A DNA stretch of 64,000 nucleotides from a bacterium. Its GTDB lineage: Bacteria; Bacteroidota; Bacteroidia; Flavobacteriales; Schleiferiaceae. A program made the position numbers and the translations under genes. Positions 1 through 64,000 of this stretch are shown in pieces. The stretch's first letter is position 1; each line of letters opens with the position of its first letter. The notes beneath the pieces are model-generated. The model was not told the DNA's origin. It saw nothing but the letters and a program-made list of their open reading frames with translations, and did not search any database. The DNA is taken from positions 1 through 64,000 of the forward strand of contig WGMI01000002.1 of NCBI GenBank assembly GCA_016125155.1, read 5' to 3'.

Positions 1-237
1 AAAACCGACTTCAGAATGGCCCAGAATTACCTCTGGAGTAAGTCCGGTAACCGAATCAACGCGATGCTCGCCGCCATGGCCTGGAACATGACAAAATGGA
101 TCGAATTCGCCTCAAAACAGGGGCCAAGGTCTTTTTTACACTTGATCCGAAGGCTACAAAATCTGCTCAACGCCCTCCCAAAAAGACCTCGTCCCCTTTC
201 TCATCAACTATCCTTCCTCCTTATTTCCAAAAATTGA
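1..237 (+). CDS. IS5-like transposase, C-terminal fragment (5' end outside window)
   Basis: The reading frame is open from base 1 to the TGA at 235-237, so the gene begins before the window. The segment GNRINAMLAAMAWNMTKW resembles the conserved C-terminus of IS5-family DDE transposases, where a Gly-Asp/Asn-x-Ile-Asn-x-Leu/Met motif precedes a helix with an Asn-x-x-Lys/Thr-Trp pattern. The catalytic DDE residues would lie upstream and cannot be checked. The last 35 or so residues are basic and not recognisable. Without the left end I cannot define terminal inverted repeats or say whether the element is intact. An ATG at 16 is internal and unlikely to be the true start. Confidence 0.7.
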   Translation, partial: KTDFRMAQNYLWSKSGNRINAMLAAMAWNMTKWIEFASKQGPRSFLHLIRRLQNLLNALPKRPRPLSHQLSFLLISKN

Positions 238-345
238 CATTCAGCAGGATCGACTAATTATATCGGCACGAGTAAGGATGCTCCCTCCAAACAATAGAGG
301 AAACGAACGGATTTTTCAAAAAACAGGGAGGGATTCTAGGTGGTT

Positions 346-636
346 TCAAGCCACCACAACGGGCAGTGTATACAGCAGCTGCATTCGGTTGCAGAGCGAC
401 TCGAGCTTTAATTGAAGTCTCTGCTGATCGGGATCGGCGGTGTTGACCGACTCTTGCCATTTGGCCTCGGAAGGCCAATGGACCAAACCCAGATAGCGTC
501 CGGATGCCTCGTGCAGCAATTCCGCCTTGCCCAAGGCGTATTGACGAACCCACAATCCCTTCAAATCGCTCCACGCCCGAACAAAATCGGGTTCGAAAAT
601 GGGGTTGAGGGTATAGCGGGTAAAGACGGCAATCAC
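346..636 (-). CDS. Small ABM-like (dimeric alpha/beta barrel) protein
   Basis: This is a 96-residue protein if it starts at the GTG at 636-634, which overlaps the TGA stop of mtaB (635-633) as GTGA, a layout typical of translational coupling. That start gives an N-terminus VIAVFTRYTL that fits the first beta strand of antibiotic-biosynthesis-monooxygenase-like barrels. The following AWSDLKGLW helix, the E-rich strand and the GLVHWPSEAKWQES segment match the same fold. An upstream ATG at 663 would add nine residues and lengthen the overlap with mtaB. The fold is inferred from pattern only; no haem or substrate site is visible, so the function is unknown. Confidence 0.6.
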   Translation of the reverse strand: MIAVFTRYTLNPIFEPDFVRAWSDLKGLWVRQYALGKAELLHEASGRYLGLVHWPSEAKWQESVNTADPDQQRLQLKLESLCNRMQLLYTLPVVVA

Positions 637-2012
637 ACCGCCAAGATAGGGGCCGGGAGGCATTCTCCGCTCAGCTTTCCGGGGCCCAACACTTCTTTTA
701 TTACCACCTTGACCAATTGCCCGGGTTCGGCAGACTCTCGTGGAACCGATACCCTCAGATAATTCGGGGTATACCCCTCGATCCATTCCACCCCTTCTGC
801 GTCTTTGCCCTCTTCAAACAAAACATCATATTCTCGACCCCGGCTGCGCTCGGCCGACAGCAGCGCCAACCGCTCTCCTATAGCCCGCAACCGCGTCGTT
901 CGCTCTTTGCGCACCGCCAAAGGCACTTGCTCGAGCAAAGCCGCTTCGGTTCCCGGCCGGGAAGAATAGGTAAACACATGCACATAGTCGAGGGCGTTTT
1001 CGCGAACAAAATCGAGGGTTTGATTGAACTCCTCCTCGGTTTCGCCCGGAAATCCGGTAATCACATCGGCGCCGATGCAGGCGTCGGGTACCATCGACCG
1101 AATGGAGCGCACCCGCTCGGCGTACAATTCGGATCGGTAACGCCGCTTCATCCGCCCCAAAACCGCATCGCTGCCCGATTGCAGAGGAAGGTGAAAATGC
1201 GGCACAAAACGCCGACTCGAAGCGATAAACCGAATCAACTCTGGGTGCATCAAATTCGGTTCGACCGACGAAATGCGAATGCGCGCCACGTCAACCTGTT
1301 CGTCCAGCGCCTGGATCAACTGCAAAAAAGTGTGCTCGTGTTTCTTGTCGCCGAACTCGCCTTTGCCGTAATCGCCCGTGTTGACCCCGGTCAAGACGAT
1401 TTCCCGAACGCCACTGCCGGCCAGCTTTTGAGCCTGAAGCACCACATTCTCCAGCGTATCGCTCCGGCTCGCTCCCCTCGCCATCGGGATGGTGCAATAG
1501 GTGCATTTGTAGTCGCAGCCATCTTGCACCTTTAAAAAGGCCCGGGTGCGGTCTCCCAGCGACCACGCCGTCTCAAAACCGCCCAAATCTTCGGTTTCGC
1601 ATCGGTGAACCGCGATATCGTTGGTACGTAAATCAGCTGGCAAACGTTCCGCAATCTGAAACTTTTCGTTCGAACCCAAAACCAATTTTACACCGGGAAT
1701 CGAACGAACGGCTTCGGGCTGCAATTGGGCGTAGCACCCCGTCACCACCACATAGGCCGAGGGATTGGCCCTCAGCGCCCTGCGAATCAACAGAGCCGTT
1801 TCCTTGTCGGCGTTTTCGGTCACCGAGCAGGTGTTCAAAACGTAGACATCGGCGGCTTGATCGCCCGGAACCCTCGTGAAACCCCGCTCTTCGAGCCTTT
1901 TGCCTACCGCCGACGTCTCGGCTTGATTGAGTTTGCACCCCAGGGTTTGCAAGGCCACGGTATGACCCTCAAAACGAGCCGGAAGCAGGGGGTTGGGAAC
2001 AGGCATTTCCAT
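633..2012 (-). CDS. mtaB: tRNA t6A37 methylthiotransferase MtaB
   Basis: This 459-residue radical SAM enzyme is expected to add a methylthio group to C2 of N6-threonylcarbamoyladenosine-37 in ANN-decoding tRNAs. The N-terminal UPF0004 domain carries the three auxiliary-cluster cysteines C26 (TLGCKLNQ), C62 (NTCSV) and C93 (TGCYAQ). The radical SAM cluster motif CDYKCTYC supplies C166, C170 and C173, and a TRAM-like domain forms the C-terminus. The TLGCKLNQ signature separates MtaB from MiaB and RimO. A second Met at residue 3 is an alternative start. A TAnnTTTG box lies just upstream on the same strand, and the ABM-like gene follows with a 4-base overlap. Confidence 0.93.
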   Translation of the reverse strand: MEMPVPNPLLPARFEGHTVALQTLGCKLNQAETSAVGKRLEERGFTRVPGDQAADVYVLNTCSVTENADKETALLIRRALRANPSAYVVVTGCYAQLQPEAVRSIPGVKLVLGSNEKFQIAERLPADLRTNDIAVHRCETEDLGGFETAWSLGDRTRAFLKVQDGCDYKCTYCTIPMARGASRSDTLENVVLQAQKLAGSGVREIVLTGVNTGDYGKGEFGDKKHEHTFLQLIQALDEQVDVARIRISSVEPNLMHPELIRFIASSRRFVPHFHLPLQSGSDAVLGRMKRRYRSELYAERVRSIRSMVPDACIGADVITGFPGETEEEFNQTLDFVRENALDYVHVFTYSSRPGTEAALLEQVPLAVRKERTTRLRAIGERLALLSAERSRGREYDVLFEEGKDAEGVEWIEGYTPNYLRVSVPRESAEPGQLVKVVIKEVLGPGKLSGECLPAPILAV

Positions 2013-2020
2013 AAGGGCCG

Positions 2021-2028
2021 CAAAGGTA
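2021..2028 (-). promoter_or_regulatory. Bacteroidota -7 box for mtaB
   Basis: The minus strand reads TACCTTTG, an exact match to TAnnTTTG. It ends 8 bases before the mtaB ATG, so the mRNA leader would be very short. No TTG is seen about 19-21 bases upstream, so the -33 half is missing or degenerate. Confidence 0.5.
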
Positions 2029-2055
2029 CTTCCTTTTTACCTTGCCTCCCTCCGA

Positions 2056-3735
2056 ATGAAGCAAACTGCCCTGTACAAGTTCCTGGTTGTTAATCTGTTG
2101 TTGGCTGCGTGCACCCCAACATCGAAAGAGCGCGACCCGAAGGTGTTCCGCTACAACGAGGCCTCGGGCATTTCTTCGCTCGACCCCGCTTTTGCGCGGG
2201 TTCAAAGCAACATCTGGGCGGTGGGGATGCTCTTCAACACCTTGGTCGAACTCGATTCTGCGCTCCAGCTCAAGCCCGGATTGGCCGTCCGCTGGGATCT
2301 GAGCGACGACGGGCTGGAATATCGCTTTAAGTTGCGATCCGATGTGTGGTTCCACAGGAATCCCTGTTTTGACGCGTTTCCGGAATCTCGCCGGTTGCGC
2401 GCCTCTGATGTGGTCTTCAGCCTGAACCGATTGAAAGACCCCGTCTTGGCCTCGCCGGGCATCTGGATTGTGCGCCCCATCGACAGCACATGGGCCCTGG
2501 GGACAGATTCGGTGATTGTGCGCTTGAAAGAACCCTTCCCGCCGTTTTTGTCGACCCTCGCCAACGCCTACTGCGGAGTGGTGTCTCAGCGGGCCGCCGA
2601 GCTGGCCGGATCGGAGTTTGGACGTCAACCCGTAGGCAGCGGCCCCTTTGCCTTCAAAAGGTGGATTCCGAACGAAAAAATGGTCCTTAGGCGCCATCCG
2701 GACTATTTTGAGACCGATGCCCAAGGGCAATCGTTGCCCTATCTGGAGTCCGTGTCCATCCGCTTTTTGCCCGATCGCAAATCGTCCTTTTTGGCCTTGC
2801 TTCAAGGACAGGTCGATTTTATCTCGGGGCTGGATCCCTCGTATGCCGATGAGCTGCTCGATGCATCGGGTCAATTGAGCGCGCGCTACAGAGACCCCCT
2901 GGTGTTGCTCAAGGCGCCCTACCTCAACACCGAATACCTCGGTTTTGGACTCGAAGCCCTGCAAGGTACACCCTACGCAAATCCCGAAGTGCGCAAGGCG
3001 GTGGGGTGGTCGATCGATCGAGAAGCCCTGGTGCGCTACCTGCGCCGCAACGTAGGCATACCCGCCCGGGGGGGGATGCTGCCCAACGCCCTCGAGGGCA
3101 GTATCCCCATGGGAAGTGGCTGGCAATACGACCCTGAACAGGCTGCGGAGGCACTTCGTTTGGCGGGGTACCCCGGCGGAGTCGGTTTGCCTCCGCTGGT
3201 GTTGCACACGGGAGCCGAATACCTCGACATCGCGGAATTTGTCCAAAGCTCGGCCCAGCGCATCGGGATTCCATTCGAAATCGAAGTGATGCCCAGTGCC
3301 GCGCTGCGCGAGGGCATGGCGAATGCCCGATTTGGGTTCTTTCGGGGCTCTTGGATAGCCGACTATCCCGAATCGGAAAACTACTTGGCCTTGTTTTACA
3401 GCCCGAACTACAGTCCCAACGGTCCGAATTACACCCACTTTACCGACCCTTCCTACGATGCCGATTATGAGGCCCTGAGGGGCGATTTGGATCGGGAATC
3501 GAGACGGGCGAGGGCCCAGTCGATGGAAGCCCGATTGCTCGAAAGCGCTCCAGTCTTGCCTTTGTGGTATGATGAAGTAGTGCGCTGCACCACCCCGGAA
3601 TGGAGGGGCTTGACTCCCGATCCGCTCAATCGGCTCGACTTGCGTCGGGTTCGTTGGATTCGGGCCGATGTTCGGAAACAGGAGGCGCCTCAGACACCAT
3701 CCCAAAGTCCACGACCATCGGATAGTGGTCGCTGA
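2056..3735 (+). CDS. ABC transporter substrate-binding lipoprotein, family 5 (oligopeptide/dipeptide type)
   Basis: This is a 559-residue SBP_bac_5 protein. I chose the ATG at 2056 because it begins a lipoprotein signal, MKQTALYKFLVVNLLLAACTP, with a lipobox Cys. The mature part shows family 5 landmarks: a conserved SLDPAFARV start, LSDDGLEYRFKLRSDVWFH, ASDVVFSLNRL, and PVGSGPFAFKRW. It should bind peptides or a similar ligand at the outer face of the inner membrane. No permease or ATPase genes lie nearby, so it is an orphan here and could also be a cell-wall peptide or signal receptor. The last roughly 35 codons run through the 3' end of the convergent EEP gene. Confidence 0.85.
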   Translation: MKQTALYKFLVVNLLLAACTPTSKERDPKVFRYNEASGISSLDPAFARVQSNIWAVGMLFNTLVELDSALQLKPGLAVRWDLSDDGLEYRFKLRSDVWFHRNPCFDAFPESRRLRASDVVFSLNRLKDPVLASPGIWIVRPIDSTWALGTDSVIVRLKEPFPPFLSTLANAYCGVVSQRAAELAGSEFGRQPVGSGPFAFKRWIPNEKMVLRRHPDYFETDAQGQSLPYLESVSIRFLPDRKSSFLALLQGQVDFISGLDPSYADELLDASGQLSARYRDPLVLLKAPYLNTEYLGFGLEALQGTPYANPEVRKAVGWSIDREALVRYLRRNVGIPARGGMLPNALEGSIPMGSGWQYDPEQAAEALRLAGYPGGVGLPPLVLHTGAEYLDIAEFVQSSAQRIGIPFEIEVMPSAALREGMANARFGFFRGSWIADYPESENYLALFYSPNYSPNGPNYTHFTDPSYDADYEALRGDLDRESRRARAQSMEARLLESAPVLPLWYDEVVRCTTPEWRGLTPDPLNRLDLRRVRWIRADVRKQEAPQTPSQSPRPSDSGR

Positions 3736-4774
3736 GTTTGGCGCGCACCACGCTGTAGCGGTCGAATCGAATTTCGGGGTGCCCATACACCGCGTCGATC
3801 CGCAAGGGGGTCGGAGACCCGGCAAAGGTTTCGCCAAATCCCTTGCCCACCTGTTCGAAGGCGTCGGTGAGTCCAGCTTCTTTAATGGTTTCAAAAGCGA
3901 ACGAAATCGGAACGTCGTTGAGGTCTCCACACAGCAATACGGGGTGCGGGCTATCGGTCAAAAACGCGCTCAGCACCTCCACTTCGCCGGCCCGAATCTG
4001 ACCGCTGCGCATCAAACGGCGCAGGGCGAAAAGCAGACCCCGCTTGACGGTTTCTGGGTTTTCGTCCTCATGGGCATTGCCCTCCATCCATTCGCGTTGT
4101 TTCGATCCCAGCGCCAGGCTCGCCAAGTGCACGTTGACCACGCGCAAGGTGTCTCCATCGATCGCGAGATCGGAATAAATCAAAGTACGGAGTTCGTCGG
4201 CATCAGGGCCCGACAAGGTCAATCGACCCCGGCGCACTTCAGGGAAGCGACTGAAGATGGCCAATTCGCCGGTCTTTCCATCGGGGCGCTCGAGCCGATG
4301 AGCGGTCCGATAGGCAAAGCGCGGGGTGTTTTTGTTCTCGTGATATTCCTGTATACATAAAATGTCTGGGGCATAGCCTTCGATCAACGTCTTGATGTCG
4401 TCGCCTACCCCGGGTCGGTCGATCCACTTGAAACGGTTGAACATGCGGACGTTGTAGTTCATCAATCGGTACGCGGGGCCTTCGACGAGCTTGGGCCTCG
4501 GGCGTGCCACGCGAAGCACCGAGGTAAGATCGGAGTAGCCTGCGAGGAGGCATACCAGCGATACAAACAACGGCCAGCGCAGTTTGGCCAGCCAAAAGCC
4601 GAAGAACAAGAGGTTGAGCAAATAGACGTACGGAAAACTCAGACTGTGGAGTACCGAGAGTCGATAATCGCGGGGATCGATGTCTGAAGCCAACAAGGCC
4701 ATAATCAACCCCAGGCAAGCCAAAATATTGAGCGCCAGCATAAATCTGGCCCTCCAACTGAGGGGTTCGAACAT
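3626..4774 (-). CDS. Membrane-anchored endonuclease/exonuclease/phosphatase (EEP) family protein
   Basis: This protein has 382 residues. Three hydrophobic helices occupy about residues 10-85, and the EEP catalytic domain follows: N108 in MNYNVRMFN, E143 in CIQEYHE, a VNVHLAS strand, the metal-site GDLNDVP and a terminal SDHYP His. The substrate is unknown; family members cut DNA, RNA, phospholipid head groups or phosphoinositides. It is the last gene of the mutL-rhomboid-rhomboid run, a common order in Bacteroidota, with 4 bases between it and the rhomboid upstream. The final 20 or so residues (a Pro/Glu/Ser-rich tail after VVDFG) are encoded opposite the end of the SBP gene. Confidence 0.85.
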   Translation of the reverse strand: MFEPLSWRARFMLALNILACLGLIMALLASDIDPRDYRLSVLHSLSFPYVYLLNLLFFGFWLAKLRWPLFVSLVCLLAGYSDLTSVLRVARPRPKLVEGPAYRLMNYNVRMFNRFKWIDRPGVGDDIKTLIEGYAPDILCIQEYHENKNTPRFAYRTAHRLERPDGKTGELAIFSRFPEVRRGRLTLSGPDADELRTLIYSDLAIDGDTLRVVNVHLASLALGSKQREWMEGNAHEDENPETVKRGLLFALRRLMRSGQIRAGEVEVLSAFLTDSPHPVLLCGDLNDVPISFAFETIKEAGLTDAFEQVGKGFGETFAGSPTPLRIDAVYGHPEIRFDRYSVVRAKLSDHYPMVVDFGMVSEAPPVSEHRPESNEPDASRAD

Positions 4775-4778
4775 GGGG

Positions 4779-5666
4779 TTACTTCTGGCTCATGCGAAAG
4801 AGCAGCTCTTTTTCCTCGGGACTCAAACTGTCGTAGCCCGAACGCGATATTTTGTCGAGCAGGGCGTCGAGTTGGGTCTGATCGATCGAAGAGGGTTTGG
4901 GCGTACGAACCGATTCAGAAGAACCCGGCCCTTTGACCACGCTCAACGGACCCCGGCGCCTTCTGCGCAAACCAGACGGTCTGCGACCCCACCATTGAGT
5001 CAGCCACGAAGTCCAATCTCGACCCAGTCCGAGTTGTTGTACGCTGACATACCCGAAAGCCGCCCCGCCCAAATGCGCCAAATGCCCCCCCGCATTGCCT
5101 TCGGGCAAATACGCCAAATCGAGGAGCAAGAGCAGGAGCGCAATCATCCACAGCTTGACATCGAGCACAAAAAACAACCGGACATTGAGTCCGGGCACCT
5201 TGGCGGTGAGCCCAAACAAGATGGCCATGACCCCGGCCGAGGCACCTCGGTTGGTCGCCTGATGGAGCACCGGGGCGAAATAGGGGAACAGATTGTAGCA
5301 CAACACATAAAAAAGGCCACCCGCCAGTCCTCCGAGCAGAAATGTGGGAATAAACCTCTGGGCCCCAACAAAATCGACGAACAATCGACCTGCGAAAAAC
5401 AGGTAGAGTACATTGAACAACAGGTGCAAAAAACCTTCGTGCACCAGATTGTAGGTCAGCAAGGTCCAGGGTTTCCACAGCAGCGATTCCGGGGCGGCCG
5501 GGAGGACCAGGTAGCGCAACACCGCGTCGGCGAAAGGAATCTTGGTGAGCAATTGAACGACTTGCAACAGGGCGATGAGCCCGAAGACGCCGATGAGGGT
5601 CATCATCAGTTTGGAGACGGGCCCCTCGTCGAAATACTGTTTGAGTTCTTCTCTCAGCTGGCTCAT
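4779..5666 (-). CDS. Rhomboid family intramembrane serine protease with C-terminal tail domain
   Basis: This 295-residue protein has six predicted membrane helices. The catalytic Ser is S143 in RGASAG and the catalytic His is H198 in HLAHLGG, so the Ser-His dyad is intact. HLLFN near residues 81-85 fits the oxyanion-side motif of helix 2. After the membrane domain there is a basic Arg-rich linker (about 225-240) and a short acidic helical tail (SIDQTQLDALLDKIS to the end). That tail resembles the DUF6576 segment often found on Bacteroidota rhomboids. It is adjacent to a second rhomboid, 6 bases apart, and the two are likely co-transcribed from the mutL side. Substrates are unknown. Confidence 0.9.
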   Translation of the reverse strand: MSQLREELKQYFDEGPVSKLMMTLIGVFGLIALLQVVQLLTKIPFADAVLRYLVLPAAPESLLWKPWTLLTYNLVHEGFLHLLFNVLYLFFAGRLFVDFVGAQRFIPTFLLGGLAGGLFYVLCYNLFPYFAPVLHQATNRGASAGVMAILFGLTAKVPGLNVRLFFVLDVKLWMIALLLLLLDLAYLPEGNAGGHLAHLGGAAFGYVSVQQLGLGRDWTSWLTQWWGRRPSGLRRRRRGPLSVVKGPGSSESVRTPKPSSIDQTQLDALLDKISRSGYDSLSPEEKELLFRMSQK

Positions 5667-5672
5667 AAAGGT

Positions 5673-6419
5673 CTAGCGTAACAGTCCTTGGCTGCGCCAA
5701 AAGCGAATCAACAACCACCCGAACAACATGCCGCCCAAATGCGCAAAGTGGGCAATATTGCTGCCGCCCATCGATAGTCCGTTCCACAGTTCGATCAATC
5801 CATAGCCGATTACGAAGTATTTCGCTTTGACTGGAATGGCCATGTACAGGTAGATCCGTTGCTCGGGAAAAGTCATTCCGAAGGCCAAGAGAATGCCGAA
5901 TACGGCCCCCGAGGCGCCCACCGTCGGATACCGAAACTTGCCGGCAAAATCGGTCAAGAGTCGGTCATATTGTTGGCTTAAAGCGCTGGGGTAATACTGC
6001 CCAGTCTTGGCCAACAACTCCAATTCCTCGGCCCCAAATCCCACCGATAGCAATTGCTGCTGCAGTTGGTAGGCCTCGAACCAGCTCACGCCCAAATGGA
6101 GTAGGGCAGCGCCCAGGCCTGTGATGAGGTAATAGGTCAAAAATCGACGTGCGCCCCAGTAGTTCTCCATCGACATCCCGAACATCCATAGCGAGAACAT
6201 ATTCAGGAGCAGGTGGAGCAGCCCCCCGTGCATGAACATATGCGTTACGAGCTGGTATGGCTTAAAGAGCTCTGAACCCGGTAGATACAATCCGAGAATT
6301 CGGGTTAAGTCGATTCCGTAGATATGGAGGCTGATGGTGGCCAAATAAAACAAACCGTTGATAATCAATAGATTTTTGATTACTTCAGGCAGCAAACTCC
6401 AACGGTTTCCGGGATTCAT
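5673..6419 (-). CDS. Rhomboid family intramembrane serine protease
   Basis: This protein has 248 residues. The ATG at 6419 overlaps the mutL stop as ATGA, so I prefer it to the longer frame opening upstream. Catalytic residues are S170 in VGASGAVFG and H227 in AHFAHLGG; HLLLN at 69-73 fits the helix 2 motif. A roughly 45-residue loop between helices, residues 115-160, is longer than in the neighbouring rhomboid and suggests a different substrate gate. With the next gene it makes a tandem rhomboid pair. Confidence 0.9.
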   Translation of the reverse strand: MNPGNRWSLLPEVIKNLLIINGLFYLATISLHIYGIDLTRILGLYLPGSELFKPYQLVTHMFMHGGLLHLLLNMFSLWMFGMSMENYWGARRFLTYYLITGLGAALLHLGVSWFEAYQLQQQLLSVGFGAEELELLAKTGQYYPSALSQQYDRLLTDFAGKFRYPTVGASGAVFGILLAFGMTFPEQRIYLYMAIPVKAKYFVIGYGLIELWNGLSMGGSNIAHFAHLGGMLFGWLLIRFWRSQGLLR

Positions 6420-8179
6420 TCGTCCAATTTTTGTGCGATTTGGCTCGGCTCCAGGCTCCACCATAGTAGTCGGCCCAAAGCATCGCGCTCAGGCCAGTTC
6501 CATTGATCCAAAACCGCGCCCATGGCTTGAAGTTCGGTCTCCCGACCAGCAAATGTCTGGGAAGCGCTTTTGCACAGCGCCAAATCGAGGGTGCGCTTCC
6601 AGCGAATCTGTTCGGAATCGGGTTCGTCCAAAGGGGTCTCCAACCACTCGTGCAACAGGGCCTCTGCCTCTTCGGTAGACACCCCCAACGGAGCGCCTTG
6701 CAGCACCAGAGTCCCCTCTTCGGTGGTTTCAAAATCGAAGCCCAGCGTGCTGAGTTGGGGAAGCCACCCGACGAGCCGGGCGGCATCCGTAGGGTTAAAT
6801 CCCATGGTATGCGGAAAGAGCAGCCGTTGAGACAAGGCGTTGCCTTCCGCCCACCGGGCCGATTCTTCCCGCAAGGTCCGTTCGAACAAAACCCGTTTGG
6901 GATCCACAAATACCAGTCGATTTCCGCGGACCATCAGGGCGAAATCGGCGAACAGAAGCCCGCGCAGCACAGCGGGATCGGTTTCGGCCTTCCAAAGCCG
7001 CTCGGCAACAAACTCGGGTTCGGGCTCGGTAGCATAATGGACCGAACGGGGGCCTACGGGAGCGCGGTCCTGGGCAAAGGGATTGAAATCGGGGTTGATG
7101 CGAATCGAGGGCGGGGGAGGCAAGCTCGACCCCGTGCGGGGTACGAAGGCATTCGCATCGAGTTCGAAGTCGAGCGTTGGGGCAATGTTGTGCCGGCCGA
7201 GCGCGTGACGGATGGAAACTCGGACCAAGCGGTGGAGCGACTTTTCGTCCTCGAACTGAATCTCGGTTTTAGTCGGGTGGATGTTGACGTCAATCCGCGC
7301 AGGATCAATGTCGAGATAGAGGAAATAGGCCGGGTGCATGCCCTCGGCGATCAAGCCCTCAAAAGCAGTGGCTACAGCACTGTGTATCAACGGACTTTTG
7401 ATAAATCTCCGGTTGACAAACAAAAACTGCTCTCCGCGGCTTCGACGCGCTGAGGCGGGCTTGCCCACAAACCCCGAAACCGAAATCCAGACGGTGCGTT
7501 CTTCCACCGGAACGAGTTGTTCGTTGCGCGCCCCTCCAAACAATTGGGCAATGCGGGGTCGGCTACCGAGGGGGTCGAGCGCATGCATCAACTGGCGGTT
7601 GTGGTGAAACCGAAACGCCCGCTCGGGATGGGCCAGGGCAATGCGGACAAATTCGTCGCTGATGTGGCGCAACTCGACCGAATCCGACTTGAGAAAATTC
7701 CTTCGGGCAGGAATATTGAAAAAGAGGTTGCGTACGGCGATGCCGGTCCCCTCAGAGGCTGCACAGATGCCTTTTTCAACTACCGCCCCCCCTTCGATGC
7801 GCAGCCGGTGCCCGACCTCGTCTTGAGCGCGGCGGGATTGGGCTTCGACCATAGATACCGCGGCAATCGAAGCCAAGGCCTCGCCCCGAAATCCCATGGT
7901 GTGTAGGGCAAACAGGTCTTCGGCCCGGCTGAGTTTGGACGTGGCGTGTCGTTCGAAGGCGACTTCGAGGTCTTCTGCGCTCATGCCTTGGCCATCGTCC
8001 AGGACGTGAATAAGCGTCCGCCCGGCGTCTTCAACGATCAATTCTATGTTCTGAGCCCCAGCGTCAATCGCGTTCTCGAGCAACTCTTTCACGACAGAGG
8101 CGGGTCTTTGAACGACTTCTCCTGCCGCGATTTGATTGGCCAGGTGCTTGGGAAGGACCCGGATAATGGAATCGCTCAT
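6416..8179 (-). CDS. mutL: DNA mismatch repair protein MutL
   Basis: This 587-residue protein has a well-conserved GHKL ATPase half: ELLENAIDAGA, DDGQGMS, and MGFRGEALASIA. The transducer domain follows, with the HPTKTEIQF motif near residue 300. A Pro-rich linker leads to the C-terminal dimerisation domain. Where endonuclease-type MutL proteins carry the DQHAxxE motif, this one reads VFVDPKRVLFERTL, so the metal-site motif is not recognisable. The upstream small membrane protein overlaps it by ATGA, and the downstream rhomboid starts in its stop codon. Confidence 0.95.
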   Translation of the reverse strand: MSDSIIRVLPKHLANQIAAGEVVQRPASVVKELLENAIDAGAQNIELIVEDAGRTLIHVLDDGQGMSAEDLEVAFERHATSKLSRAEDLFALHTMGFRGEALASIAAVSMVEAQSRRAQDEVGHRLRIEGGAVVEKGICAASEGTGIAVRNLFFNIPARRNFLKSDSVELRHISDEFVRIALAHPERAFRFHHNRQLMHALDPLGSRPRIAQLFGGARNEQLVPVEERTVWISVSGFVGKPASARRSRGEQFLFVNRRFIKSPLIHSAVATAFEGLIAEGMHPAYFLYLDIDPARIDVNIHPTKTEIQFEDEKSLHRLVRVSIRHALGRHNIAPTLDFELDANAFVPRTGSSLPPPPSIRINPDFNPFAQDRAPVGPRSVHYATEPEPEFVAERLWKAETDPAVLRGLLFADFALMVRGNRLVFVDPKRVLFERTLREESARWAEGNALSQRLLFPHTMGFNPTDAARLVGWLPQLSTLGFDFETTEEGTLVLQGAPLGVSTEEAEALLHEWLETPLDEPDSEQIRWKRTLDLALCKSASQTFAGRETELQAMGAVLDQWNWPERDALGRLLWWSLEPSQIAQKLDE

Positions 8180-8445
8180 ACCGTCGTAGAGCGCATCACC
8201 GCATAAATCAACACAGCCAAGACGACAGCAATGAGCAGTCGGATTTGTCCCGTGCGCTCAGCGGCACCCCTCAAACGCGATTCGGCCCTGAAATTGGGGC
8301 GAAAAGAAGCGCTGGATTTTCCTTCGGCATAGTGCTTTTGAAGGTTCTCCAATCTTTCTTTTCTTTCGCTGTAGTATCGAGGTTGGAACTCAAAGGATTT
8401 CGCCCTGCGGTTTTTAAACAGCGAGGGCAGTCGCGGGGCTTCCAT
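8176..8445 (-). CDS. Small single-pass membrane protein upstream of mutL
   Basis: From the ATG at 8445 this is an 89-residue protein. It has a basic, helical cytoplasmic part (RYYSERKERLENLQKHY) and one C-terminal membrane helix (LLIAVVLAVLIYAVM). Its stop overlaps the mutL start as ATGA. A protein of this kind next to mutL is common in Flavobacteriia, where it is sometimes mislabelled as riboflavin synthase beta subunit; nothing here supports that name. I chose 8445 because a TAnnTTTG box ends 5 bases upstream. The function is unknown. Confidence 0.65.
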   Translation of the reverse strand: MEAPRLPSLFKNRRAKSFEFQPRYYSERKERLENLQKHYAEGKSSASFRPNFRAESRLRGAAERTGQIRLLIAVVLAVLIYAVMRSTTV

Positions 8446-8450
8446 GGGTA

Positions 8451-8458
8451 CAAATTTA
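8451..8458 (-). promoter_or_regulatory. -7 box for the mutL operon
   Basis: The minus strand reads TAAATTTG, an exact TAnnTTTG match. It ends 5 bases before the ATG at 8445, implying a leaderless or nearly leaderless transcript. No clear -33 TTG lies at the usual spacing. Confidence 0.45.
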
Positions 8459-8508
8459 ATCAAAGCCGAAACGGGCTCAGCCTTCTTGCTGTCACAAAGC
8501 AAAAACCG

Positions 8509-9630
8509 ATGAAAACCATCACTCAATGGGTTCAGTCTCCATCCCAAACCATCCATGATCCCGGATTTAGACCCGATGGAATTATGGTGTTTTCAAACGA
8601 ACCTGCACAAGAGGCCGATCTTTTGGCCGAACGTCTTCAGGAGCAGTTTCCCAGGGTTCCGTTGGTCGGCTGCAGCACTGCGGGTAGCATCGATGGGCAC
8701 TTTCTGCGGGAAACGGGCAGTGTGGTTCAGTTTCTGCACTTGGACAAGGGCGAAATGCGCGCGCGCTGGGTTCAGCTCGAACCCGAGGGTTCCGATGAGG
8801 CAGGGAGGGCGTTGGCCAGGCAATTGGACAGCCCTGATTTGCAACACATTATTGTGTTGAGTGATGGGCTTAAGGTCAACGGAACCGCCTTGGTGCAGGG
8901 GTTGGCGGCCATTGTGGGCCAGCGGGTTTCGATCACTGGGGGCTTGGCCGGAGACGGCGATCGCTTTCGTAAAACTTGGGTGTACAACAGCGAGGGCAGC
9001 GCCCAATCGGAGACCATCTGCGGCATCGGTCTGTACAAGCCCGTTTGGGAAATCGGATTTGGGTCGATGGGAGGGTGGACGGCCTTTGGTTTGGAACGCC
9101 TGGTGACCCGTTCCAAGGGCAATGTCTTGTACGAAATCGACGGACAACCGGCCCTCGATCTCTACAAGAGCTATTTGGGCGACCGCAGCGCCGATTTACC
9201 CGCTTCAGGGTTGTTGTTTCCGCTCAGCATCCGCACCAATGCCGATGACCGCCCTGTGGTGCGGACCATTCTGGGCATAGACGAAACCCAAAGGAGTTTG
9301 ATTTTCGCGGGCGACATTCCCCAAGGTTCGTATGCCAAGCTGATGAACGCCAGCGTAGATCGACTTTTGCGGGGGGCCGGTTCGGCCGCCCAGACTGCTG
9401 TAGAAGGGATGGAAGAAAGCCCGGAATGGGTGCTCCTGGTCAGTTGTGTCGGGCGCAAATTGGTGCTGAAGCAATTGGTCGAAGAAGAAATCGAGTGGGT
9501 GGAATCCGTGGTGCAGAGCGGGGCCATTTCGGGCTTCTATGCGTATGGCGAAATTGCCCCTTTTGAACAAGGGCTTGCCTGCGACCTCCACAATCAAACC
9601 ATGACGATTACGACCTTTCGCGAGCGATGA
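8509..9630 (+). CDS. FIST sensory-domain protein
   Basis: This 373-residue protein is made of FIST_N and FIST_C domains. The N-terminal half contains VPLVGCSTAGSIDGHF, the typical FIST_N G-C-S/T-x-A-G motif, and GGLAGDGDRF. The C-terminal half ends in SGFYAYGEIAPF, the FIST_C signature. FIST domains are proposed small-ligand sensors, perhaps for amino acids, and are often linked to histidine kinases. The stop overlaps the start of the kinase gene as ATGA, so the two are almost surely co-translated. I chose the ATG at 8509 because upstream in-frame codons run antisense through the neighbouring gene. Confidence 0.88.
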   Translation: MKTITQWVQSPSQTIHDPGFRPDGIMVFSNEPAQEADLLAERLQEQFPRVPLVGCSTAGSIDGHFLRETGSVVQFLHLDKGEMRARWVQLEPEGSDEAGRALARQLDSPDLQHIIVLSDGLKVNGTALVQGLAAIVGQRVSITGGLAGDGDRFRKTWVYNSEGSAQSETICGIGLYKPVWEIGFGSMGGWTAFGLERLVTRSKGNVLYEIDGQPALDLYKSYLGDRSADLPASGLLFPLSIRTNADDRPVVRTILGIDETQRSLIFAGDIPQGSYAKLMNASVDRLLRGAGSAAQTAVEGMEESPEWVLLVSCVGRKLVLKQLVEEEIEWVESVVQSGAISGFYAYGEIAPFEQGLACDLHNQTMTITTFRER

Positions 9631-12098
9631 GGACCGAAATCCCCCAGTTCCACCGCCTGCTCAAGCGGCAAATGGAGAAACACTTGCCCAATTCGATGAT
9701 GGGCGAACCGGGCCTGATGTCGTTTCTCGAGGCCATCGACCAAGCCTACAAAGACTTTGACCGCGATCTGAGCCAGAGCGAAAGCGTTCTCGAACAAAGC
9801 CTCCGGGAGTTGTTTGTAGTCAACCGTCAACTGACGCTCCAGGCCAAGCAGAGCCAGGAAGAAGCCCGCAGGGCCCGGGACGAATTGCAGGGCGTGGTCG
9901 ACAACGTCAGCGAAGTGGTATTTCAGACCGATTTGCTCGGTCGCTGGGTCTATCTCAACGCGTCTTGGACCCGAATTACAGGTTATCCGGTCAATCAATC
10001 GCTGGGCCATAGAGCGCTCGACTACATCCACGAAACAGACCGAATTCGGGTTGTAGACTTATTTCGGCGTTCGGTTCGCGAACAGCGAAGCGAGCGTTTC
10101 CAAGGGCGGGTGCGCTATCGATCTGCCTCGAACAGCCTAAGATGGATTGAGTTTCGGGCGCGATTTTTGACCGACCCCCAGGGGGAAATCTACGGGTTGG
10201 CCGGGTCGCTTGGCGATGTCACCGAACAGGTCGCCGCGGAAAGGAGCATCAGGCGTTTGTCGCTGGTGGCCGAACGAACCGCCAATGGGGTCATCATTAC
10301 CGATTCCTCGGGAAAGATCGAATGGATCAACGAATCGCTCAGCCGTTTGAGCGGATACGATTTGCTCCACATTGGGGACTGGCCGTTAATTGAATTTTTG
10401 GAATCAGACATCGGCGAGCCCGTCGAACTCGAGTCCATCAAACAGGCCTTAGAGCACGGGGCATCGCACAGAGGTTCGCTCCAGAGCCGCAAAAGCGATG
10501 GGTCACCATGGTGGATGTCTATCAATATAGACCCCTTGCACAACGAACGAGGGGTATTTCAGGGTTTTATTGTGCTCTTGTCCGACATCACCGGCGAACG
10601 CCATATTCAGGAGCAGATTCAGATTTCCGAAGCCCGACTCAGCGCGGTATTCGACAGCATCGACGACATGATTTGGTCGGTGGATCAAGACGGTCTGGTC
10701 GAGCTGATCAACCACAAGGCCAAACAAGACTTTGGGCATCTGTACGCCCATCCGCTCCAGCCCGGTTTGTCCTTGACCAAGCGAATGCCCGAAACCGAAC
10801 AGTTGTTCTGGAATGGCTTGCTCCACGCAGCTTTGTCCGGTCAATCGGTTGACGAGCGGATGAATCGAAGGTTTGGCAACGAACGGCACTATTTTGATTT
10901 ATCGCTCAACCCCATTGTTCGCGATGATCAATCGGTAGGGGTGGTGGTCTATCTCCGCGATGTTACGGAAATGGTGCGGTCAGAAGCCGCCTTGCGGACC
11001 TCTCGGGAGCAATTGGATCGAGCCCAAGAAATGGCGCGGTTGGGCTCGTGGGAATGGGAACTCGACACCGGCCAATTCATTTGCTCCCAGCAAATGAAAA
11101 CCCTGTTGGGTATGAAGGAGGACGAAACGCCGGTCTGGGAATCCTTTGTGCACGCCCTTTCGCCCGACGACCGAACGGTGCTGTTTTCAGGAGTAGAACA
11201 AGTACCCGTGTTGCGCAGAGAGTTCAAATTCGAACACAAACTGCTGGGACCGGAGGCCTCGGGTATTGTCGTAGAGACCACTATGGCTCCACACATCGAC
11301 AAAAGGGGTGCAGTTCGCAGCATACGGGGGGTGAGTCGGGACATTACGGATTGGACCAATCAACAGGCCAAACTACAGGAGTATCTGAGGAGTATAGAGC
11401 GCAGAAACAAAGAGTTAGACCGGTTTGCGTACTTGGTTAGCCACGACTTGAAATCGCCCTTGCGCGCCATCTTCAACCTGACTCTTTTCATCGAAGATGA
11501 ATTGAGCGAGATGCCTGCAGCGGTTCAGGAAAAGTTCCGCGAAATGCGCCGTCGCGGCGAACAAATGGAGCGCCTCATCGACGGAATTCTGTCGTATTCC
11601 CGGGTCGGCCGAAAGAAATACGAAGTGCGCAGGGCCGCATCGCGGGATTTGCTCGATGCCGCTCTACAGTTGTCGAACTGGCCCAATCACCTCGAATTGA
11701 GGGTGTCGGGGCAATGGCCGGAGTTAACCGTCGAGGAGACTCCGTTTATTCAGGTTTTCTCCAACCTCGTCAACAACGCAATCAAGTGCCACGACAAGCG
11801 CGAAGGAGGGTGGGTGCACATCGAGGCGCATTTGGATGCCGACCCTCGGTTTGCCTTATTTTGCATTCAGGACAACGGCCCTGGAATCGAGGAGCGTTTT
11901 CACGATAAAGTATTCGAGATTTTCCAAACCATTCCGAGGGAAGATTCAACCAACACCGCTCCTGAGGGAACCGGGATAGGGTTGGCATTGGTGCGCAAAG
12001 TGGTCGAAGAAAAAGGAGGACGCGTTTCTCTGGAGTCGCGACCGGGTTGGGGGAGTCTGTTTTGCTTTACGTGGCCGCTTGTCGAAGACATCCATTGA
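9627..12098 (+). CDS. Multi-PAS sensor histidine kinase (soluble)
   Basis: This protein has 823 residues and no membrane helix. A coiled-coil N-terminus (about 40-90) is followed by about four PAS/PAC units (roughly 90-205, 210-335, 335-450 and 470-585). HisKA follows with the phosphoacceptor H606 in YLVSHDLKSPLRA. The ATPase domain has N box NLVNNAIKC, G1 IQDNGPGIEER and G2 GTGIGLALVRKVVEEKGG. The kinase looks catalytically complete. Because it is cytoplasmic and overlaps the FIST gene, the FIST protein is the likely ligand-sensing partner. The receiver-only regulator just downstream is the likely phosphorylation target. Confidence 0.92.
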   Translation: MRTEIPQFHRLLKRQMEKHLPNSMMGEPGLMSFLEAIDQAYKDFDRDLSQSESVLEQSLRELFVVNRQLTLQAKQSQEEARRARDELQGVVDNVSEVVFQTDLLGRWVYLNASWTRITGYPVNQSLGHRALDYIHETDRIRVVDLFRRSVREQRSERFQGRVRYRSASNSLRWIEFRARFLTDPQGEIYGLAGSLGDVTEQVAAERSIRRLSLVAERTANGVIITDSSGKIEWINESLSRLSGYDLLHIGDWPLIEFLESDIGEPVELESIKQALEHGASHRGSLQSRKSDGSPWWMSINIDPLHNERGVFQGFIVLLSDITGERHIQEQIQISEARLSAVFDSIDDMIWSVDQDGLVELINHKAKQDFGHLYAHPLQPGLSLTKRMPETEQLFWNGLLHAALSGQSVDERMNRRFGNERHYFDLSLNPIVRDDQSVGVVVYLRDVTEMVRSEAALRTSREQLDRAQEMARLGSWEWELDTGQFICSQQMKTLLGMKEDETPVWESFVHALSPDDRTVLFSGVEQVPVLRREFKFEHKLLGPEASGIVVETTMAPHIDKRGAVRSIRGVSRDITDWTNQQAKLQEYLRSIERRNKELDRFAYLVSHDLKSPLRAIFNLTLFIEDELSEMPAAVQEKFREMRRRGEQMERLIDGILSYSRVGRKKYEVRRAASRDLLDAALQLSNWPNHLELRVSGQWPELTVEETPFIQVFSNLVNNAIKCHDKREGGWVHIEAHLDADPRFALFCIQDNGPGIEERFHDKVFEIFQTIPREDSTNTAPEGTGIGLALVRKVVEEKGGRVSLESRPGWGSLFCFTWPLVEDIH

Positions 12099-12134
12099 TC
12101 TGTTGATCTGTTAACCTCTCCACATCCTCGTTCT

Positions 12135-12557
12135 ATGCTCAAATTGCCGCGAATTTTGGTCGTGGAAGACGACGAAATCGACATCCTCAATATGGAGCGC
12201 GTATTCCGGCGAAACAATGTCCTCAACGCGTTGGAATTCGCCCGAAATGGGGTCGAGGCTTTGTCCAAGCTTGAGTCGGTGGAGTTTCGGCGCTCTGGGC
12301 CTCTGGCGGTCATCATGGATTTGAACATGCCTAAAATGGGGGGGTTGGAATTGCTCCGGCGCATTCGTCAAAATCCGGAACTGAACGGAATCCCGGTGGT
12401 GGTCTTTTCGACCTCAGACGAAGCGGAAGATTTGGCGGAGGCTTTTCGCTATCATCCCACGGCCTACTTCGTGAAAGCCTTGGCTCAAGAGCGTTTTCAG
12501 GAGGATATCCTCGCTGTCCTACATTTTATCAACCTCAGTCGTCAGCCGAGGTGTTGA
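12135..12557 (+). CDS. Single-domain response regulator (Rcp1-like receiver)
   Basis: This is a 140-residue receiver with no output domain. The acidic pocket is VVEDDE, the phosphoacceptor is D62 in VIMDLNMPKMGG, the switch Ser/Thr lies in VVVFSTSDE, and the conserved Lys is K114 in YFVKAL. NMPKMGG and the STSDEAEDL segment resemble phytochrome-type Rcp1 receivers. It sits 36 bases after the PAS kinase and its end overlaps the start of the GH3 gene. It probably acts through protein contacts, for example on a phosphorelay, not by binding DNA. Confidence 0.92.
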   Translation: MLKLPRILVVEDDEIDILNMERVFRRNNVLNALEFARNGVEALSKLESVEFRRSGPLAVIMDLNMPKMGGLELLRRIRQNPELNGIPVVVFSTSDEAEDLAEAFRYHPTAYFVKALAQERFQEDILAVLHFINLSRQPRC

Positions 12558-15457
12558 AGCGCAGCATCGGTCTGTTTGGGGCATTGTTGTTGGGATTTTC
12601 GAGCCTTTCCCAACCTTGGAAAAACGACCCCGATACTCGTCGGTGGGCAGACAGCGTGTTGACCACCTTAGACGACAGCGCCCGGATCGCCCAGCTCTTT
12701 GTGATCAGCGCCTATTCAAACCGCGGAGAAGACCACCGGGCAGAGCTCGTGGATTGGGTCGAGCGCAGAGGCGTGGGCGGGCTGATTTTCTTTCAGGGAG
12801 GACCAGGGCGTCAGACCCATCTGACCCAAGCGCTTCAAGGCCGCGCCAAAGTTCCCTTGTTGATTTCCATCGATGGAGAATGGGGCCCTGCCATGCGCCT
12901 CGACAGCGCTTTGCGGTTTCCCTGGGCATTGACTTTGGGCAGCATTGACGACAGCGCTTTGCATTACGACCACGGGCGACGCATCGGTGCGCAGTGCAAA
13001 AGCCTCGGCATCCATTGGAATTTTGCACCCGTGCTCGATGTCAACACCAACCCCGACAACCCCATCATCAATGCCCGCAGCTATGGCCAGGATCCGGAAA
13101 AAGTCAGACGGGCGGCCGTGGCTTTTTCATTGGGGATGCAGAGTCAAGGCGTGTTGGCTTGTGGAAAGCACTTTCCCGGTCACGGAGATACCCGTGACGA
13201 CTCCCACAAGACCCTGCCCAAACTCGAGCACTCGGCCAAACGACTCGAAGCAGTAGAACTCGTTCCATTCCGGGCGGCGGTAGCTTCGGGCATGGCGTCC
13301 ATCATGGTCGGACACCTGTCAGTGCCTGCCCTCGATACCAGCGGCAGGTCTGCCTCCTTATCTGAAATCATGGTGCAAAAGATGTTGCGCGATCAATGGG
13401 GCTATGAGGGATTGATTGTGACGGATGCCCTCAATATGCAAGGGGCCGATGGTTATACACAGCCCGGCGATCTAGAGCGCGCGGCGTTTTTGGCGGGAAG
13501 CGATGTCCTTTTGTGCCCTCGCGATCCCGAGGCCGGCATGCACGCCCTGCACCAAGCCCTCGATTCGGGCTGGGTCGATTCAACCCGTTTGGCCCAGAGT
13601 GTACACCGCATCTTAATGGCGAAGCACTGGTCTCGAACCCAAATGGCAAAGAGCGGGACCACCGAAGGACAAAAGGAGGCCCTCAGTGCCCCTTCCGATC
13701 GGCGTTGGATCGAATCGTCCGCACAAAGGTCGGTAGTGGTGCTTCGCAACCGTGGCAAACGCATGCCGCTGCGAACGCCATACGGACGCATTGCGATCGT
13801 TCTTGTAGGAAAAGATATTGGAAGCGAGTTTGTTACTTCCATCCGCCTGCGGCGCGCAGCGTCGGTCTTTTTGCTCGATCCCGCACAAGTCGAGGGGTTG
13901 GCAGACACTTTGGATCACTTCGACCACCTGATTATTGCGGCATACACGGCGGGGAGCAATCCGTGGAAGTCGTACAAAATCAAGCCCGAAGAAGCCGATA
14001 TAGTCCGTGTACTCAGCCGAAAAAAAGGGGCCACGTTGGTGTTTTTTGGCAATCCCTACGGACTCAAATACAGCGGAGGGTTAGAGGAAGCCGACGGTGT
14101 AGTGCTCGCGCATCAAAATCACCCCGCTTTTGAACGGGCCGCGGCCCAGGTACTCTTTGACGGCATCTCTTCTGGAGGGCATTTACCGGTAGATGTTTCC
14201 AAGCATTTAAAACAAGGTGAAGGAGAAAACACGGCCTCCGGGGGGGTGCTTGGGTTCGGTTCGGCAGAATCGGTTGGGATGGATTCCACCCGTTTGAGTG
14301 CCATCGACGGCATGGTCAAGGCCTCTATCGACCGGGGCGACATTCCCGGGGCCCAGGTATTGGTGGCCCGCAGGGGCAAAGTGGTCTATCACAAAGCCTT
14401 CGGAACCCTTCACAAAGGGGGAGAAGACACGGTTTCCGTCGACAACTTATACGATTTAGCTTCCATCACCAAGATAGCGGCCTCTACCCTGGGCCTGATG
14501 TACGCGGTCGAACAGGGTAAAATTCGCCTCGACGACAGCCTCGGCGCCCTGCTGCCCGAATTGAGCGGGACCGACAAATCGCGACTGGTGCTCCGCGATA
14601 TATTGGCCCACCAAGCGGGGCTTCCAGCTTGGATACCCCTGTGGCCGCTGACGTTTGAACACGGTTCTCCCAACCCCGAATTGTACCGCAAGCGTTGCGA
14701 AGAGGGGTTTGAACGACAGGTCTGCGATTCGCTCTTTTTGCACACCGAATTTGCCGAGCGCCAATTTCAAGAGGTGGTGCGGGCTCCGCTCAGTCCAGGC
14801 CAGGGCTACAAGTACAGCGATTTAGGTTACTACTTCATTCAGCGCATTTTGGAGCGGGAAATGGGGGTGCCCCTCGACGTTTTGGTCGAAAACCGATTCT
14901 ATCGGCCAATGGGTCTGGAACGGATGCTCTATCGTCCTTTAGAGCATTATTCCCGAGAACAAATAGCCCCGACCGAATTCGATCTCTTGTTTCGCAAGCG
15001 ATTGGTCCACGGCTATGTACACGATCCCGGTGCGGCCTTGATGGGGGGCGTGGCGGGGCACGCCGGGCTGTTTTCGAATGCCCTCGATTTGGCTCGTTTG
15101 ATGCAAATGCTGATCCAATCGGGGACCTACGGAGGTCAGCGCTATCTGCAGCCCGAGACCATCGCCGAGTTTACGCGCTGTGCCTTTTGTTCTCAAGGAA
15201 ACCGAAGAGGCTTGGGTTTTGACAAACCCCAATTGAGTGGTAGCGGCCCCACCTGCGGGTGTACCAGCCCCAACAGTTTTGGGCATACCGGTTTTACAGG
15301 TACCATGGTATGGGCCGACCCCGAACATCAGTTGGTGTATGTCTTTCTCTCGAACCGCGTCCACCCCGATGCCGCGAACAATGGGCTGTTGCGTTCTAAT
15401 TTGAGGACCGAAATTCAAACCGTGATCTATGATGCCATACAGACTGAAAATCCGTGA
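12551..15457 (+). CDS. GH3 beta-N-acetylglucosaminidase fused to class C beta-lactamase-like serine hydrolase
   Basis: This 968-residue protein starts at GTG 12551, or TTG 12554, inside the end of the receiver gene, and has an N-terminal signal peptide (IGLFGALLLGFSSLSQ). The GH3 half shows the NagZ-type loop GKHFPGHGDTRDDSH (K206, H207, then the Asp/His acid-base pair) and the nucleophile D292 in VTDALNMQGAD. The C-terminal half is a serine hydrolase with SITK (S638, K641), Y755 in YSDLGYY and the HTG motif in GHTGFTGT. This architecture is known in Bacteroidota and suggests periplasmic or surface peptidoglycan or aminosugar turnover. A Cys-rich stretch (CAFC to CGC) near residue 880 is unusual. 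Confidence 0.9.
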   Translation: MLKRSIGLFGALLLGFSSLSQPWKNDPDTRRWADSVLTTLDDSARIAQLFVISAYSNRGEDHRAELVDWVERRGVGGLIFFQGGPGRQTHLTQALQGRAKVPLLISIDGEWGPAMRLDSALRFPWALTLGSIDDSALHYDHGRRIGAQCKSLGIHWNFAPVLDVNTNPDNPIINARSYGQDPEKVRRAAVAFSLGMQSQGVLACGKHFPGHGDTRDDSHKTLPKLEHSAKRLEAVELVPFRAAVASGMASIMVGHLSVPALDTSGRSASLSEIMVQKMLRDQWGYEGLIVTDALNMQGADGYTQPGDLERAAFLAGSDVLLCPRDPEAGMHALHQALDSGWVDSTRLAQSVHRILMAKHWSRTQMAKSGTTEGQKEALSAPSDRRWIESSAQRSVVVLRNRGKRMPLRTPYGRIAIVLVGKDIGSEFVTSIRLRRAASVFLLDPAQVEGLADTLDHFDHLIIAAYTAGSNPWKSYKIKPEEADIVRVLSRKKGATLVFFGNPYGLKYSGGLEEADGVVLAHQNHPAFERAAAQVLFDGISSGGHLPVDVSKHLKQGEGENTASGGVLGFGSAESVGMDSTRLSAIDGMVKASIDRGDIPGAQVLVARRGKVVYHKAFGTLHKGGEDTVSVDNLYDLASITKIAASTLGLMYAVEQGKIRLDDSLGALLPELSGTDKSRLVLRDILAHQAGLPAWIPLWPLTFEHGSPNPELYRKRCEEGFERQVCDSLFLHTEFAERQFQEVVRAPLSPGQGYKYSDLGYYFIQRILEREMGVPLDVLVENRFYRPMGLERMLYRPLEHYSREQIAPTEFDLLFRKRLVHGYVHDPGAALMGGVAGHAGLFSNALDLARLMQMLIQSGTYGGQRYLQPETIAEFTRCAFCSQGNRRGLGFDKPQLSGSGPTCGCTSPNSFGHTGFTGTMVWADPEHQLVYVFLSNRVHPDAANNGLLRSNLRTEIQTVIYDAIQTENP

Positions 15458-16136
15458 TTTGAGTTTGATCTGCGCCCTTGCCCTAACGCCATTTGGCCTC
15501 TGGGCGCAAGAAACCCCCCAGGACGAACGACCGGTCAACGCCTCGGGGCAGCCCCACGGTACCTGGATTCTACACCACCCCAACGGCATGCTTCGGCAAA
15601 TTGCCCATTATGCCGAGGGCTTCAAACAGGGCGATGTTTGGGACATCGACCCTCAAGGCCGGGTAACGGCTCGTGCTCAGTATCAGAAAGACACTCTTCA
15701 TGGTGCTCAATATGTGTATTATAGCGGCGGTAATTTAAAGTCTTTGATGAATTATGACCGGGGGCAACTCCACGGAGCCATCGAGTTGTATTCTTCGAGC
15801 AACCAACCCACCGAGCGGGGCGAATACCGAAAAGGGCAAAAACACGGGGTCTACACCTGGTTTTATGCCGATGGCAAAAAGGCCACCGACTATGCCTATG
15901 TCGACGGGGTCATTGAGGGCGACGTCGTGTATTACCATCCCAACGAACTCGTCAAAAGCCGTCAGCAATACAAGGCCGGCAAGCGCAGCGGAACCTATGA
16001 GGAGTTCGACGAAAGCGGTCGCCTGCGGCGCTCAGGTCAGTTTGTCAACGATCTGGAAGAAGGCACCTGGATCGAGTACGATGAAACCGGAAAGGTGGCC
16101 GTAAAAACCAAATACAAGGGCGGAAAGTCGCGTTAG
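15429..16136 (+). CDS. Exported MORN-repeat (YwqK-like) protein
   Basis: This 235-residue protein has a signal peptide (IRDLSLICALALTPFGLWAQ). About seven repeats of roughly 23 residues follow, with the pattern G-x-x-x-G-x-x-x-x-Y/F-x-x-G, for example GQPHGTWILHHPNG, GQLHGAIELYSS and GQKHGVYTWFYADG. Such MORN variants are abundant in Bacteroidota as cell-surface or periplasmic proteins. The label toxin-antitoxin YwqK antitoxin is a database habit, and no toxin gene is adjacent. It overlaps the end of the GH3 fusion gene by 29 bases; the ATG at 15432 is an equally good start. Confidence 0.82.
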   Translation: MMPYRLKIRDLSLICALALTPFGLWAQETPQDERPVNASGQPHGTWILHHPNGMLRQIAHYAEGFKQGDVWDIDPQGRVTARAQYQKDTLHGAQYVYYSGGNLKSLMNYDRGQLHGAIELYSSSNQPTERGEYRKGQKHGVYTWFYADGKKATDYAYVDGVIEGDVVYYHPNELVKSRQQYKAGKRSGTYEEFDESGRLRRSGQFVNDLEEGTWIEYDETGKVAVKTKYKGGKSR

Positions 16137-16235
16137 CGTTCGGCTGTCCAATCGGATATTGCCGAACCAACCGCGTGGTGAACCAAAGCCCCCAGTTCAG
16201 CCGTTATCATTGCACCGAATTCGACCCCTTTCTCT

Positions 16236-17393
16236 ATGAAAATTGGCATTGTGTGCTATCCTACGTTCGGCGGAAGCGGAGTGGTGGCCACCGAATTGGG
16301 AAAGCACCTCGCCCAAATGGGGCACAAGGTGCATTTCATTACCTACAGCCAGCCCGTGCGGTTGGACATCCTGGTGGAGAACATCTACTACCACGAAGTG
16401 AATGTCCAAGATTATCCGCTGTTTCAATACCAACCCTACGAATTGGCGCTGTCGAGCAAAATGGTCGATACCGTGCTCAACGAAGGCTTGGAATTGCTCC
16501 ATGTGCACTACGCCATTCCCCATGCCTATGCGGCCTATATGGCCAAGCAGATTTTAAAAGAAAAGGGCATCGACATACCCGTAATCACTACCCTCCACGG
16601 CACCGATATCACACTGGTGGGCAAGAACCCTTCGTACAAACCCGCGGTCACCTTTTCGATCAACCACTCCGATATCGTCACCTGCGTTTCCAATAGCTTG
16701 AAAATGGATACCCTCCGGTTTTTCCCGGTGCGCAAGGACATTTTGGTGGTGCCCAACTTTATCGATGTATCGCTTTATCAAGGCGAGGTGAACTGCAAAA
16801 AGGCCCAGCTCGCTCCCGAAGGGGAGAGGATCTTGACCCACGTTTCCAACTTCCGGAAAGTGAAGCGGGTCAAAGACGTGGTTTCCATTTTCGCGTTGAT
16901 ACACGCCGAAATCCCTTCGCGATTGGTGTTGATTGGCGATGGTCCAGAGCGGGAACGGGCCGAAGAACAGGCCAAAGAACTCGGCATATTCGAACAACTC
17001 ATCTTTTTGGGCAAGACCACCGAAGTGCATCGGGTGTTGTGCATGTCCGATCTGTTTTTGCTCCCTTCAGATAGCGAGAGTTTTGGATTGGCCGCTTTGG
17101 AAGCGATGGCCGCCAAAGTCCCCGTGCTGAGCAGCAATGCAGGGGGCTTGCCCGAGGTCAACATCGATGGGGTCACCGGATTTACGGCCGACGTGGGCGA
17201 TGTGGAAACTCTGGCGCGCAAGGGCATTGCGCTCCTCAAAGACGAAGCTCGGTTTCAACAGTTTCGGATGCAGGCGTTTGAAAAGGCCAAAGAGTTTGAG
17301 ATCGAGCGAATTCTGCCGCAATACCTCGAATTGTACGACAGGGCCTTGGGGATGTATAAGAAGCCCAAATCGCGGAAAAAAGGCGCCAGGTAA
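16236..17393 (+). CDS. bshA: N-acetyl-alpha-D-glucosaminyl L-malate synthase BshA (bacillithiol pathway)
   Basis: This is a 385-residue GT4 glycosyltransferase. The N-terminus MKIGIVCYPTFGGSGVVATELG matches BshA, which joins UDP-GlcNAc to L-malate in the first bacillithiol step. Other family marks are HVHYAIPHAYAAYMA, TTLHGTDITLVG, a nucleotide-sugar site ending in PSDSESFGLAALEAMA, and NAGGLPEV. bshB and bshC are not in the window, so completeness of the pathway cannot be judged. It is convergent with the SUI1-like gene, with only 6 bases between the stops. Confidence 0.9.
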   Translation: MKIGIVCYPTFGGSGVVATELGKHLAQMGHKVHFITYSQPVRLDILVENIYYHEVNVQDYPLFQYQPYELALSSKMVDTVLNEGLELLHVHYAIPHAYAAYMAKQILKEKGIDIPVITTLHGTDITLVGKNPSYKPAVTFSINHSDIVTCVSNSLKMDTLRFFPVRKDILVVPNFIDVSLYQGEVNCKKAQLAPEGERILTHVSNFRKVKRVKDVVSIFALIHAEIPSRLVLIGDGPERERAEEQAKELGIFEQLIFLGKTTEVHRVLCMSDLFLLPSDSESFGLAALEAMAAKVPVLSSNAGGLPEVNIDGVTGFTADVGDVETLARKGIALLKDEARFQQFRMQAFEKAKEFEIERILPQYLELYDRALGMYKKPKSRKKGAR

Positions 17394-17399
17394 TTGGGT

Positions 17400-17813
17400 T
17401 TACCCCCCGACCCGCTTGCAGCGAAACCCTCGGTTCTGGAGCAATTCCATGATTTTGTCGCGGCGATCGCCCTGAATCAATATCACGCCATCGTTGACCG
17501 ACCCCCCTGAACCCATCTGTACCTTAAGCCACTGGGCCAGTTCCGCGATTTCGACATCCGTTCCTGGATGGCCAGAAATCAAGACGGCCGCTTTGCCGGC
17601 TCGGGACTTGCGCTCCAAACGCACTTCCAGCGTCGCCTTTGCGGTTGAGGAGGAAGTCGCTGATTCCGTCGGGGATTCGTCCTCTGCTCTGAACCCTGCG
17701 TCGGCCAGCGCTTGTTGGAGGGCGCTCAGCGAACCCGTTGAATACACATAACCCCCCAGCTCGGATTCGCTCGAGTGCTTTTTGCTCTTTTTGTCCTGGG
17801 GCTTTTGGGGCAC
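17400..17813 (-). CDS. SUI1/YciH-family translation initiation factor
   Basis: This 137-residue protein has a basic N-terminal tail and a C-terminal SUI1 domain: LEVRLERKSRAGKAAVLISG, then a QMGSGGSVNDGVILIQGDRRDKIMELL-type core. The core matches the bacterial eIF1-like signature of a GGS loop, an I/L-QGD turn and a final helix. The likely role is start-codon fidelity on the 30S subunit, by analogy with YciH. The start is GTG at 17813; no in-frame ATG lies between it and the upstream stop. It follows dnaA on the same strand, 13 bases downstream of the dnaA stop. Confidence 0.87.
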   Translation of the reverse strand: MPQKPQDKKSKKHSSESELGGYVYSTGSLSALQQALADAGFRAEDESPTESATSSSTAKATLEVRLERKSRAGKAAVLISGHPGTDVEIAELAQWLKVQMGSGGSVNDGVILIQGDRRDKIMELLQNRGFRCKRVGG

Positions 17814-17826
17814 GTTGGGCGCGAGC

Positions 17827-19260
17827 TCAGTTCAGCGTGAGCTTTTTACGCAAATCCTCTACATACACCCTAAAGCGCTTGTCGGTCTCGGCCAAATTGC
17901 TCACCGTACGGCAGGCGTGGAGCACTGTAGCGTGGTCTTTGTTGCCACATTGGGCGCCGATACTGGCCAATGAGCTCTTGGTCAACTGCTTGGCAAAGTA
18001 CATTGTAAGCTGGCGCGCCTGAACGATTTCGCGTTTGCGGGTTTTGCTTTTGAGCAGTTCCACCGGCATATCAAAATAGTCGCACACCACTTTTTGGATG
18101 TAGTCGATCGAGATTTCCCGGGTGGTGTTCTTGACGAACTTGTTGATCATTTGCCGGGCCAAATCGACCGTGATCTTCTTTTTGTTCAGCGAGCTTTGGG
18201 CGAGGAGCGAAATCAGCGCCCCTTCGATGTCGCGCACATGGCTGTTGATGCTGTAGGCGAGGTATTCGATCACCTCTTCCGGCATTTCAACCCCGTCATT
18301 GTAGAGCTTTTTGTGGATAATGGCGATCCGAGTCTCGAGATCGGGAAACTGCAAATCGGCGCTCAGGCCCCACTTAAACCGCGACAACAACCGCTGCTCC
18401 ATCCCTTGAAGATCGACCGGAGCCCGGTCCGACGTCAGAATGATCTGCTTGTTGTTTTGATGGAGGTGGTTGAAGATCTCAAAAAAGACATCCTGGGTTT
18501 TCTCTTTGCCCGCAAACGAGTGCACATCGTCGATGATGAGCACATCGATGAGTTGGTAAAAGTGGACAAAGTCGTTTTTGGTGTTGTTCCGAATCGACTC
18601 GATAAACTGGGAAGTGAACTTTTCCGCGCTTACGTACAACACGGTTTTGTCTGGGTAGCGGTCTTTGACTTCGATGCCGATGGCGTGGGCCAAATGTGTC
18701 TTGCCCAAACCCACCCCCCCGTATATGAGCAGGGGATTGAACGAGGTGCCTCCGGGTTTTCCTGCCACGGCAAACCCCGCACTTCGCGCCAAGCGGTTGC
18801 AGTCGCCTTCAATAAAGTTGTCGAAGGTGTAGTTCGGATTGAGCTGAGACTCGACGTTGACCTTGCGGAGTCCGGGGATGATAAAGGGGTTGCGCAATCC
18901 GTTGTTGCCGCCGATTTCGATCGGCATCGACACCTTGGGATTGACGATGGGCGGGCGCTGGCTGCTCGGAATTTTGATCGAGCTCGGCTCTTGGTTGTCG
19001 TAGGTATTCTCCATCACGATGCTGTATACCAGCTTCGCTTCGGGGCCCAACTCACGCCCAACAGCGGCCTTGAGCAAGCGGATGTAGTGCTCTTCTAGCC
19101 ATTCGTAGAAAAACTTGCTCGGCACCTGAATGCTGAGCACCTGATCTTGGAGCTTGAGCGGTTTTATGGGAAGAAACCAAGTCTTATAGCTTTGCTCATT
19201 GATGTTGTCCTTAATAAATGAGAGGCACCCCTCCCAAACCGTCTTGGCAGTCCGCTCCAT
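17827..19260 (-). CDS. dnaA: Chromosomal replication initiator DnaA
   Basis: This 477-residue protein has domain I at 1-90, a short linker, an AAA+ domain with Walker A in YGGVGLGKTHLAHA and Walker B in VLIIDDVHSF, and the DnaA-box-binding domain IV with GNKDHATVLHACRTV. The length and motif set are normal. dnaN and recF are not adjacent. The 286 bases upstream contain no recognisable cluster of TTATCCACA boxes, so the origin is probably elsewhere, as often in Bacteroidota. Confidence 0.97.
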   Translation of the reverse strand: MERTAKTVWEGCLSFIKDNINEQSYKTWFLPIKPLKLQDQVLSIQVPSKFFYEWLEEHYIRLLKAAVGRELGPEAKLVYSIVMENTYDNQEPSSIKIPSSQRPPIVNPKVSMPIEIGGNNGLRNPFIIPGLRKVNVESQLNPNYTFDNFIEGDCNRLARSAGFAVAGKPGGTSFNPLLIYGGVGLGKTHLAHAIGIEVKDRYPDKTVLYVSAEKFTSQFIESIRNNTKNDFVHFYQLIDVLIIDDVHSFAGKEKTQDVFFEIFNHLHQNNKQIILTSDRAPVDLQGMEQRLLSRFKWGLSADLQFPDLETRIAIIHKKLYNDGVEMPEEVIEYLAYSINSHVRDIEGALISLLAQSSLNKKKITVDLARQMINKFVKNTTREISIDYIQKVVCDYFDMPVELLKSKTRKREIVQARQLTMYFAKQLTKSSLASIGAQCGNKDHATVLHACRTVSNLAETDKRFRVYVEDLRKKLTLN

Positions 19261-19546
19261 TGAAAGCTGTTCGATTAAATTCTACCCAATCGGGCCTTTC
19301 GGCCCCCAGACGGTCGTTCTGCGCACTTTGGGTTCCCTTTAGAGGCACTGTAACAATACCTTGTTTTGGGAATGGGGCAGGGCGACCGACCGCAGCAAAA
19401 ATGTGTATCATTTCGTTATCAAAAAATTCGAATGCCTCTTGACATGACACTTTCTTTTGTTAGGGTTAAGGGAGTGTTAAGCCCCGAAAGCCCTAGTGTT
19501 TACATTGGAATAGACTAACTGTCAAACTCAAAAGCCGCCAAATTCA

Positions 19547-19942
19547 ATGACGCATACAACCGAAATCCGCGTTCGATACGGGGAGACCGACCAAATGGGA
19601 ATCGCCTACTACGGGGCCTATCCGCTGTATCTCGAAGTGGGGCGGGTGGAGGCGATGCGCGCCGTGGGGATGCCTTATGCGGCGCTCGAGGCCCGTGGGA
19701 TTATGCTTCCGGTGCGCAAGCTCGAAATCGAATATTTCAAGCCGGCTTTATACGATTCGCTGGTTCGCATTGAAACTACCGTAACCCCTCCTGCGGGTTC
19801 AAGGTTGGTCTTTCAGCACCGATTGTTCAACGAAGCCGGAGCGTCGCTGGCCGAGGCCAGGGTAGAATTGGTATTTGTCGACGCCCAGAGCCGCCGTCCA
19901 ATGCGGGCCCCTGAGGATTTTGTGCGGTTGTTTTCCGAATGA
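19547..19942 (+). CDS. YbgC/4HBT-family acyl-CoA thioesterase
   Basis: This 131-residue single hotdog domain carries the 4HBT active-site motif RYGETDQMGIAYYGAYPLYLE, with the Asp in ETDQMG. It should hydrolyse short- or medium-chain acyl-CoA in the cytoplasm. It is divergent from dnaA and convergent with the metalloprotease gene, 23 bases away. A hotdog thioesterase next to dnaA is frequent in Flavobacteriia. Confidence 0.9.
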   Translation: MTHTTEIRVRYGETDQMGIAYYGAYPLYLEVGRVEAMRAVGMPYAALEARGIMLPVRKLEIEYFKPALYDSLVRIETTVTPPAGSRLVFQHRLFNEAGASLAEARVELVFVDAQSRRPMRAPEDFVRLFSE

Positions 19943-19965
19943 CTTCCTTTCCGGGAGCCCTTACT

Positions 19966-21789
19966 TTATCGACGAATCAAACGAAAAACGGCCGGCCCTT
20001 GAGGGGTTGACAGCCGGAGCACATAGATTCCCGAAGCCAACCGTGCGCTGCTCACTTCGAGCTCAGATTCGCGGGTCTGACCCGAGGCCACGGTCCGGCC
20101 GCTCAAATCGACGAGCGACCAAGAGCCCAACGACCGATCAGAGACCACCCGGACACTGCCACCTCCTGCAAACGACAGGCTTCCATACAGTTTCACAGAC
20201 GCTTCTAAGGCTCCGGTTTCGGGGGTGTTGAAGTTCGGAATGTCGAGGATGCCTCGATTGTGAAAGACCTCGTACATGGCCAGCGCATGAGCCCCGCCCG
20301 TTCTCAAACTGTCGGCTTCGAGGTACTCGAGCGCGGCTTCGGGGAATCCGATGTTGGACGAATACGCATAGAGCGACTGGAGCAAGGTGGCATCGGCCAC
20401 CGACCGACCCAATTCGAAGTAGATGTCCATGATGGCGGCGGCCCACAACTCGGCGTGGACGTAAATATTGCCCCCGAAATTCAAATTCGGATAGTATTTG
20501 GTCGAACTGGCCATGCGACCATCCCAAAAAATATTGTGACCGTCCCAACTAAACACCCGATCCCAACCATAAGGATTGATGGAATGACTGTACGATGCCG
20601 CGAGGTAATCGCCCAAAGCCTCGTCCAAACAGCGGCGTTCGGTCCCGTTGTTCGTATTGGGGGCCGCGCTGTAGCTGATGGCATGCCCGTACTCGTGCAC
20701 AATGACGTCCGCGTCTTCGGCATCGTCCACCCCCCCTTCGCCCAGACTCAAATTGCCCCCACCATTCGGAAAATAACTAAACGAACTTTGGTCTTGGCCA
20801 TTCCAACCGTGGGGGTCTACAAAAACCGTGTCTTCGCAGAGGTTGAAGCCCAAAGACTGCATATAATCCTGATATACCGTCAGATGGTAGTAGGCATTGC
20901 AGTCTTCGAACCCCGATTGCGACCGCGTAAAGTCAAAAATCGGACTGGTTCTCGTGACCACCGGGGCCACAGGGTTTTCGAAATCCTTGAGGACGATTCG
21001 GCTATTGCGCAATTGGAAACTCCCGTTGCGGTATTCTCCCTTGACGGACTTGGTTTGCCGCTGGTTGTTGAGCGCGCCGATGTCCTGATCGTTGTTGTCG
21101 ATCAAAAGCCCTTGGGGATCGCCTCCATAGGTAAAGCCCGCCGTGGTCAGGGGATCGGGGTTGAACACCTTGAGCTGTAAGGTGGTATCGTTGGGCTGCA
21201 CCGCGTGGTAGGCATTGAGGTCGCGGGCAAAGAGTACCCGACCCAAAGCGTCTTCGATCCACTCGACATGCACACTCGCGCTATCGCGGAAACGACGCTG
21301 ACGGGCTTCGACCAGGCCTTGTTGGGTGGGAAACCACACCTTGCGATCGAGGTAGGAAGCGGCTCTGGGTAGGGGTAGGGCAGGAGAAGAGCCCATAGCG
21401 GTCCCGTCCGTCGCCAGCCGATGTGGCACATCAAGGGCATACCACGAAAACACCCAACCTTGGGCATCCCGATTGAGTTTTGCTTCACCTCGATAGACTG
21501 GAAGGCCTTTCCAGTAGCGCTCGTACAAAGCGTGCTCCGCAACCGGACTTTGGCGGACATCGGTTAATACAAACGCCCATTCCGCTTTGGGATCGAGGGT
21601 TTGGCTCAAGACCGATGCGCATTCTTCCAGCGTCAGACCAATCGCGTCTACGGGCCAATCAACGCGGCGCACACTTTTGCGCAGTTCGATGCCCATCGGG
21701 TCATACAACCAAGCCACGGCCGTTTCCTGCGCCTGAACCCAAAGACCTGTAACCATCCCAAAACCCAGAATCCACAGCGCTTTTTTCAT
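19966..21789 (-). CDS. Secreted zinc metalloprotease with T9SS type A sorting domain
   Basis: This protein has 607 residues. The ATG at 21789 starts a signal peptide (MKKALWILGFGMVTGLWVQAQ) and overlaps the stop of the IMPACT gene as ATGA. A propeptide-like segment, YWKGLPVYRGEAKLN, resembles the fungalysin/thermolysin propeptide. The catalytic zinc motif is HEYGH (H365, E366, H369), with the third ligand probably the Glu in DEALGDY about 28 residues on. This fits the M4/M36 gluzincin group. The last 70 or so residues, ending ASGIYVLRLSTPQGPAVFRLIRR in pattern, are a Por-type C-terminal sorting domain, so it is exported by the type IX system. Confidence 0.88.
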   Translation of the reverse strand: MKKALWILGFGMVTGLWVQAQETAVAWLYDPMGIELRKSVRRVDWPVDAIGLTLEECASVLSQTLDPKAEWAFVLTDVRQSPVAEHALYERYWKGLPVYRGEAKLNRDAQGWVFSWYALDVPHRLATDGTAMGSSPALPLPRAASYLDRKVWFPTQQGLVEARQRRFRDSASVHVEWIEDALGRVLFARDLNAYHAVQPNDTTLQLKVFNPDPLTTAGFTYGGDPQGLLIDNNDQDIGALNNQRQTKSVKGEYRNGSFQLRNSRIVLKDFENPVAPVVTRTSPIFDFTRSQSGFEDCNAYYHLTVYQDYMQSLGFNLCEDTVFVDPHGWNGQDQSSFSYFPNGGGNLSLGEGGVDDAEDADVIVHEYGHAISYSAAPNTNNGTERRCLDEALGDYLAASYSHSINPYGWDRVFSWDGHNIFWDGRMASSTKYYPNLNFGGNIYVHAELWAAAIMDIYFELGRSVADATLLQSLYAYSSNIGFPEAALEYLEADSLRTGGAHALAMYEVFHNRGILDIPNFNTPETGALEASVKLYGSLSFAGGGSVRVVSDRSLGSWSLVDLSGRTVASGQTRESELEVSSARLASGIYVLRLSTPQGPAVFRLIRR

Positions 21790-22415
21790 GGAACAGCAAT
21801 CGTTAATTCCCAATTCGCCTTCGACAACATCGGAGCCAATTCTGCCCGAATGGCATCGGATTGCAAAAGGGGTACGTGTAAAATTAAGGCATGCCCTCTG
21901 TTGGTTTCCTTTGATTGAACCTTTAGTCCTTTTCGCTGAGCCAACCGATAGACCGAATGTTCGTCGTCGTAGGGAAGGGAGAGGCAGAAGTGCTGCACCA
22001 AATCGACCCGTTTTCGACCTGCATCGGTCAGCGCCAGGGCGGCGGTCTCCCGATAGGCTTGAATCAAACCGGGGCGGCCGAGTTTGGTACCTCCGTAATA
22101 ACGCACAACCCCAATCCAGACGTTGTAGCAATCGGAAGAGCGAATGGCCTGTAAGATTGGGTCACCGGCTGTATGGGCGGGCTCTCCATCGTCGCTCGAA
22201 CGCGATTCGGGGCGAAGCACTCCGATGCGACTGGCCGAACAAACGTGCGTGGCCTGGGGGTGTTCCAGCCTCAATTGGTGCACTCGATCCTTGAGCGAAT
22301 CGGGGTCGTCGGTTGATAGGGCATAACCGAGAAAACGGCTCCCCCATTCGCGGATTTCCGCGCGTCCTTCGCGCTCCACGGTCCAATACCAGCCCTGCTC
22401 TTCGGGCAATGCCAT
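21786..22415 (-). CDS. IMPACT/YigZ family protein (UPF0029)
   Basis: This 209-residue protein carries the UPF0029 signature DDGEPAHTAGDPILQAI and YYGGTKLGRPGLIQAYRETA. A C-terminal DUF1949-like segment has a ferredoxin-like pattern. Bacterial members bind nucleic acid or associate with ribosomes and their exact role is unsettled. The downstream protease starts within its stop codon. clpC lies 11 bases upstream of the start on the same strand. Confidence 0.9.
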   Translation of the reverse strand: MALPEEQGWYWTVEREGRAEIREWGSRFLGYALSTDDPDSLKDRVHQLRLEHPQATHVCSASRIGVLRPESRSSDDGEPAHTAGDPILQAIRSSDCYNVWIGVVRYYGGTKLGRPGLIQAYRETAALALTDAGRKRVDLVQHFCLSLPYDDEHSVYRLAQRKGLKVQSKETNRGHALILHVPLLQSDAIRAELAPMLSKANWELTIAVP

Positions 22416-22426
22416 GGGCGAAGGTG

Positions 22427-24991
22427 TTATTCTTCCACCGCCGGGGGCAACTCGGCCGTCGACTCGGACGTTTCCGCCGGAATCATTTCTACCGCGAGGT
22501 TTTTCCCTTCGGCATCCATGCCAATCTTGATGCCATCGCCCGCACTGATTTTGCTGTGGATAATGGCATCGGCCAGCGGATCCTCAACGTATTTCTGAAT
22601 GGCGCGGGTCAGGGGACGGGCCCCGAATTTTTCGTCGAATCCCTTGTCGGCAATAAAGATCCGGGCTTCTTCGCTCATTTCGATATGATAGCCCATCGAG
22701 CGAATGCGGCGATACAGTTTTTCGAGCTCGAGCTCGATAATCCGAAGAATATCTTCCTTCTTCAATCCGTTGAACAGCACCACATCGTCGATGCGGTTGA
22801 GGAACTCCGGAGCAAAGGTCTTTTTCAAAGCGCTCTCGATCACTCCTTTGGCATGATCGTCTACCTGTTCGGTACGCGCCTGCGTGCCAAAACCGACCCC
22901 GATTCCAAAATCTTTTAGCTGTCTCGAACCAATGTTCGAGGTCATGATGATGATGGTGTTCTTGAAATCGACCCGGCGCCCGAGGCTGTCGGTCATATGC
23001 CCGTCATCCAAAGCCTGCAGCAGCAAGTTGAACACATCCGGGTGGGCTTTTTCAATTTCGTCCAGCAGGACCACCGAATAGGGCTTGCGACGCACTTTTT
23101 CGGTCAACTGTCCGCCTTCTTCGTAGCCCACATATCCGGGAGGCGCTCCCACCAGCCGAGAGACGGCAAATTTTTCCATGTATTCGCTCATGTCGATGCG
23201 AATCAGGGCGTCGTCGCTGTCGAAGAGCAATCGGGACAATTCCTTGGCGAGCTGGGTTTTGCCGACGCCTGTGGGGCCGAGGAAAATAAAGGAACCAATC
23301 GGCTTACCCGGGTCTTTGAGCCCCGCTCGATTGCGTTGAATCGATTTGACGATTTTGTCCACCGCCTCGTCTTGACCAATGATGCGGCTCTTGAGCTCGT
23401 CGGCCATCTTGCTGAGCTTGTTGCCTTCGGCCTGAGCCACGCGCTGCACAGGAATGCCGGTCATCATGGCCACGACTTCAGCCACATTGTCTTCTGAGAC
23501 AATTTCCTTGTTCTTGCGCACCTCGGCCTCCCATTCTTGTTGGGCGGTGGCCAGTTCGGCCTCGAGTTTTTTCTCGTCGTCGCGCAGCTTGGCCGCCTCT
23601 TCGTACTTCTGACGCTTGACCACCTGTACTTTTTGCTCGCGAACCGCCTCGAGTTTTTTCTCGAGTTCAATGACGTTTTCGGGAACCTTGATGCTGGTGA
23701 TGTGCACCCGAGAACCGGCCTCGTCCAGGGCGTCGATGGCCTTGTCCGGCAAATAGCGATCGGTGATGTAGCGATCGGTCAGCTTGACGCAGGCTTCGAT
23801 GGCCTCTGGGGTATAGAGCACGTTGTGGTGTTCTTCGTAGCGCTCTTTGATGTTGTGTAGAATCTGGACTGTTTCCTCGACCGTTGTCGGTTCGACCATC
23901 ACTTTCTGAAAACGCCGCTCTAGGGCCCCATCTTTCTCGATGTATTGCCGGTACTCGTCCAAGGTGGTCGCGCCAATGCACTGAATCTCTCCCCGTGCCA
24001 ATGCCGGTTTGAACATATTGCTGGCGTCGAGCGAACCCGTGGCCCCTCCGGCTCCAACAATGGTGTGCAGCTCGTCGATGAAGAGAATGATGTCGTCGTT
24101 CTTTTCGAGTTCGTTCATCAGCGCCTTCATGCGCTCTTCAAACTGACCACGGTATTTGGTCCCCGCCACGAGCGAAGCCAAATCCAGGGTAACCACCCTT
24201 TTGTCGAACAGCACCCGGCTCACCTTGCGCTTGACGATCCGCAGGGCCAAACCTTCGGCAATGGCGCTCTTGCCTACGCCAGGCTCGCCAATCAGCAAGG
24301 GGTTGTTCTTTTTGCGGCGCGATAAAATCTGACTGACTCGCTCGATCTCTTTTTCGCGTCCAACCACCGGGTCGAGCTTGTTTTCCTCGGCCAATCGGGT
24401 CAAATCGCGGCCAAAATTGTCGAGCACCGGGGTTTTTGTCTTGCCCTCGGCTTTGGGGCGAGCACCGAACGAACCCGCCTCGCGCTTTTCAAAATCTTCT
24501 TCTTCCTCAAAGGGATTTTCGCTGCGGACCCCTGGAACAGAGCCCGTTCCATCGGCATACCGATTCACGTATTCTCGCTTGACCCGTTCGTAGTCGACTT
24601 GATAGTTCTTGAGAATCCGGGAAACGGGGTCGTCTTCGTTGCGCAGAATGCACAGCAGTAAATGCGCAGTGCGAATGACGCTGCTCTGAAAAATTTTAGC
24701 CTCTAAAAACGTGGTTTTCAGTGCTTTTTCAGCTTGTTTGGTCAGCGGAAGATTCTTTTTGGCGCTGGCTGCTCCCGAGGGGTTGGGCGGGGAGATGTTC
24801 TCAATCTTCGAGCGAAAGCTCCTCAAATCGACCTCGAGGTCCTTGAGTATGTGCACTGCGCTGCCTTCGCCTTCCCGAATTAGCCCGAGCATAAGATGCT
24901 CTGTACCAATGTATTCTTGTCCTAGCCGCAGCGCTTCTTCTTTGCTGTAGCTGATGACATCTTTGACGCGGGGAGAAAAATTTTCGTCCAT
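22427..24991 (-). CDS. clpC: ATP-dependent Clp protease ATPase subunit ClpC
   Basis: This is an 854-residue Hsp100 AAA+ unfoldase. It has a double Clp_N repeat (about 1-145), NBD1 with Walker A GEPGVGKSAIAEG, a UVR/M-domain coiled coil (KRQKYEEAAKLRDDEKKLEAE), and NBD2 with GPTGVGKTQLAKE. It should feed unfolded substrates to ClpP. A charged linker between Clp_N and NBD1 (EEEEDFEKREAGSF) is Bacteroidota-like. It likely heads the clpC-IMPACT-metalloprotease run. Confidence 0.96.
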   Translation of the reverse strand: MDENFSPRVKDVISYSKEEALRLGQEYIGTEHLMLGLIREGEGSAVHILKDLEVDLRSFRSKIENISPPNPSGAASAKKNLPLTKQAEKALKTTFLEAKIFQSSVIRTAHLLLCILRNEDDPVSRILKNYQVDYERVKREYVNRYADGTGSVPGVRSENPFEEEEDFEKREAGSFGARPKAEGKTKTPVLDNFGRDLTRLAEENKLDPVVGREKEIERVSQILSRRKKNNPLLIGEPGVGKSAIAEGLALRIVKRKVSRVLFDKRVVTLDLASLVAGTKYRGQFEERMKALMNELEKNDDIILFIDELHTIVGAGGATGSLDASNMFKPALARGEIQCIGATTLDEYRQYIEKDGALERRFQKVMVEPTTVEETVQILHNIKERYEEHHNVLYTPEAIEACVKLTDRYITDRYLPDKAIDALDEAGSRVHITSIKVPENVIELEKKLEAVREQKVQVVKRQKYEEAAKLRDDEKKLEAELATAQQEWEAEVRKNKEIVSEDNVAEVVAMMTGIPVQRVAQAEGNKLSKMADELKSRIIGQDEAVDKIVKSIQRNRAGLKDPGKPIGSFIFLGPTGVGKTQLAKELSRLLFDSDDALIRIDMSEYMEKFAVSRLVGAPPGYVGYEEGGQLTEKVRRKPYSVVLLDEIEKAHPDVFNLLLQALDDGHMTDSLGRRVDFKNTIIIMTSNIGSRQLKDFGIGVGFGTQARTEQVDDHAKGVIESALKKTFAPEFLNRIDDVVLFNGLKKEDILRIIELELEKLYRRIRSMGYHIEMSEEARIFIADKGFDEKFGARPLTRAIQKYVEDPLADAIIHSKISAGDGIKIGMDAEGKNLAVEMIPAETSESTAELPPAVEE

Positions 24992-25407
24992 GGAATTACG
25001 GGTCGGGGGTCTCTAATCCTGTTGCCTTTTCGGGGCGGTATGCTGCCCGGACTTTGGGTCTATAACGAATGTAATGCCAAAGCGGTTCGGTCTCAAATGT
25101 ACACGAAGCGAATGTCAGGGTGTCGGTTTTGGATCGTTTTGCTTTTGCACACCGAACTGTGCATAATTGCCCCGCTCACTCCTGTCTATAGGGTAAAAAC
25201 AGGGGGCTAAGGATGTATTTTTGCAGGACGCCTACTCAGAAGCCGAGTGTTGTACCTGAATCCTTGGGTTCAGGGCTTCAGGCTGTTTCCCAGGCGGGCG
25301 TTTCGTGCCCAGCGTTTTGTGCATGAATCGGAGGTGTTCTTGCGATCACCGGGCTGGCTGGGAGGGCAGGGGCATAGGAAAACTTGTAATTCGCGCAGAC
25401 TGACATT
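24992..25407. other. Divergent clpC/gyrA intergenic region with a leader hairpin
   Basis: These 416 bases hold no credible gene. On the gyrA side there is a TAnnTTTG match at 25216-25223, giving a leader of about 180 bases. Within that leader, 25255-25274 forms a hairpin: CCTGAA pairs with TTCAGG around a short loop. No T-run follows the hairpin, so it is not a simple terminator. On the clpC side I see no convincing promoter match. Confidence 0.45.
25216..25223 (+). promoter_or_regulatory. Candidate -7 box for gyrA
   Basis: TATTTTTG is an exact TAnnTTTG match lying about 185 bases before the gyrA ATG. No TTG is found at the expected -33 spacing, so the call rests on the -7 box alone. Confidence 0.35.
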
Positions 25408-27915
25408 ATGGCTGAAGGAGAACGCATTATTCCCATCAACATCGAAGAGGAAATGAAGACCGCCTACATCGATTATTCGATGTCGGTCATTGTTTCCCGG
25501 GCCTTGCCCGACGTTCGGGACGGTTTGAAGCCCGTGCACCGCAGGGTGTTGTTTGGCATGTCCGAACTCGGCGTGATGAGCAACCGACCCTATAAGAAGT
25601 CGGCGAGGATTGTCGGTGAAGTTTTGGGTAAGTATCACCCCCACGGAGATTCTTCGGTCTACGACACCATGGTGCGCATGGCACAGGACTGGTCGTTGCG
25701 CTATCCCCTGGTGGACGGTCAGGGCAACTTTGGATCGGTAGACGGCGACAGCCCGGCCGCTATGCGGTACACCGAAGCCCGGCTTCGAAAAGTGGCGGAA
25801 GAAATGCTCGCCGACATCGACAAGAACACCGTCGATTTCCAACTCAACTTCGACGATTCGCTCGAAGAGCCCACTGTATTGCCCTCGCGCATCCCGAATT
25901 TGCTCGTCAACGGATCTTCGGGAATCGCGGTGGGGATGGCCACGAACATGCCGCCCCACAACCTGGCCGAGGTCATCGACGGCATTGCTGCCTACATCGA
26001 CAACCCGGACATCGAGGTGGAAGAGCTGATGCAGTACGTCAAGGCGCCCGATTTCCCAACCGGGGGTATCATTTATGGATATGAAGGGGTCCGCGACGCG
26101 TTTGCCACAGGACGCGGACGGATTGTGCTGCGCGCCAAGGCCAATTTTGAAGAGGTACACGGCCGCGACTGCATTGTGGTGACCGAAATCCCATATCAGG
26201 TCAACAAGGCGGAAATGATCAAAAAGACCGCCGACCTCATCAACGACAAGAAAATAGAGGGCATTGCGGACATCAAAGACGAATCGGACCGCAAGGGAAT
26301 GCGCATTGTATATTACCTGAAGCGGGACGCCATTCCCAACATCGTCCTGAACACCCTTTACAAGTACACCCAGCTTCAGAACTCATTTAGCGTCAACAAC
26401 ATCGCTTTGGTCGGGGGGCGTCCAATGACGCTTGCCCTCAAGGATTTGATCCGTCACTACGTCGACCACAGGCACGAGGTATTGTTCCGCAAGACCCAAT
26501 ACGAGCTCGAACAAGCCGAGAAACGAGCACACATTCTCGAAGGCCTGCTCATTGCGCTCGATCACCTCGACGCCGTCATTGCGTTGATTCGGGCATCTGC
26601 CACCCCCGACATCGCACGGGAAGGGTTGATGGCCGAATTTGGGTTGTCTGAGGTGCAGGCACGGGCCATCCTCGATTTGCGTTTGCAGCGGCTCACCGGT
26701 CTCGAACGCGACAAGATCAAAGAGGAGTACGACGAATTGATGCAGAAAATCGCGCACTACAAAGAGGTACTGGCCGATGAAGGGCTGCGCATGCGGCTGT
26801 TGCGCGAAGAAATGCTCCAGGTGAAGGAGCAGTTTGGAGACGAACGACGCACCGAAATCGACTATGCCGGGGGCGATTTGAGCATTGAGGACATGATTCC
26901 CGACGAGCAGGTAGTCATTACGCTCTCGCATGCCGGTTATGTCAAGCGAACTTCTTTGACCGAATACAAAGTCCAGAACCGGGGCGGGGTAGGGCAGAAG
27001 GGCGCCACCACCCGAGACGAGGACTTTATCGAGCAGTTGTTTACCGCCAGCAACCACAATTATCTCTTGTTCTTCACCGAACAAGGGCGTTGCTTCTGGC
27101 TCAAGGTGTACGAGATTCCAGAAGGCAGCAAAGCGAGCAAGGGAAGGGCGATTCAAAACCTCATTGCCTTGCCGAACGACGACAAGATTCGGGCCTTGAT
27201 CAATGTCGATACCCTCAAAGACGAGACCTATATCAACAGCCACTTTATCACGCTGTGTACCCGGGAGGGCATTATCAAAAAGACCACGCTCGAGGCCTAC
27301 AGCCGTCCGAGGGCCAATGGCATCAACGCCATCACCGTACGCGAAGGCGACCGCTTGTTGGAGGCGCGTTTGAGCACCGGGACCAGCGAAATATTGATCG
27401 CCTCATCGGGGGGCAAGTGCATCCGGTTTAATGAGGCCGGTGTGCGTCCCATGGGGCGCAATGCCAGCGGGGTGCGTGCCATTCGCCTGGAAGGAGACGA
27501 AAAAGTCATCAGCATGGTAGTGGTGCCCGAAGGCGCCCGACAACACCTGCTCGTGGTGTCAGAAAATGGCTTCGGAAAGCGCTCTGAACTCGAGGAATAT
27601 CGCAAGACCAAGCGCGGTGGTAAAGGGGTGAAGGCCATGAACGTCACCGACAAGACGGGAGCCCTTATTTCGCTGATCGAAGTGACCGACGAGGACGATT
27701 TGATGATTACCAATCAAAGCGGGGTGATGATTCGCATGCCGGTGCGCGATTTGCGCGTGATGGGTCGCAATACCCAAGGCGTGAAATTGATCAACATCAA
27801 AGGCAAGAACGACCGCATTTCCAGCATTACCAAAGTGCCTGCAGATGAGGAGATTGTCAATTCTCTAACCCCAACAGAGCCCACTTCTGAGGGCGAAAGC
27901 ACGGGTTTGGAATGA
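25408..27915 (+). CDS. gyrA: DNA gyrase subunit A
   Basis: This 835-residue type II topoisomerase subunit has the catalytic tyrosine Y121 in [10 protein letters not shown]. The quinolone-determining region ([30 protein letters not shown]) is near residues 65-95. The C-terminal beta-pinwheel contains the GyrA box in [13 protein letters not shown], a QRGGRGxxG-type motif, which supports gyrase and not topoisomerase IV. The tail ends in an acidic, Ser/Thr-rich stretch. gyrB is not in the window. Confidence 0.96.
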
Positions 27916-27922
27916 GAATTGC

Positions 27923-27954
27923 TTGAGACTTGCCGCAGGGCTGTTGTATTTTTG
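27923..27954 (+). promoter_or_regulatory. Promoter of the secreted TPR gene
   Basis: A TTG at 27923-27925 is followed after 21 bases by TATTTTTG at 27947-27954, matching both halves of the Bacteroidota -33/-7 promoter. It ends 14 bases before the ATG at 27969. Confidence 0.55.
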
Positions 27955-27968
27955 AAAAAAATCGAGAG

Positions 27969-29285
27969 ATGAAAGTTAAGCTTCTGTTTTTGAGTCTTTT
28001 ATCGGTATTTCTGGGCTGGGCTCAGGAAGGACCTGAGTTGTCCAGCGCCATTCTCGCTTTGGACAAAGGGGATGTGGTGAGTGGCAAGCCCTTTATGGAC
28101 AATGCCAAATCCATCATTGAAAGCAAGGCCCCGGGCGAGGTAAAGCCCAAGAACATGCAGAAGTATCTGTACTATATGGGCTTTATGAATTTGTTGATCG
28201 CCACCAGCCAGGAAGCGGCCATTCTGGAGCTCAATGCCAACGCCTGTGAGGATGCCGAGCGCTACTATGGCGAATTGTTGGCCCATGAAAAATCATTGGG
28301 CAAGGAGAAATTCACGCCCAATGTTCGGAACGATTATGGGAATTTGGCGGTGGGCTACGCCAATCGGGGATTTGCCCGCAACGAAAAAGGCGATGATGCC
28401 GGAGCCAGCCAAGATTTCCGCAAGGTGTACGAATTGCGCAAAAGCGGCGAGCCCAGTCAGGTGGATTCGACTTCGCTCTTCAATGCGGCACTGTTGGCGG
28501 AAAAAGCGGGCGATCCTGCTTCGATCGATCGGGCCATCGTCTGGAACCAGGAGTTGATCGATATGGGTTTTGATGGGATTACCTACACCGTAACTGATCC
28601 GAAGGGGGGCAAATTCCAAATGGCTTCTCGCGCATTGGCCGAAGAAGGGATTAAACAAGGGCTGTATACCCAATTGGAAGTCGGCGAATCGATCCGGGAC
28701 GAGGTGTACAAAGCCCAAGTGCGTTTGTACAAGGCAAAAAAGGACGATGCCAACTACAAAAAGGCCCTCGCTGAGGCGCGCGCGGCTTATCCCAACGACG
28801 AAACCTTGTTGCGCGTTGAGCTTCAGGATTTCCTCGATTCAGGCAACTACACGGCAGCCATGGCCAATCTCGATCAGGCGATTGCCCAAGACCCGACCAA
28901 CCCGCTGTTTTACTATGTGAAGGGCTACATTTTTCAGACCAATATGAAAAAAGAACCCGAGGCATTGGCAGCGTATGACAAGGCCATCGAGTTGAAACCG
29001 GATTATGTAGAGGCGCTGTACATGAAGGGTTCACTCTACGTAAACCGAGCGAACGAAATGACCGAGGTCATGAACAAATTGCCCTTGAACGCCACCAAGC
29101 AGTACAACAAGCTCAAGGCCGATCAGACCAAGGAATTCGAAATGGCGCTGCCGTTGTTTGAACAAGCGCACAAGGCCGAACCCAAGGATGTAGACACCAT
29201 CAAAGCCCTCAAAGAAGTGTATTACAAACTGGGCAAGCTGGACAAGAGCAAAGAAATGGACGCGCTGTTGCTCGGCGCGCAATAA
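27969..29285 (+). CDS. Exported tetratricopeptide-repeat protein
   Basis: This 438-residue protein starts at ATG 27969 with a signal peptide (MKVKLLFLSLLSVFLGWAQ). Several TPR-like helical pairs follow; the clearest are YTAAMANLDQAIAQDPTNPL and EALAAYDKAIELKPDYVEALY in the C-terminal half. It should act as a periplasmic scaffold. Large TPR proteins of this kind follow gyrA in many Bacteroidota. A strong terminator lies 23 bases after the stop. Confidence 0.85.
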   Translation: MKVKLLFLSLLSVFLGWAQEGPELSSAILALDKGDVVSGKPFMDNAKSIIESKAPGEVKPKNMQKYLYYMGFMNLLIATSQEAAILELNANACEDAERYYGELLAHEKSLGKEKFTPNVRNDYGNLAVGYANRGFARNEKGDDAGASQDFRKVYELRKSGEPSQVDSTSLFNAALLAEKAGDPASIDRAIVWNQELIDMGFDGITYTVTDPKGGKFQMASRALAEEGIKQGLYTQLEVGESIRDEVYKAQVRLYKAKKDDANYKKALAEARAAYPNDETLLRVELQDFLDSGNYTAAMANLDQAIAQDPTNPLFYYVKGYIFQTNMKKEPEALAAYDKAIELKPDYVEALYMKGSLYVNRANEMTEVMNKLPLNATKQYNKLKADQTKEFEMALPLFEQAHKAEPKDVDTIKALKEVYYKLGKLDKSKEMDALLLGAQ

Positions 29286-29308
29286 GTGTAGTGTGGTGTG
29301 TTACAAGG

Positions 29309-29341
29309 GGCTGTCCAAGATCGGACAGCCTCTTTTTTTTT
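29309..29341 (+). terminator. Rho-independent terminator after the TPR gene
   Basis: GGCTGTCC (29309-29316) pairs with GGACAGCC (29323-29330) around a 6-base loop, and a T-rich run follows at 29331-29341. The stem can extend outward by several A-T and G-T pairs. Confidence 0.9.
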
Positions 29342-29358
29342 ACTTGTCCCAAAGCGAA

Positions 29359-29490
29359 GTACACCGATCAGGATAAGAGTGAGAACCTCAAAGGGTTTTA
29401 GGAAAAAAGAGAATGGGTTAAAGCATTAGGAAAAAAGAGAATAGGTTAAAGCATCGTGATTCGGTATTCTGAAATTCATCAGTTAACATA
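29359..29490. repeat. Long direct repeat, copy 1 (132 bp, with internal tandem duplication)
   Basis: It begins GTACACCGATCAGGATAAGA and ends AGTTAACATA. It matches copy 2 (29497-29600) almost base for base, but carries an extra 28-bp unit: unit 29399-29426 is repeated at 29427-29454 with one G-to-A change. No reading frame covers it. The purine-rich AT-leaning sequence differs from neighbouring genes. Confidence 0.9.
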
Positions 29491-29496
29491 TGGGGT

Positions 29497-29600
29497 GTAC
29501 ACCGATCAGGATAAGAGTGAGAACCTCAAAGGGTTTTAGGAAAAAAGAGAATGGGTTAAAGCATCGTGATTCGGTATTCTGAAATTCATAAGTTAACATA
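29497..29600. repeat. Long direct repeat, copy 2 (104 bp)
   Basis: This is the second copy of the repeat at 29359-29490, 6 bases after the first, lacking the 28-bp internal duplication. The only other difference I see is one base near the 3' end (CATCAG against CATAAG). An AT-rich stretch follows at 29601-29640, and no gene is seen between 29601 and 29739. Confidence 0.9.
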
Positions 29601-29739
29601 ATATTAATTATGATATTATCGATTTAGTCGAAAATAAATCACTCACGGACCAAACAGCTGAATGGTATTCCTGAAGGTATCGCTGAACGCAAAAACCCTC
29701 CCCGAACCAAGCCCAGTAGGATCAAAAAAAGACGAAAGA

Positions 29740-30180
29740 TCAATCCAAAACGCGCAGCTCCACGTTTGGCGTCGATCCCGTTGGTCCGGGAGCCGCTTTG
29801 CGCACTTGCTCCACTTGATTGGCCAAGGCGGAGCGCATCATCAAATAATGCCGAATCAAACCCATTCTCAAGGCTTTGCTCAAATCCGTCTCGACCAGCC
29901 CGATCATCATCAACACGCCTTCTGGTTCCAGCCAAGCATGCGTCTGGCCCGATTCGTCGGTTTCTATCCAACCCCGTTCGATCTGGTTTTCGTTCTGAAC
30001 AATAAGATTCAACAAAGCGTCCGCTTCAATCCCCAACCAAGAACACAAATCCGCGTGGTGAATTAAGCTCCGATCGCCGTCAATCCTCAAGCGCTCTATA
30101 TTGAATTTCTCGGGCAACAACTGCATCCAGAAATCGATGCCCGGAATGGTGGAAGAGACCGCTTTGGAAGAAATGTTCAT
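29740..30180 (-). CDS. Hypothetical protein, possibly Bro/KilA-like (phage-type regulator)
   Basis: This protein has 146 residues. The middle part (HHADLCSWLGIEADALLNLIVQNENQIERGW) followed by HAWLEPEGVLMMIGLVETDLSKALRMGLIRHYLMM recalls Bro-N or phage antirepressor domains, in which a winged-helix-like segment precedes a G-V-x-x-L/M-x-x-x-x-x-x-A/S pattern. This is a weak pattern match made by eye. It stands alone between the direct repeats and the radical SAM gene. It could equally be an unrelated small regulator. Confidence 0.5.
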   Translation of the reverse strand: MNISSKAVSSTIPGIDFWMQLLPEKFNIERLRIDGDRSLIHHADLCSWLGIEADALLNLIVQNENQIERGWIETDESGQTHAWLEPEGVLMMIGLVETDLSKALRMGLIRHYLMMRSALANQVEQVRKAAPGPTGSTPNVELRVLD

Positions 30181-30336
30181 GGAACTTTGGACTATGGGGT
30201 GAACAAAATCGCGTCGGAACGCTCTTATGATTGGGTTAAATGGAATGGTTGCGAAGATACGAAGCCCCGTGAAATGGTTTGTCTCATTGTTGGAAATTTT
30301 TTCCGTAAAAATTTGATTTTCAGTTTTTAATAGTAC

Positions 30337-31422
30337 CTAACCCTTGGAATCTTCCGGCCATAGATGGAGTTGTTTTCCCTTTTTGGAACAAAACAAATCT
30401 GTTCTCAAAATCGAGGCGCGGGCCTCGAGACCATGTTTCTTTCTGGCTATTGCCATCTGCTGAGTCCAGCTGTCGGCCAAGGATCCTTTTCCCTTCATGC
30501 GCACCCCGAACTCAGAAGAATGCGTCTTGCCATCGTGGACGGAATACAACAAATGCAGCACCTTTTCCGCTCGATCCGGAAAGGCTTTGCGCAACCAATC
30601 TTCAAAGAGTCCGCGCACTGGTTTGCTCAATCTCAATACCGTATGCCCGAAGAACCGTGCTCCTGCCGAAGCCGCGGCCTGAGCAATCGAGAAGATCTCG
30701 CTGTCGTTGAGTCCGGGAATGACGGGCGCCATGAGCACCTCCACGGGAATGCCGGCGTCGCTGAGTAGGCGCACGGCCTCCAATCGCTTAGCGGCAGTGC
30801 TGGTGCGGGGTTCGAGCTTTTGACGCAAGCGTTCGTCCAGTGTGGTGATGCTGAGGGTCACCTGAACGAGTTGTTGGGCTGCAAGGGTGGAGAGCAGATC
30901 AATGTCGCGCGTGACCAATGCGTTTTTGGTGATGATCCTCAGGGGATTTCGGTATTCCACAAACACCTCGAGCAGGCTGCGCGTCAATCGAAGGGTGCGC
31001 TCTAGGGGCTGATAACAATCGGTGTTGCCCGAGAGCAGCACCACATCCGGAGTCCAATTTTTGGCTTCGAAGTGTTGCCGAAGCAGTTGGGCGGCCTCGG
31101 ATTTGTACAGCAGTTTTTGCTCAAAATCGAGTCCGGGGCCATAGCCCCAGTATTCGTGGGTAGGCCGGGCGTAGCAGTAGCTGCATCCGTGTTCACAGCC
31201 TTGATAGGGATTGAGGCCCCAGGCGTCTGGCACATCGGGACTGGTGATCCGGTTCAGCACGGTTTTGGGAAATACCGCGGTGGCCGTCGGCTTGGCGGGT
31301 TCTGCGTGCACCGCCCCGGTATCTTCGTCTACATATCGGTGTTGGAGAAAGCGATTGGCACTTTCTGTTTGCGCTCCCTTTCCCTTGAGATAGGCGGGTT
31401 TTTCAGGCATTGTATCGTCCAT
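30337..31422 (-). CDS. PA0069-family radical SAM protein (spore-photoproduct-lyase-like)
   Basis: This 361-residue protein has the radical SAM cluster motif CEHGCSYC (C76, C80, C83) in GLNPYQGCEHGCSYCYAR, followed by HEYWGYGPGLDFE, both typical of the PA0069/SPL-related family. No function is proven for this family; DNA-lesion repair has been suspected from the similarity to spore photoproduct lyase. It lies 11 bases downstream of dinB on the same strand, which favours a link to DNA damage. The Met at residue 5 is an alternative start. Confidence 0.88.
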   Translation of the reverse strand: MDDTMPEKPAYLKGKGAQTESANRFLQHRYVDEDTGAVHAEPAKPTATAVFPKTVLNRITSPDVPDAWGLNPYQGCEHGCSYCYARPTHEYWGYGPGLDFEQKLLYKSEAAQLLRQHFEAKNWTPDVVLLSGNTDCYQPLERTLRLTRSLLEVFVEYRNPLRIITKNALVTRDIDLLSTLAAQQLVQVTLSITTLDERLRQKLEPRTSTAAKRLEAVRLLSDAGIPVEVLMAPVIPGLNDSEIFSIAQAAASAGARFFGHTVLRLSKPVRGLFEDWLRKAFPDRAEKVLHLLYSVHDGKTHSSEFGVRMKGKGSLADSWTQQMAIARKKHGLEARASILRTDLFCSKKGKQLHLWPEDSKG

Positions 31423-31433
31423 GCTTGTTTCTG

Positions 31434-32654
31434 TTATTGTCGTCGGTTGGCCAACAAAGGGGGCGGGTCTCCATTGAAGGGGTTGCTTCGGCCTATGGTG
31501 CGGGCTTCCAGACCCGACGCCCTGATCACCGCCCGGTCTCCATAGCGGTTGCGCATTTGGTCCATCGCCTTGTAGAGCTCGAGCCGCTCTTGATCGGCGG
31601 TAAACAGGTCCATCTGATGCCCCCCGCCCACCAGTTCGCTGAACCGAATCCCGATGAGGCGCACGAGCAGACGACGCTGATAGAGCCGCTCAAAAAGACT
31701 GAGGGCCTTGGGAATGAGTTCGTGGTCTGCCGCGGTATAGGGAATGCGCTCCTGCAGGCTTCGGGTGTCGAAATCGGAATAGCGCAGTTTTACGGTAATG
31801 CAGGCGGTGAGCCGGTTTCCCCTTCGGAGTTGATAGGCGAGGTTCTCGGTCATGGCCGTGAGCAGACCGCGCAATCGGTGTACATCGATGGTGTCTCGGT
31901 CAAAGGTGCGCTCGGTGGAAATCGATTTGCGCTCGTGGAAGGGCACCACGGGCGAGCGGTCTTCTCCCCTCGCCTTTTCCCAAAGCGATCGGCCATTTTT
32001 GCCGAGGACGCGCTCGACCAGATCGACCGGCATTTCCTGAAGGGTTTGAATTTTTCGAACCCCCAACTCTGACAGGCTTTTGTAGGTCTGTTGGCCCACC
32101 ATTGGGAGCCGCTGAACCGGAAGCGGAGCGAGAAATCCGCGTTCAAACCCCCGGTCAACCTTCATTTGGTTGTTGGGTTTGGCCTCGCCCGTGGCCACTT
32201 TGGACACGGTTTTGTTGATCGACAATCCAAACGAAATGGGAAGCCCGGTTTCGCGCCGAATGCGCTGTCGGAGCTCTGTGGCGTAGCGATAGGCGCCAAA
32301 AAAGCGCTCCATTCCACTGAAGTCGAGGTAAAACTCGTCGATTGAGCTCTTTTCAAACAAAGGAGCGGCTTCTCGAATAATTTCGGTCACCTTTTGCGAC
32401 TGGGCGCTGTAGCTGGCGCTGTTTCCCCGGATCACCACGGCCTCGGGACACAGCTGACGCGCCAACTGCATGGGCATGGCCGAGTGCACCCCGAATGCCC
32501 TGGCCTCGTAGCTGCACGAAGCCACGACTCCTCTGCCGCTGGTGCCACCAATCAGGATGGGGCGTCCCTCGAGGCGCCGGTCGAGCAGCCGCTCTACCGA
32601 GACAAAAAAGCTGTCGAGGTCCATATGAACAATGGTGCGGTCGGAGGGGTTCAT
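31434..32654 (-). CDS. dinB: Y-family translesion DNA polymerase IV
   Basis: This 406-residue protein starts at ATG 32654, which overlaps the stop of the dnaE-like gene as ATGA. The palm motif HMDLDSFFVSVE (D12, with the FF at the steric gate) and the second acidic motif KSSIDEFYLDFSG are intact. The little-finger domain follows, with RPFDRDT-like ERTFDRDT near residue 255. The C-terminus has no obvious QLxLF-type clamp motif, though QMDLFTADQ near residue 360 is a candidate. It should copy damaged template together with the adjacent DnaE. Confidence 0.93.
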   Translation of the reverse strand: MNPSDRTIVHMDLDSFFVSVERLLDRRLEGRPILIGGTSGRGVVASCSYEARAFGVHSAMPMQLARQLCPEAVVIRGNSASYSAQSQKVTEIIREAAPLFEKSSIDEFYLDFSGMERFFGAYRYATELRQRIRRETGLPISFGLSINKTVSKVATGEAKPNNQMKVDRGFERGFLAPLPVQRLPMVGQQTYKSLSELGVRKIQTLQEMPVDLVERVLGKNGRSLWEKARGEDRSPVVPFHERKSISTERTFDRDTIDVHRLRGLLTAMTENLAYQLRRGNRLTACITVKLRYSDFDTRSLQERIPYTAADHELIPKALSLFERLYQRRLLVRLIGIRFSELVGGGHQMDLFTADQERLELYKAMDQMRNRYGDRAVIRASGLEARTIGRSNPFNGDPPPLLANRRQ

Positions 32655-35632
32655 GCCTTGACTCTTTTTTCGGGGCGCTTTAAAACCGCATCTCGGTAGC
32701 GGGGATCGGGGTGCATGGGGCACTTTTCCATCGATTGAACCTCGATGCTCAAACAGTCGAATTCCTCGCTCACCCTGCCCCGGATGGCATAGACCCCCCT
32801 GCCCCGGAACGGGTAGCGGGCCGCGGTTTCCGGAAAGTGCACGGTGTCGATAAAAAATCCTTTTCGATCGATGAAATTCCCAAACATCATGCGCTGCCCC
32901 CGGCTGGTGCGCGTGGTTTTGGCGGTAACGAGATAGCCGGCTACGCGGATTTCTTTATTAATGTAATTATTTAAATCTGATTCATTGAGTAATTCATTAT
33001 CAAAACTGTATAAATCAAATGGATCGCAAAGGGGGAAGCCGAGCAATTCGATTTCGTCGTAGGCGTCCTCGATGCGCTCGCTCTCGAGTTCGGGAAGCCG
33101 ATAGGGCTTGCTCGGGGTGTCAAACAGGGTTCGTTCGGGATCGGGCCTCCTCCTGCCAAGCAGCGCATACGCCTCCCAAAGCAACTGCTGCTTGGTCTTG
33201 TGCAAACTCCTCAACGCCCCGATTCGAATCAGCAATCGAAGTTGTTCTATGCCCATGGGAACGCGCCGAATCAAGTCTTCGAGCGAATCAAAGACCCCGT
33301 TTTGGCGGCGTTCTTCGAGTACATCGAGCAGGGTCTGGGATTCTAACCCCTTCAGCATCCCCAAGCCGAGATAGAGGTGGTGTCCGTCGAGGCTGCACAA
33401 GGCCTCTGAACGGTTGACGCAGGGCGGCAGTACCTCGGCTCCGAGCATGCGCGCCTCGTGCAAATAGAGCTCGGGGCTGTAGAACCCCCCACCGTTGTTG
33501 AGGGTGGCCACCATGTATTCGAGCGGAAAATGCGCCTTGAGATACAGACTTTGATAGCTCTCGACCGCATACGAAGCCGAATGGCCCTTGGCAAAGGCAT
33601 AGCCGGCAAAACTCTCGACCTGACGCCACACTTCGGCGCTCAACGCCGCATCGTGCCCCTTGGAGGCGCATCCCTCGAAAAAACCGCGCCGGGCGCTCTC
33701 GAACTCTTCTCTGCCCCGGAATTTGCCCGACATGCCCCGCCTCAACACATCGGCTTCGCCCAGACTCATCCCCGCGAAGTAGTGGGCCACTTTGAGCACG
33801 TCTTCCTGATAGACCATCACCCCAAAGGTTTCGGGCATGAGTTCGAGGAGCCGTGGATGCGCCTCGGCCCTTCGTTGGGGGTCTCGGTAGCGCAAGATGT
33901 ATTCGCGCATCATTCCGGACTTGGCCACTCCGGGGCGAATCACCGAACTCGCGGCCACCAGCCCGAGGTAGTCGTTGACCCGGAGTTTGCGCATCAACAT
34001 GCGCATGGCGGGCGATTCGACATAAAAACAACCGATGGCGCGGCCTTCGCTCAACATCGATCGAATGAGGGGGTCCGATCGAAAGGGACCGATGTCGTGG
34101 ATGTCCGGAAGTGCTATGTCGGGTCGGGTCGTCCGGATCAGTTCGAGGGCGTCGCGGATTTTGCCGAGCCCCCGTTGACTCAAAATGTCGAATTTGTAGA
34201 TGCCGAGGTCTTCGGCCACCACCATATCGATTTGGGCTGTTGGAAAGCCCTTTGGGGGCAAAAAGCAGGCGCAAAACCACGACAGGGGCCGGTCTGTGAT
34301 CAAAATTCCCCCCGCGTGAATCCCGAGATGCTTGGGAAAATCTTGAATCAGCGCCCCGTAGCTCAGCACCCAACGCGTGGGGTCGTCTGCGGCCAGCGCT
34401 CCACCCGCTCGCGCTTCTCCGAGTTTATCGATTTCGGCCGGGGGCAACCCAAACACTTTGCCGAGCTCGCGCACCACGCCTTTGAACTGAAAGGTTACAT
34501 AGGTGCCGAGCAGGGCCACGTGTGGAAACCGCTCAAAGATGAACCGGGTCACATCGTCTCGGTCGGCCCAGGAAAAGTCGATGTCGAAATCGGGGGGATT
34601 GATGCGGTGCAGATTGATGAAGCGCTCGAAAAAGAGATCGAGTTCGATGGGGTCTACATCGGTGATGCGCAGCAAATAGGCCACGGCGCTGTTGGCTCCG
34701 CTCCCCCGGCCCACGTAGAAATAGCCCTTGCTCCGGGCGTATTTCAGGATTTTCCAGTTGATGAGGAAATAGGAGACAAAGCGCTTTTGGCGAATGATGT
34801 CGAGTTCCATTTCGATGCGCTCCAACACCCGGGCGTCGGGGTTGGGGTAGCGAAGCCTGAGGTTTTGAACACAGAGGTGCTTCATGAGGCGGAAGTCGAG
34901 CGCTTCGTTGCCGGTATAGCTCTTGAGGTTGTGGTGTCGGTCTCCGGGGCTGAATTCGAAGTGGATAGAACACGACCTCAGGAGTTGGAGGGTGTTGTAT
35001 CGGAGAAAATCAAGCCCTTCGAGCGCCTGCTCTACGTCAGAAGCCGATCTCCAGGAGTCGTTGACCGAGGCCGCCTCTCCTTCGGGCAATTTGCTCAGCA
35101 GACAGTTGAGATCGATACAGCGCAGCAGGCGGTGTACGTTGAAATCGCGTCGGTGTCTAAAGCTGAAGGGGTGCATCAGCACCAGGTGCTCTGGGGGGAG
35201 GGCGATAAGCCCCCGGCGGAGCGCAAGCAGGTCTTCGAGCCTCAGACCGACGTAGATCCCGGGCCCCAGAGGTTGATTGCGGTAGTGCGCGAGGGGAAAC
35301 ACGACGGTGGCATGGCGGAAAACGGGAAGGGGATCGGAGGTTCGCCCCGAGCACAGCCGTTCGCTCAAATGGGTACAGAGTTCGGCATAGCCCTCGTTGT
35401 TTCGCGCCAGACCTACAAACTCGGGTCGGGCCCCGGTTCTGAAATCGATGCCGAGCACGGGGCGAATCCCAAATTTTGGGGCCAGACGGACGAAGTCGGG
35501 GCCCGCAGAGGTGTTGTTGATGTCGGTCAAGGCCAGTTCAGAATAGCCTCTTTCTGCGGCCTCGCGCAGCAAATCCACCGCGCTGAGCGCGCCATAGCAC
35601 AGGCTGAAATGGGTGTGGGTTTGGAGCAACAT
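32651..35632 (-). CDS. Short DNA polymerase III alpha subunit of DnaE2 (error-prone) type
   Basis: This protein has 993 residues, shorter than a replicative DnaE (about 1160) and close to DnaE2. The PHP domain starts with QTHTHFSLCYGALS. Polymerase motifs include GRGSGANSAVAYLLRITDVDP and the catalytic aspartates in PPDFDIDFSW (D348, D350, D352). An OB-fold region near the C-terminus (IRVAGYLVTAKTTRTSRGQRMMFGNF) closes it. Tight coupling to dinB and a nearby LexA-like regulator indicate a damage-induced translesion role, not bulk replication. ImuB is absent, with DinB in its place. Confidence 0.87.
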   Translation of the reverse strand: MLLQTHTHFSLCYGALSAVDLLREAAERGYSELALTDINNTSAGPDFVRLAPKFGIRPVLGIDFRTGARPEFVGLARNNEGYAELCTHLSERLCSGRTSDPLPVFRHATVVFPLAHYRNQPLGPGIYVGLRLEDLLALRRGLIALPPEHLVLMHPFSFRHRRDFNVHRLLRCIDLNCLLSKLPEGEAASVNDSWRSASDVEQALEGLDFLRYNTLQLLRSCSIHFEFSPGDRHHNLKSYTGNEALDFRLMKHLCVQNLRLRYPNPDARVLERIEMELDIIRQKRFVSYFLINWKILKYARSKGYFYVGRGSGANSAVAYLLRITDVDPIELDLFFERFINLHRINPPDFDIDFSWADRDDVTRFIFERFPHVALLGTYVTFQFKGVVRELGKVFGLPPAEIDKLGEARAGGALAADDPTRWVLSYGALIQDFPKHLGIHAGGILITDRPLSWFCACFLPPKGFPTAQIDMVVAEDLGIYKFDILSQRGLGKIRDALELIRTTRPDIALPDIHDIGPFRSDPLIRSMLSEGRAIGCFYVESPAMRMLMRKLRVNDYLGLVAASSVIRPGVAKSGMMREYILRYRDPQRRAEAHPRLLELMPETFGVMVYQEDVLKVAHYFAGMSLGEADVLRRGMSGKFRGREEFESARRGFFEGCASKGHDAALSAEVWRQVESFAGYAFAKGHSASYAVESYQSLYLKAHFPLEYMVATLNNGGGFYSPELYLHEARMLGAEVLPPCVNRSEALCSLDGHHLYLGLGMLKGLESQTLLDVLEERRQNGVFDSLEDLIRRVPMGIEQLRLLIRIGALRSLHKTKQQLLWEAYALLGRRRPDPERTLFDTPSKPYRLPELESERIEDAYDEIELLGFPLCDPFDLYSFDNELLNESDLNNYINKEIRVAGYLVTAKTTRTSRGQRMMFGNFIDRKGFFIDTVHFPETAARYPFRGRGVYAIRGRVSEEFDCLSIEVQSMEKCPMHPDPRYRDAVLKRPEKRVKA

Positions 35633-35652
35633 GGTGAAGAAAGGCGATAGAA

Positions 35653-35666
35653 AGGTTGGGGAACCT
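35653..35666. promoter_or_regulatory. Inverted repeat in the dnaE leader
   Basis: AGGTTGGGGAACCT has 5-bp perfect arms around GGGG and lies 20 bases before the dnaE ATG on the minus strand. It may be an operator or a small leader hairpin. I did not find a second copy at the other damage genes here. Confidence 0.3.
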
Positions 35667-35736
35667 ATTGAAGTGCCCTGATTTTCTGTTACTTAACTAA
35701 GATGAAAGGAAGGTCTCTACCGGAGCGACGGATGCC

Positions 35737-36957
35737 TTATTCGGGCGGGGGCTCCCATCCCCAATCCAAGAGCAACTGGGCGTAGGCCCGGGCATCGGGG
35801 AAGTGGGCCGAGGGGCGTATCTGGTCAAACTCTTGCCGGAAGCGCTCCGCAACGCGGACCGAAGCCTCGAGATCGCCGGGATCGACCCATTCGATGTGGC
35901 CATCGGCCTCAAAATCGACTGACCCTCCGGCTTTGCTCGCCAAAATCGGAATTCCCAGACTCCGCGCCTCGGCCATCGCCATCGACCAGCCCTCTAGGCA
36001 GCGGGAGAGGTGGACCAGGATGCCCGCCCGTTTGAGTTGTTCGAAATACGCATTTCGATGGAGGTTGCCGAGTACCCGAATGCGCGGATCGGATTCTGCT
36101 CTTTGTTGCAGCATTCCGAGGGCGTCTCCCCCCCCGGCCACCGCCAAGGTCCAGTCGGTCCAATGGAGTCGATCCCACAGTTCGAGGACTTCGGGCAGTC
36201 CTTTGTAGCGACTGGCTCCGACTGCAAACAGTAAGCGTTCGGGAACGCCTTCTCCCTCCGGTATTTCGACCGGATTGCGAATCTTTTTTAAGACTGCATC
36301 TGGAAAGAATCCGCGCTCGGCGTGAAAGTTGAGCAGGAAATCGGAAGGGGCGGCCACTTTGCGCACCGTTCGGAAAGCCCGGCGCATCAAGCGGGTATGG
36401 ATGCGCGAAGCCAGACCAGGTCCGTGTTTGTGGTCGGGGTGACTCCCGAACCGGCCCGCGTAGAGAATGCCGCTGGGTTCGATCAATTGCACGTCGTGGA
36501 GTACGTGCACATAGGCCGCCTTTTGAGCGAAGAGCGAGGGCAATCCATAGCCCATGCCTTTGAGGTTGTGCGATACGATTAAGTCGGGCTTCCACGTTCG
36601 AATCCAACGCCCCACAATCCAGCGAGACAGCGGATTGACGGCATCCCACAGCGTCCACAATGCCTTGAGCCAGGCCGGTTTTCCCCAGGCCTTTCGGAGG
36701 GGGTAGACATTGGGGGGATACCACCGATACACCGCACATCCGTTCCAGGTTTCGGGCTGGGGGAACATGCGCCAAGACTTCGAGGGCAGCCGGGTGGTGA
36801 GTACAGTCACTTCGTGCCCCAGAGCACGCATGCCAAGGGCGCAGTCGCCGGCCACCCTTCCGCCCCCGCCCTGCTCTTCTGGGGGGAACGTATTGGCCAC
36901 TACGAGGATGCGCAGAGGTCGAGAAGCCTTGCGCGAAGAAGGAGTAGATCCGTTCAT
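35737..36957 (-). CDS. GT4 glycosyltransferase (first of two)
   Basis: This protein has 406 residues from the ATG at 36957, which overlaps the stop of the next glycosyltransferase as ATGA. The N-terminus LRILVVANTFPPEEQGGGGRVAGDCALGM is the GT-B acceptor-domain start. The C-terminal domain has HLSRCLEGWSMAMAEARSLGIPILASKAGG, the E-x7-E donor-binding region. It probably transfers a sugar to a lipid-linked or surface glycan, but donor and acceptor are unknown. It forms a two-gene unit placed between dnaE and the SRAP gene. Confidence 0.85.
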   Translation of the reverse strand: MNGSTPSSRKASRPLRILVVANTFPPEEQGGGGRVAGDCALGMRALGHEVTVLTTRLPSKSWRMFPQPETWNGCAVYRWYPPNVYPLRKAWGKPAWLKALWTLWDAVNPLSRWIVGRWIRTWKPDLIVSHNLKGMGYGLPSLFAQKAAYVHVLHDVQLIEPSGILYAGRFGSHPDHKHGPGLASRIHTRLMRRAFRTVRKVAAPSDFLLNFHAERGFFPDAVLKKIRNPVEIPEGEGVPERLLFAVGASRYKGLPEVLELWDRLHWTDWTLAVAGGGDALGMLQQRAESDPRIRVLGNLHRNAYFEQLKRAGILVHLSRCLEGWSMAMAEARSLGIPILASKAGGSVDFEADGHIEWVDPGDLEASVRVAERFRQEFDQIRPSAHFPDARAYAQLLLDWGWEPPPE

Positions 36958-38045
36958 GTTTCGAGGGCGTGGCATAAGACCGATTCGAGTTGCACAGCAG
37001 AGTCACTCCAGCGGTAGAGCGAAATCCCCTGCGGTCGAATCCCGCTCCCCCAGGTTCGGATCAGCGCTTCGGCCCAGGCATCGGGGTTGTGCGGGGGCAG
37101 TTTCTCGATGTGCGGGCCAAAACATTCGCTCAGCACGGGAATATCGGAGGCCAACACCTTGAGCCCCCAGTGAACGGCCTCTGCGACCGGCATTCCAAAC
37201 CCCTCGTAAACGCTCGGAAAGAGCAAGGCCTCGGCCTTTGAAAACAAAAAACGCATTTGCCCCTCGCTCAGATAGGGTGCCCATTGCACCCGTTGAGAGA
37301 GCGCTCGGTCGGCCTCGACCCGTTTGCGCAGAGCTTGTCCATAGGAGAGCCCGGCGCCCGCAATCAGGAGTTTCATCGATCGGCACGACTCTTTCCGCAG
37401 CGCATCGAGCACCACGTCGATGTTTTTGTGCGGATAGGTGGCGCCTACCACCAAAAAAAAGCGCTCGGGAACATCGCTCCAGACTTCGGGAATCAGGGTG
37501 TCGTCTACGGCTGGGGGAACAATGTGGACGGGGTGGTCGGGGTTCAGACCAAACCGCTGTCGGATTTCGGAGGCGGAAAACGCGGAAACCGAGATTAGGC
37601 TGCGGGCTTTTCGCGCCATGGGGGCCACCTTGCTCTTGAAATAGCGGTGCTGGAGTTTGTGCTGGTCGGGAAAGGCCAAGGCCAGGGTGTCGTGGATGGT
37701 AAAAGCCGTTTGAGGAGCGAGCTGGATCGCGCCATGACTGCTCGGGGCATAGATCAAATCGCGCTTGCCGACCCATCGATTCAATCCCCAACGGTTCCAG
37801 GCAAAGCGATAAAAAGGAGCCGTTCGGGGAAACAGATCGCCCCGGAGTTGGGCGGGAATGGATGCAATTTCAAAACCATCGAATGCGGTAGAACGCAGGC
37901 TATCCAGCCCCTCCGGAAGCAACAAGACCATTTTGGAGGCCATGGAACTCCCTTTGAGTGCCTCGAGCAAACGGATCGAATACCGCCCCACCCCTCCCGG
38001 ACGGGCGTCTACCATGCTCAGATTAACCCATATCCTTCGACTCAT
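36954..38045 (-). CDS. GT4 glycosyltransferase (second of two)
   Basis: This protein has 363 residues from the ATG at 38045. MSRRIWVNLSMVDARPGGVGRYSIRLLEAL begins the GT-B fold. The donor site shows FLVVGATYPHKNIDVVLDAL and PSVYEGFGMPVAEAVHWGLKVLASDIPVLSE, as in mannosyltransferase B/C-type enzymes. The longer frame opening upstream runs antisense to nothing useful and lacks a start signal, so I prefer 38045. It is translationally coupled to the other glycosyltransferase. Confidence 0.87.
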   Translation of the reverse strand: MSRRIWVNLSMVDARPGGVGRYSIRLLEALKGSSMASKMVLLLPEGLDSLRSTAFDGFEIASIPAQLRGDLFPRTAPFYRFAWNRWGLNRWVGKRDLIYAPSSHGAIQLAPQTAFTIHDTLALAFPDQHKLQHRYFKSKVAPMARKARSLISVSAFSASEIRQRFGLNPDHPVHIVPPAVDDTLIPEVWSDVPERFFLVVGATYPHKNIDVVLDALRKESCRSMKLLIAGAGLSYGQALRKRVEADRALSQRVQWAPYLSEGQMRFLFSKAEALLFPSVYEGFGMPVAEAVHWGLKVLASDIPVLSECFGPHIEKLPPHNPDAWAEALIRTWGSGIRPQGISLYRWSDSAVQLESVLCHALET

Positions 38046-38100
38046 AAAGCTTGTTTTGTGTCTTTTAAATCTCTTCAATTCAAGTAAAAATCGAAAGCAT

Positions 38101-38946
38101 TTAAGAAGCGGAATCCGGGGTTGGCTGAGAAACTTTATCGTCCTGACGCATCCGCCGGACCCGGGCCGAACTGTGCCCCATTCCCTGGAGTTCGAGCTGT
38201 TCGCGGGCGACAAAAGTCTTGCTTGCTCCGAGGATGTCCCCTATAGGAGACAGCAATTCCATGGATTTCAGATGGGGTTTTTTGATGTCGGGGCGGATGG
38301 GCCACGCGACAAAAGAGGACGCGTCGAAGGGCTTAAACCATTCGGACAGCGCTTCGGTGGGGATTCTTTCGTCCAACCATTCGCGCTCGAGTTCCCGGGG
38401 CAAAATCAAGGGGGCCCGGTGGTGTCCGATTTGCAGGAGGAGATCGTTGGCGGCCGTGGTGATGATGGAAAAGCCGTGGAGGATTTCCCCGGTTACCGGA
38501 TCGGTCCAGTGGTCCCAAATTCCCGCCATGGCGAAGAGTGCATCGCCTGATGCGCGACGCACGAGGTACGGCTTGGAGAGTTTTTCCTTTTCCGGTCCTT
38601 CGATAAATCCGTCGGCCAGCACCAGGCAGCGCTGGGTTCGGATGGGTTTTCGAAAGGAGGGCTTTTGGAAAATTCCGGCCGCGCCCGCATACAAGGGGTC
38701 GTTGTCGGGATTGTGGTCTCCTTCGGCCCGTGCATTGATCAGGAGCATTCGCTTCTGGGCCCAAAAAGGCGTAAGCCCGAACCGGAGCAGTTGAATGACT
38801 TCGGGGCGCCCCGAAAGGATGACCGGAGCCGATTCTCCCGGAGCCACATTGGAACTCGAAAGAAAGAGCCCGGGCTTTTCAAACCGAGCTGCAAAGCGCG
38901 ATTCGACCTCCTCGATTCGACTCACAGTGGTATAGCGTCCGCACAT
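38101..38946 (-). CDS. SRAP-domain protein (YedK/HMCES-like abasic-site crosslinker)
   Basis: I start this at ATG 38946 so that Met removal exposes Cys2 (MCGRYTT), the residue that forms the thiazolidine link to abasic sites in this family; the ATG four codons upstream would bury it. Other active-site residues are N71 in LINARAEG, E116 in ADGFIEG and H175 in GHHRAPLILP. The 281-residue length includes a C-terminal tail beyond the core. It should protect abasic sites in single-stranded DNA at stalled forks. It sits among other damage-response genes. Confidence 0.92.
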   Translation of the reverse strand: MCGRYTTVSRIEEVESRFAARFEKPGLFLSSSNVAPGESAPVILSGRPEVIQLLRFGLTPFWAQKRMLLINARAEGDHNPDNDPLYAGAAGIFQKPSFRKPIRTQRCLVLADGFIEGPEKEKLSKPYLVRRASGDALFAMAGIWDHWTDPVTGEILHGFSIITTAANDLLLQIGHHRAPLILPRELEREWLDERIPTEALSEWFKPFDASSFVAWPIRPDIKKPHLKSMELLSPIGDILGASKTFVAREQLELQGMGHSSARVRRMRQDDKVSQPTPDSAS

Positions 38947-39025
38947 AAAGGGCTGCAATAGGGATTAAACAAGGTATTCTTTCTTTCGAAGCGCGCAGTA
39001 GGACCTGGGCTTCGACCGCTTCGGA

Positions 39026-39805
39026 TCAGTGAATCAGGTTTTGTTTGAGGGTGCGCAAATCGCCGCGGATTTCGTCCAGAACCTCGCTGACGTGGCGCAG
39101 ACCATCGGATCCCTCTCCGGGCTCGGGAAGTCGAAAGCTGACGTACCCCCTTGCCTTCCACACTTCGCATACCTCCGAGGCGGAGAGTACGAAGGGGCGA
39201 AACTTCGGGTTGTCGGATTTCATCAACAGGGTTCCGTCTTCCCGCAGTCGATTGACCACGCGTTTGTAGACCACGCCCTCTTCCCGGGTAAGGACCACAT
39301 GGCATTCGTCGCTCTTGATGTCGTTCCAATCGGCCAGATATTCGCACAGCACATACGACCCGGGGTGAACGGGCAGCATGCTCTCCCCCTCTATTTGGAA
39401 GACCCGGTAACTCCGCTTGGGCGACAGCTCGATAAAGGGCATGCGAAAGTGCGGTAGATTTTTGATGAACTCCGTATCTCCGTACCCATGGGCGTATCCG
39501 GCAGCCGCTTTGATCGGGACCAGCGAAATGTGTTCTTCGCCCTCGGCGTCTACCGCCACGGGCAATACCCGGAGGTTCCGCCCTGAAGCATCGGGTTCGC
39601 TAGGCGCCCCCTGAACCCCTGAAACGAGTTCGTCGAGGGTGCATCGAAAGAGCGCGGCCATATGCTGAAGGGTCTTGAGTGCAGGCTCGGCCCGGCCCTC
39701 CTCGTAGGCGCCAACAACGGCTCGGCTCAAGCCAAGTCGTTCTGCAAGAGCTGCTTGAGTAAGACCTTCTCGCTTCCGAAGAACCTTTAAATGATGTTGA
39801 AGCAT
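39026..39805 (-). CDS. XRE-S24 (LexA-like) self-cleaving regulator
   Basis: This protein has 259 residues. An XRE helix-turn-helix occupies about 5-60 (GLTQAALAERLGLSRAVVGAYEEGR). The S24 domain has the nucleophile S142 in GESMLPVHPGS and the general base K181 in VVYKRVV. A102-G103 in KAAAGYAHGYG is a candidate scissile bond 39 residues before the serine, as in LexA and UmuD. It is the probable SOS repressor in place of a classical LexA, and probably controls the dinB-dnaE and SRAP genes nearby. Its own promoter overlaps an inverted repeat. Confidence 0.9.
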   Translation of the reverse strand: MLQHHLKVLRKREGLTQAALAERLGLSRAVVGAYEEGRAEPALKTLQHMAALFRCTLDELVSGVQGAPSEPDASGRNLRVLPVAVDAEGEEHISLVPIKAAAGYAHGYGDTEFIKNLPHFRMPFIELSPKRSYRVFQIEGESMLPVHPGSYVLCEYLADWNDIKSDECHVVLTREEGVVYKRVVNRLREDGTLLMKSDNPKFRPFVLSASEVCEVWKARGYVSFRLPEPGEGSDGLRHVSEVLDEIRGDLRTLKQNLIH

Positions 39806-39814
39806 GCCGATTGG

Positions 39815-39833
39815 ATTTTGACAATGCTAAAAT
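39815..39833. promoter_or_regulatory. Candidate autoregulatory operator of the S24 regulator
   Basis: ATTTTGACAATGCTAAAAT has 5-bp inverted arms (ATTTT and AAAAT) and covers the -7 box of the S24 gene, where a repressor would block polymerase. The AT-rich arms make chance occurrence possible. Confidence 0.3.
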
Positions 39834-39852
39834 AGAAAGAAATCTAACAAAA
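39822..39852 (-). promoter_or_regulatory. Promoter of the S24 regulator gene
   Basis: On the minus strand TTTTG (39852-39848) is followed after 18 bases by TAGCATTG (39829-39822), one mismatch from TAnnTTTG. It ends 16 bases before the ATG at 39805. Confidence 0.45.
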
Positions 39853-40034
39853 TGAGCAAACCAGCAAAAAGAACAAAAAAAAAAATGAGGGGGCGGTACA
39901 CAGCTCCATTGAAAGAGGATGATTTGCCCTGATAATAAACCTAATAACTCATTAACTGATAGATTTTTAAAGAAAAATTACACTCCTGAGGAATCCCGCT
40001 CAACTAAAAAAACCTGATACCCATAATAAATCGC

Positions 40035-40042
40035 TAAATTTG
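40035..40042 (+). promoter_or_regulatory. -7 box for tRNA-Leu
   Basis: TAAATTTG, an exact TAnnTTTG match, lies 13 bases before the first base of tRNA-Leu, placing the transcription start a few bases upstream of the mature 5' end. Confidence 0.55.
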
Positions 40043-40055
40043 CGCCCCATTATCC

Positions 40056-40140
40056 GCGGATGTGGCGAAATTGGTAGACGCGCTGTCTTCAGGCGGCAGT
40101 GTCGCAAGACATGGGGGTTCGAGTCCCTTCATCCGCACCA
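40056..40140 (+). tRNA. tRNA-Leu (anticodon CAG)
   Basis: The acceptor arm GCGGATG pairs with CATCCGC, and the 3' CCA is encoded. The anticodon stem CTGTC/GGCAG holds the loop TTCAGGC, giving anticodon CAG. A long variable arm is present, as expected of a class II tRNA. The T-arm contains GGTTCGAGTCC. Confidence 0.95.
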
Positions 40141-40147
40141 CCCTTTC

Positions 40148-40173
40148 AGGCCGGAACTCCCGGCCTTTTTTTT
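40148..40173 (+). terminator. Terminator after tRNA-Leu
   Basis: AGGCCGG (40148-40154) pairs with CCGGCCT (40160-40166) around a 5-base loop, followed by a run of eight T. Confidence 0.9.
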
Positions 40174-40246
40174 GGAGTGCGCCCATCTCCTGAAACAAAA
40201 AAGCCTCTGAAGAACAGAAGCTTTTCTCATTCCAGATGCCTTGAAG

Positions 40247-40319
<73 letters not shown>

Positions 40320-40369
40320 AAAAGGGGCACAAAAATAATCGGGAAAGCCCAATCTTCGATGGCACCGGC

Positions 40370-40720
40370 TCACTTCGACCTTCGCACTTCGATCTGATTC
40401 GGGGAAATCAATCGCCACTCAAATTCGTATACACCCCAAGGCCAGTCCGGGTCTCCCGTTCGATGTGTGATGAAATCTTCCTGAAATCCCCTGCTTTTAA
40501 GTAAGAAAGAGGAAATGACCACCTCTTGATCGACACACACTTCAACCAACAACGCCCGATTTGAATGCAAAATCCGATCGATGTTGCGAACTGATGCTTC
40601 TCGGCTTCGGCGTGCATTATTGTAGGAATTCCTACATTCAGTGCTACAGAACTTTTGATCCGATCGTCCTTTGAGAAGGGCCCCACAATCGAGACAAGTC
40701 GACTTTGTATCGGACAACAT
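40370..40720 (-). CDS. Small zinc-ribbon protein of unknown function
   Basis: This protein has 116 residues. The N-terminus has a four-Cys zinc-binding pattern, CLDCG then KFCSTECRNSYNN, as in DUF2116-like zinc ribbons. A basic stretch (NARRSREASVRN) follows. The C-terminal half has a VYEFEWRLISPNQIEVRR ending. The layout fits a small nucleic-acid-binding or ribosome-associated protein. It is divergent from ssb, with a pair of direct repeats in the shared upstream region. Confidence 0.7.
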   Translation of the reverse strand: MLSDTKSTCLDCGALLKGRSDQKFCSTECRNSYNNARRSREASVRNIDRILHSNRALLVEVCVDQEVVISSFLLKSRGFQEDFITHRTGDPDWPWGVYEFEWRLISPNQIEVRRSK

Positions 40721-40760
40721 GATTTTTAGAGATGATTCACACCTTGTAATGAGAAAGCCG

Positions 40761-40789
40761 AAGTAGTTACAATCGATTAAAAGTAGTTA
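40761..40789. promoter_or_regulatory. Pair of direct repeats between the zinc-ribbon gene and ssb
   Basis: AAGTAGTTA occurs at 40761-40769 and again at 40781-40789, exactly 20 bases apart (two helical turns). The spacing would let a protein bind both on one face of the DNA. It lies 54 bases before the ssb ATG and about 40 before the zinc-ribbon start. Confidence 0.4.
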
Positions 40790-40842
40790 AAAATATAATA
40801 CTATTCTTTCATTTCGCACATTTGTGTCAAATCAGCAATGTC

Positions 40843-41187
40843 ATGAACAGTGTACGAAACCAAGTGACCCTCATTGGAAACACGGGGGCGGATCCCGAAA
40901 TCAAAACGTTTGGGGAAAATGGAAAGTTGGCAACCCTGAGCATAGCCACGAATGAAAACTACAAAAACCAAAAAGGGGAGCGTGTAACTGAGACGCAGTG
41001 GCACCACGTGGTGGCATGGGGTCGGAATGCGGAGTATGTCGAGAAGAATGTGACCAAGGGACAGGCGTTGGCCGTGAGCGGACGCTTGGTCAATCGGTCG
41101 TACGAAAAAGATGGCGAGAAGAAATACGTCACCGAAGTCGTCGCGAACGAAGTGGTCTTGTTCCATCCACAGAACACCGCACAGTGA
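40843..41187 (+). CDS. ssb: Short single-stranded DNA-binding protein
   Basis: This is a 114-residue protein from the ATG at 40843, whose N-terminus MNSVRNQVTLIGNTGADPEIK fits SSB. The OB fold is complete, with TQWHHVVAWGRNAEYVEKNVTKGQALAVSGRL. It ends at VVLFHPQNTAQ without the Gly/Pro-rich linker and acidic DDDIPF-type tip that recruits partner proteins. It is therefore probably an accessory SSB, with the main housekeeping copy elsewhere. A strong hairpin follows the stop. Confidence 0.92.
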   Translation: MNSVRNQVTLIGNTGADPEIKTFGENGKLATLSIATNENYKNQKGERVTETQWHHVVAWGRNAEYVEKNVTKGQALAVSGRLVNRSYEKDGEKKYVTEVVANEVVLFHPQNTAQ

Positions 41188-41193
41188 AGCGCG

Positions 41194-41217
41194 GGGCGCC
41201 CCGGAAACGGGGCGCCC
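41194..41217. terminator. Hairpin between convergent ssb and M14 genes
   Basis: GGGCGCCCC (41194-41202) pairs with GGGGCGCCC (41209-41217) around a 6-base loop. This 9-bp all-GC stem is followed by only two T on the plus strand. It probably ends ssb transcription and may work in both directions. Confidence 0.65.
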
Positions 41218-41238
41218 TTCCCCACAGAATCGAATTCC

Positions 41239-42387
41239 TTACAGAAACGACGAATTGGGGTCGGATACCGCTTCCCAAGCTCGGATCAACCCCGGACCTG
41301 GAGATTCATCGGGGCTCAAGCGCAGGAATCGTCCGCTGATCTCGTTGCGCGAAACAGCACCGGTTAAATCCCCCATTTCCGCCAAGAGTGCCTCGCCTAC
41401 CAATTCCCCTGAAACCAGTTTCTCGACATACCGCCATCCGAGGTCGGTCAGAATCCTATTGCCCTTCCATTCAACTGCAGCAGACCGATCTACCCAATCG
41501 TACAAGCCGATTTGATTCTGCTGTAAACCCAGGCGAAGCACCCCCTCGGTTTCGATGCCAGCGGTTTCCATCGCGTTCTCTAAGGAGAAAAGCAGTTGAA
41601 GAATCACGAAACCGAGCTCTTCAACGCTCTGGTTTCGGAGAAAATCGCTTCCCTTGATGCCAGATTCGATCAGCACGGTTCCCGATCCTTGCTCCTGAGC
41701 CCATTCTCCGAACGCGGTCGGATAATACGACTCATCGAACAAGCCCCAGGATGATCTTTTTAAAGAATTTACATTTGTCAATAGACGTTCTACCCAATGA
41801 ACGGCGCGCAATCGCCCTTGCTCGGCATTGGGGTTGATTGTGTATAAGCGAGGGATGGCCAAGGCCAACGTGGTGGGTACTGCGCTTTGCCCCAATCGAA
41901 ACAAGCTTCGTTGGTCGTGAAGATTGAGGCTGTAATGAGGCTTAAATTCTGTGATCTGTTTGCTTAAGAAGCGGGCTTCGGTACTGACTTGTTTTCGAGC
42001 ATCCCGATTGATGTCAATGCCGAGGGCGTTTCGCCGGGTCCAACGGTAGGCTCCGTCGGGATTGATCATCGGAAGAACTCTCAGTTTAATACGCTCCTTC
42101 AATTTACTTATGTAAACATCCTTCGATTGATGCAATATAGATAGGACTCCTTCCAAAGCACGGGTGCCGGTGCTTTCATTCCCATGCATTTGACTCCACG
42201 CTAAAACGCGGGTTGAGCCCATTCCCCACTCCCAAGTCATCAAGGGTCTTCCCTCTTCTGATAAGGCATGAGTCTTTGCTCCATAAAGCTGCGAAATGCG
42301 CTGATGAAAGGCCTCGGGCAAGTTGTATCGTCCCGGGTCTGTCCTCTTGATTACTTTCAAATAGCTTTGATAATCAACTTGATCCAC
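41239..42387 (-). CDS. M14 family zinc carboxypeptidase, cytoplasmic
   Basis: This protein has 382 residues with start GTG at 42387. The zinc site is HGNE in QMHGNESTGT, with the third ligand in SLNLHDQRS. INPDGAYRWTRRNALGIDINRD is the substrate-binding segment and the catalytic Glu is in TVLIESGIKG. No signal peptide is seen, so it probably acts on intracellular peptides, perhaps cell-wall peptide recycling products. It is convergent with ssb and divergent from the PhoD-like gene. Confidence 0.88.
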   Translation of the reverse strand: MDQVDYQSYLKVIKRTDPGRYNLPEAFHQRISQLYGAKTHALSEEGRPLMTWEWGMGSTRVLAWSQMHGNESTGTRALEGVLSILHQSKDVYISKLKERIKLRVLPMINPDGAYRWTRRNALGIDINRDARKQVSTEARFLSKQITEFKPHYSLNLHDQRSLFRLGQSAVPTTLALAIPRLYTINPNAEQGRLRAVHWVERLLTNVNSLKRSSWGLFDESYYPTAFGEWAQEQGSGTVLIESGIKGSDFLRNQSVEELGFVILQLLFSLENAMETAGIETEGVLRLGLQQNQIGLYDWVDRSAAVEWKGNRILTDLGWRYVEKLVSGELVGEALLAEMGDLTGAVSRNEISGRFLRLSPDESPGPGLIRAWEAVSDPNSSFL

Positions 42388-42451
42388 ACCAACCTGCTTT
42401 TATTTACACCGAGTTAACACCATTGGGAAGATCGATAAAGAAATTTAGTCC

Positions 42452-43789
42452 ATGATTTACTCCCCTCTCAAGTCTGCCGCAGCGTTCTTTTCGGGTGTCT
42501 ATATCGCCTTGGCTCCTGTGCTGGAGGCCCAAACAGCGCCCACCATCCTTTCTGGTCCGATGCTTGGAGCCCTCGAAATGAAAGAGGCGCGCATATGGCT
42601 ACAAATGAGTGAATCGTCTACGGTAACGGTCGTGTATCAGACCGATAATGGACCTCGTCGAAGCCAAACGCTGGAGGCAGTAAAGCCCGATGGATACACA
42701 CTTCATTTCACCCTCGATAGCCTTTCCCCTAATACGGTTTACAATTATAAATTCGAGGTGAGGAAAAGAGCCTCGGATAAGAAAGTGAAGACCCTTGGAG
42801 GCTACAGCTTTCGAACGCCGGAGGACTGGGCATTTAGAAAGGATCCTCCCGCATGGGAACTGGCTCTGGGGAGCTGTACCTACATCAACGAACCCGCATT
42901 GGACCGACCGGGCAAGCCCTACGGACAAAACCCTGCGATTTTTGAGCGCATAGCAGATCGACAACCCGAGGTCATGTTGTGGTTGGGCGATAACACCTAC
43001 CTCCGCCCTGCCGATTTTGGTAGCCGAGGCGGTGTACTCCATCGGTATACGCACAGCCGCAATGTACCCGAAATGCAGCGATTGCTCCAAACCTGCAGTC
43101 ATCAGGCGATTTGGGACGACCACGACTTTGGGCCCAACGATGCCGTGGGTTCCTACCCGTATAAAAATTGGAGCACCGAGGCTTTCCGCCTTTTTTGGGC
43201 CAATTCGGTCTATGGCGCGCACCACCCCAAGGATCAGACCGGATATTTCAACAGAGACGGCATCGACTTTATCCTGCTCGACAACCGCACTTGGCGCAGC
43301 AGCCCTGACTTGATTGAAGGGCGACAGATGCTGGGGAAAAGCCAAATTGACTGGCTGATTGACAATTTGAAATACAGCCGGGCCCCTTTTAAAATCGTCG
43401 CTTGTGGAAGCCAGGTACTCAATACTCTAGCGAAATACGAAAACATGGCAGTCTATGAACAGGAACAGTCCTATTTGCTGCACAGAATCGACGAAGAAGG
43501 CATTCGGGGAGTGGTGTTTGTGACTGGAGATCGACATCACACTGAACTTTCTCGTGTAGTTCTCCCCAAGGGAACCATAGTTTACGATTTAACCTGCAGC
43601 CCTTTGACCTCATCGACCAAGGGCAAAGACTACAGCGAGGAAAACGAACATCGTGTAGAAGGCACGTTGGTCAATGAGAACAATTTCGGACTCCTCAAAT
43701 TCGGGGGGACTTACAAAGCGCGGACACTTCAGATAGAAATTGTCAACGCCCAGGGGGAAACACTGTGGGCGCGAGATATCGATTTTTAA
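42452..43789 (+). CDS. PhoD-like alkaline phosphatase D family protein
   Basis: This 445-residue protein has an N-terminal signal (PLKSAAAFFSGVYIALAPVLEAQ) and a fibronectin-like N-terminal domain with TVYNYKFEV. The metal-binding phosphoesterase core follows: LGSCTYIN, LWLGDNTYLR, AIWDDHDFGPND and VFVTGDRHHTEL. These are PhoD-family landmarks for an exported phosphomonoesterase or phosphodiesterase. No T9SS domain is visible. It has its own upstream region. Confidence 0.9.
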   Translation: MIYSPLKSAAAFFSGVYIALAPVLEAQTAPTILSGPMLGALEMKEARIWLQMSESSTVTVVYQTDNGPRRSQTLEAVKPDGYTLHFTLDSLSPNTVYNYKFEVRKRASDKKVKTLGGYSFRTPEDWAFRKDPPAWELALGSCTYINEPALDRPGKPYGQNPAIFERIADRQPEVMLWLGDNTYLRPADFGSRGGVLHRYTHSRNVPEMQRLLQTCSHQAIWDDHDFGPNDAVGSYPYKNWSTEAFRLFWANSVYGAHHPKDQTGYFNRDGIDFILLDNRTWRSSPDLIEGRQMLGKSQIDWLIDNLKYSRAPFKIVACGSQVLNTLAKYENMAVYEQEQSYLLHRIDEEGIRGVVFVTGDRHHTELSRVVLPKGTIVYDLTCSPLTSSTKGKDYSEENEHRVEGTLVNENNFGLLKFGGTYKARTLQIEIVNAQGETLWARDIDF

Positions 43790-43860
43790 AGCCATATCAC
43801 ACCATTGACTAAATCTATAATTAAATCTATTTAATTGTAATTCTGATTTTTAGCGCGCTT

Positions 43861-43877
43861 AACTTAAATTATAAGTT
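43861..43877. promoter_or_regulatory. Palindrome upstream of the small HTH gene
   Basis: AACTTAAATTATAAGTT has perfect 6-bp arms (AACTTA and TAAGTT) around AATTA, the size and shape of an XRE-type operator. It lies 77 bases before the HTH ATG in a 165-base AT-rich gap. Confidence 0.4.
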
Positions 43878-43954
43878 CACACTTAATCTATTTGGATTAC
43901 ACCTGAGTCTTTCAGTGCAAATTTTCGATTTTTACAATTCTAAATTTCAGTGAA

Positions 43955-44359
43955 ATGGAAGGAGCGGACCCCCTAACCCTTCGCATGCTCGAGTTCATAG
44001 AGCATAAGGGAATGAGCAAATCGGAGTTTGCGGATGCCATCGGATTGAATCGCTCGATTCTTTCGCACGTGTTGAGCGGAAGAAACAAACCGAGTTTGGC
44101 CATGGTCGAGAAAATGGCTGCCGCTTTTGAAGAACTCGATTTGTACTGGTTGCTCCTTGGAAAAGAACGTGCGCTCTCTTCGCCCCCAGTTCTTCAAACG
44201 GAGGAAGTCGAGGTCGTAGCCCCGCGTACGGAAGAATTACCTCCGGTAAAAAATTCAGAGGCGGAACCCCAGACCCCGGTAGAACCAGTAGAAACAGAAA
44301 TTTTGTTGGTGCTGAATACAGATGGAACTTACCATCGTTACATCCCGAGGAAAAAGTAG
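43955..44359 (+). CDS. Small XRE-type helix-turn-helix regulator
   Basis: This protein has 134 residues. The N-terminal HTH spans about 8-70 (GMSKSEFADAIGLNRSILSHVLSGRNKPSLAMVEKM). A Pro/Glu-rich linker (about 75-115) leads to a short conserved-looking tail, ILLVLNTDGTYHRYIP. Members of this type are common in Bacteroidota and their targets are unknown. A palindrome upstream may be its own operator. Confidence 0.82.
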   Translation: MEGADPLTLRMLEFIEHKGMSKSEFADAIGLNRSILSHVLSGRNKPSLAMVEKMAAAFEELDLYWLLLGKERALSSPPVLQTEEVEVVAPRTEELPPVKNSEAEPQTPVEPVETEILLVLNTDGTYHRYIPRKK

Positions 44360-44379
44360 AGCACTCCGCGATTCCGCTT

Positions 44380-44387
44380 TATTTTTG
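44380..44387 (+). promoter_or_regulatory. -7 box for the DUF6580 gene
   Basis: TATTTTTG is an exact TAnnTTTG match ending 4 bases before the ATG at 44392, which would make the transcript leaderless. No -33 TTG is at the expected distance. Confidence 0.45.
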
Positions 44388-44391
44388 AACC

Positions 44392-44934
44392 ATGTCCTCG
44401 TCTACCCAAACACAACCCTCGTTCCGCAACTTGCGGTTGGCTCTTCCCTTGGTATTGATCTTGGTCGGGATGTTTACCCGATTGATTCCACATCCTCCGA
44501 ATTTTACCGCTATTGGTGCCGTAGCCCTGTTCGCAGGTGCACGGTTGCAACCCCGCAGTTTAGGAGTACTCGTGCCCTTATTGGCCATGTTCTTGACTGA
44601 TTTAATCCTCGGATTGCACAGTGGCATGCTCTGGGTCTATGTTTCTCTTTTGCCCCTTTGCGTGATGGGCTTTGCGACACCCCTGTATCAAGCCGCCAAA
44701 GTATTGGGCATGGGGGTTTTGGGCTCGGTGGTATTTTACCTCTTGTCCAATTTTGGCGTATGGATGGGCTCACCTGCGTATTCGGCCGATTATGCCGGCC
44801 TTTTGGCGTGCTATATCGCGGGCCTTCCTTTTTTGGGCAGTTTTGTCGCCGCCACCGCGTTTTATTCCGTCTTGATTTTTGGGGCCGACCGCGTACTCAC
44901 CACTCGGGGAAAGCTGTCGCAGGATATGGCCTAA
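44392..44934 (+). CDS. DUF6580-family membrane protein (ECF-transporter-like)
   Basis: This 180-residue protein has five or six hydrophobic helices. The motif RLIPHPPNFTAIGAVALFAGARL near the N-terminus is characteristic of DUF6580, a family related in pattern to S-components of ECF vitamin transporters. The ligand is unknown. The next gene begins directly after its stop, so it is likely co-transcribed with the FAD oxidoreductase. Confidence 0.82.
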   Translation: MSSSTQTQPSFRNLRLALPLVLILVGMFTRLIPHPPNFTAIGAVALFAGARLQPRSLGVLVPLLAMFLTDLILGLHSGMLWVYVSLLPLCVMGFATPLYQAAKVLGMGVLGSVVFYLLSNFGVWMGSPAYSADYAGLLACYIAGLPFLGSFVAATAFYSVLIFGADRVLTTRGKLSQDMA

Positions 44935-46065
44935 ATGCTGAGCTTTTGGGAGAAGGAAACCTGGTTTCGCAACCTTGATCTGGTTGTGGTCGGGGGTGGA
45001 TTGGTCGGACTGACAACGGCCCTGTCGTACCAGAAACGCTTTCCGCGCTCGAGGATATTGGTGTTGGAGCGCGCTCCTATTGGGTTGGGTGCCAGTACAC
45101 GCAATGCTGGATTTGCCTGCTATGGCAGTCCCTCGGAGCTCTTGGACGATATGGAATCCTCTGCACCCGAGGCGGTGTGGAAACGGGTGGAACAGCGTTG
45201 GACAGGTTTTCAGAAGCTGGTCAATCTATTGGGTCCCAAAAACATGGGCTACGAGCCCTTGGGAGGACGCGAACTCTTTCGCTCCCAAGCCCTCGACCCT
45301 TTGGATGCGGTCGAAAATCGGCTTTCGGAGTTGAATCAGGTGTTGAAAGACGTCTTTGGCGCCCCGCCATTCGAGGTGGAGGCCAAAATTCCCGTCGAAC
45401 TTGGGCTGAAGGGCTTTGCGCGTTCAATACGACTCCCTTTTGAGGGCCAAATCGATACGGGGCGCACCCTGCACAGCCTGATGAGATTGGCCCGCGAAAA
45501 GGACATTGAGTTGCTCCACGGCCTCAAGGTCGTGGACTATGAAGACGCAGGATGGGGTGTGTGGGTTGATACCGAAGTAGGGCGTTTCCGAACCCGGAAC
45601 CTGGCGCTGTGCACCAATGGATTTGCCCGACAATTGTGGCCGGAAGCATCCATTCAGCCAGCACGGGCCCAAGTGCTTATAACCGAACCGATCTCAGGCT
45701 TGGGATTGAAGGGCATTTATCATGTCCACAAAGGGTATTATTACTTCCGAAACGTCGGAGACCGCATCCTTCTGGGCGGGGGGAGGCACAAGTTTCGACA
45801 AGCCGAATCAACGGCTCGTTTAGTGACGACCGCTCAAGTTCAAAAACACCTGGAGCAATTTCTTCGGAGGCACCTCAGTCCAGGTTTGGCCCCTTTGGTA
45901 TCGGAATCCTGGGCCGGAATCATGGGGTTCGGCGCCCAAAACGAAAAAGCGGTATTGGTTGAAAAGATGAGCGCCCGGGTGGTGTGCGGGGTGCGACTCG
46001 GGGGCATGGGCATAGCCATCGGCGCTTCGGTGGGGGAACAAACTGCTGCCCTTATCGACGCCTGA
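44935..46065 (+). CDS. FAD-dependent oxidoreductase, DAO/glycine-oxidase-like
   Basis: This 376-residue protein starts immediately after the DUF6580 stop (TAAATG). The Rossmann dinucleotide site is VVVGGGLVGLTTAL, followed by LERAPIGLGASTRNAGFACYG, the DAO-type second motif. The C-terminus closes with GVRLGGMGIAIGASVGEQ. It should oxidise an amine or amino acid with FAD. Its 3' end overlaps the convergent PAP2 gene by 14 bases. Confidence 0.88.
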   Translation: MLSFWEKETWFRNLDLVVVGGGLVGLTTALSYQKRFPRSRILVLERAPIGLGASTRNAGFACYGSPSELLDDMESSAPEAVWKRVEQRWTGFQKLVNLLGPKNMGYEPLGGRELFRSQALDPLDAVENRLSELNQVLKDVFGAPPFEVEAKIPVELGLKGFARSIRLPFEGQIDTGRTLHSLMRLAREKDIELLHGLKVVDYEDAGWGVWVDTEVGRFRTRNLALCTNGFARQLWPEASIQPARAQVLITEPISGLGLKGIYHVHKGYYYFRNVGDRILLGGGRHKFRQAESTARLVTTAQVQKHLEQFLRRHLSPGLAPLVSESWAGIMGFGAQNEKAVLVEKMSARVVCGVRLGGMGIAIGASVGEQTAALIDA

Positions 46066-46681
46066 AGAGGGCCTTGTCCAACCACGGGGCTCGCATTTGT
46101 TCGATGGATCGACCGACCCCCCAAGCGATCAGACAGCCCAACCAGGCCCCTATCACCACATCTACTAAAAAATGCTGACTGAGGTAGATTCTCGATAGCC
46201 CGATCAGCGTGGCCGCCATGGGCATGGTGTAGAAAGTCCAACGATTGTGGATGGCCGACGCCAACGCAAAAGTCCACGCAAAACCCGCCATGGTATGCCC
46301 CGACGGGAAACTGTGGTTGCGGTGCATCTTCACCCCTTCCACCAGATGCAAAGCCCTTGGATCAATCAATCCCGTCGGGCGAAGCGCATCGGGAAAGACG
46401 TAATTCTTGAGCATTCCGACGACGACCAACACGACCAATGCGCTGATTCCAACGGATAGAGCGGCCCGCCAGGAGGCTCCATAAGCGGTGAGGAGAAATA
46501 CAGGCACGATGACCCCCACTTCCCCCCCACGGGTTAATAGGGCGAAGGCGTAATCGGCTATTGGCGATCGAAATCCATTCAGCCAGAGGTGGCCACCGAG
46601 CTTGCCGAATTTCCATTCCAAGATCATCCAACCCAAACTGAGCGCCAGAAGCCAGGGTGCGTAGGCCCTCCAAATCTTCAT
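46052..46681 (-). CDS. PAP2-family membrane phosphatase
   Basis: This protein has 209 residues from the ATG at 46681, which overlaps the stop of the START-like gene as ATGA. It has about five or six membrane helices. The three phosphatase motifs are KNYVFPDALRP (spacing slightly longer than the classical KX6RP), SFPSGHT and SRIYLSQHFLVDV. A substrate such as undecaprenyl pyrophosphate or phosphatidic acid is likely. Confidence 0.88.
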   Translation of the reverse strand: MKIWRAYAPWLLALSLGWMILEWKFGKLGGHLWLNGFRSPIADYAFALLTRGGEVGVIVPVFLLTAYGASWRAALSVGISALVVLVVVGMLKNYVFPDALRPTGLIDPRALHLVEGVKMHRNHSFPSGHTMAGFAWTFALASAIHNRWTFYTMPMAATLIGLSRIYLSQHFLVDVVIGAWLGCLIAWGVGRSIEQMRAPWLDKALFRRR

Positions 46682-47067
46682 GAACCGACTACGTGGAGCA
46701 ATTGTTGCACTTGGCTGTGCCACAGCAAACGGGTTTCTTCTTCTTCTTCCGGTCGAACGTGATCGAGAACAATGAGGGATGTGTCGTTGGTCAGTTCGTC
46801 GACGACGATGCGAAATTCAAAGTAGCTCTTGTCTCCAGCTTCTTCGTCGGCCAGCCAGCGAAAACGAATAAAGCGATCGTTCTTTTTCATCAACAGCCGG
46901 GCGGTTTCTTCGCTGCCTTCCCAAATGAATTCAAAAATTTCGCCCCGGGAATTGACGTCTTCGCAAAACCACTCCGACAACCCGCTTGGGGTTGAGAGGA
47001 AGGGATACAGCATGGAGGCCGAAGCCTTGACAGGATATTCGAGTTCGAGGATCTTCTTTTCGGACAT
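46678..47067 (-). CDS. START-like/SRPBCC domain protein
   Basis: This 129-residue protein has a helix-grip pattern: MSEKKILELEYPVKASASMLYPFLSTPSGLSEWFCEDV begins the AHSA1/START-like fold, and an acidic stretch (HVRPEEEEETRLLWHSQVQQLL) precedes the long C-terminal helix. Orthologues are widespread in Bacteroidota and without proven function. It is translationally coupled to the PAP2 gene. Confidence 0.85.
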   Translation of the reverse strand: MSEKKILELEYPVKASASMLYPFLSTPSGLSEWFCEDVNSRGEIFEFIWEGSEETARLLMKKNDRFIRFRWLADEEAGDKSYFEFRIVVDELTNDTSLIVLDHVRPEEEEETRLLWHSQVQQLLHVVGS

Positions 47068-47177
47068 CGAGGGTTTTTAAACGGTCTTGAGCGGGCAATA
47101 TAGAAAAAGACCGACCACTGAAACGCAGATTTTTTGCGAAGTCGACAAAATCGCTCTACCCAAGCAATCCAAAAATG

Positions 47178-47185
47178 TATCTTTG
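47178..47185 (+). promoter_or_regulatory. -7 box upstream of tRNA-Met
   Basis: TATCTTTG, an exact TAnnTTTG match, lies 50 bases before tRNA-Met, leaving a short 5' leader to be processed. Confidence 0.45.
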
Positions 47186-47235
47186 CCGCCCGTTTGACGG
47201 CCAAGATGGGTCTCCATTGTCGGTCGTGTTTTTTC

Positions 47236-47309
47236 GGCGAGGTAGCTCAGACGGTTAGAGCGCAGGATTCATAACCCTGAGGTCGGGGGTTCGATTCCCC
47301 CCTTCGCTA
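47236..47309 (+). tRNA. tRNA-Met (anticodon CAT, elongator type)
   Basis: The acceptor GGCGAGG pairs with CTTCGCT (with G-T pairs). The D-arm is GCTCAGACGGTTAGAGC and the anticodon loop TTCATAA gives CAT. The 31-39 pair is A-C. CCA is not encoded. The three consecutive G-C pairs of an initiator anticodon stem are absent, so I call it elongator. Confidence 0.92.
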
Positions 47310-47313
47310 CGGT

Positions 47314-47339
47314 AGCCCGCTTCGGCGGGCTATTTATTT
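47314..47339 (+). terminator. Terminator after tRNA-Met
   Basis: AGCCCGC (47314-47320) pairs with GCGGGCT (47325-47331) around a TTCG tetraloop, followed by ATTTATTT. The end overlaps the stop of the convergent MBL gene. Confidence 0.8.
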
Positions 47340-48128
47340 CAACTCCCACACCGCTCCGTCGTACCACAATTGCACCCCTTCCGGTAGTCCGGGGTTGACC
47401 GCATCGTATAGTCCCATCCGGTGGCTGATATGGGTCAGGCGAACCTCGGGCGCTTCAATGCACCGGGCACATTCTAAGGCTCCATCAAGGTGCCAGTGGC
47501 TGTGATGGGGCTCTTTGTGTAATGCACTGATCACCAAAAAGTCAAGTTTCTCCAATTCACGATACACTTCAGGCTCAATCCGATTGAAATCGGTCAAATA
47601 AGCCATAGGACCGAACCGAAATCCGAGCACAGGCATGGACCCGTGCCATAGCGGAAGCACGTTGATGTCCACCCCAGCCACCGTTTGTTTTCCCGGACCA
47701 ATGCGGTGGAATTCGAACTGGGGAACACCGGGATAGTCGGCATTTTCAAAGACATAGGCGTACTGCTGCCTCAACCTGCGTTCCACCGACTCGCTACAGT
47801 ACAAGTGAATCGGTTGATTTTGGGCAAAATAGAGCGGTCGCAAATCGTCCAACCCCGCGGTGTGGTCCTGGTGTTCGTGGGTAAAAAGCACCGCATCGAT
47901 GCGCTCAACCCCAGATCGGAGCAATTGTGCGCGCAAGTCTGGCCCCGCGTCGATCAGGAACACGGTCTCGCCCAATTCGACCAAAGCGCTGCTGCGCAGC
48001 CGGCGGTCGCGCGGATCCTGACTTGTGCACACAGCACAGCGACATCCGACCACGGGAACCCCTTGAGAGGTTCCCGTACCCAGAGCGGTGATGCGCCCAT
48101 AGGAGCGGTTTGGAAAGTGGGTATCCAT
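47334..48128 (-). CDS. MBL-fold metallo-hydrolase (PhnP-like)
   Basis: This 264-residue protein has the metal motif THEHQDHTAGLDDLRPL, preceded by LGTGTSQGVPVVGCRCAVC and SALVELGETVFLIDAGPDLR. These are typical of PhnP/phosphoribosyl cyclic phosphodiesterase-like members. The Cys pair in GCRCAVC and a nearby CTS may form a structural zinc site, as in PhnP. No phosphonate genes are near, so the physiological substrate is uncertain. Confidence 0.88.
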   Translation of the reverse strand: MDTHFPNRSYGRITALGTGTSQGVPVVGCRCAVCTSQDPRDRRLRSSALVELGETVFLIDAGPDLRAQLLRSGVERIDAVLFTHEHQDHTAGLDDLRPLYFAQNQPIHLYCSESVERRLRQQYAYVFENADYPGVPQFEFHRIGPGKQTVAGVDINVLPLWHGSMPVLGFRFGPMAYLTDFNRIEPEVYRELEKLDFLVISALHKEPHHSHWHLDGALECARCIEAPEVRLTHISHRMGLYDAVNPGLPEGVQLWYDGAVWELK

Positions 48129-48208
48129 CTCGTTTGCCCCCGCAAGTTAGTCGATCAAAAACCTCTTAAAATCAAGCCAACAAAGGCCTAACCGCCCAAG
48201 GCATGCCT

Positions 48209-48216
48209 TACTTTTG
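48209..48216 (+). promoter_or_regulatory. -7 box for the 487-residue unknown gene
   Basis: TACTTTTG, an exact TAnnTTTG match, ends 19 bases before the ATG at 48236 and supports that start over the longer frame. Confidence 0.5.
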
Positions 48217-48235
48217 CGCATATCCCCCTGTCCCC

Positions 48236-49699
48236 ATGAAGGACCGATTTGCGCTTACCCCGGCTCAGAAAGCCCTGAGAATCAATCTCAACCTCGATAT
48301 TTATGGCACCTTTGCCGAAATCGGGGCCGGACAGGAAACCGTCCGCCATTTTTTTCGAGCGGGTGGGGCCTCAGGAACCATCGCCAAGGCCATGTCGGCC
48401 TACGACAAAGATTTTTCGGATGCCATTTACGGCAAAGAACCCGATGGGCGCTACGTAACCGAAGATCGGTTGCACAAAATGCTCGACCACGAGTACAGCT
48501 TGATCCTGCAGCGCCTCGACAACACCAACCACCCCGATCGCTGCTTTTTCGCCTTTGCGAATACGGTGGCGACCATCAACTTCAGCAAGAGTTTTAAAGG
48601 CCATGGCTGGATGGGGATTCGGTTTCAGAGCCGCTCCAACCGGGAGCCGAACGATGTGGTGTTCCACATTCGGATGCGCGAAAACGACGCCAAGCTGCAG
48701 CAGGAAACCATAGGTGAAATGGGCGTGAACCTTATTTACGGGGTGTTTCACTACCTGCACAATCCCAAAGAACTGCTGCTTTCGCTCTACGACAATTTAT
48801 CTCCAGACCGCATCGAGATCGACATGATCAACTTTAGCGGTCCCGATTTTCAGAACGTCGACAACCGGTTGATGAGCCTGCAACTCATTCGGAACGGCAT
48901 GACCGATGCCGTCATTTTTGGCCCGGACGGAAAGAATATTTTGCCTGCAGCCCTGCTGTACAAAAAGAACATTCTCGCTATGCGCGGGAGTTTTCGCCCC
49001 GTGACCAAGGTCAATATGGACATGCTCCAGAAAGGGTACACCCTGTTTGTCAAGGAGAAAAAGGTGGAGAAAGAGAATGTGGTGGTGTTGTTTGAAATCA
49101 CGCTCAACAACCTGCGCTCCGAAGGCGATATCGACGAACAGGACTTTTTGGATCGGGCGGAAATTCTGTGTTCTCTGGGGCAAACGGTGTTGATTTCCAC
49201 CTACCAGGAATATTTCCGCCTCGTGGAGTACTTCAGCCGGTATACCAAGATGCGCACCGGTCTCATTATGGGGATGGCCAATCTCAAGGAGGTCTTCAAC
49301 GAGAAGTACTACCGCGATTTGACTGGAGGCACGCTGGAAGCCATGGGGGTTTTGTTTTCGAACGACCTGAAGATGTACATCTATCCCTCTCAGTCATCGA
49401 AAAATGAGCCGCTGGAGAATTTGAAGAATTTGCGCATCCACCCCCGCCTCAAGCCTTTGTTCGAATACCTCACCTTCAACCACCGTTTGAAGGACATTAC
49501 CACCTACGACCCCGAGGTACTGCACATTTTCTCGAGGACAACGCTCCAACAAATCCGCAAGGGCCAATCGGGTTGGGAAGATTGTCTGCCGCCCTATGTA
49601 GACACCATCATCAAAGAGAAGAAGCTGTTTGGCTATCGTCCGCCCGAAGAGACGGCCGTGGTAATCAGCGACGAAGAAGACTCCGGCAGCATCGAATAG
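48236..49699 (+). CDS. Conserved cytoplasmic protein of unknown function (487 aa)
   Basis: From the ATG at 48236 the protein has 487 residues and no signal peptide or membrane helix. Conserved-looking segments include LNLDIYGTFAEIGAGQETVRHFFRAGGASGTIAKAMSAYD, the long middle region MGVNLIYGVFHYLHNPKELLLSLYDNL, and VLISTYQEYFRLVEYFSRYT. Proteins with this pattern occur in several phyla and have been given conflicting names in databases (for example TonB receptor or nicotinate enzymes). I see no motif to support any of them. The sequence looks like an enzyme, with alternating alpha/beta segments. Confidence 0.8.
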   Translation: MKDRFALTPAQKALRINLNLDIYGTFAEIGAGQETVRHFFRAGGASGTIAKAMSAYDKDFSDAIYGKEPDGRYVTEDRLHKMLDHEYSLILQRLDNTNHPDRCFFAFANTVATINFSKSFKGHGWMGIRFQSRSNREPNDVVFHIRMRENDAKLQQETIGEMGVNLIYGVFHYLHNPKELLLSLYDNLSPDRIEIDMINFSGPDFQNVDNRLMSLQLIRNGMTDAVIFGPDGKNILPAALLYKKNILAMRGSFRPVTKVNMDMLQKGYTLFVKEKKVEKENVVVLFEITLNNLRSEGDIDEQDFLDRAEILCSLGQTVLISTYQEYFRLVEYFSRYTKMRTGLIMGMANLKEVFNEKYYRDLTGGTLEAMGVLFSNDLKMYIYPSQSSKNEPLENLKNLRIHPRLKPLFEYLTFNHRLKDITTYDPEVLHIFSRTTLQQIRKGQSGWEDCLPPYVDTIIKEKKLFGYRPPEETAVVISDEEDSGSIE

Positions 49700-49711
49700 A
49701 GTGAACTGGGC

Positions 49712-50854
49712 TCAGTGGTCGTTCAGCACCGACCTCAGTCGGGTGACGGCCTCCCCCACCTCTCCGACCGTGTTTTCGGCCCCCATCGAGATCCGTAAAT
49801 CGGCCCAGCCAGAGCGTTTCACCCCCAGGGCTTCTATGACGTGCGAACCTTGGCTACTGCCTGAAGTGCAGGCACTTCCCTCAGACACCGCCAACCCGAT
49901 CAGGTCCAATTTGAACAACAATACCGCGGTGCGTCCCGCGTAAGGAACCTGGAGATTGAGAATGCCGGGATGGACATCCGGGGCCTGAAAATCGCCGTTG
50001 AGCCCCCACCCCTGTTCCCGTGCTGCCTCCAACCACAGTTGTCGAAGTCCGTGCAGGTGTACTCTGCGCGCTTCGGCTCCGGTTTGAGCGATTTCCCACG
50101 CCTTGTGCAGCCCCACAATGCCCGGGGTGTTTTCGGTTCCCGCCCTCAGTCCGCGCTCTTGGGCGCCTCCTTGAAACAGCGATTTGTACTGCCATTTCTT
50201 GCGGATCAAAGCGAAACCAATCCCTTTGGGGCCCTTGAACTTATGGGCACTAAACACCATGCCATCGATCCCGGGGTGTTCGGTACAAAGGGGAAGGTCG
50301 AGCCCGACCGCTTGCACGGCATCGCAGAACAAGGCCGTACCCGTCGATGCGCAATGCGCCGCGATGCGTTCAATGGGGTTCCGGTTGCCGATTTCGTTGT
50401 TGTAGAGCATCACCATCCACAAAACGCCCGGGCCTTTGGCATCGGCCCCTGTTTCTCGCTCCCAGTCCAGTCTGCCGAGGCGGTCGTTCTCAAAGAACCG
50501 CAGGCGGATGGCGCCTTGAGCGGCAAAGGTCTCCAAACTGTCCAAAACCGCGTGGTGCTCGATGCGGCTGGTCCATACCGTATAGATGCCTCTTCGGACA
50601 ATGGCGTGGTGCAAGAGGCTGTAGAGCCCTTCGGTGGCCCCACTGTGGAAGAAGACCTCCGAGGGGCTCAACCCCAAATCGGAAGCCAAACGGCTGCGCG
50701 CGAACTCAATGGAAGTCTTGGCTTCTCGACCGAAGGAATGCAAACTAGAGGGGTTGCCAAAACGCCCCAAAGCATCGGCCATGACCTGCCCTACGTCGGG
50801 GTGCAGAGGTGTTGTGGCCGCGTGGTCGAAGTACAGTCTTACAGATGCATCCAC
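49712..50854 (-). CDS. Cysteine desulfurase (NifS/IscS-like)
   Basis: This 380-residue class V PLP enzyme has the PLP lysine K205 in FSAHKFKGPKG, the substrate segment YFDHAATTP at the N-terminus and the catalytic Cys C329 in GSACTSGS. These together indicate sulfur transfer from cysteine. The start is GTG at 50854, within the end of the upstream class V gene (16-base overlap). No scaffold gene (iscU or sufU) is adjacent, so the acceptor is unknown; tRNA thiolation is one option. Confidence 0.9.
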   Translation of the reverse strand: MDASVRLYFDHAATTPLHPDVGQVMADALGRFGNPSSLHSFGREAKTSIEFARSRLASDLGLSPSEVFFHSGATEGLYSLLHHAIVRRGIYTVWTSRIEHHAVLDSLETFAAQGAIRLRFFENDRLGRLDWERETGADAKGPGVLWMVMLYNNEIGNRNPIERIAAHCASTGTALFCDAVQAVGLDLPLCTEHPGIDGMVFSAHKFKGPKGIGFALIRKKWQYKSLFQGGAQERGLRAGTENTPGIVGLHKAWEIAQTGAEARRVHLHGLRQLWLEAAREQGWGLNGDFQAPDVHPGILNLQVPYAGRTAVLLFKLDLIGLAVSEGSACTSGSSQGSHVIEALGVKRSGWADLRISMGAENTVGEVGEAVTRLRSVLNDH

Positions 50855-52308
50855 GACCGCACCCGTTCGCGCTCATCAACCCCATCGGATAGGTGGGCAA
50901 ATTCATTCGTGTGGGGTACATAGGCGTAATCAGACGCCCATTCCTTCCAATGCGCGCTGATTTCCCGCAGACCATGCGCCAACAAGTCGATTTCGGCCTC
51001 TCGCAATGTGGGGTGTATCGAAAGGCGCACCCATCCGGGTTTGTCAATCAAGTGACCGTGGTCAATCGAGGTGGTAATGGTCCGGCTGGTGTCCTGATCG
51101 ATGTTGAGCAAGTAGTGGCCATAGGTGCCCGCGCACGAGCATCCCCCCCGGCTTTGGATGCCAAACCGGTCGTTGAGCAGCCGAACCGCGAGGTTGAAGT
51201 GCAGTCCTTCGATGTAGAACGAAATGGCTCCCAGCCGCTTTTTGTGTTGACCAGCGAGAAAAACCAATCCGGGAATGCCCTCGGTGGCTTTCCAAAAGCG
51301 CTCGAGCAATTCGTGCTCGCGGGCTCGGATCCGGTCGGTGCCCATCTGCTCTTTGAGGTCGATGGCCAAGGCGGCGCGAATGGTCTGTAAAAAACCGGGA
51401 GTCCCCCCGTCTTCTCGGGTTTCGATGTCGTCGAAATAGCGGTGACCACCCCAGGGATTGGTCCATGATACCGTTCCCCCACCCGGGTGATCCGGCACCT
51501 CGTTGTGGTAGAGCTCTGAATTGAAAATCAACATCCCCGGAGTGCCGGGTCCTCCGAGAAACTTATGGGTTGAGAAAAACACCGCATCGAGCCGTTCTTC
51601 GGGGTCGGCGGGATGCATATCGATGTCCACATAGGGGGCGCTGCACGCAAAATCGACAAAACAATGGCCTCCTTTGCGGTGGATGAGCCGGGCGATGTCG
51701 CGGTAGGGTGTTTCGATGCCGGTCACATTGGAACAAGCGGTAACGCTTGCAAAAAGCGGTCGGTTTTTGGGGGCCTTTTCGAGTTGGGCCGCAAAACCCG
51801 CCACGTCGACCAAGCCATCGGGGGTGCTCGGAATGATGTGGACCTCTGCGGTGGTTTCGAGCCAAGAGGTTTGGTTGCTGTGGTGCTCCATATGGGTGAT
51901 GAACACCAACGGCCGCTCCTCTAATCTGTATTCGATCCGGTTTTTGTACCGGTCGGGGACTTTGAGCCCGAGGATGCGTTGAAATTTGATGACTGCAGCC
52001 GTCATGCCGGTACCACAAGCGATGAGCACATCGTGGGGTGCGGCGTGCACATGGGCTTTGATGCGTTCCCGGGCCTCGTGGTAGGCCAGTGTCATCAATT
52101 TGCCCGTATAGCTCGTTTCGGTATGCGTATTGGCCACCATGGGGCCGAATTGATCGAGCATGCGCTCTTCGATGGGTCGATACAGCCTGCCGCTCGCAAT
52201 CCAATCGGCATAGACCATGGGAAACCTTCCAAAAGGCGTTTCGATCGGCTGATCGGCCCCGACAATGCCTTGTCGAAAATGCTCAAAATGCGTCGCCAAA
52301 TCGCTCAT
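50839..52308 (-). CDS. Large class V aminotransferase-fold PLP enzyme
   Basis: This protein has 489 residues. The PLP lysine is K249 in FFSTHKFLGGPG, and the Cys-rich loop SRGGCSCAGTYGHYLL (C390, C392) sits where cysteine desulfurases keep their catalytic Cys. The N-terminus (YADWIASGRLYRPIEERM) and the GHYLL motif mark a distinct subfamily separate from IscS and SufS. Its reaction is not known to me. It begins in the stop codon of glmM (ATGA) and overlaps the cysteine desulfurase downstream. Confidence 0.85.
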   Translation of the reverse strand: MSDLATHFEHFRQGIVGADQPIETPFGRFPMVYADWIASGRLYRPIEERMLDQFGPMVANTHTETSYTGKLMTLAYHEARERIKAHVHAAPHDVLIACGTGMTAAVIKFQRILGLKVPDRYKNRIEYRLEERPLVFITHMEHHSNQTSWLETTAEVHIIPSTPDGLVDVAGFAAQLEKAPKNRPLFASVTACSNVTGIETPYRDIARLIHRKGGHCFVDFACSAPYVDIDMHPADPEERLDAVFFSTHKFLGGPGTPGMLIFNSELYHNEVPDHPGGGTVSWTNPWGGHRYFDDIETREDGGTPGFLQTIRAALAIDLKEQMGTDRIRAREHELLERFWKATEGIPGLVFLAGQHKKRLGAISFYIEGLHFNLAVRLLNDRFGIQSRGGCSCAGTYGHYLLNIDQDTSRTITTSIDHGHLIDKPGWVRLSIHPTLREAEIDLLAHGLREISAHWKEWASDYAYVPHTNEFAHLSDGVDERERVRSWMHL

Positions 52309-53690
52309 GATTCGCTCGTAATAGCCAGACGCACCCGGTCTACGAATTGTTCAGCCCGTTCGAGCGTGGGGGCTTCGGCATAAATCCGCACAATGGGCTC
52401 GGTATTCGAAGCGCGCAGATGTACCCACCCCTCGCTAAAGTCCACCTTGACCCCGTCGACAGTGGTCAACCGCTCGTCGGCAAAGGCCAGCGCGGCTTTT
52501 TGCAGAAAGGCCGAAGCATCGGCCCCAGGGCCCAATTCAATTTTTTGTTTGCTCATGGCGTATTCGGGATAACGCGCCCGGAGCTCAGAGCACCGCTGAC
52601 CGCTTTTGGCCAAATGTGTCAAAAACAAAGCGATGCCGACCAAAGCGTCTCGCCCGTAGTGAAGCCGTGGAACGATGACTCCCCCATTCCCTTCTCCACC
52701 AATAACGGCTCCAACTTTCTTCATTTGCTCTACCACATGGACTTCGCCCACGGCCGAAGCAAAATAGTCGACCCCGTGCCGGGCGCAAACATCGCTGAGC
52801 GCGCGGGAAGAACTGAGATTCGAAACTGCAGGACCTTTTTCTTGAGACAGCACATAATCGGCACAGGCTACGAGGGTGTATTCTTCTCCGAAGAGCACGC
52901 CCTGCTCGGTGACCAAGGCCAATCGATCGACGTCGGGATCGACGGCTATGCCGAGATCGCACCCCGTTTGGGCGGTGTGCGAGAGCAAATCACCCAGATG
53001 CGCTTGAAGGGGTTCGGGGTTGTGCGCAAATTCTCCGTGGGGTTCGCAGTGAATTTCTTCGATGCGCTGCACGCCCAAAGCCCGCAACAGCGCGGGAACG
53101 GCTATGCCACCCGACGAGTTGACCGCGTCTACCGCTACCTTGAAGTCGGCTCGGGCAATAGCGTCACGGTCTACCCAATCGAGGGATAGAATGGCCTGAA
53201 TATGGCGATCGAGCAAATCGTCGGTGGTCCGCAAGGTTCCCAATCCATCGACGTCGGCATAGTGAACATCGTCGGCTTCGGCCCAAGCCAAAATCTTTGC
53301 CCCTTCTGCGGCCGAGATGAACTCTCCTTTGTGGTTGAGCAACTTGAGGGCGTTCCACTGGCGGGGATTGTGGGAAGCGGTCATAATGATGCCCCCTTGA
53401 GCCCCTTCGAACACCACCCCCATTTCGATGGTTGGCGTGGTTGAAAGACCCGCATCGACAACGTCAATCCCACTCATGCGCAGGGTTTGAACCACCATGG
53501 GCATCAGCATAGGACCGGACAAACGCGCGTCCCGACCCACCACCACCTTGGGGCGGCGACCCGGAAACGATTCGACAACCCAACGCGCGTAGGCAGAAGC
53601 ATAGCGGACCGCGTCGAGCGGACTCAGCCCTTCGCCCGGTTTGCCTCCTATGGTGCCTCGAATACCCGAAATGGAACGAATCAACGTCAT
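52305..53690 (-). CDS. glmM: Phosphoglucosamine mutase GlmM
   Basis: This 461-residue alpha-D-phosphohexomutase should interconvert glucosamine-6-P and glucosamine-1-P for peptidoglycan and LPS. The phosphoserine is S106 in MTASHNPRQWNALK. The metal-binding loop is AVDPDVDRLAL, the sugar-binding loop GGEGNGGVI and the phosphate-binding loop RASNTEPIVRIY. The ATG at 53690 is preceded by a TAnnTTTG box. Phosphomannomutase activity cannot be excluded from sequence alone. Confidence 0.9.
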   Translation of the reverse strand: MTLIRSISGIRGTIGGKPGEGLSPLDAVRYASAYARWVVESFPGRRPKVVVGRDARLSGPMLMPMVVQTLRMSGIDVVDAGLSTTPTIEMGVVFEGAQGGIIMTASHNPRQWNALKLLNHKGEFISAAEGAKILAWAEADDVHYADVDGLGTLRTTDDLLDRHIQAILSLDWVDRDAIARADFKVAVDAVNSSGGIAVPALLRALGVQRIEEIHCEPHGEFAHNPEPLQAHLGDLLSHTAQTGCDLGIAVDPDVDRLALVTEQGVLFGEEYTLVACADYVLSQEKGPAVSNLSSSRALSDVCARHGVDYFASAVGEVHVVEQMKKVGAVIGGEGNGGVIVPRLHYGRDALVGIALFLTHLAKSGQRCSELRARYPEYAMSKQKIELGPGADASAFLQKAALAFADERLTTVDGVKVDFSEGWVHLRASNTEPIVRIYAEAPTLERAEQFVDRVRLAITSES

Positions 53691-53708
53691 GGTGTCGCAA
53701 CTATGCCG

Positions 53709-53716
53709 CAAAGATA
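53709..53716 (-). promoter_or_regulatory. -7 box for glmM
   Basis: The minus strand reads TATCTTTG, an exact TAnnTTTG match, ending 18 bases before the glmM ATG. Confidence 0.5.
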
Positions 53717-53784
53717 GGCCTGCCCCGTGCAGCACATGCGGTCTCGAACTGTTCACAAAGCGGTTCAAAACGACTGGGCTGAGC

Positions 53785-53792
53785 TACCTTTG
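53785..53792 (+). promoter_or_regulatory. -7 box for the TPR-DUF368 operon
   Basis: TACCTTTG, an exact TAnnTTTG match on the plus strand, ends 50 bases before the TPR ATG at 53843. Together with the glmM box it makes a compact divergent promoter region. Confidence 0.5.
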
Positions 53793-53842
53793 CAGCGAGG
53801 CTCGGCGGTATTTTTCGAAAGCCAACCTCAACCCCACTGCGC

Positions 53843-55246
53843 ATGGAAGAATACGACGATCCCGGCCTCGAAGCGTTGGTGCGTCGCTACGAGGAGATGA
53901 TCGAAGAAGGGCGTACCCAGTTCTTCGACGCCGACGAGTACGAACAGATTTCCGACTATTACTACGATACCGGCAAACTGAACAAGGCGCTTCAAACCAT
54001 TGAGCGCGCCGAAGACCAACATCCGTATTCGTCGGTTTTCCCTTTGCGCAGAGCCCAGTTCCTCACCGCTGCCGACAAGGTAGACGAGGCGTTGGAAGCC
54101 CTGACCAAGGCGGAGCACCTCGATCCAGAAAACCCGGAACTGCTCATGGCCCGGGGAGCGATTTTCTCCAAACAAGGACAGCACCAAAAGGCCATCGGAC
54201 TCTTTAAACAGGCCTATTCCCGCCACGAATTTCCCGAAGAGGTCCTCGTACACCTCGCCAACGAATACCAAAACATCGGGAACTACGAACTGGCCATCAA
54301 GCACTACAAGGAAGTGCTGAGAAACGACCCTGAGGACGATCTCAGCCTCTACAATTTGTCGCTGTGCTTCGACCTGATCAACAAAAACGACAAAGCCATT
54401 GAGTATTTCAATGCCTTTATCAATCAGGAGCCGTATATGGAACAGGCGTGGTACCACCTCGGGGTGACCTATGCCAAGGAGCGACAAATGGACAAGGCCT
54501 TGTGGGCCATCGACTACGCCCTGCTGATCGACGAAGAATTTACGGCAGCTTATTACGAGAAAGCCCGAATTCTGGAGCGCATGGAGCGTTTTGAAGAAGC
54601 AGCCGAAACCTACAGGATGAGCTTCGAAAACGACGAGCCCACGGGGTATGGTTTCTACAAAATGGCCAACTGTTACCGCCAGATGGGCGATATGCGCAAG
54701 GCCTGGGTCTATTTTACCAAGGCCGTCGCCGAAGATCCCGAATTGGACGAAGCCCACCTCGAATTGGCCTTGTTATTGGACGAACTCGATCGGAGCCACG
54801 AAGCGATTTTCCACGTGCGCAAGGCTGTTCAGCTCGATCCTGAAAACGCGGACTACCTCTTTTTGTGTGCCGAAGTTCACAACCGCGCCGGGTTGAAAGA
54901 CGAAGCCTGCGGGTATTACGAAGAAATCATGGCCTTGGGCTATACGGAACCCGATTTGTACACCGAATATGCCGAAGTGCTGTTTGATCTGGACGAAATC
55001 GAGGAGGGCATGGACCTGCTCTACCGAGGGGCCCAATTGAATCCGCTCAGCGCAGACATTCGGTTTCGCTTGGCGGGCTATCTGCTGTCGATTCAAGAAA
55101 CCGACGAAGGGTTGATCTACTTCAAACAAGCCCTCGAAATCGACGCCCAGCGCGTAGAGTTCTTTTTCGATCTCTTTCCGCAGTTTCTCGACCAGCCCCG
55201 GGTTGTGCAGATGATCGATCAGCACAGCAAACAACGCAAAGGATGA
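53843..55246 (+). CDS. Cytoplasmic tetratricopeptide-repeat protein
   Basis: This 467-residue protein is built almost wholly of TPR units, about ten, for example ADKVDEALEALTKAEHLDPENP, YELAIKHYKEVLRNDPEDD and MRKAWVYFTKAVAEDPELDEA. There is no signal peptide. The composition is strongly acidic. The stop overlaps the DUF368 start as ATGA. The TPR-DUF368-aroE order recurs in Bacteroidota. Confidence 0.9.
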   Translation: MEEYDDPGLEALVRRYEEMIEEGRTQFFDADEYEQISDYYYDTGKLNKALQTIERAEDQHPYSSVFPLRRAQFLTAADKVDEALEALTKAEHLDPENPELLMARGAIFSKQGQHQKAIGLFKQAYSRHEFPEEVLVHLANEYQNIGNYELAIKHYKEVLRNDPEDDLSLYNLSLCFDLINKNDKAIEYFNAFINQEPYMEQAWYHLGVTYAKERQMDKALWAIDYALLIDEEFTAAYYEKARILERMERFEEAAETYRMSFENDEPTGYGFYKMANCYRQMGDMRKAWVYFTKAVAEDPELDEAHLELALLLDELDRSHEAIFHVRKAVQLDPENADYLFLCAEVHNRAGLKDEACGYYEEIMALGYTEPDLYTEYAEVLFDLDEIEEGMDLLYRGAQLNPLSADIRFRLAGYLLSIQETDEGLIYFKQALEIDAQRVEFFFDLFPQFLDQPRVVQMIDQHSKQRKG

Positions 55247-56169
55247 CCGACCTTTTCAAGCGCTTTTTCCCAGTCTATCTCAAAGGAGTGGGCATGGGTG
55301 CCGCCGATGTGGTACCCGGTGTAAGTGGAGGAACCATCGCGTTTATTTCCGGCATTTACGAACGGCTTATTGGGGCCATTCGCTCAATCGGATGGCCGGC
55401 CCTACAGATCTTGTTTCGACAAGGTTTCTCGGCCTTTTGGAGGCACGTAGACGGGGCGTTTTTACTTTCGTTGTTCCTCGGGATTCTCACCAGCGTGCTC
55501 AGCCTTGCTAAGTTGATTGGCTATTTGCTCGAGCACGAAGCCGTGGCCTTGTGGAGTTTCTTTTTCGGGCTGATTTTGGCGAGTGCCTGGGCGGTGGGGT
55601 TCAAAGTCAAGCAATGGAATCCGGTGGCCATCGGTTTTCTGCTCACTGGAGGCTTGCTGGCTTGGTGGGTGGGCATTGCGACGCCCGCAGAAACCCCCGA
55701 GCACTATCCCTTTGTATTTCTCAGTGGGGCCATTGCGATATGCGCCATGATTTTGCCGGGCATTTCGGGAAGCTTTATCCTCTTGCTGCTCCGCAAATAC
55801 GAGTTTATTCTCGACGCCGTCCGCACATTGAACCTCCCTGTTTTGCTCGTGTTTATGGCGGGTTGTTTCTTGGGTTTGGTTTCGTTTGCCCGTCTGCTCG
55901 GGTATTTGTTTCGAAAGTTTCACGATGCCACCATCGCGATGATGATCGGTTTTATGCTCGGTTCCCTGCCCGTTGTCTGGCCGTGGAAAAACGTCTTGGA
56001 GTGGAGGCAAAACAGCCATGGCGAGTCTGTGCCCTTCCGGTACGAAGCCGTTTGGCCTACTGCTTATTCGGGTGAAGCGCAAATAGGGCTTGCGGTGGGT
56101 TTGGCCATCGCAGGGTTTGCGCTGGTCTATGTCATCGAGAAGCGGTTTAACCAGTCCGAATCGGTATAG
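55243..56169 (+). CDS. DUF368 polyprenyl-phosphate transporter-like membrane protein
   Basis: This 308-residue protein has about eight or nine membrane helices. The signature GMGAADVVPGVSGGTIAFISGIYE at the N-terminus and its internal echo MILPGISGSFILLLLRKYE define DUF368. Members of this family (for example PopT) have been linked to undecaprenyl-phosphate recycling across the membrane. It is coupled to the TPR gene upstream and followed after 5 bases by aroE. Confidence 0.9.
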   Translation: MTDLFKRFFPVYLKGVGMGAADVVPGVSGGTIAFISGIYERLIGAIRSIGWPALQILFRQGFSAFWRHVDGAFLLSLFLGILTSVLSLAKLIGYLLEHEAVALWSFFFGLILASAWAVGFKVKQWNPVAIGFLLTGGLLAWWVGIATPAETPEHYPFVFLSGAIAICAMILPGISGSFILLLLRKYEFILDAVRTLNLPVLLVFMAGCFLGLVSFARLLGYLFRKFHDATIAMMIGFMLGSLPVVWPWKNVLEWRQNSHGESVPFRYEAVWPTAYSGEAQIGLAVGLAIAGFALVYVIEKRFNQSESV

Positions 56170-56174
56170 CCCCG

Positions 56175-56924
56175 GTGCCCGCCGCTCCGCGATTCGAACT
56201 CGGCTTGATTGGCAAGCCGCTCGAGCACAGCTTTTCTCCGGCCTTTTTTGAACGACTTTGGAAAGAACGCGGGCTGAGTCGGCAGGGGCGCTATCGGCTC
56301 TTCGAATTGGACGACATCGGAGATTTGCCCGGGCTGCTCGAACGCGAGTCCCTCTTGGGTTTCAATGTTACCCTGCCCTTCAAACAAAGCGTACTGCCCT
56401 TTTTGGATGCGCTCGACGCGCATGCCCGCTCTATGGGTTCGGTCAATACGGTATTGATCAAGGGCGGCATCCTCATGGGGTTCAACACCGATTGGATCGG
56501 CTTTCAACAGTGCCTGCGGCAGGTCTACCCCGGTACTCTTCCTCAAAATGCCCTGGTATTGGGAACGGGTGGTGCCTCTAAAGCGGTTTGCTATGCCCTC
56601 GGGCAGTGGAACATCCCGTTCGAAGTGGTTTCGAGATCGGGTCCGAACGACTACGAAAGTCTAAAGGGGCGTTTGGGTGGTTTTGACTGCATTGTCCATT
56701 GCACGCCTTTGGGTACGTATCCCAGGGTTTCAGAAAGCCCCCCACTCCCCTACAACGAACTCCATCCGGGGCAAAGGCTTATCGATTTGGTGTACAATCC
56801 CCCGACTACGCGGTTTATGCACGAGGGGATCAAACGGGGGTTGAAGGCGGTCAATGGGCAGTCTATGCTCGAGGCCCAGGCCCTCGAAGCCTGGAAAATT
56901 TGGGAGCGCTTTGCGGAGATTTAA
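56175..56924 (+). CDS. aroE: Shikimate dehydrogenase AroE
   Basis: This 249-residue protein has a GTG start at 56175. It reduces 3-dehydroshikimate with NADPH. Substrate-binding SFSPAFF, the catalytic lysine K70 in NVTLPFK, D106 in GFNTDWIG and the nucleotide-binding VLGTGGASKAV are present. It is slightly shorter than typical (270 residues). It lies between DUF368 and DUF349 genes. Confidence 0.92.
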   Translation: MPAAPRFELGLIGKPLEHSFSPAFFERLWKERGLSRQGRYRLFELDDIGDLPGLLERESLLGFNVTLPFKQSVLPFLDALDAHARSMGSVNTVLIKGGILMGFNTDWIGFQQCLRQVYPGTLPQNALVLGTGGASKAVCYALGQWNIPFEVVSRSGPNDYESLKGRLGGFDCIVHCTPLGTYPRVSESPPLPYNELHPGQRLIDLVYNPPTTRFMHEGIKRGLKAVNGQSMLEAQALEAWKIWERFAEI

Positions 56925-57004
56925 CGGAAGAATCGCACAGGATGCGCCAGACGCCTCAGGCTTTCGCTATTTTTGGCGGGAAACCGTCAACTGCCCTGCT
57001 CCCC

Positions 57005-59059
57005 ATGGAGAATCAACACAACGAGGAGTTCCCCATCGAGAACTCTGCTGCGAACCCGATCGAACTGGTCCAAACCCAGGAAAAAGCCCCAGAACCTGAG
57101 GCTTCTCAGACCGAGCCGAACAATGACTCAACGGCCGATCCTGCGCCCGTTTTGGAGACCGAAACCGCGCCCGAAGCGGTAGAAATGGCTTCAGAAGTTG
57201 AAGTTCACCCTGTTGTAGAAAACTCAGAAGCCCCTGAAAATCGGTCGGTTGATACAAATGAAAACCCCAAAGCCGAAGCACCCTTAGAGGCACGAGTAGA
57301 CGAAGGGGAACCCGAAGCGGTAGAATCGGAAGACCACGCAGAGCACGAAGAACTCCCCGACCTCGGTTCTTTGGAAACCGAGGAACTGATTGCGCTGGCC
57401 GCCAAGTTGTTGGCCGAACGCGAAATCGCAGGTCTTCGCAATCCGATGGAATCGATCCAAGCCGTGTTGACCGACCGTTTCGATACCGATTATCGGTCTC
57501 AGCTCGAGGTTTTTAAGGCCGGGGGTGGCAACGAAATCGATTTTCGCGCGGAGTTGCCCCTGAAGGATGAGTTCCGCAAGGTGTTTCAACAATACAAAAA
57601 CAAGCGCCGGGACTACTACCAACTCATGGAGTCCCAGCTCAAAAAGAACCTCGAACTCAAGCAAGGCATCATCGAGGAACTCAGAACCCTCGCCCAGCGC
57701 CAAGACAACGTCGGCTCGTCATTTCAAGAGTTTCGGGCGCTTCAAGACCGTTGGAAGGCGATTGGCCCCGTGCCCAAAGCGGACAGCGACGAACTCTGGA
57801 AGACGTACCATTTCCACATCGACAATTTCTACGACCTGGTCCGCCTCGATCGGGAATTGCGCGATTTGGACTTCAAGCACAACCTCGCGCTCAAAACCGA
57901 ATTGTGCCAAAAGGCCGAAGCCTTGGTTGAAGAAGAAAAACTGGGCGAAGCCCTCTCCAAGCTCAATACCCTCCACCGAGAGTGGAAGGAAATTGGTCCG
58001 GTAGACCGCGAACACCGGGAAGTGCTGTGGCAGCGGTTTAAAGCCGCCACGCATCAAATGCACGTTCGGCGAGAAGAAGCCCAGCGCAAGAGCGCGGAAG
58101 AGCTCGAGCAGCGGTTGGTAGAGCAAGAAGAGCGGCTCATGGCCCTAGAGGCATTTGGGTGGGAGGGGATCGAAAAGCACTCGGGATGGCAAAAGGCCAC
58201 CGAGGAGATCGGCGTTTTGTTCGAAGCGTTCAAAAAGCTCGGTCGCCCGCGTCACCCCAAGAGCGAAGAGCTGTGGAACCGGGCCTTGACCCACTACCGC
58301 GGCTTTTTGCACACCAAGAATCAGTTCTACAAAGAGGTCAAGTCGGTTCAGAAGGAAAACCTCAAGCGCAAGCTCGAAATGGTGGCCCGGGCCGAAGCGC
58401 TGAAAGACAGCGAAGACTGGAACCACGCCGCCCGAGAATTGCGCAAACTCCAGGACGACTGGAAGCAAGTGGGTCCCGTGGCAGCCCGCGATGCAGACCG
58501 AACGTGGAAGGCCTTCCGCTCGGCCTGTAACCATTTTTTCGATCGGCTCAAGCAGCGGCACAAAGCGGAAGAAGACAAGCAAGACCAGCAGGTACAGGCC
58601 AAGCAGTCCGTACTCGACAAGTTGAAGAGCGCGGTGGAACAACCCGAAGCGCTGAGCTTGGAAACGGTGGAAACGCTGTCTGCCGAGTTTAGGAACCTCG
58701 GAAGGGGCAGTCAGAAAGAGCGGAATGTGGAACGCGATTTCGACCAGTGGGTGCGCAAGGCCTATGTAGCGCTCAACATCGATCAGGAAGAGTTGGAGCG
58801 CAAGCACTTCCAGGCCCGCGTGGAACGGATGTCGAGCTCGGGAGACGTAGACGCCCTCGATCGGGAACGCGAGCACCTGCGCCGCAAAATGGACGAACTG
58901 CAAAAGGACCTTCGGCAGTTGGAAAACAATATTTTGTTCTTCAGCAGCGGCAAAAAAGCCAATCCTTTCCTGACCCAAATCGAAGCTGAAATTGCCGCCA
59001 AGCGCACCACCTTGGAGGAGATCAAGGGGCAGTTGCGCACCTTGTCCAAGAGCGTTTGA
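57005..59059 (+). CDS. DUF349 repeat protein
   Basis: This protein has 684 residues from ATG 57005. The first 130 or so residues are acidic and low in complexity (Glu/Pro/Ala/Asn rich). About five DUF349 helical repeats follow, each with a W-K-x-I/V-G-P-V motif (DRWKAIGPVPK, REWKEIGPVDR, DDWKQVGPVAAR). The C-terminal coiled coil ends with LEEIKGQLRTLSKSV. DUF349 proteins are abundant in Bacteroidota and their function is not established. The longer open frame upstream is antisense-like coding through aroE and is not used. Confidence 0.9.
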   Translation: MENQHNEEFPIENSAANPIELVQTQEKAPEPEASQTEPNNDSTADPAPVLETETAPEAVEMASEVEVHPVVENSEAPENRSVDTNENPKAEAPLEARVDEGEPEAVESEDHAEHEELPDLGSLETEELIALAAKLLAEREIAGLRNPMESIQAVLTDRFDTDYRSQLEVFKAGGGNEIDFRAELPLKDEFRKVFQQYKNKRRDYYQLMESQLKKNLELKQGIIEELRTLAQRQDNVGSSFQEFRALQDRWKAIGPVPKADSDELWKTYHFHIDNFYDLVRLDRELRDLDFKHNLALKTELCQKAEALVEEEKLGEALSKLNTLHREWKEIGPVDREHREVLWQRFKAATHQMHVRREEAQRKSAEELEQRLVEQEERLMALEAFGWEGIEKHSGWQKATEEIGVLFEAFKKLGRPRHPKSEELWNRALTHYRGFLHTKNQFYKEVKSVQKENLKRKLEMVARAEALKDSEDWNHAARELRKLQDDWKQVGPVAARDADRTWKAFRSACNHFFDRLKQRHKAEEDKQDQQVQAKQSVLDKLKSAVEQPEALSLETVETLSAEFRNLGRGSQKERNVERDFDQWVRKAYVALNIDQEELERKHFQARVERMSSSGDVDALDREREHLRRKMDELQKDLRQLENNILFFSSGKKANPFLTQIEAEIAAKRTTLEEIKGQLRTLSKSV

Positions 59060-59068
59060 ACCGGGTGC

Positions 59069-61093
59069 ATGGATTTTAAAATCGAGGCCGATTTTCGTCC
59101 CACAGGCGACCAGCCAGCGGCCATTGACGCCTTGGTGGAGGGACTCGATCGGGGGGAAAAGTACCAGACCCTCTTGGGGGTCACGGGCTCGGGCAAGACG
59201 TTTACGGTGGCCAATGTCATTGAGCGCGTTCAGCGCCCCACCTTGGTCTTGAGCCACAACAAGACCCTGGCAGCCCAATTGTATGGGGAGTTCAAGCAGT
59301 TCTTTCCGCAGAACGCGGTCGAGTATTTCGTCTCGTACTACGACTACTACCAGCCCGAGGCCTATATCCCGAGCTCGGGTACCTACATCGAGAAAGATCT
59401 GTCGATCAACGCCGAGATCGAAAAAATGCGGCTCAGCACTACCTCTGCCCTGCTCTCAGGCCGCAGGGATGTTTTGGTCGTGGCCTCGGTTTCCTGTTTG
59501 TACGGCATCGGCAACCCCGATTCGTTTTACGGGCAAATGATCGAGCTGGCCCTGGGACAGCGCATTGCGCGCAACCAGCTCTTGCACGCCTTGGTGGCCG
59601 CGCTCTACAGCCGTACCGAAGCCGATGTGGGGCGGGGACAATTCCGGGTCAAGGGCGACGTGGTCGAAGTGTTTCCGGCTTATGGGGACCAAACGGTCCG
59701 GATTCACTTTTGGGGAGACGAAATCGAGCGAATCGAAATGCTCAATGCCATCGACCCTTCTATGGCAGAATCGCTGGAGGGCATTCGAATCTTTCCCGCC
59801 AACCTGTTCGTCACCGACAAAGACCAGCTCAACCGAGCCATTCACCAAATTCAAGACGATTTGGTGGCCCAAATCCGCTTTTTTTCGGATCAAACCAAAT
59901 TGCTCGAAGCCAAGCGCATTGAAGAGCGAACCAACTTCGATTTGGAGATGATTCGGGAGCTCGGTTATTGCTCGGGCATCGAGAACTACAGCCGCTATTT
60001 GGATGGACGAGAACCTGGAACCCGACCGTTTTGCCTGCTCGACTATTTTCCCAAGGACTTTTTGATGGTGATCGACGAAAGCCACGTTACCGTACCCCAG
60101 GTTCGGGCCATGTACGGGGGCGACCGATCGCGCAAAATCAACCTGGTCGAATACGGATTCCGCTTGCCCGCGGCCCTCGACAACCGCCCTTTGCGGTTTG
60201 AGGAATTCGAAGAGCTTCAAAATCAGGTGCTTCATGTAAGTGCTACCCCGGCCGACTATGAACTCGAGCGCAGTGGAGGGTCTTTTGTTCAGCAATTGAT
60301 TCGACCCACGGGTTTGCTCGATCCGCGCATTGAAGTGCGTCCCAGCGAACACCAAGTCGACGATCTTATGGAGGAAATCCGCCTCCGGGTAGAGCGAGAC
60401 GAGCGGGTTTTGGTCACCACGCTCACGAAGCGGATGGCCGAAGAGCTCACGAAGTACCTGACCCGCTATGGCATTCGATGTCGGTATGTGCATTCCGATG
60501 TTGACACTCTAGAACGCGTTGAGATTATGCGCGATTTGCGCCTGGGGTTGTTCGATGTACTCATTGGGGTCAATTTGTTGCGCGAAGGCCTTGATTTGCC
60601 CGAAGTGAGTCTGGTGGCCATTCTCGATGCGGACAAAGAGGGATTTCTCCGGTCAGAGCGCTCATTGGTTCAGACCATCGGTCGGGCGGCCCGCCACATC
60701 GAGGGTTTGGCGATTTTATACGCCGACAAAATGACCGACAGCATGGCCAAAACCATTGCTGAAACCGAGCGCAGGCGCAGCATTCAAGAGGCCTACAACA
60801 AAGCCCACGACAAAAAACCCGAGGCGCTGCGCAAATCGCGGGAGCAGATTTTGGCCCAAAGCCGTGCGGCCGGAGCCCCTGTGCCCTACGAATCGGAACT
60901 CCAGGCGGCTGTTCAGCGCAAAATGCAGGAGCCCAGCGCGCAGTACAACACCAGAGAGGGGCTCGAAAAGGAAATTGCCCGGGTGCGCAAAGAGATGGAA
61001 AAGGCGGCCAAAGCCTTGGATTTTATCGAAGCCGCGGTGCAGCGCGATGTGCTCCTCGCTCTGGAAGCCAAGCGGTCAACGGTTCGGGCGTAG
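59069..61093 (+). CDS. uvrB: Excinuclease ABC subunit UvrB
   Basis: This 674-residue protein has Walker A in [13 protein letters not shown], the damage-verifying beta-hairpin [14 protein letters not shown], helicase motifs including [12 protein letters not shown], and a C-terminal UVR domain ([25 protein letters not shown]) that contacts UvrC. Length and motifs are normal. It follows DUF349 by 9 bases, and its end overlaps the convergent outer-membrane gene by 18 bases. Confidence 0.97.
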
Positions 61094-62521
61094 GGCTCTT
61101 TCGGATTCGTCAAAGTTGAGCGCAAAGCTCACGATAAGGGCCGCGCCGTATTGGTGCACATCCCCTTGGGCGGTCAGGTTTTGCAAAAAAGCAAACAGGT
61201 CGAGCGGATCGCTGTCCGAATTGGGCGCCGCGGTTGCTCTTCCTCCATACGACAACTGCGTGCCGAATATCCATTCCGTATTTCGCCATTCGTAGTGGGC
61301 GCCCAGATTCAGGTGGTACATATTCCAATTCATGCGCTCCAATCGAAATCCGCGACTCGATGATCCGCTTCCATAGGCAAACGACAGGTTGCTGCGCACC
61401 GAGGCGAGCAACTGCAAGTCGTTCGAAAGGGTTTTAGAGGCTGAAATACTCCAATTGAGCAGCGATCGGTTGCCCCCCCAAACCTCGGTTTCTCCGGGTT
61501 CAAAACCAGATGTCGCTCCTTGATTTCGAATAATGTCCGCTTGAACTTCGGGTATGATGACATACGGGTCGAGGGCCGACTCGTAGTTCAGCGCCAGCGA
61601 AACGGTCCATTTGGGCGCGCTGCGACTAACCCCGAGCGCCACGGACCAGGGATAGCGGTATCGGGGATCTAAGTCGTCTTCAAGGGCCGAGATGAGGAAG
61701 TTGGATCCCGAATCCGACTCCTGTATCCATTCCCTTCGCTCATAGCCCATTTTGCCATCTCGATAGACGGAGAACCCGGGCAGTGTTAGGGTCAAACCCG
61801 CCGACCATGGATCGCTTTTCCAGTTGACCCCCCCTTTGAGTTGAACCGAGGCCTGAAGGATTTTTACGTCTCGTTCAATTCCAGAATAGGCGTTGTATGA
61901 GGCCAATGAGTCGTCTTGCCGCCAATCGAATTGAGCCGATTCGACAAAAAGGTGGTTGCGGTAGATTCCGAAAATGCTGAACCCAATTCCCCAGTGCTCC
62001 GAAACGCGGTACCCAGAGCCAAAGACCCCCACGGTTTCGCGCAAATCACTCAACAGATTGTATCGACCAATCAATTCCCCTCCTGGGTCGGCATCGAGGA
62101 TTGCATTGCTCAATCCACTGTAAATGATCCTTCCTATTCCCCGCTGGTATAGCGCATAACCAAATGCCTGTCTCTTTCCAAACAGCGGCGTCTGTACGTC
62201 CCCTGCCAAAATGCCTGGAAGCGTGTTGACGAGCTGAACGCCAATATCTCGCCCCGGACCCAGGGCATCCTGGAAATCGATAAAATTGTAGTTGAACGTC
62301 AGACCGTTAAAGCTGATCCCCGATCCCTGTTCGCCGGGAAAAGCCAAGGTTGCCGGATTGACCACCACGGCACTTCGGTCAACCCGATTGCTCAAGGCCG
62401 AGCCATACAATAGTGAATTGACGGTCCCAATGGGAACCGTTTCGTAGTGGTTGTCTTGGCCTGAAGATTCGCAGAACCCCAGAACCGCCATCCCCATCGC
62501 CCAGAACCGAATCGACCTCAT
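61076..62521 (-). CDS. Outer-membrane beta-barrel protein (FadL-like)
   Basis: This 481-residue protein has a signal peptide ([22 protein letters not shown]). Alternating amphipathic strands run throughout, and an early [27 protein letters not shown] segment recalls the NPA motif of FadL/OmpP1-type transporters. The last residues form a terminal strand, [13 protein letters not shown]. It probably transports hydrophobic compounds; no substrate can be inferred. It is convergent with uvrB. Confidence 0.78.
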
Positions 62522-62561
62522 AGAAGCCGAAAATACGGCAGCCTACGAGGCCATCGGCTCA

Positions 62562-63992
62562 TTATTGCCCCTGACCCAGGCTGTAGCCCGGGACCGCATC
62601 GAAGGTGTACAGGTTCTCGGTTTTGATGCACTCCAACCCAGCAGACTCGAGCCTCAGCAGCAATTGGGCCACGGCGTCGCCCTTGGGATGAAGCCCCTCC
62701 GGACACAGAAAGCGACAGCGCCAATGGTCGGTGCAAAAGGTCTCGTCGAATCCTTGGGGCCAAACCTTGACACCGCGGTTGGTGATCATATTGAGCGAAA
62801 AGTCGGCCCGATCGGCGGTTTGCAGCATACGGGCAAGCGCATTGGCATCGCCCTCGGCCCACTCGACGAACACATCGACCCCCACCAAGGCTTTGGTCTG
62901 GGTCTTGGCGCGGACGTAGGCCGGAATGCGAATGGGTTCGGCAGCCCCAAAATGGACAGGGACAAAGTGACGGGGTTCCTGCCCCAGCCTTTCGACGACC
63001 GCTTGAGTAAATTGTTGGGTACTTAGCGCCTTTTGCGGGTCTCGGGCCATGTCTCGGGTATGGCAGCCATCTTCCAAAGTCTTGAGCCAAGCATTTTGAA
63101 TGCGCGTGGGCTCTGCTGTTAGACCGAGCTGGAGCAACATCATCACCGCGCTCTGCAGCAATCCAGAGGGATTGGCCAATCCCTTGCCCGCAATGTCGGG
63201 AGCGGAACCGTGAATGGCTTCGAACATGGCAAAATCGGCTCCAATGTTGGCCGAGCCCGCCAAACCGACCGAGCCCGCGATTTGCGCCACCACATCGCTC
63301 AAGATATCACCGTATAAATTCGGCAATACCACAACATCAAAAAGCCCCGGGGTATCGGCCATTCGGGCGGTGCCGATGTCGATGATCCAGTGATCGGTCA
63401 TGATGTCGGGATACCCCTTTGCCACTTCGTCAAATACCTTGTGAAACAGACCGTCGGTGGCTTTCATAATGTTGTCCTTGGTCATGCAGCTCACCTTTTT
63501 ACGCCCATTGACCCGCGCGTATTCAAAGGCATAGCGCACAATCCGCTCGCAACCCGGCCGGCTGATGAGTTTGAGGCATTGATACACCTCCTGGGTTTGC
63601 CGGTGCTCTATGCCGGCGTAGAGATCTTCCTCGTTTTCGCGAACAATCACCACGTCCAACTCCGGATGTCGGGTGGGCACATGCGGATGCAGCGCGCGCA
63701 CCGGACGCACATTGGCGAACAAACCGAGGGTTTTTCTCAAGGTGACGTTGAGGCTCTTATAGCCACCTCCCTGGGGGGTAGTGATGGGGGCCTTGAGCAG
63801 CACCCGGCAGTCTTTGAGGACAGCCCAGGCTTCTGGAGCAATGCCCGAAGTAACCCCGGAGAGGTAGACCTTTTCCCCGATTTCGATCGGAACAAATTCG
63901 AGGGGAACCTGAGCCTTTTGAAGAATCTCGATCACGGAATCCATGATTTCCGGTCCAATGCCGTCTCCGTGTGCCACAGCAATTCGCTTCAT
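62562..63992 (-). CDS. Isocitrate dehydrogenase, NADP-type with C-terminal extension
   Basis: This 476-residue protein has the decarboxylating dehydrogenase core: AHGDGIGPEIM at the N-terminus, SLNVTLRKTLGLFANVRPV for substrate phosphorylation-loop and Arg contacts, VVLPNLYGDILSD for metal Asp residues, and FEAIHGSAPDIAGKGLANP for cofactor. A C-terminal extension of about 140 residues, as in Thermus-type IDH, separates it from isopropylmalate dehydrogenase. It acts in the TCA cycle. Its promoter lies beyond the window edge. Confidence 0.9.
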   Translation of the reverse strand: MKRIAVAHGDGIGPEIMDSVIEILQKAQVPLEFVPIEIGEKVYLSGVTSGIAPEAWAVLKDCRVLLKAPITTPQGGGYKSLNVTLRKTLGLFANVRPVRALHPHVPTRHPELDVVIVRENEEDLYAGIEHRQTQEVYQCLKLISRPGCERIVRYAFEYARVNGRKKVSCMTKDNIMKATDGLFHKVFDEVAKGYPDIMTDHWIIDIGTARMADTPGLFDVVVLPNLYGDILSDVVAQIAGSVGLAGSANIGADFAMFEAIHGSAPDIAGKGLANPSGLLQSAVMMLLQLGLTAEPTRIQNAWLKTLEDGCHTRDMARDPQKALSTQQFTQAVVERLGQEPRHFVPVHFGAAEPIRIPAYVRAKTQTKALVGVDVFVEWAEGDANALARMLQTADRADFSLNMITNRGVKVWPQGFDETFCTDHWRCRFLCPEGLHPKGDAVAQLLLRLESAGLECIKTENLYTFDAVPGYSLGQGQ

Positions 63993-64000
63993 CGGGTTTG

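Follow-up and report, generated by a model that had tools for sequence, protein, structure and literature searches.

Near-identical noncoding direct repeats ending on the XerD arm of a predicted dif site in a Schleiferiaceae genome

XerC and XerD act at dif to resolve chromosome dimers into monomers, and XerD cleaves at the border between the XerD arm and the centre of the site. In work attributed to Karaboja in 2021, XerD-only sites are reportedly used in the unloading of SMC in Bacillus. Several elements integrate at dif, including CTXphi, VGJphi, TLCphi, GGI, and the microvirus proviruses of Bacteroidetes. In the available part of PMC5357621, dif has an 11-6-11 layout and FtsK-activated XerD is the first cutter in dimer resolution, and the accessible text of PMC5638614 connects disturbed dimer resolution with instability of the terminus. 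Terminus breaks have been proposed as the source of large inverted repeats including dif in Lactobacillus delbrueckii ssp. bulgaricus (PMC5345009, in the portion available). These repeats resemble the locus described here in that terminus DNA has been duplicated, by a process thought to derive from a break near dif. According to the same portion of that paper, they span 38-76 kb, are inverted, and carry a whole second dif, whereas the repeats described here span about 0.1 kb, are direct, and carry half an arm. As a type of site dif is well known, and the duplication of its flank represents a minor variation.

We analysed a 64-kb stretch of DNA, hereafter called the window, from a member of the Schleiferiaceae (assembly GCA_016125155.1, contig WGMI01000002.1, positions 1 to 64,000). 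The initial annotation had described two near-identical noncoding copies of 132 and 104 bp, which lie 6 bp apart downstream of a strong terminator, and a 28-bp unit duplicated in tandem within the first copy with a single G/A change. Sequence comparison confirmed the two copies and the tandem unit, and the terminator is present as well (Table 1). When the extra unit is set aside, the second half of copy 1 differs from copy 2 by two bases, with A instead of G at 29443 and C at 29480 instead of A at 29590. Exact repeats in the window reach a maximum length of 68 bp, in this stretch, compared to 18 bp when the stretch is left out, which places the repeats far beyond chance. The composition also differs from that of the GC-rich neighbours, as had been noticed at the outset (GC of about 0.36 in the repeat region and 0.55 in the window), and the claimed lack of a reading frame held up, in that no long frame crosses the region and the longest mostly internal stop-to-stop stretch is 46 aa. 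No inverted repeats were found at the locus (0 pairs). Copy 1 ends on the same ten XerD-arm bases as copy 2 and is followed by TGGGGT and then by copy 2. Only the last copy continues into the centre and the XerC arm, so that there is a single complete dif and copy 1 is left with a lone XerD half-site.

Table 1. Features of the predicted dif locus, numbered from the first base of the window
Feature	Position	Strand	Remarks
TPR-protein gene, 3' side toward dif	27930..29285	+	Pfam TPR matches; homologue adjoins dif in many relatives
Intrinsic terminator of TPR gene	29305..29334	+	12 pairs, folding z -5.98; T run to about 29341
Repeat copy 1	29359..29490	+	132 bp
28-bp unit in tandem within copy 1	29398-29425 and 29426-29453	+	G/A difference at 29443
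Lone XerD half-arm AGTTAACATA, end of copy 1	29481..29490	+	10 of the 11 bases of the dif arm
6-bp filler TGGGGT separating the copies	29491..29496	+	Unlike the dif centre and unlike the sequence left of copy 1
Repeat copy 2	29497..29600	+	104 bp; final base is the tenth of the 11 in the XerD arm
Predicted dif site	29591..29618	+	XerD arm 29591-29601, centre 29602-29607, XerC arm 29608-29618

The site on which copy 2 ends reads AGTTAACATAA (XerD arm), TATTAA (centre), and TTATGATATTA (XerC arm), with partial dyad symmetry over its 28 bp (11-bp arm, 6-bp centre, 11-bp arm). We take the arm at 29591-29601 to be that of XerD by analogy with E. coli dif. The motif resembles the classical dif given for Sulfurimonas and Sulfurovum in the available part of PMC2731167. 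A search for the dif core with up to two mismatches, with the reversed motif as control, matched 57 of 60 genomes (37 from the family and 23 from outside), including the own genome, which has one match. Within the family, 31 of the 37 genomes have one match, three have none, and three have more, compared to 9/37 genomes matched by the reversed control. Outside the family the reversed control matches 15/23 genomes, so that the core pattern alone is weak evidence there. A variant dif pattern matches 81 of 88 family genomes. Downstream of the TPR homologue of G022 (L012), the sequence AGTTAACATAATATAAATTAT is nearly identical to 29591-29611 of the window. Distances between the TPR gene and dif were examined in 40 genomes, five of which have the two on different contigs (G001, G002, G004, G013, G031); the remaining 20 of the 60 were left out because of no dif match, a weak TPR match, or places clearly apart. 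In the 35 genomes with both on the same contig, the dif motif follows the TPR gene at 65-310 bp, with a median of 88 bp. In three of these 35 (G005, G023, and G032, of one genus), dif is turned round relative to the TPR gene.

GC skew was sampled at 20 places each in two complete genomes of relatives, G003 and G028. Its sign switches at the motif, from +0.039 to -0.041 in G003 and from +0.057 to -0.047 in G028, and changes a second time far from the motif (between 2.4-2.6 Mb and between 1.7-1.9 Mb, respectively). One 20-kb piece just past dif is weakly positive again in each relative (+0.009 and +0.020). The skew of the window itself is +0.012 to the left and +0.003 to the right, with no clear switch. 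The own genome has two full-length matches (310 and 247 bits) and one partial match (88 bits) to the XerD model, all below the cut-off of 329.6. The conservation of the motif, its place behind the TPR gene, the skew switch in relatives, and the 11-6-11 layout together identify 29591-29618, by sequence and position, as the predicted chromosome dimer-resolution site dif, and the repeats stand at the replication terminus. The locus is like described dif/XerCD sites in its 28-bp 11-6-11 layout, conserved core, intergenic place, the skew switch of relatives, and, putatively, the Xer recombinases encoded in the genome. It is unlike them in that the sequence next to dif on the XerD side has been duplicated, the duplicate carrying a second, incomplete XerD arm.

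The intergenic stretch that contains dif is bounded on one side by the TPR gene and on the other by a convergent ORF (29740-30180, minus strand). This ORF is a putative orphan gene of 146 aa without a match in any search made. The proposal that it is a phage-type gene found no support, since searches of Pfam, PHROGs, phage records, and viral contigs yielded no relative; genome contigs gave none either, and among 60 relatives the ORF occurs in the own genome only. A scan of genome contigs with the TPR protein yielded no confirmed relative. In L027, L028, and L031, the repeats adjacent to the TPR gene are tRNA-Glu pairs and were set aside.

Further copies of the repeat sequence were sought in the own genome and in relatives, as the initial annotation had proposed, and none was found beyond this locus in the own genome or in the 88 family genomes, where the repeat is confined to the own genome. 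It occurs at one place in the 2.45-Mb own genome (43 contigs), with the next match at E 1.8. Searches of 60 relatives gave short matches only, the best outside the own genome at E 0.001 and 38 bits. Phage and plasmid records gave two matches each (E 0.07 to 0.9), all on the dif motif and none on the repeat, and a single exact 30-base pattern from the repeat had no match in viral contigs. The four phage and plasmid matches on the dif motif (H1-H4) are perhaps Xer sites of those replicons. A small-RNA locus, one of the readings offered initially, is not supported: folds of the repeat region are no better than those of shuffles (z -0.3 to -1.6), Rfam gives no match at gathering score, and the number of promoter-like sites, 2, is no more than chance predicts (1.8). 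Other repeats of the own genome were seen elsewhere. Three contig ends (L048 end, L051 start, and L054 start, of C6, C9, and C12) carry 17-19 copies of the 7-bp repeat CGAATCC, which varies in phase and strand among the ends and at which the assembly breaks, and contig C11 (L053, 8157-8592) carries a tandem array of period 100 with 4.4 copies.

A second case was found in G002, a member of another genus, in which units of about 113 bp lie behind the TPR gene and extend to the end of the contig, and the contig that carries dif starts inside the same unit. Each unit terminates in (C/T)TACTTAACA(T/A)AA, and the final one continues into TATAAATTATAGG, which completes dif. Here, too, the right breakpoint coincides with the inner end of the XerD arm. 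The first unit consists of the 3' end of the TPR gene itself plus the terminator, and the next unit aligns to it with a score of 92, compared to at most 29 in 500 shuffles, which implies that the unit derives from the host. Of the four half-sites that precede dif in the G002 sequence, three carry TTAACAAAA instead of TTAACATAA; the third and fourth could be one unit if the contigs overlap, though a nearby base differs. Judged by eye, the arrays of G002 and of the window are unrelated in sequence and have the same design. Derivation of the window unit from the end of the TPR gene, as in G002, was rejected (222 of 500 shuffles score as well).

We lean toward the interpretation that the repeats of the window are a recent tandem duplication of about 104 bp flanking dif on the XerD side, with one breakpoint at the XerD cleavage border. 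The suggestion of a recent duplication made at the outset is supported, the copies being local noncoding copies of the dif flank. The chances appear about even that a XerD nick or a break at dif, mended by slippage or end joining, set this breakpoint. The process would start with a nick or break at the border of the XerD arm and the centre, after which the broken end would be joined to a site 110-140 bp upstream on the sister, or the template would slip. The outcome would be a tandem duplicate that stops on the XerD arm, while the last copy would close with an intact dif. The right breakpoint lies at the inner end of that arm and the left one in ordinary sequence, with six filler bases at the join, and a further slip would have produced the 28-bp duplication within copy 1. 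Neither parental sequence accounts for the filler TGGGGT, and there is no XerD arm to the left of copy 1. This filler and the unremarkable left boundary argue for illegitimate joining rather than a regular XerCD crossover. A clean XerCD crossover of dif with a cryptic upstream site was rejected, since it would account for the order of the parts but not for the filler or the left boundary. Among the 35 genomes, the own genome has the greatest distance between the TPR gene and dif (310 bp, compared to the median of 88 bp), consistent with what would be expected of an insertion by duplication. The corresponding gap in G007 is 304 bp and has no repeat. The copies themselves are probably functionless. 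The literature searched, which consisted mostly of papers open without subscription and was available in part, yielded no description of short direct repeats that terminate on an arm of dif.

Ordinary slippage or illegitimate duplication in relaxed intergenic DNA, with no role for Xer and with the end on the XerD arm due to coincidence or to selection sparing dif, is possible but somewhat doubtful. The 6-bp filler at the join and the 28-bp slip duplication in the same stretch favour it, as does the finding that repeats are no more frequent at dif than at control places. We handled 111 genomes, excluded 13 that had no clear dif (G015, G016, G019, G051, G067, G068, G069, G078, G085, G088, G095, G100, G104), and counted direct repeats of at least 30 bp within 400 bp in the remaining 98, including the own genome, in one stretch of at most 1,628 bp at each usable dif. 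Repeats were present in 4/98 of these stretches (G000, G048, G053, G063), compared to 12/161 other intergenic places that served as controls (in 40 stretches, 20 from the own genome and 20 from others). These counts, even with G002 added, reject dif as a general hotspot of repeats; the census missed G002 because its array is split across contigs. Against slippage without Xer, two of five arrays near dif share an end at the XerD arm, for which the rough chance, computed post hoc, is 0.0006 to 0.005.

Sequences near dif in other relatives were also recorded. G059 (L066) has two further XerD-arm sequences, turned against dif, 45-68 bp upstream of it, one of which lies within a second dif-like site, and in G047 (L071) a 40-bp stretch at +210 of dif shares 78% identity with dif plus flanking sequence. 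In G063 (L128), the XerC side carries a stretch that is repeated at intervals of about 210 bp (+33 to +433 of dif) and contains a dif-like core, TTTAGCATAATATCAGATAT, behind which stands a copy in partly inverted form, an arrangement like that of a hairpin attachment site. A similar stretch extends from the right of dif to the contig end in G066 (L174). The stretches of G063 and G066 could be an element that uses Xer.

The initial annotation had also suggested a protein-binding array. This reading is partly right, in that both copies have the dif XerD-arm sequence at their end, whereas use of the extra arm is putative. A role for the extra XerD half-sites, e.g., XerD binding that would aid removal of SMC near the terminus, appears very unlikely. 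The half-sites at the end of copy 1 and of each G002 unit are consistent with such a role, as is the unloading of SMC at the terminus by B. subtilis XerD (PMC12322038, in the part available). The half-site of the window is like the Bacillus XerD-only sites in that it lies near dif and lacks a XerC half; it is unlike them in being a by-product of one duplication, with no enrichment in relatives. Within 700 bp of dif in the 98 genomes, compared to the control, there are 5 versus 0 exact XerD arms, 16 versus 10 with one mismatch, and 119 versus 129 with two, so that XerD arms near dif are not generally enriched. All five exact arms, which belong to four genomes (G036, G040, G048, G059) that do not include that of the window, are turned against dif, and the changed base in three of the four G002 half-sites also speaks against function. 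An exact half-site about 61-122 bp upstream of an exact dif core occurs in 1/395 genomes of the order and 1/395 of the phylum, the own genome each time; the two sets overlap, and the exact pattern misses dif variants and G002.

An assembly artefact is highly improbable. The assembly is fragmented (43 contigs), and contigs of G002, G030, G031, G055, and G066 likewise break off no more than about 240 bp from dif, but two base differences, one 28-bp unit, and a spacer distinguish the copies, and the same design recurs in a second genome (G002). An origin from an element that host XerCD had inserted at dif, such as a filamentous phage or a microvirus-like provirus, of which the repeat would be a remnant, is also highly improbable, because the repeat, although it lies beside dif with partial dif-like arms as in the integrated elements named above and insertion at dif is known, Bacteroidetes included (PMC3091885, in the part available), is only about 100 bp long, has no genes, no dif arm at its left end, and no relative among the searched phages, plasmids, and viral contigs, and because the G002 unit is host DNA. 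Likewise, the element remnant proposed initially is not supported by a sequence that has a single genomic copy, does not occur in any other of the 88 family genomes, and lacks inverted repeats. An IS end or MITE was rejected on 0 terminal inverted pairs and the single copy, and element genes between two dif-like sites were rejected on the lack of a frame and of an arm left of copy 1.

The window and G002 provide two natural cases of a duplication that ends on the XerD arm, and the question of whether processing of dif leaves duplications thereby becomes testable by counting breakpoints in many genomes. It is conceivable, though improbable, that XerD cleavage at dif is mutagenic, such that events that are aborted or wrongly repaired would duplicate the flank as far as the XerD arm and build, next to dif, arrays of half-sites (window, G002) able to bind XerD and to influence processing of the terminus. 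The identification of the predicted dif site, and hence of the replication terminus, now places both in a poorly known lineage, in which dif holds its position behind a TPR gene across many relatives.
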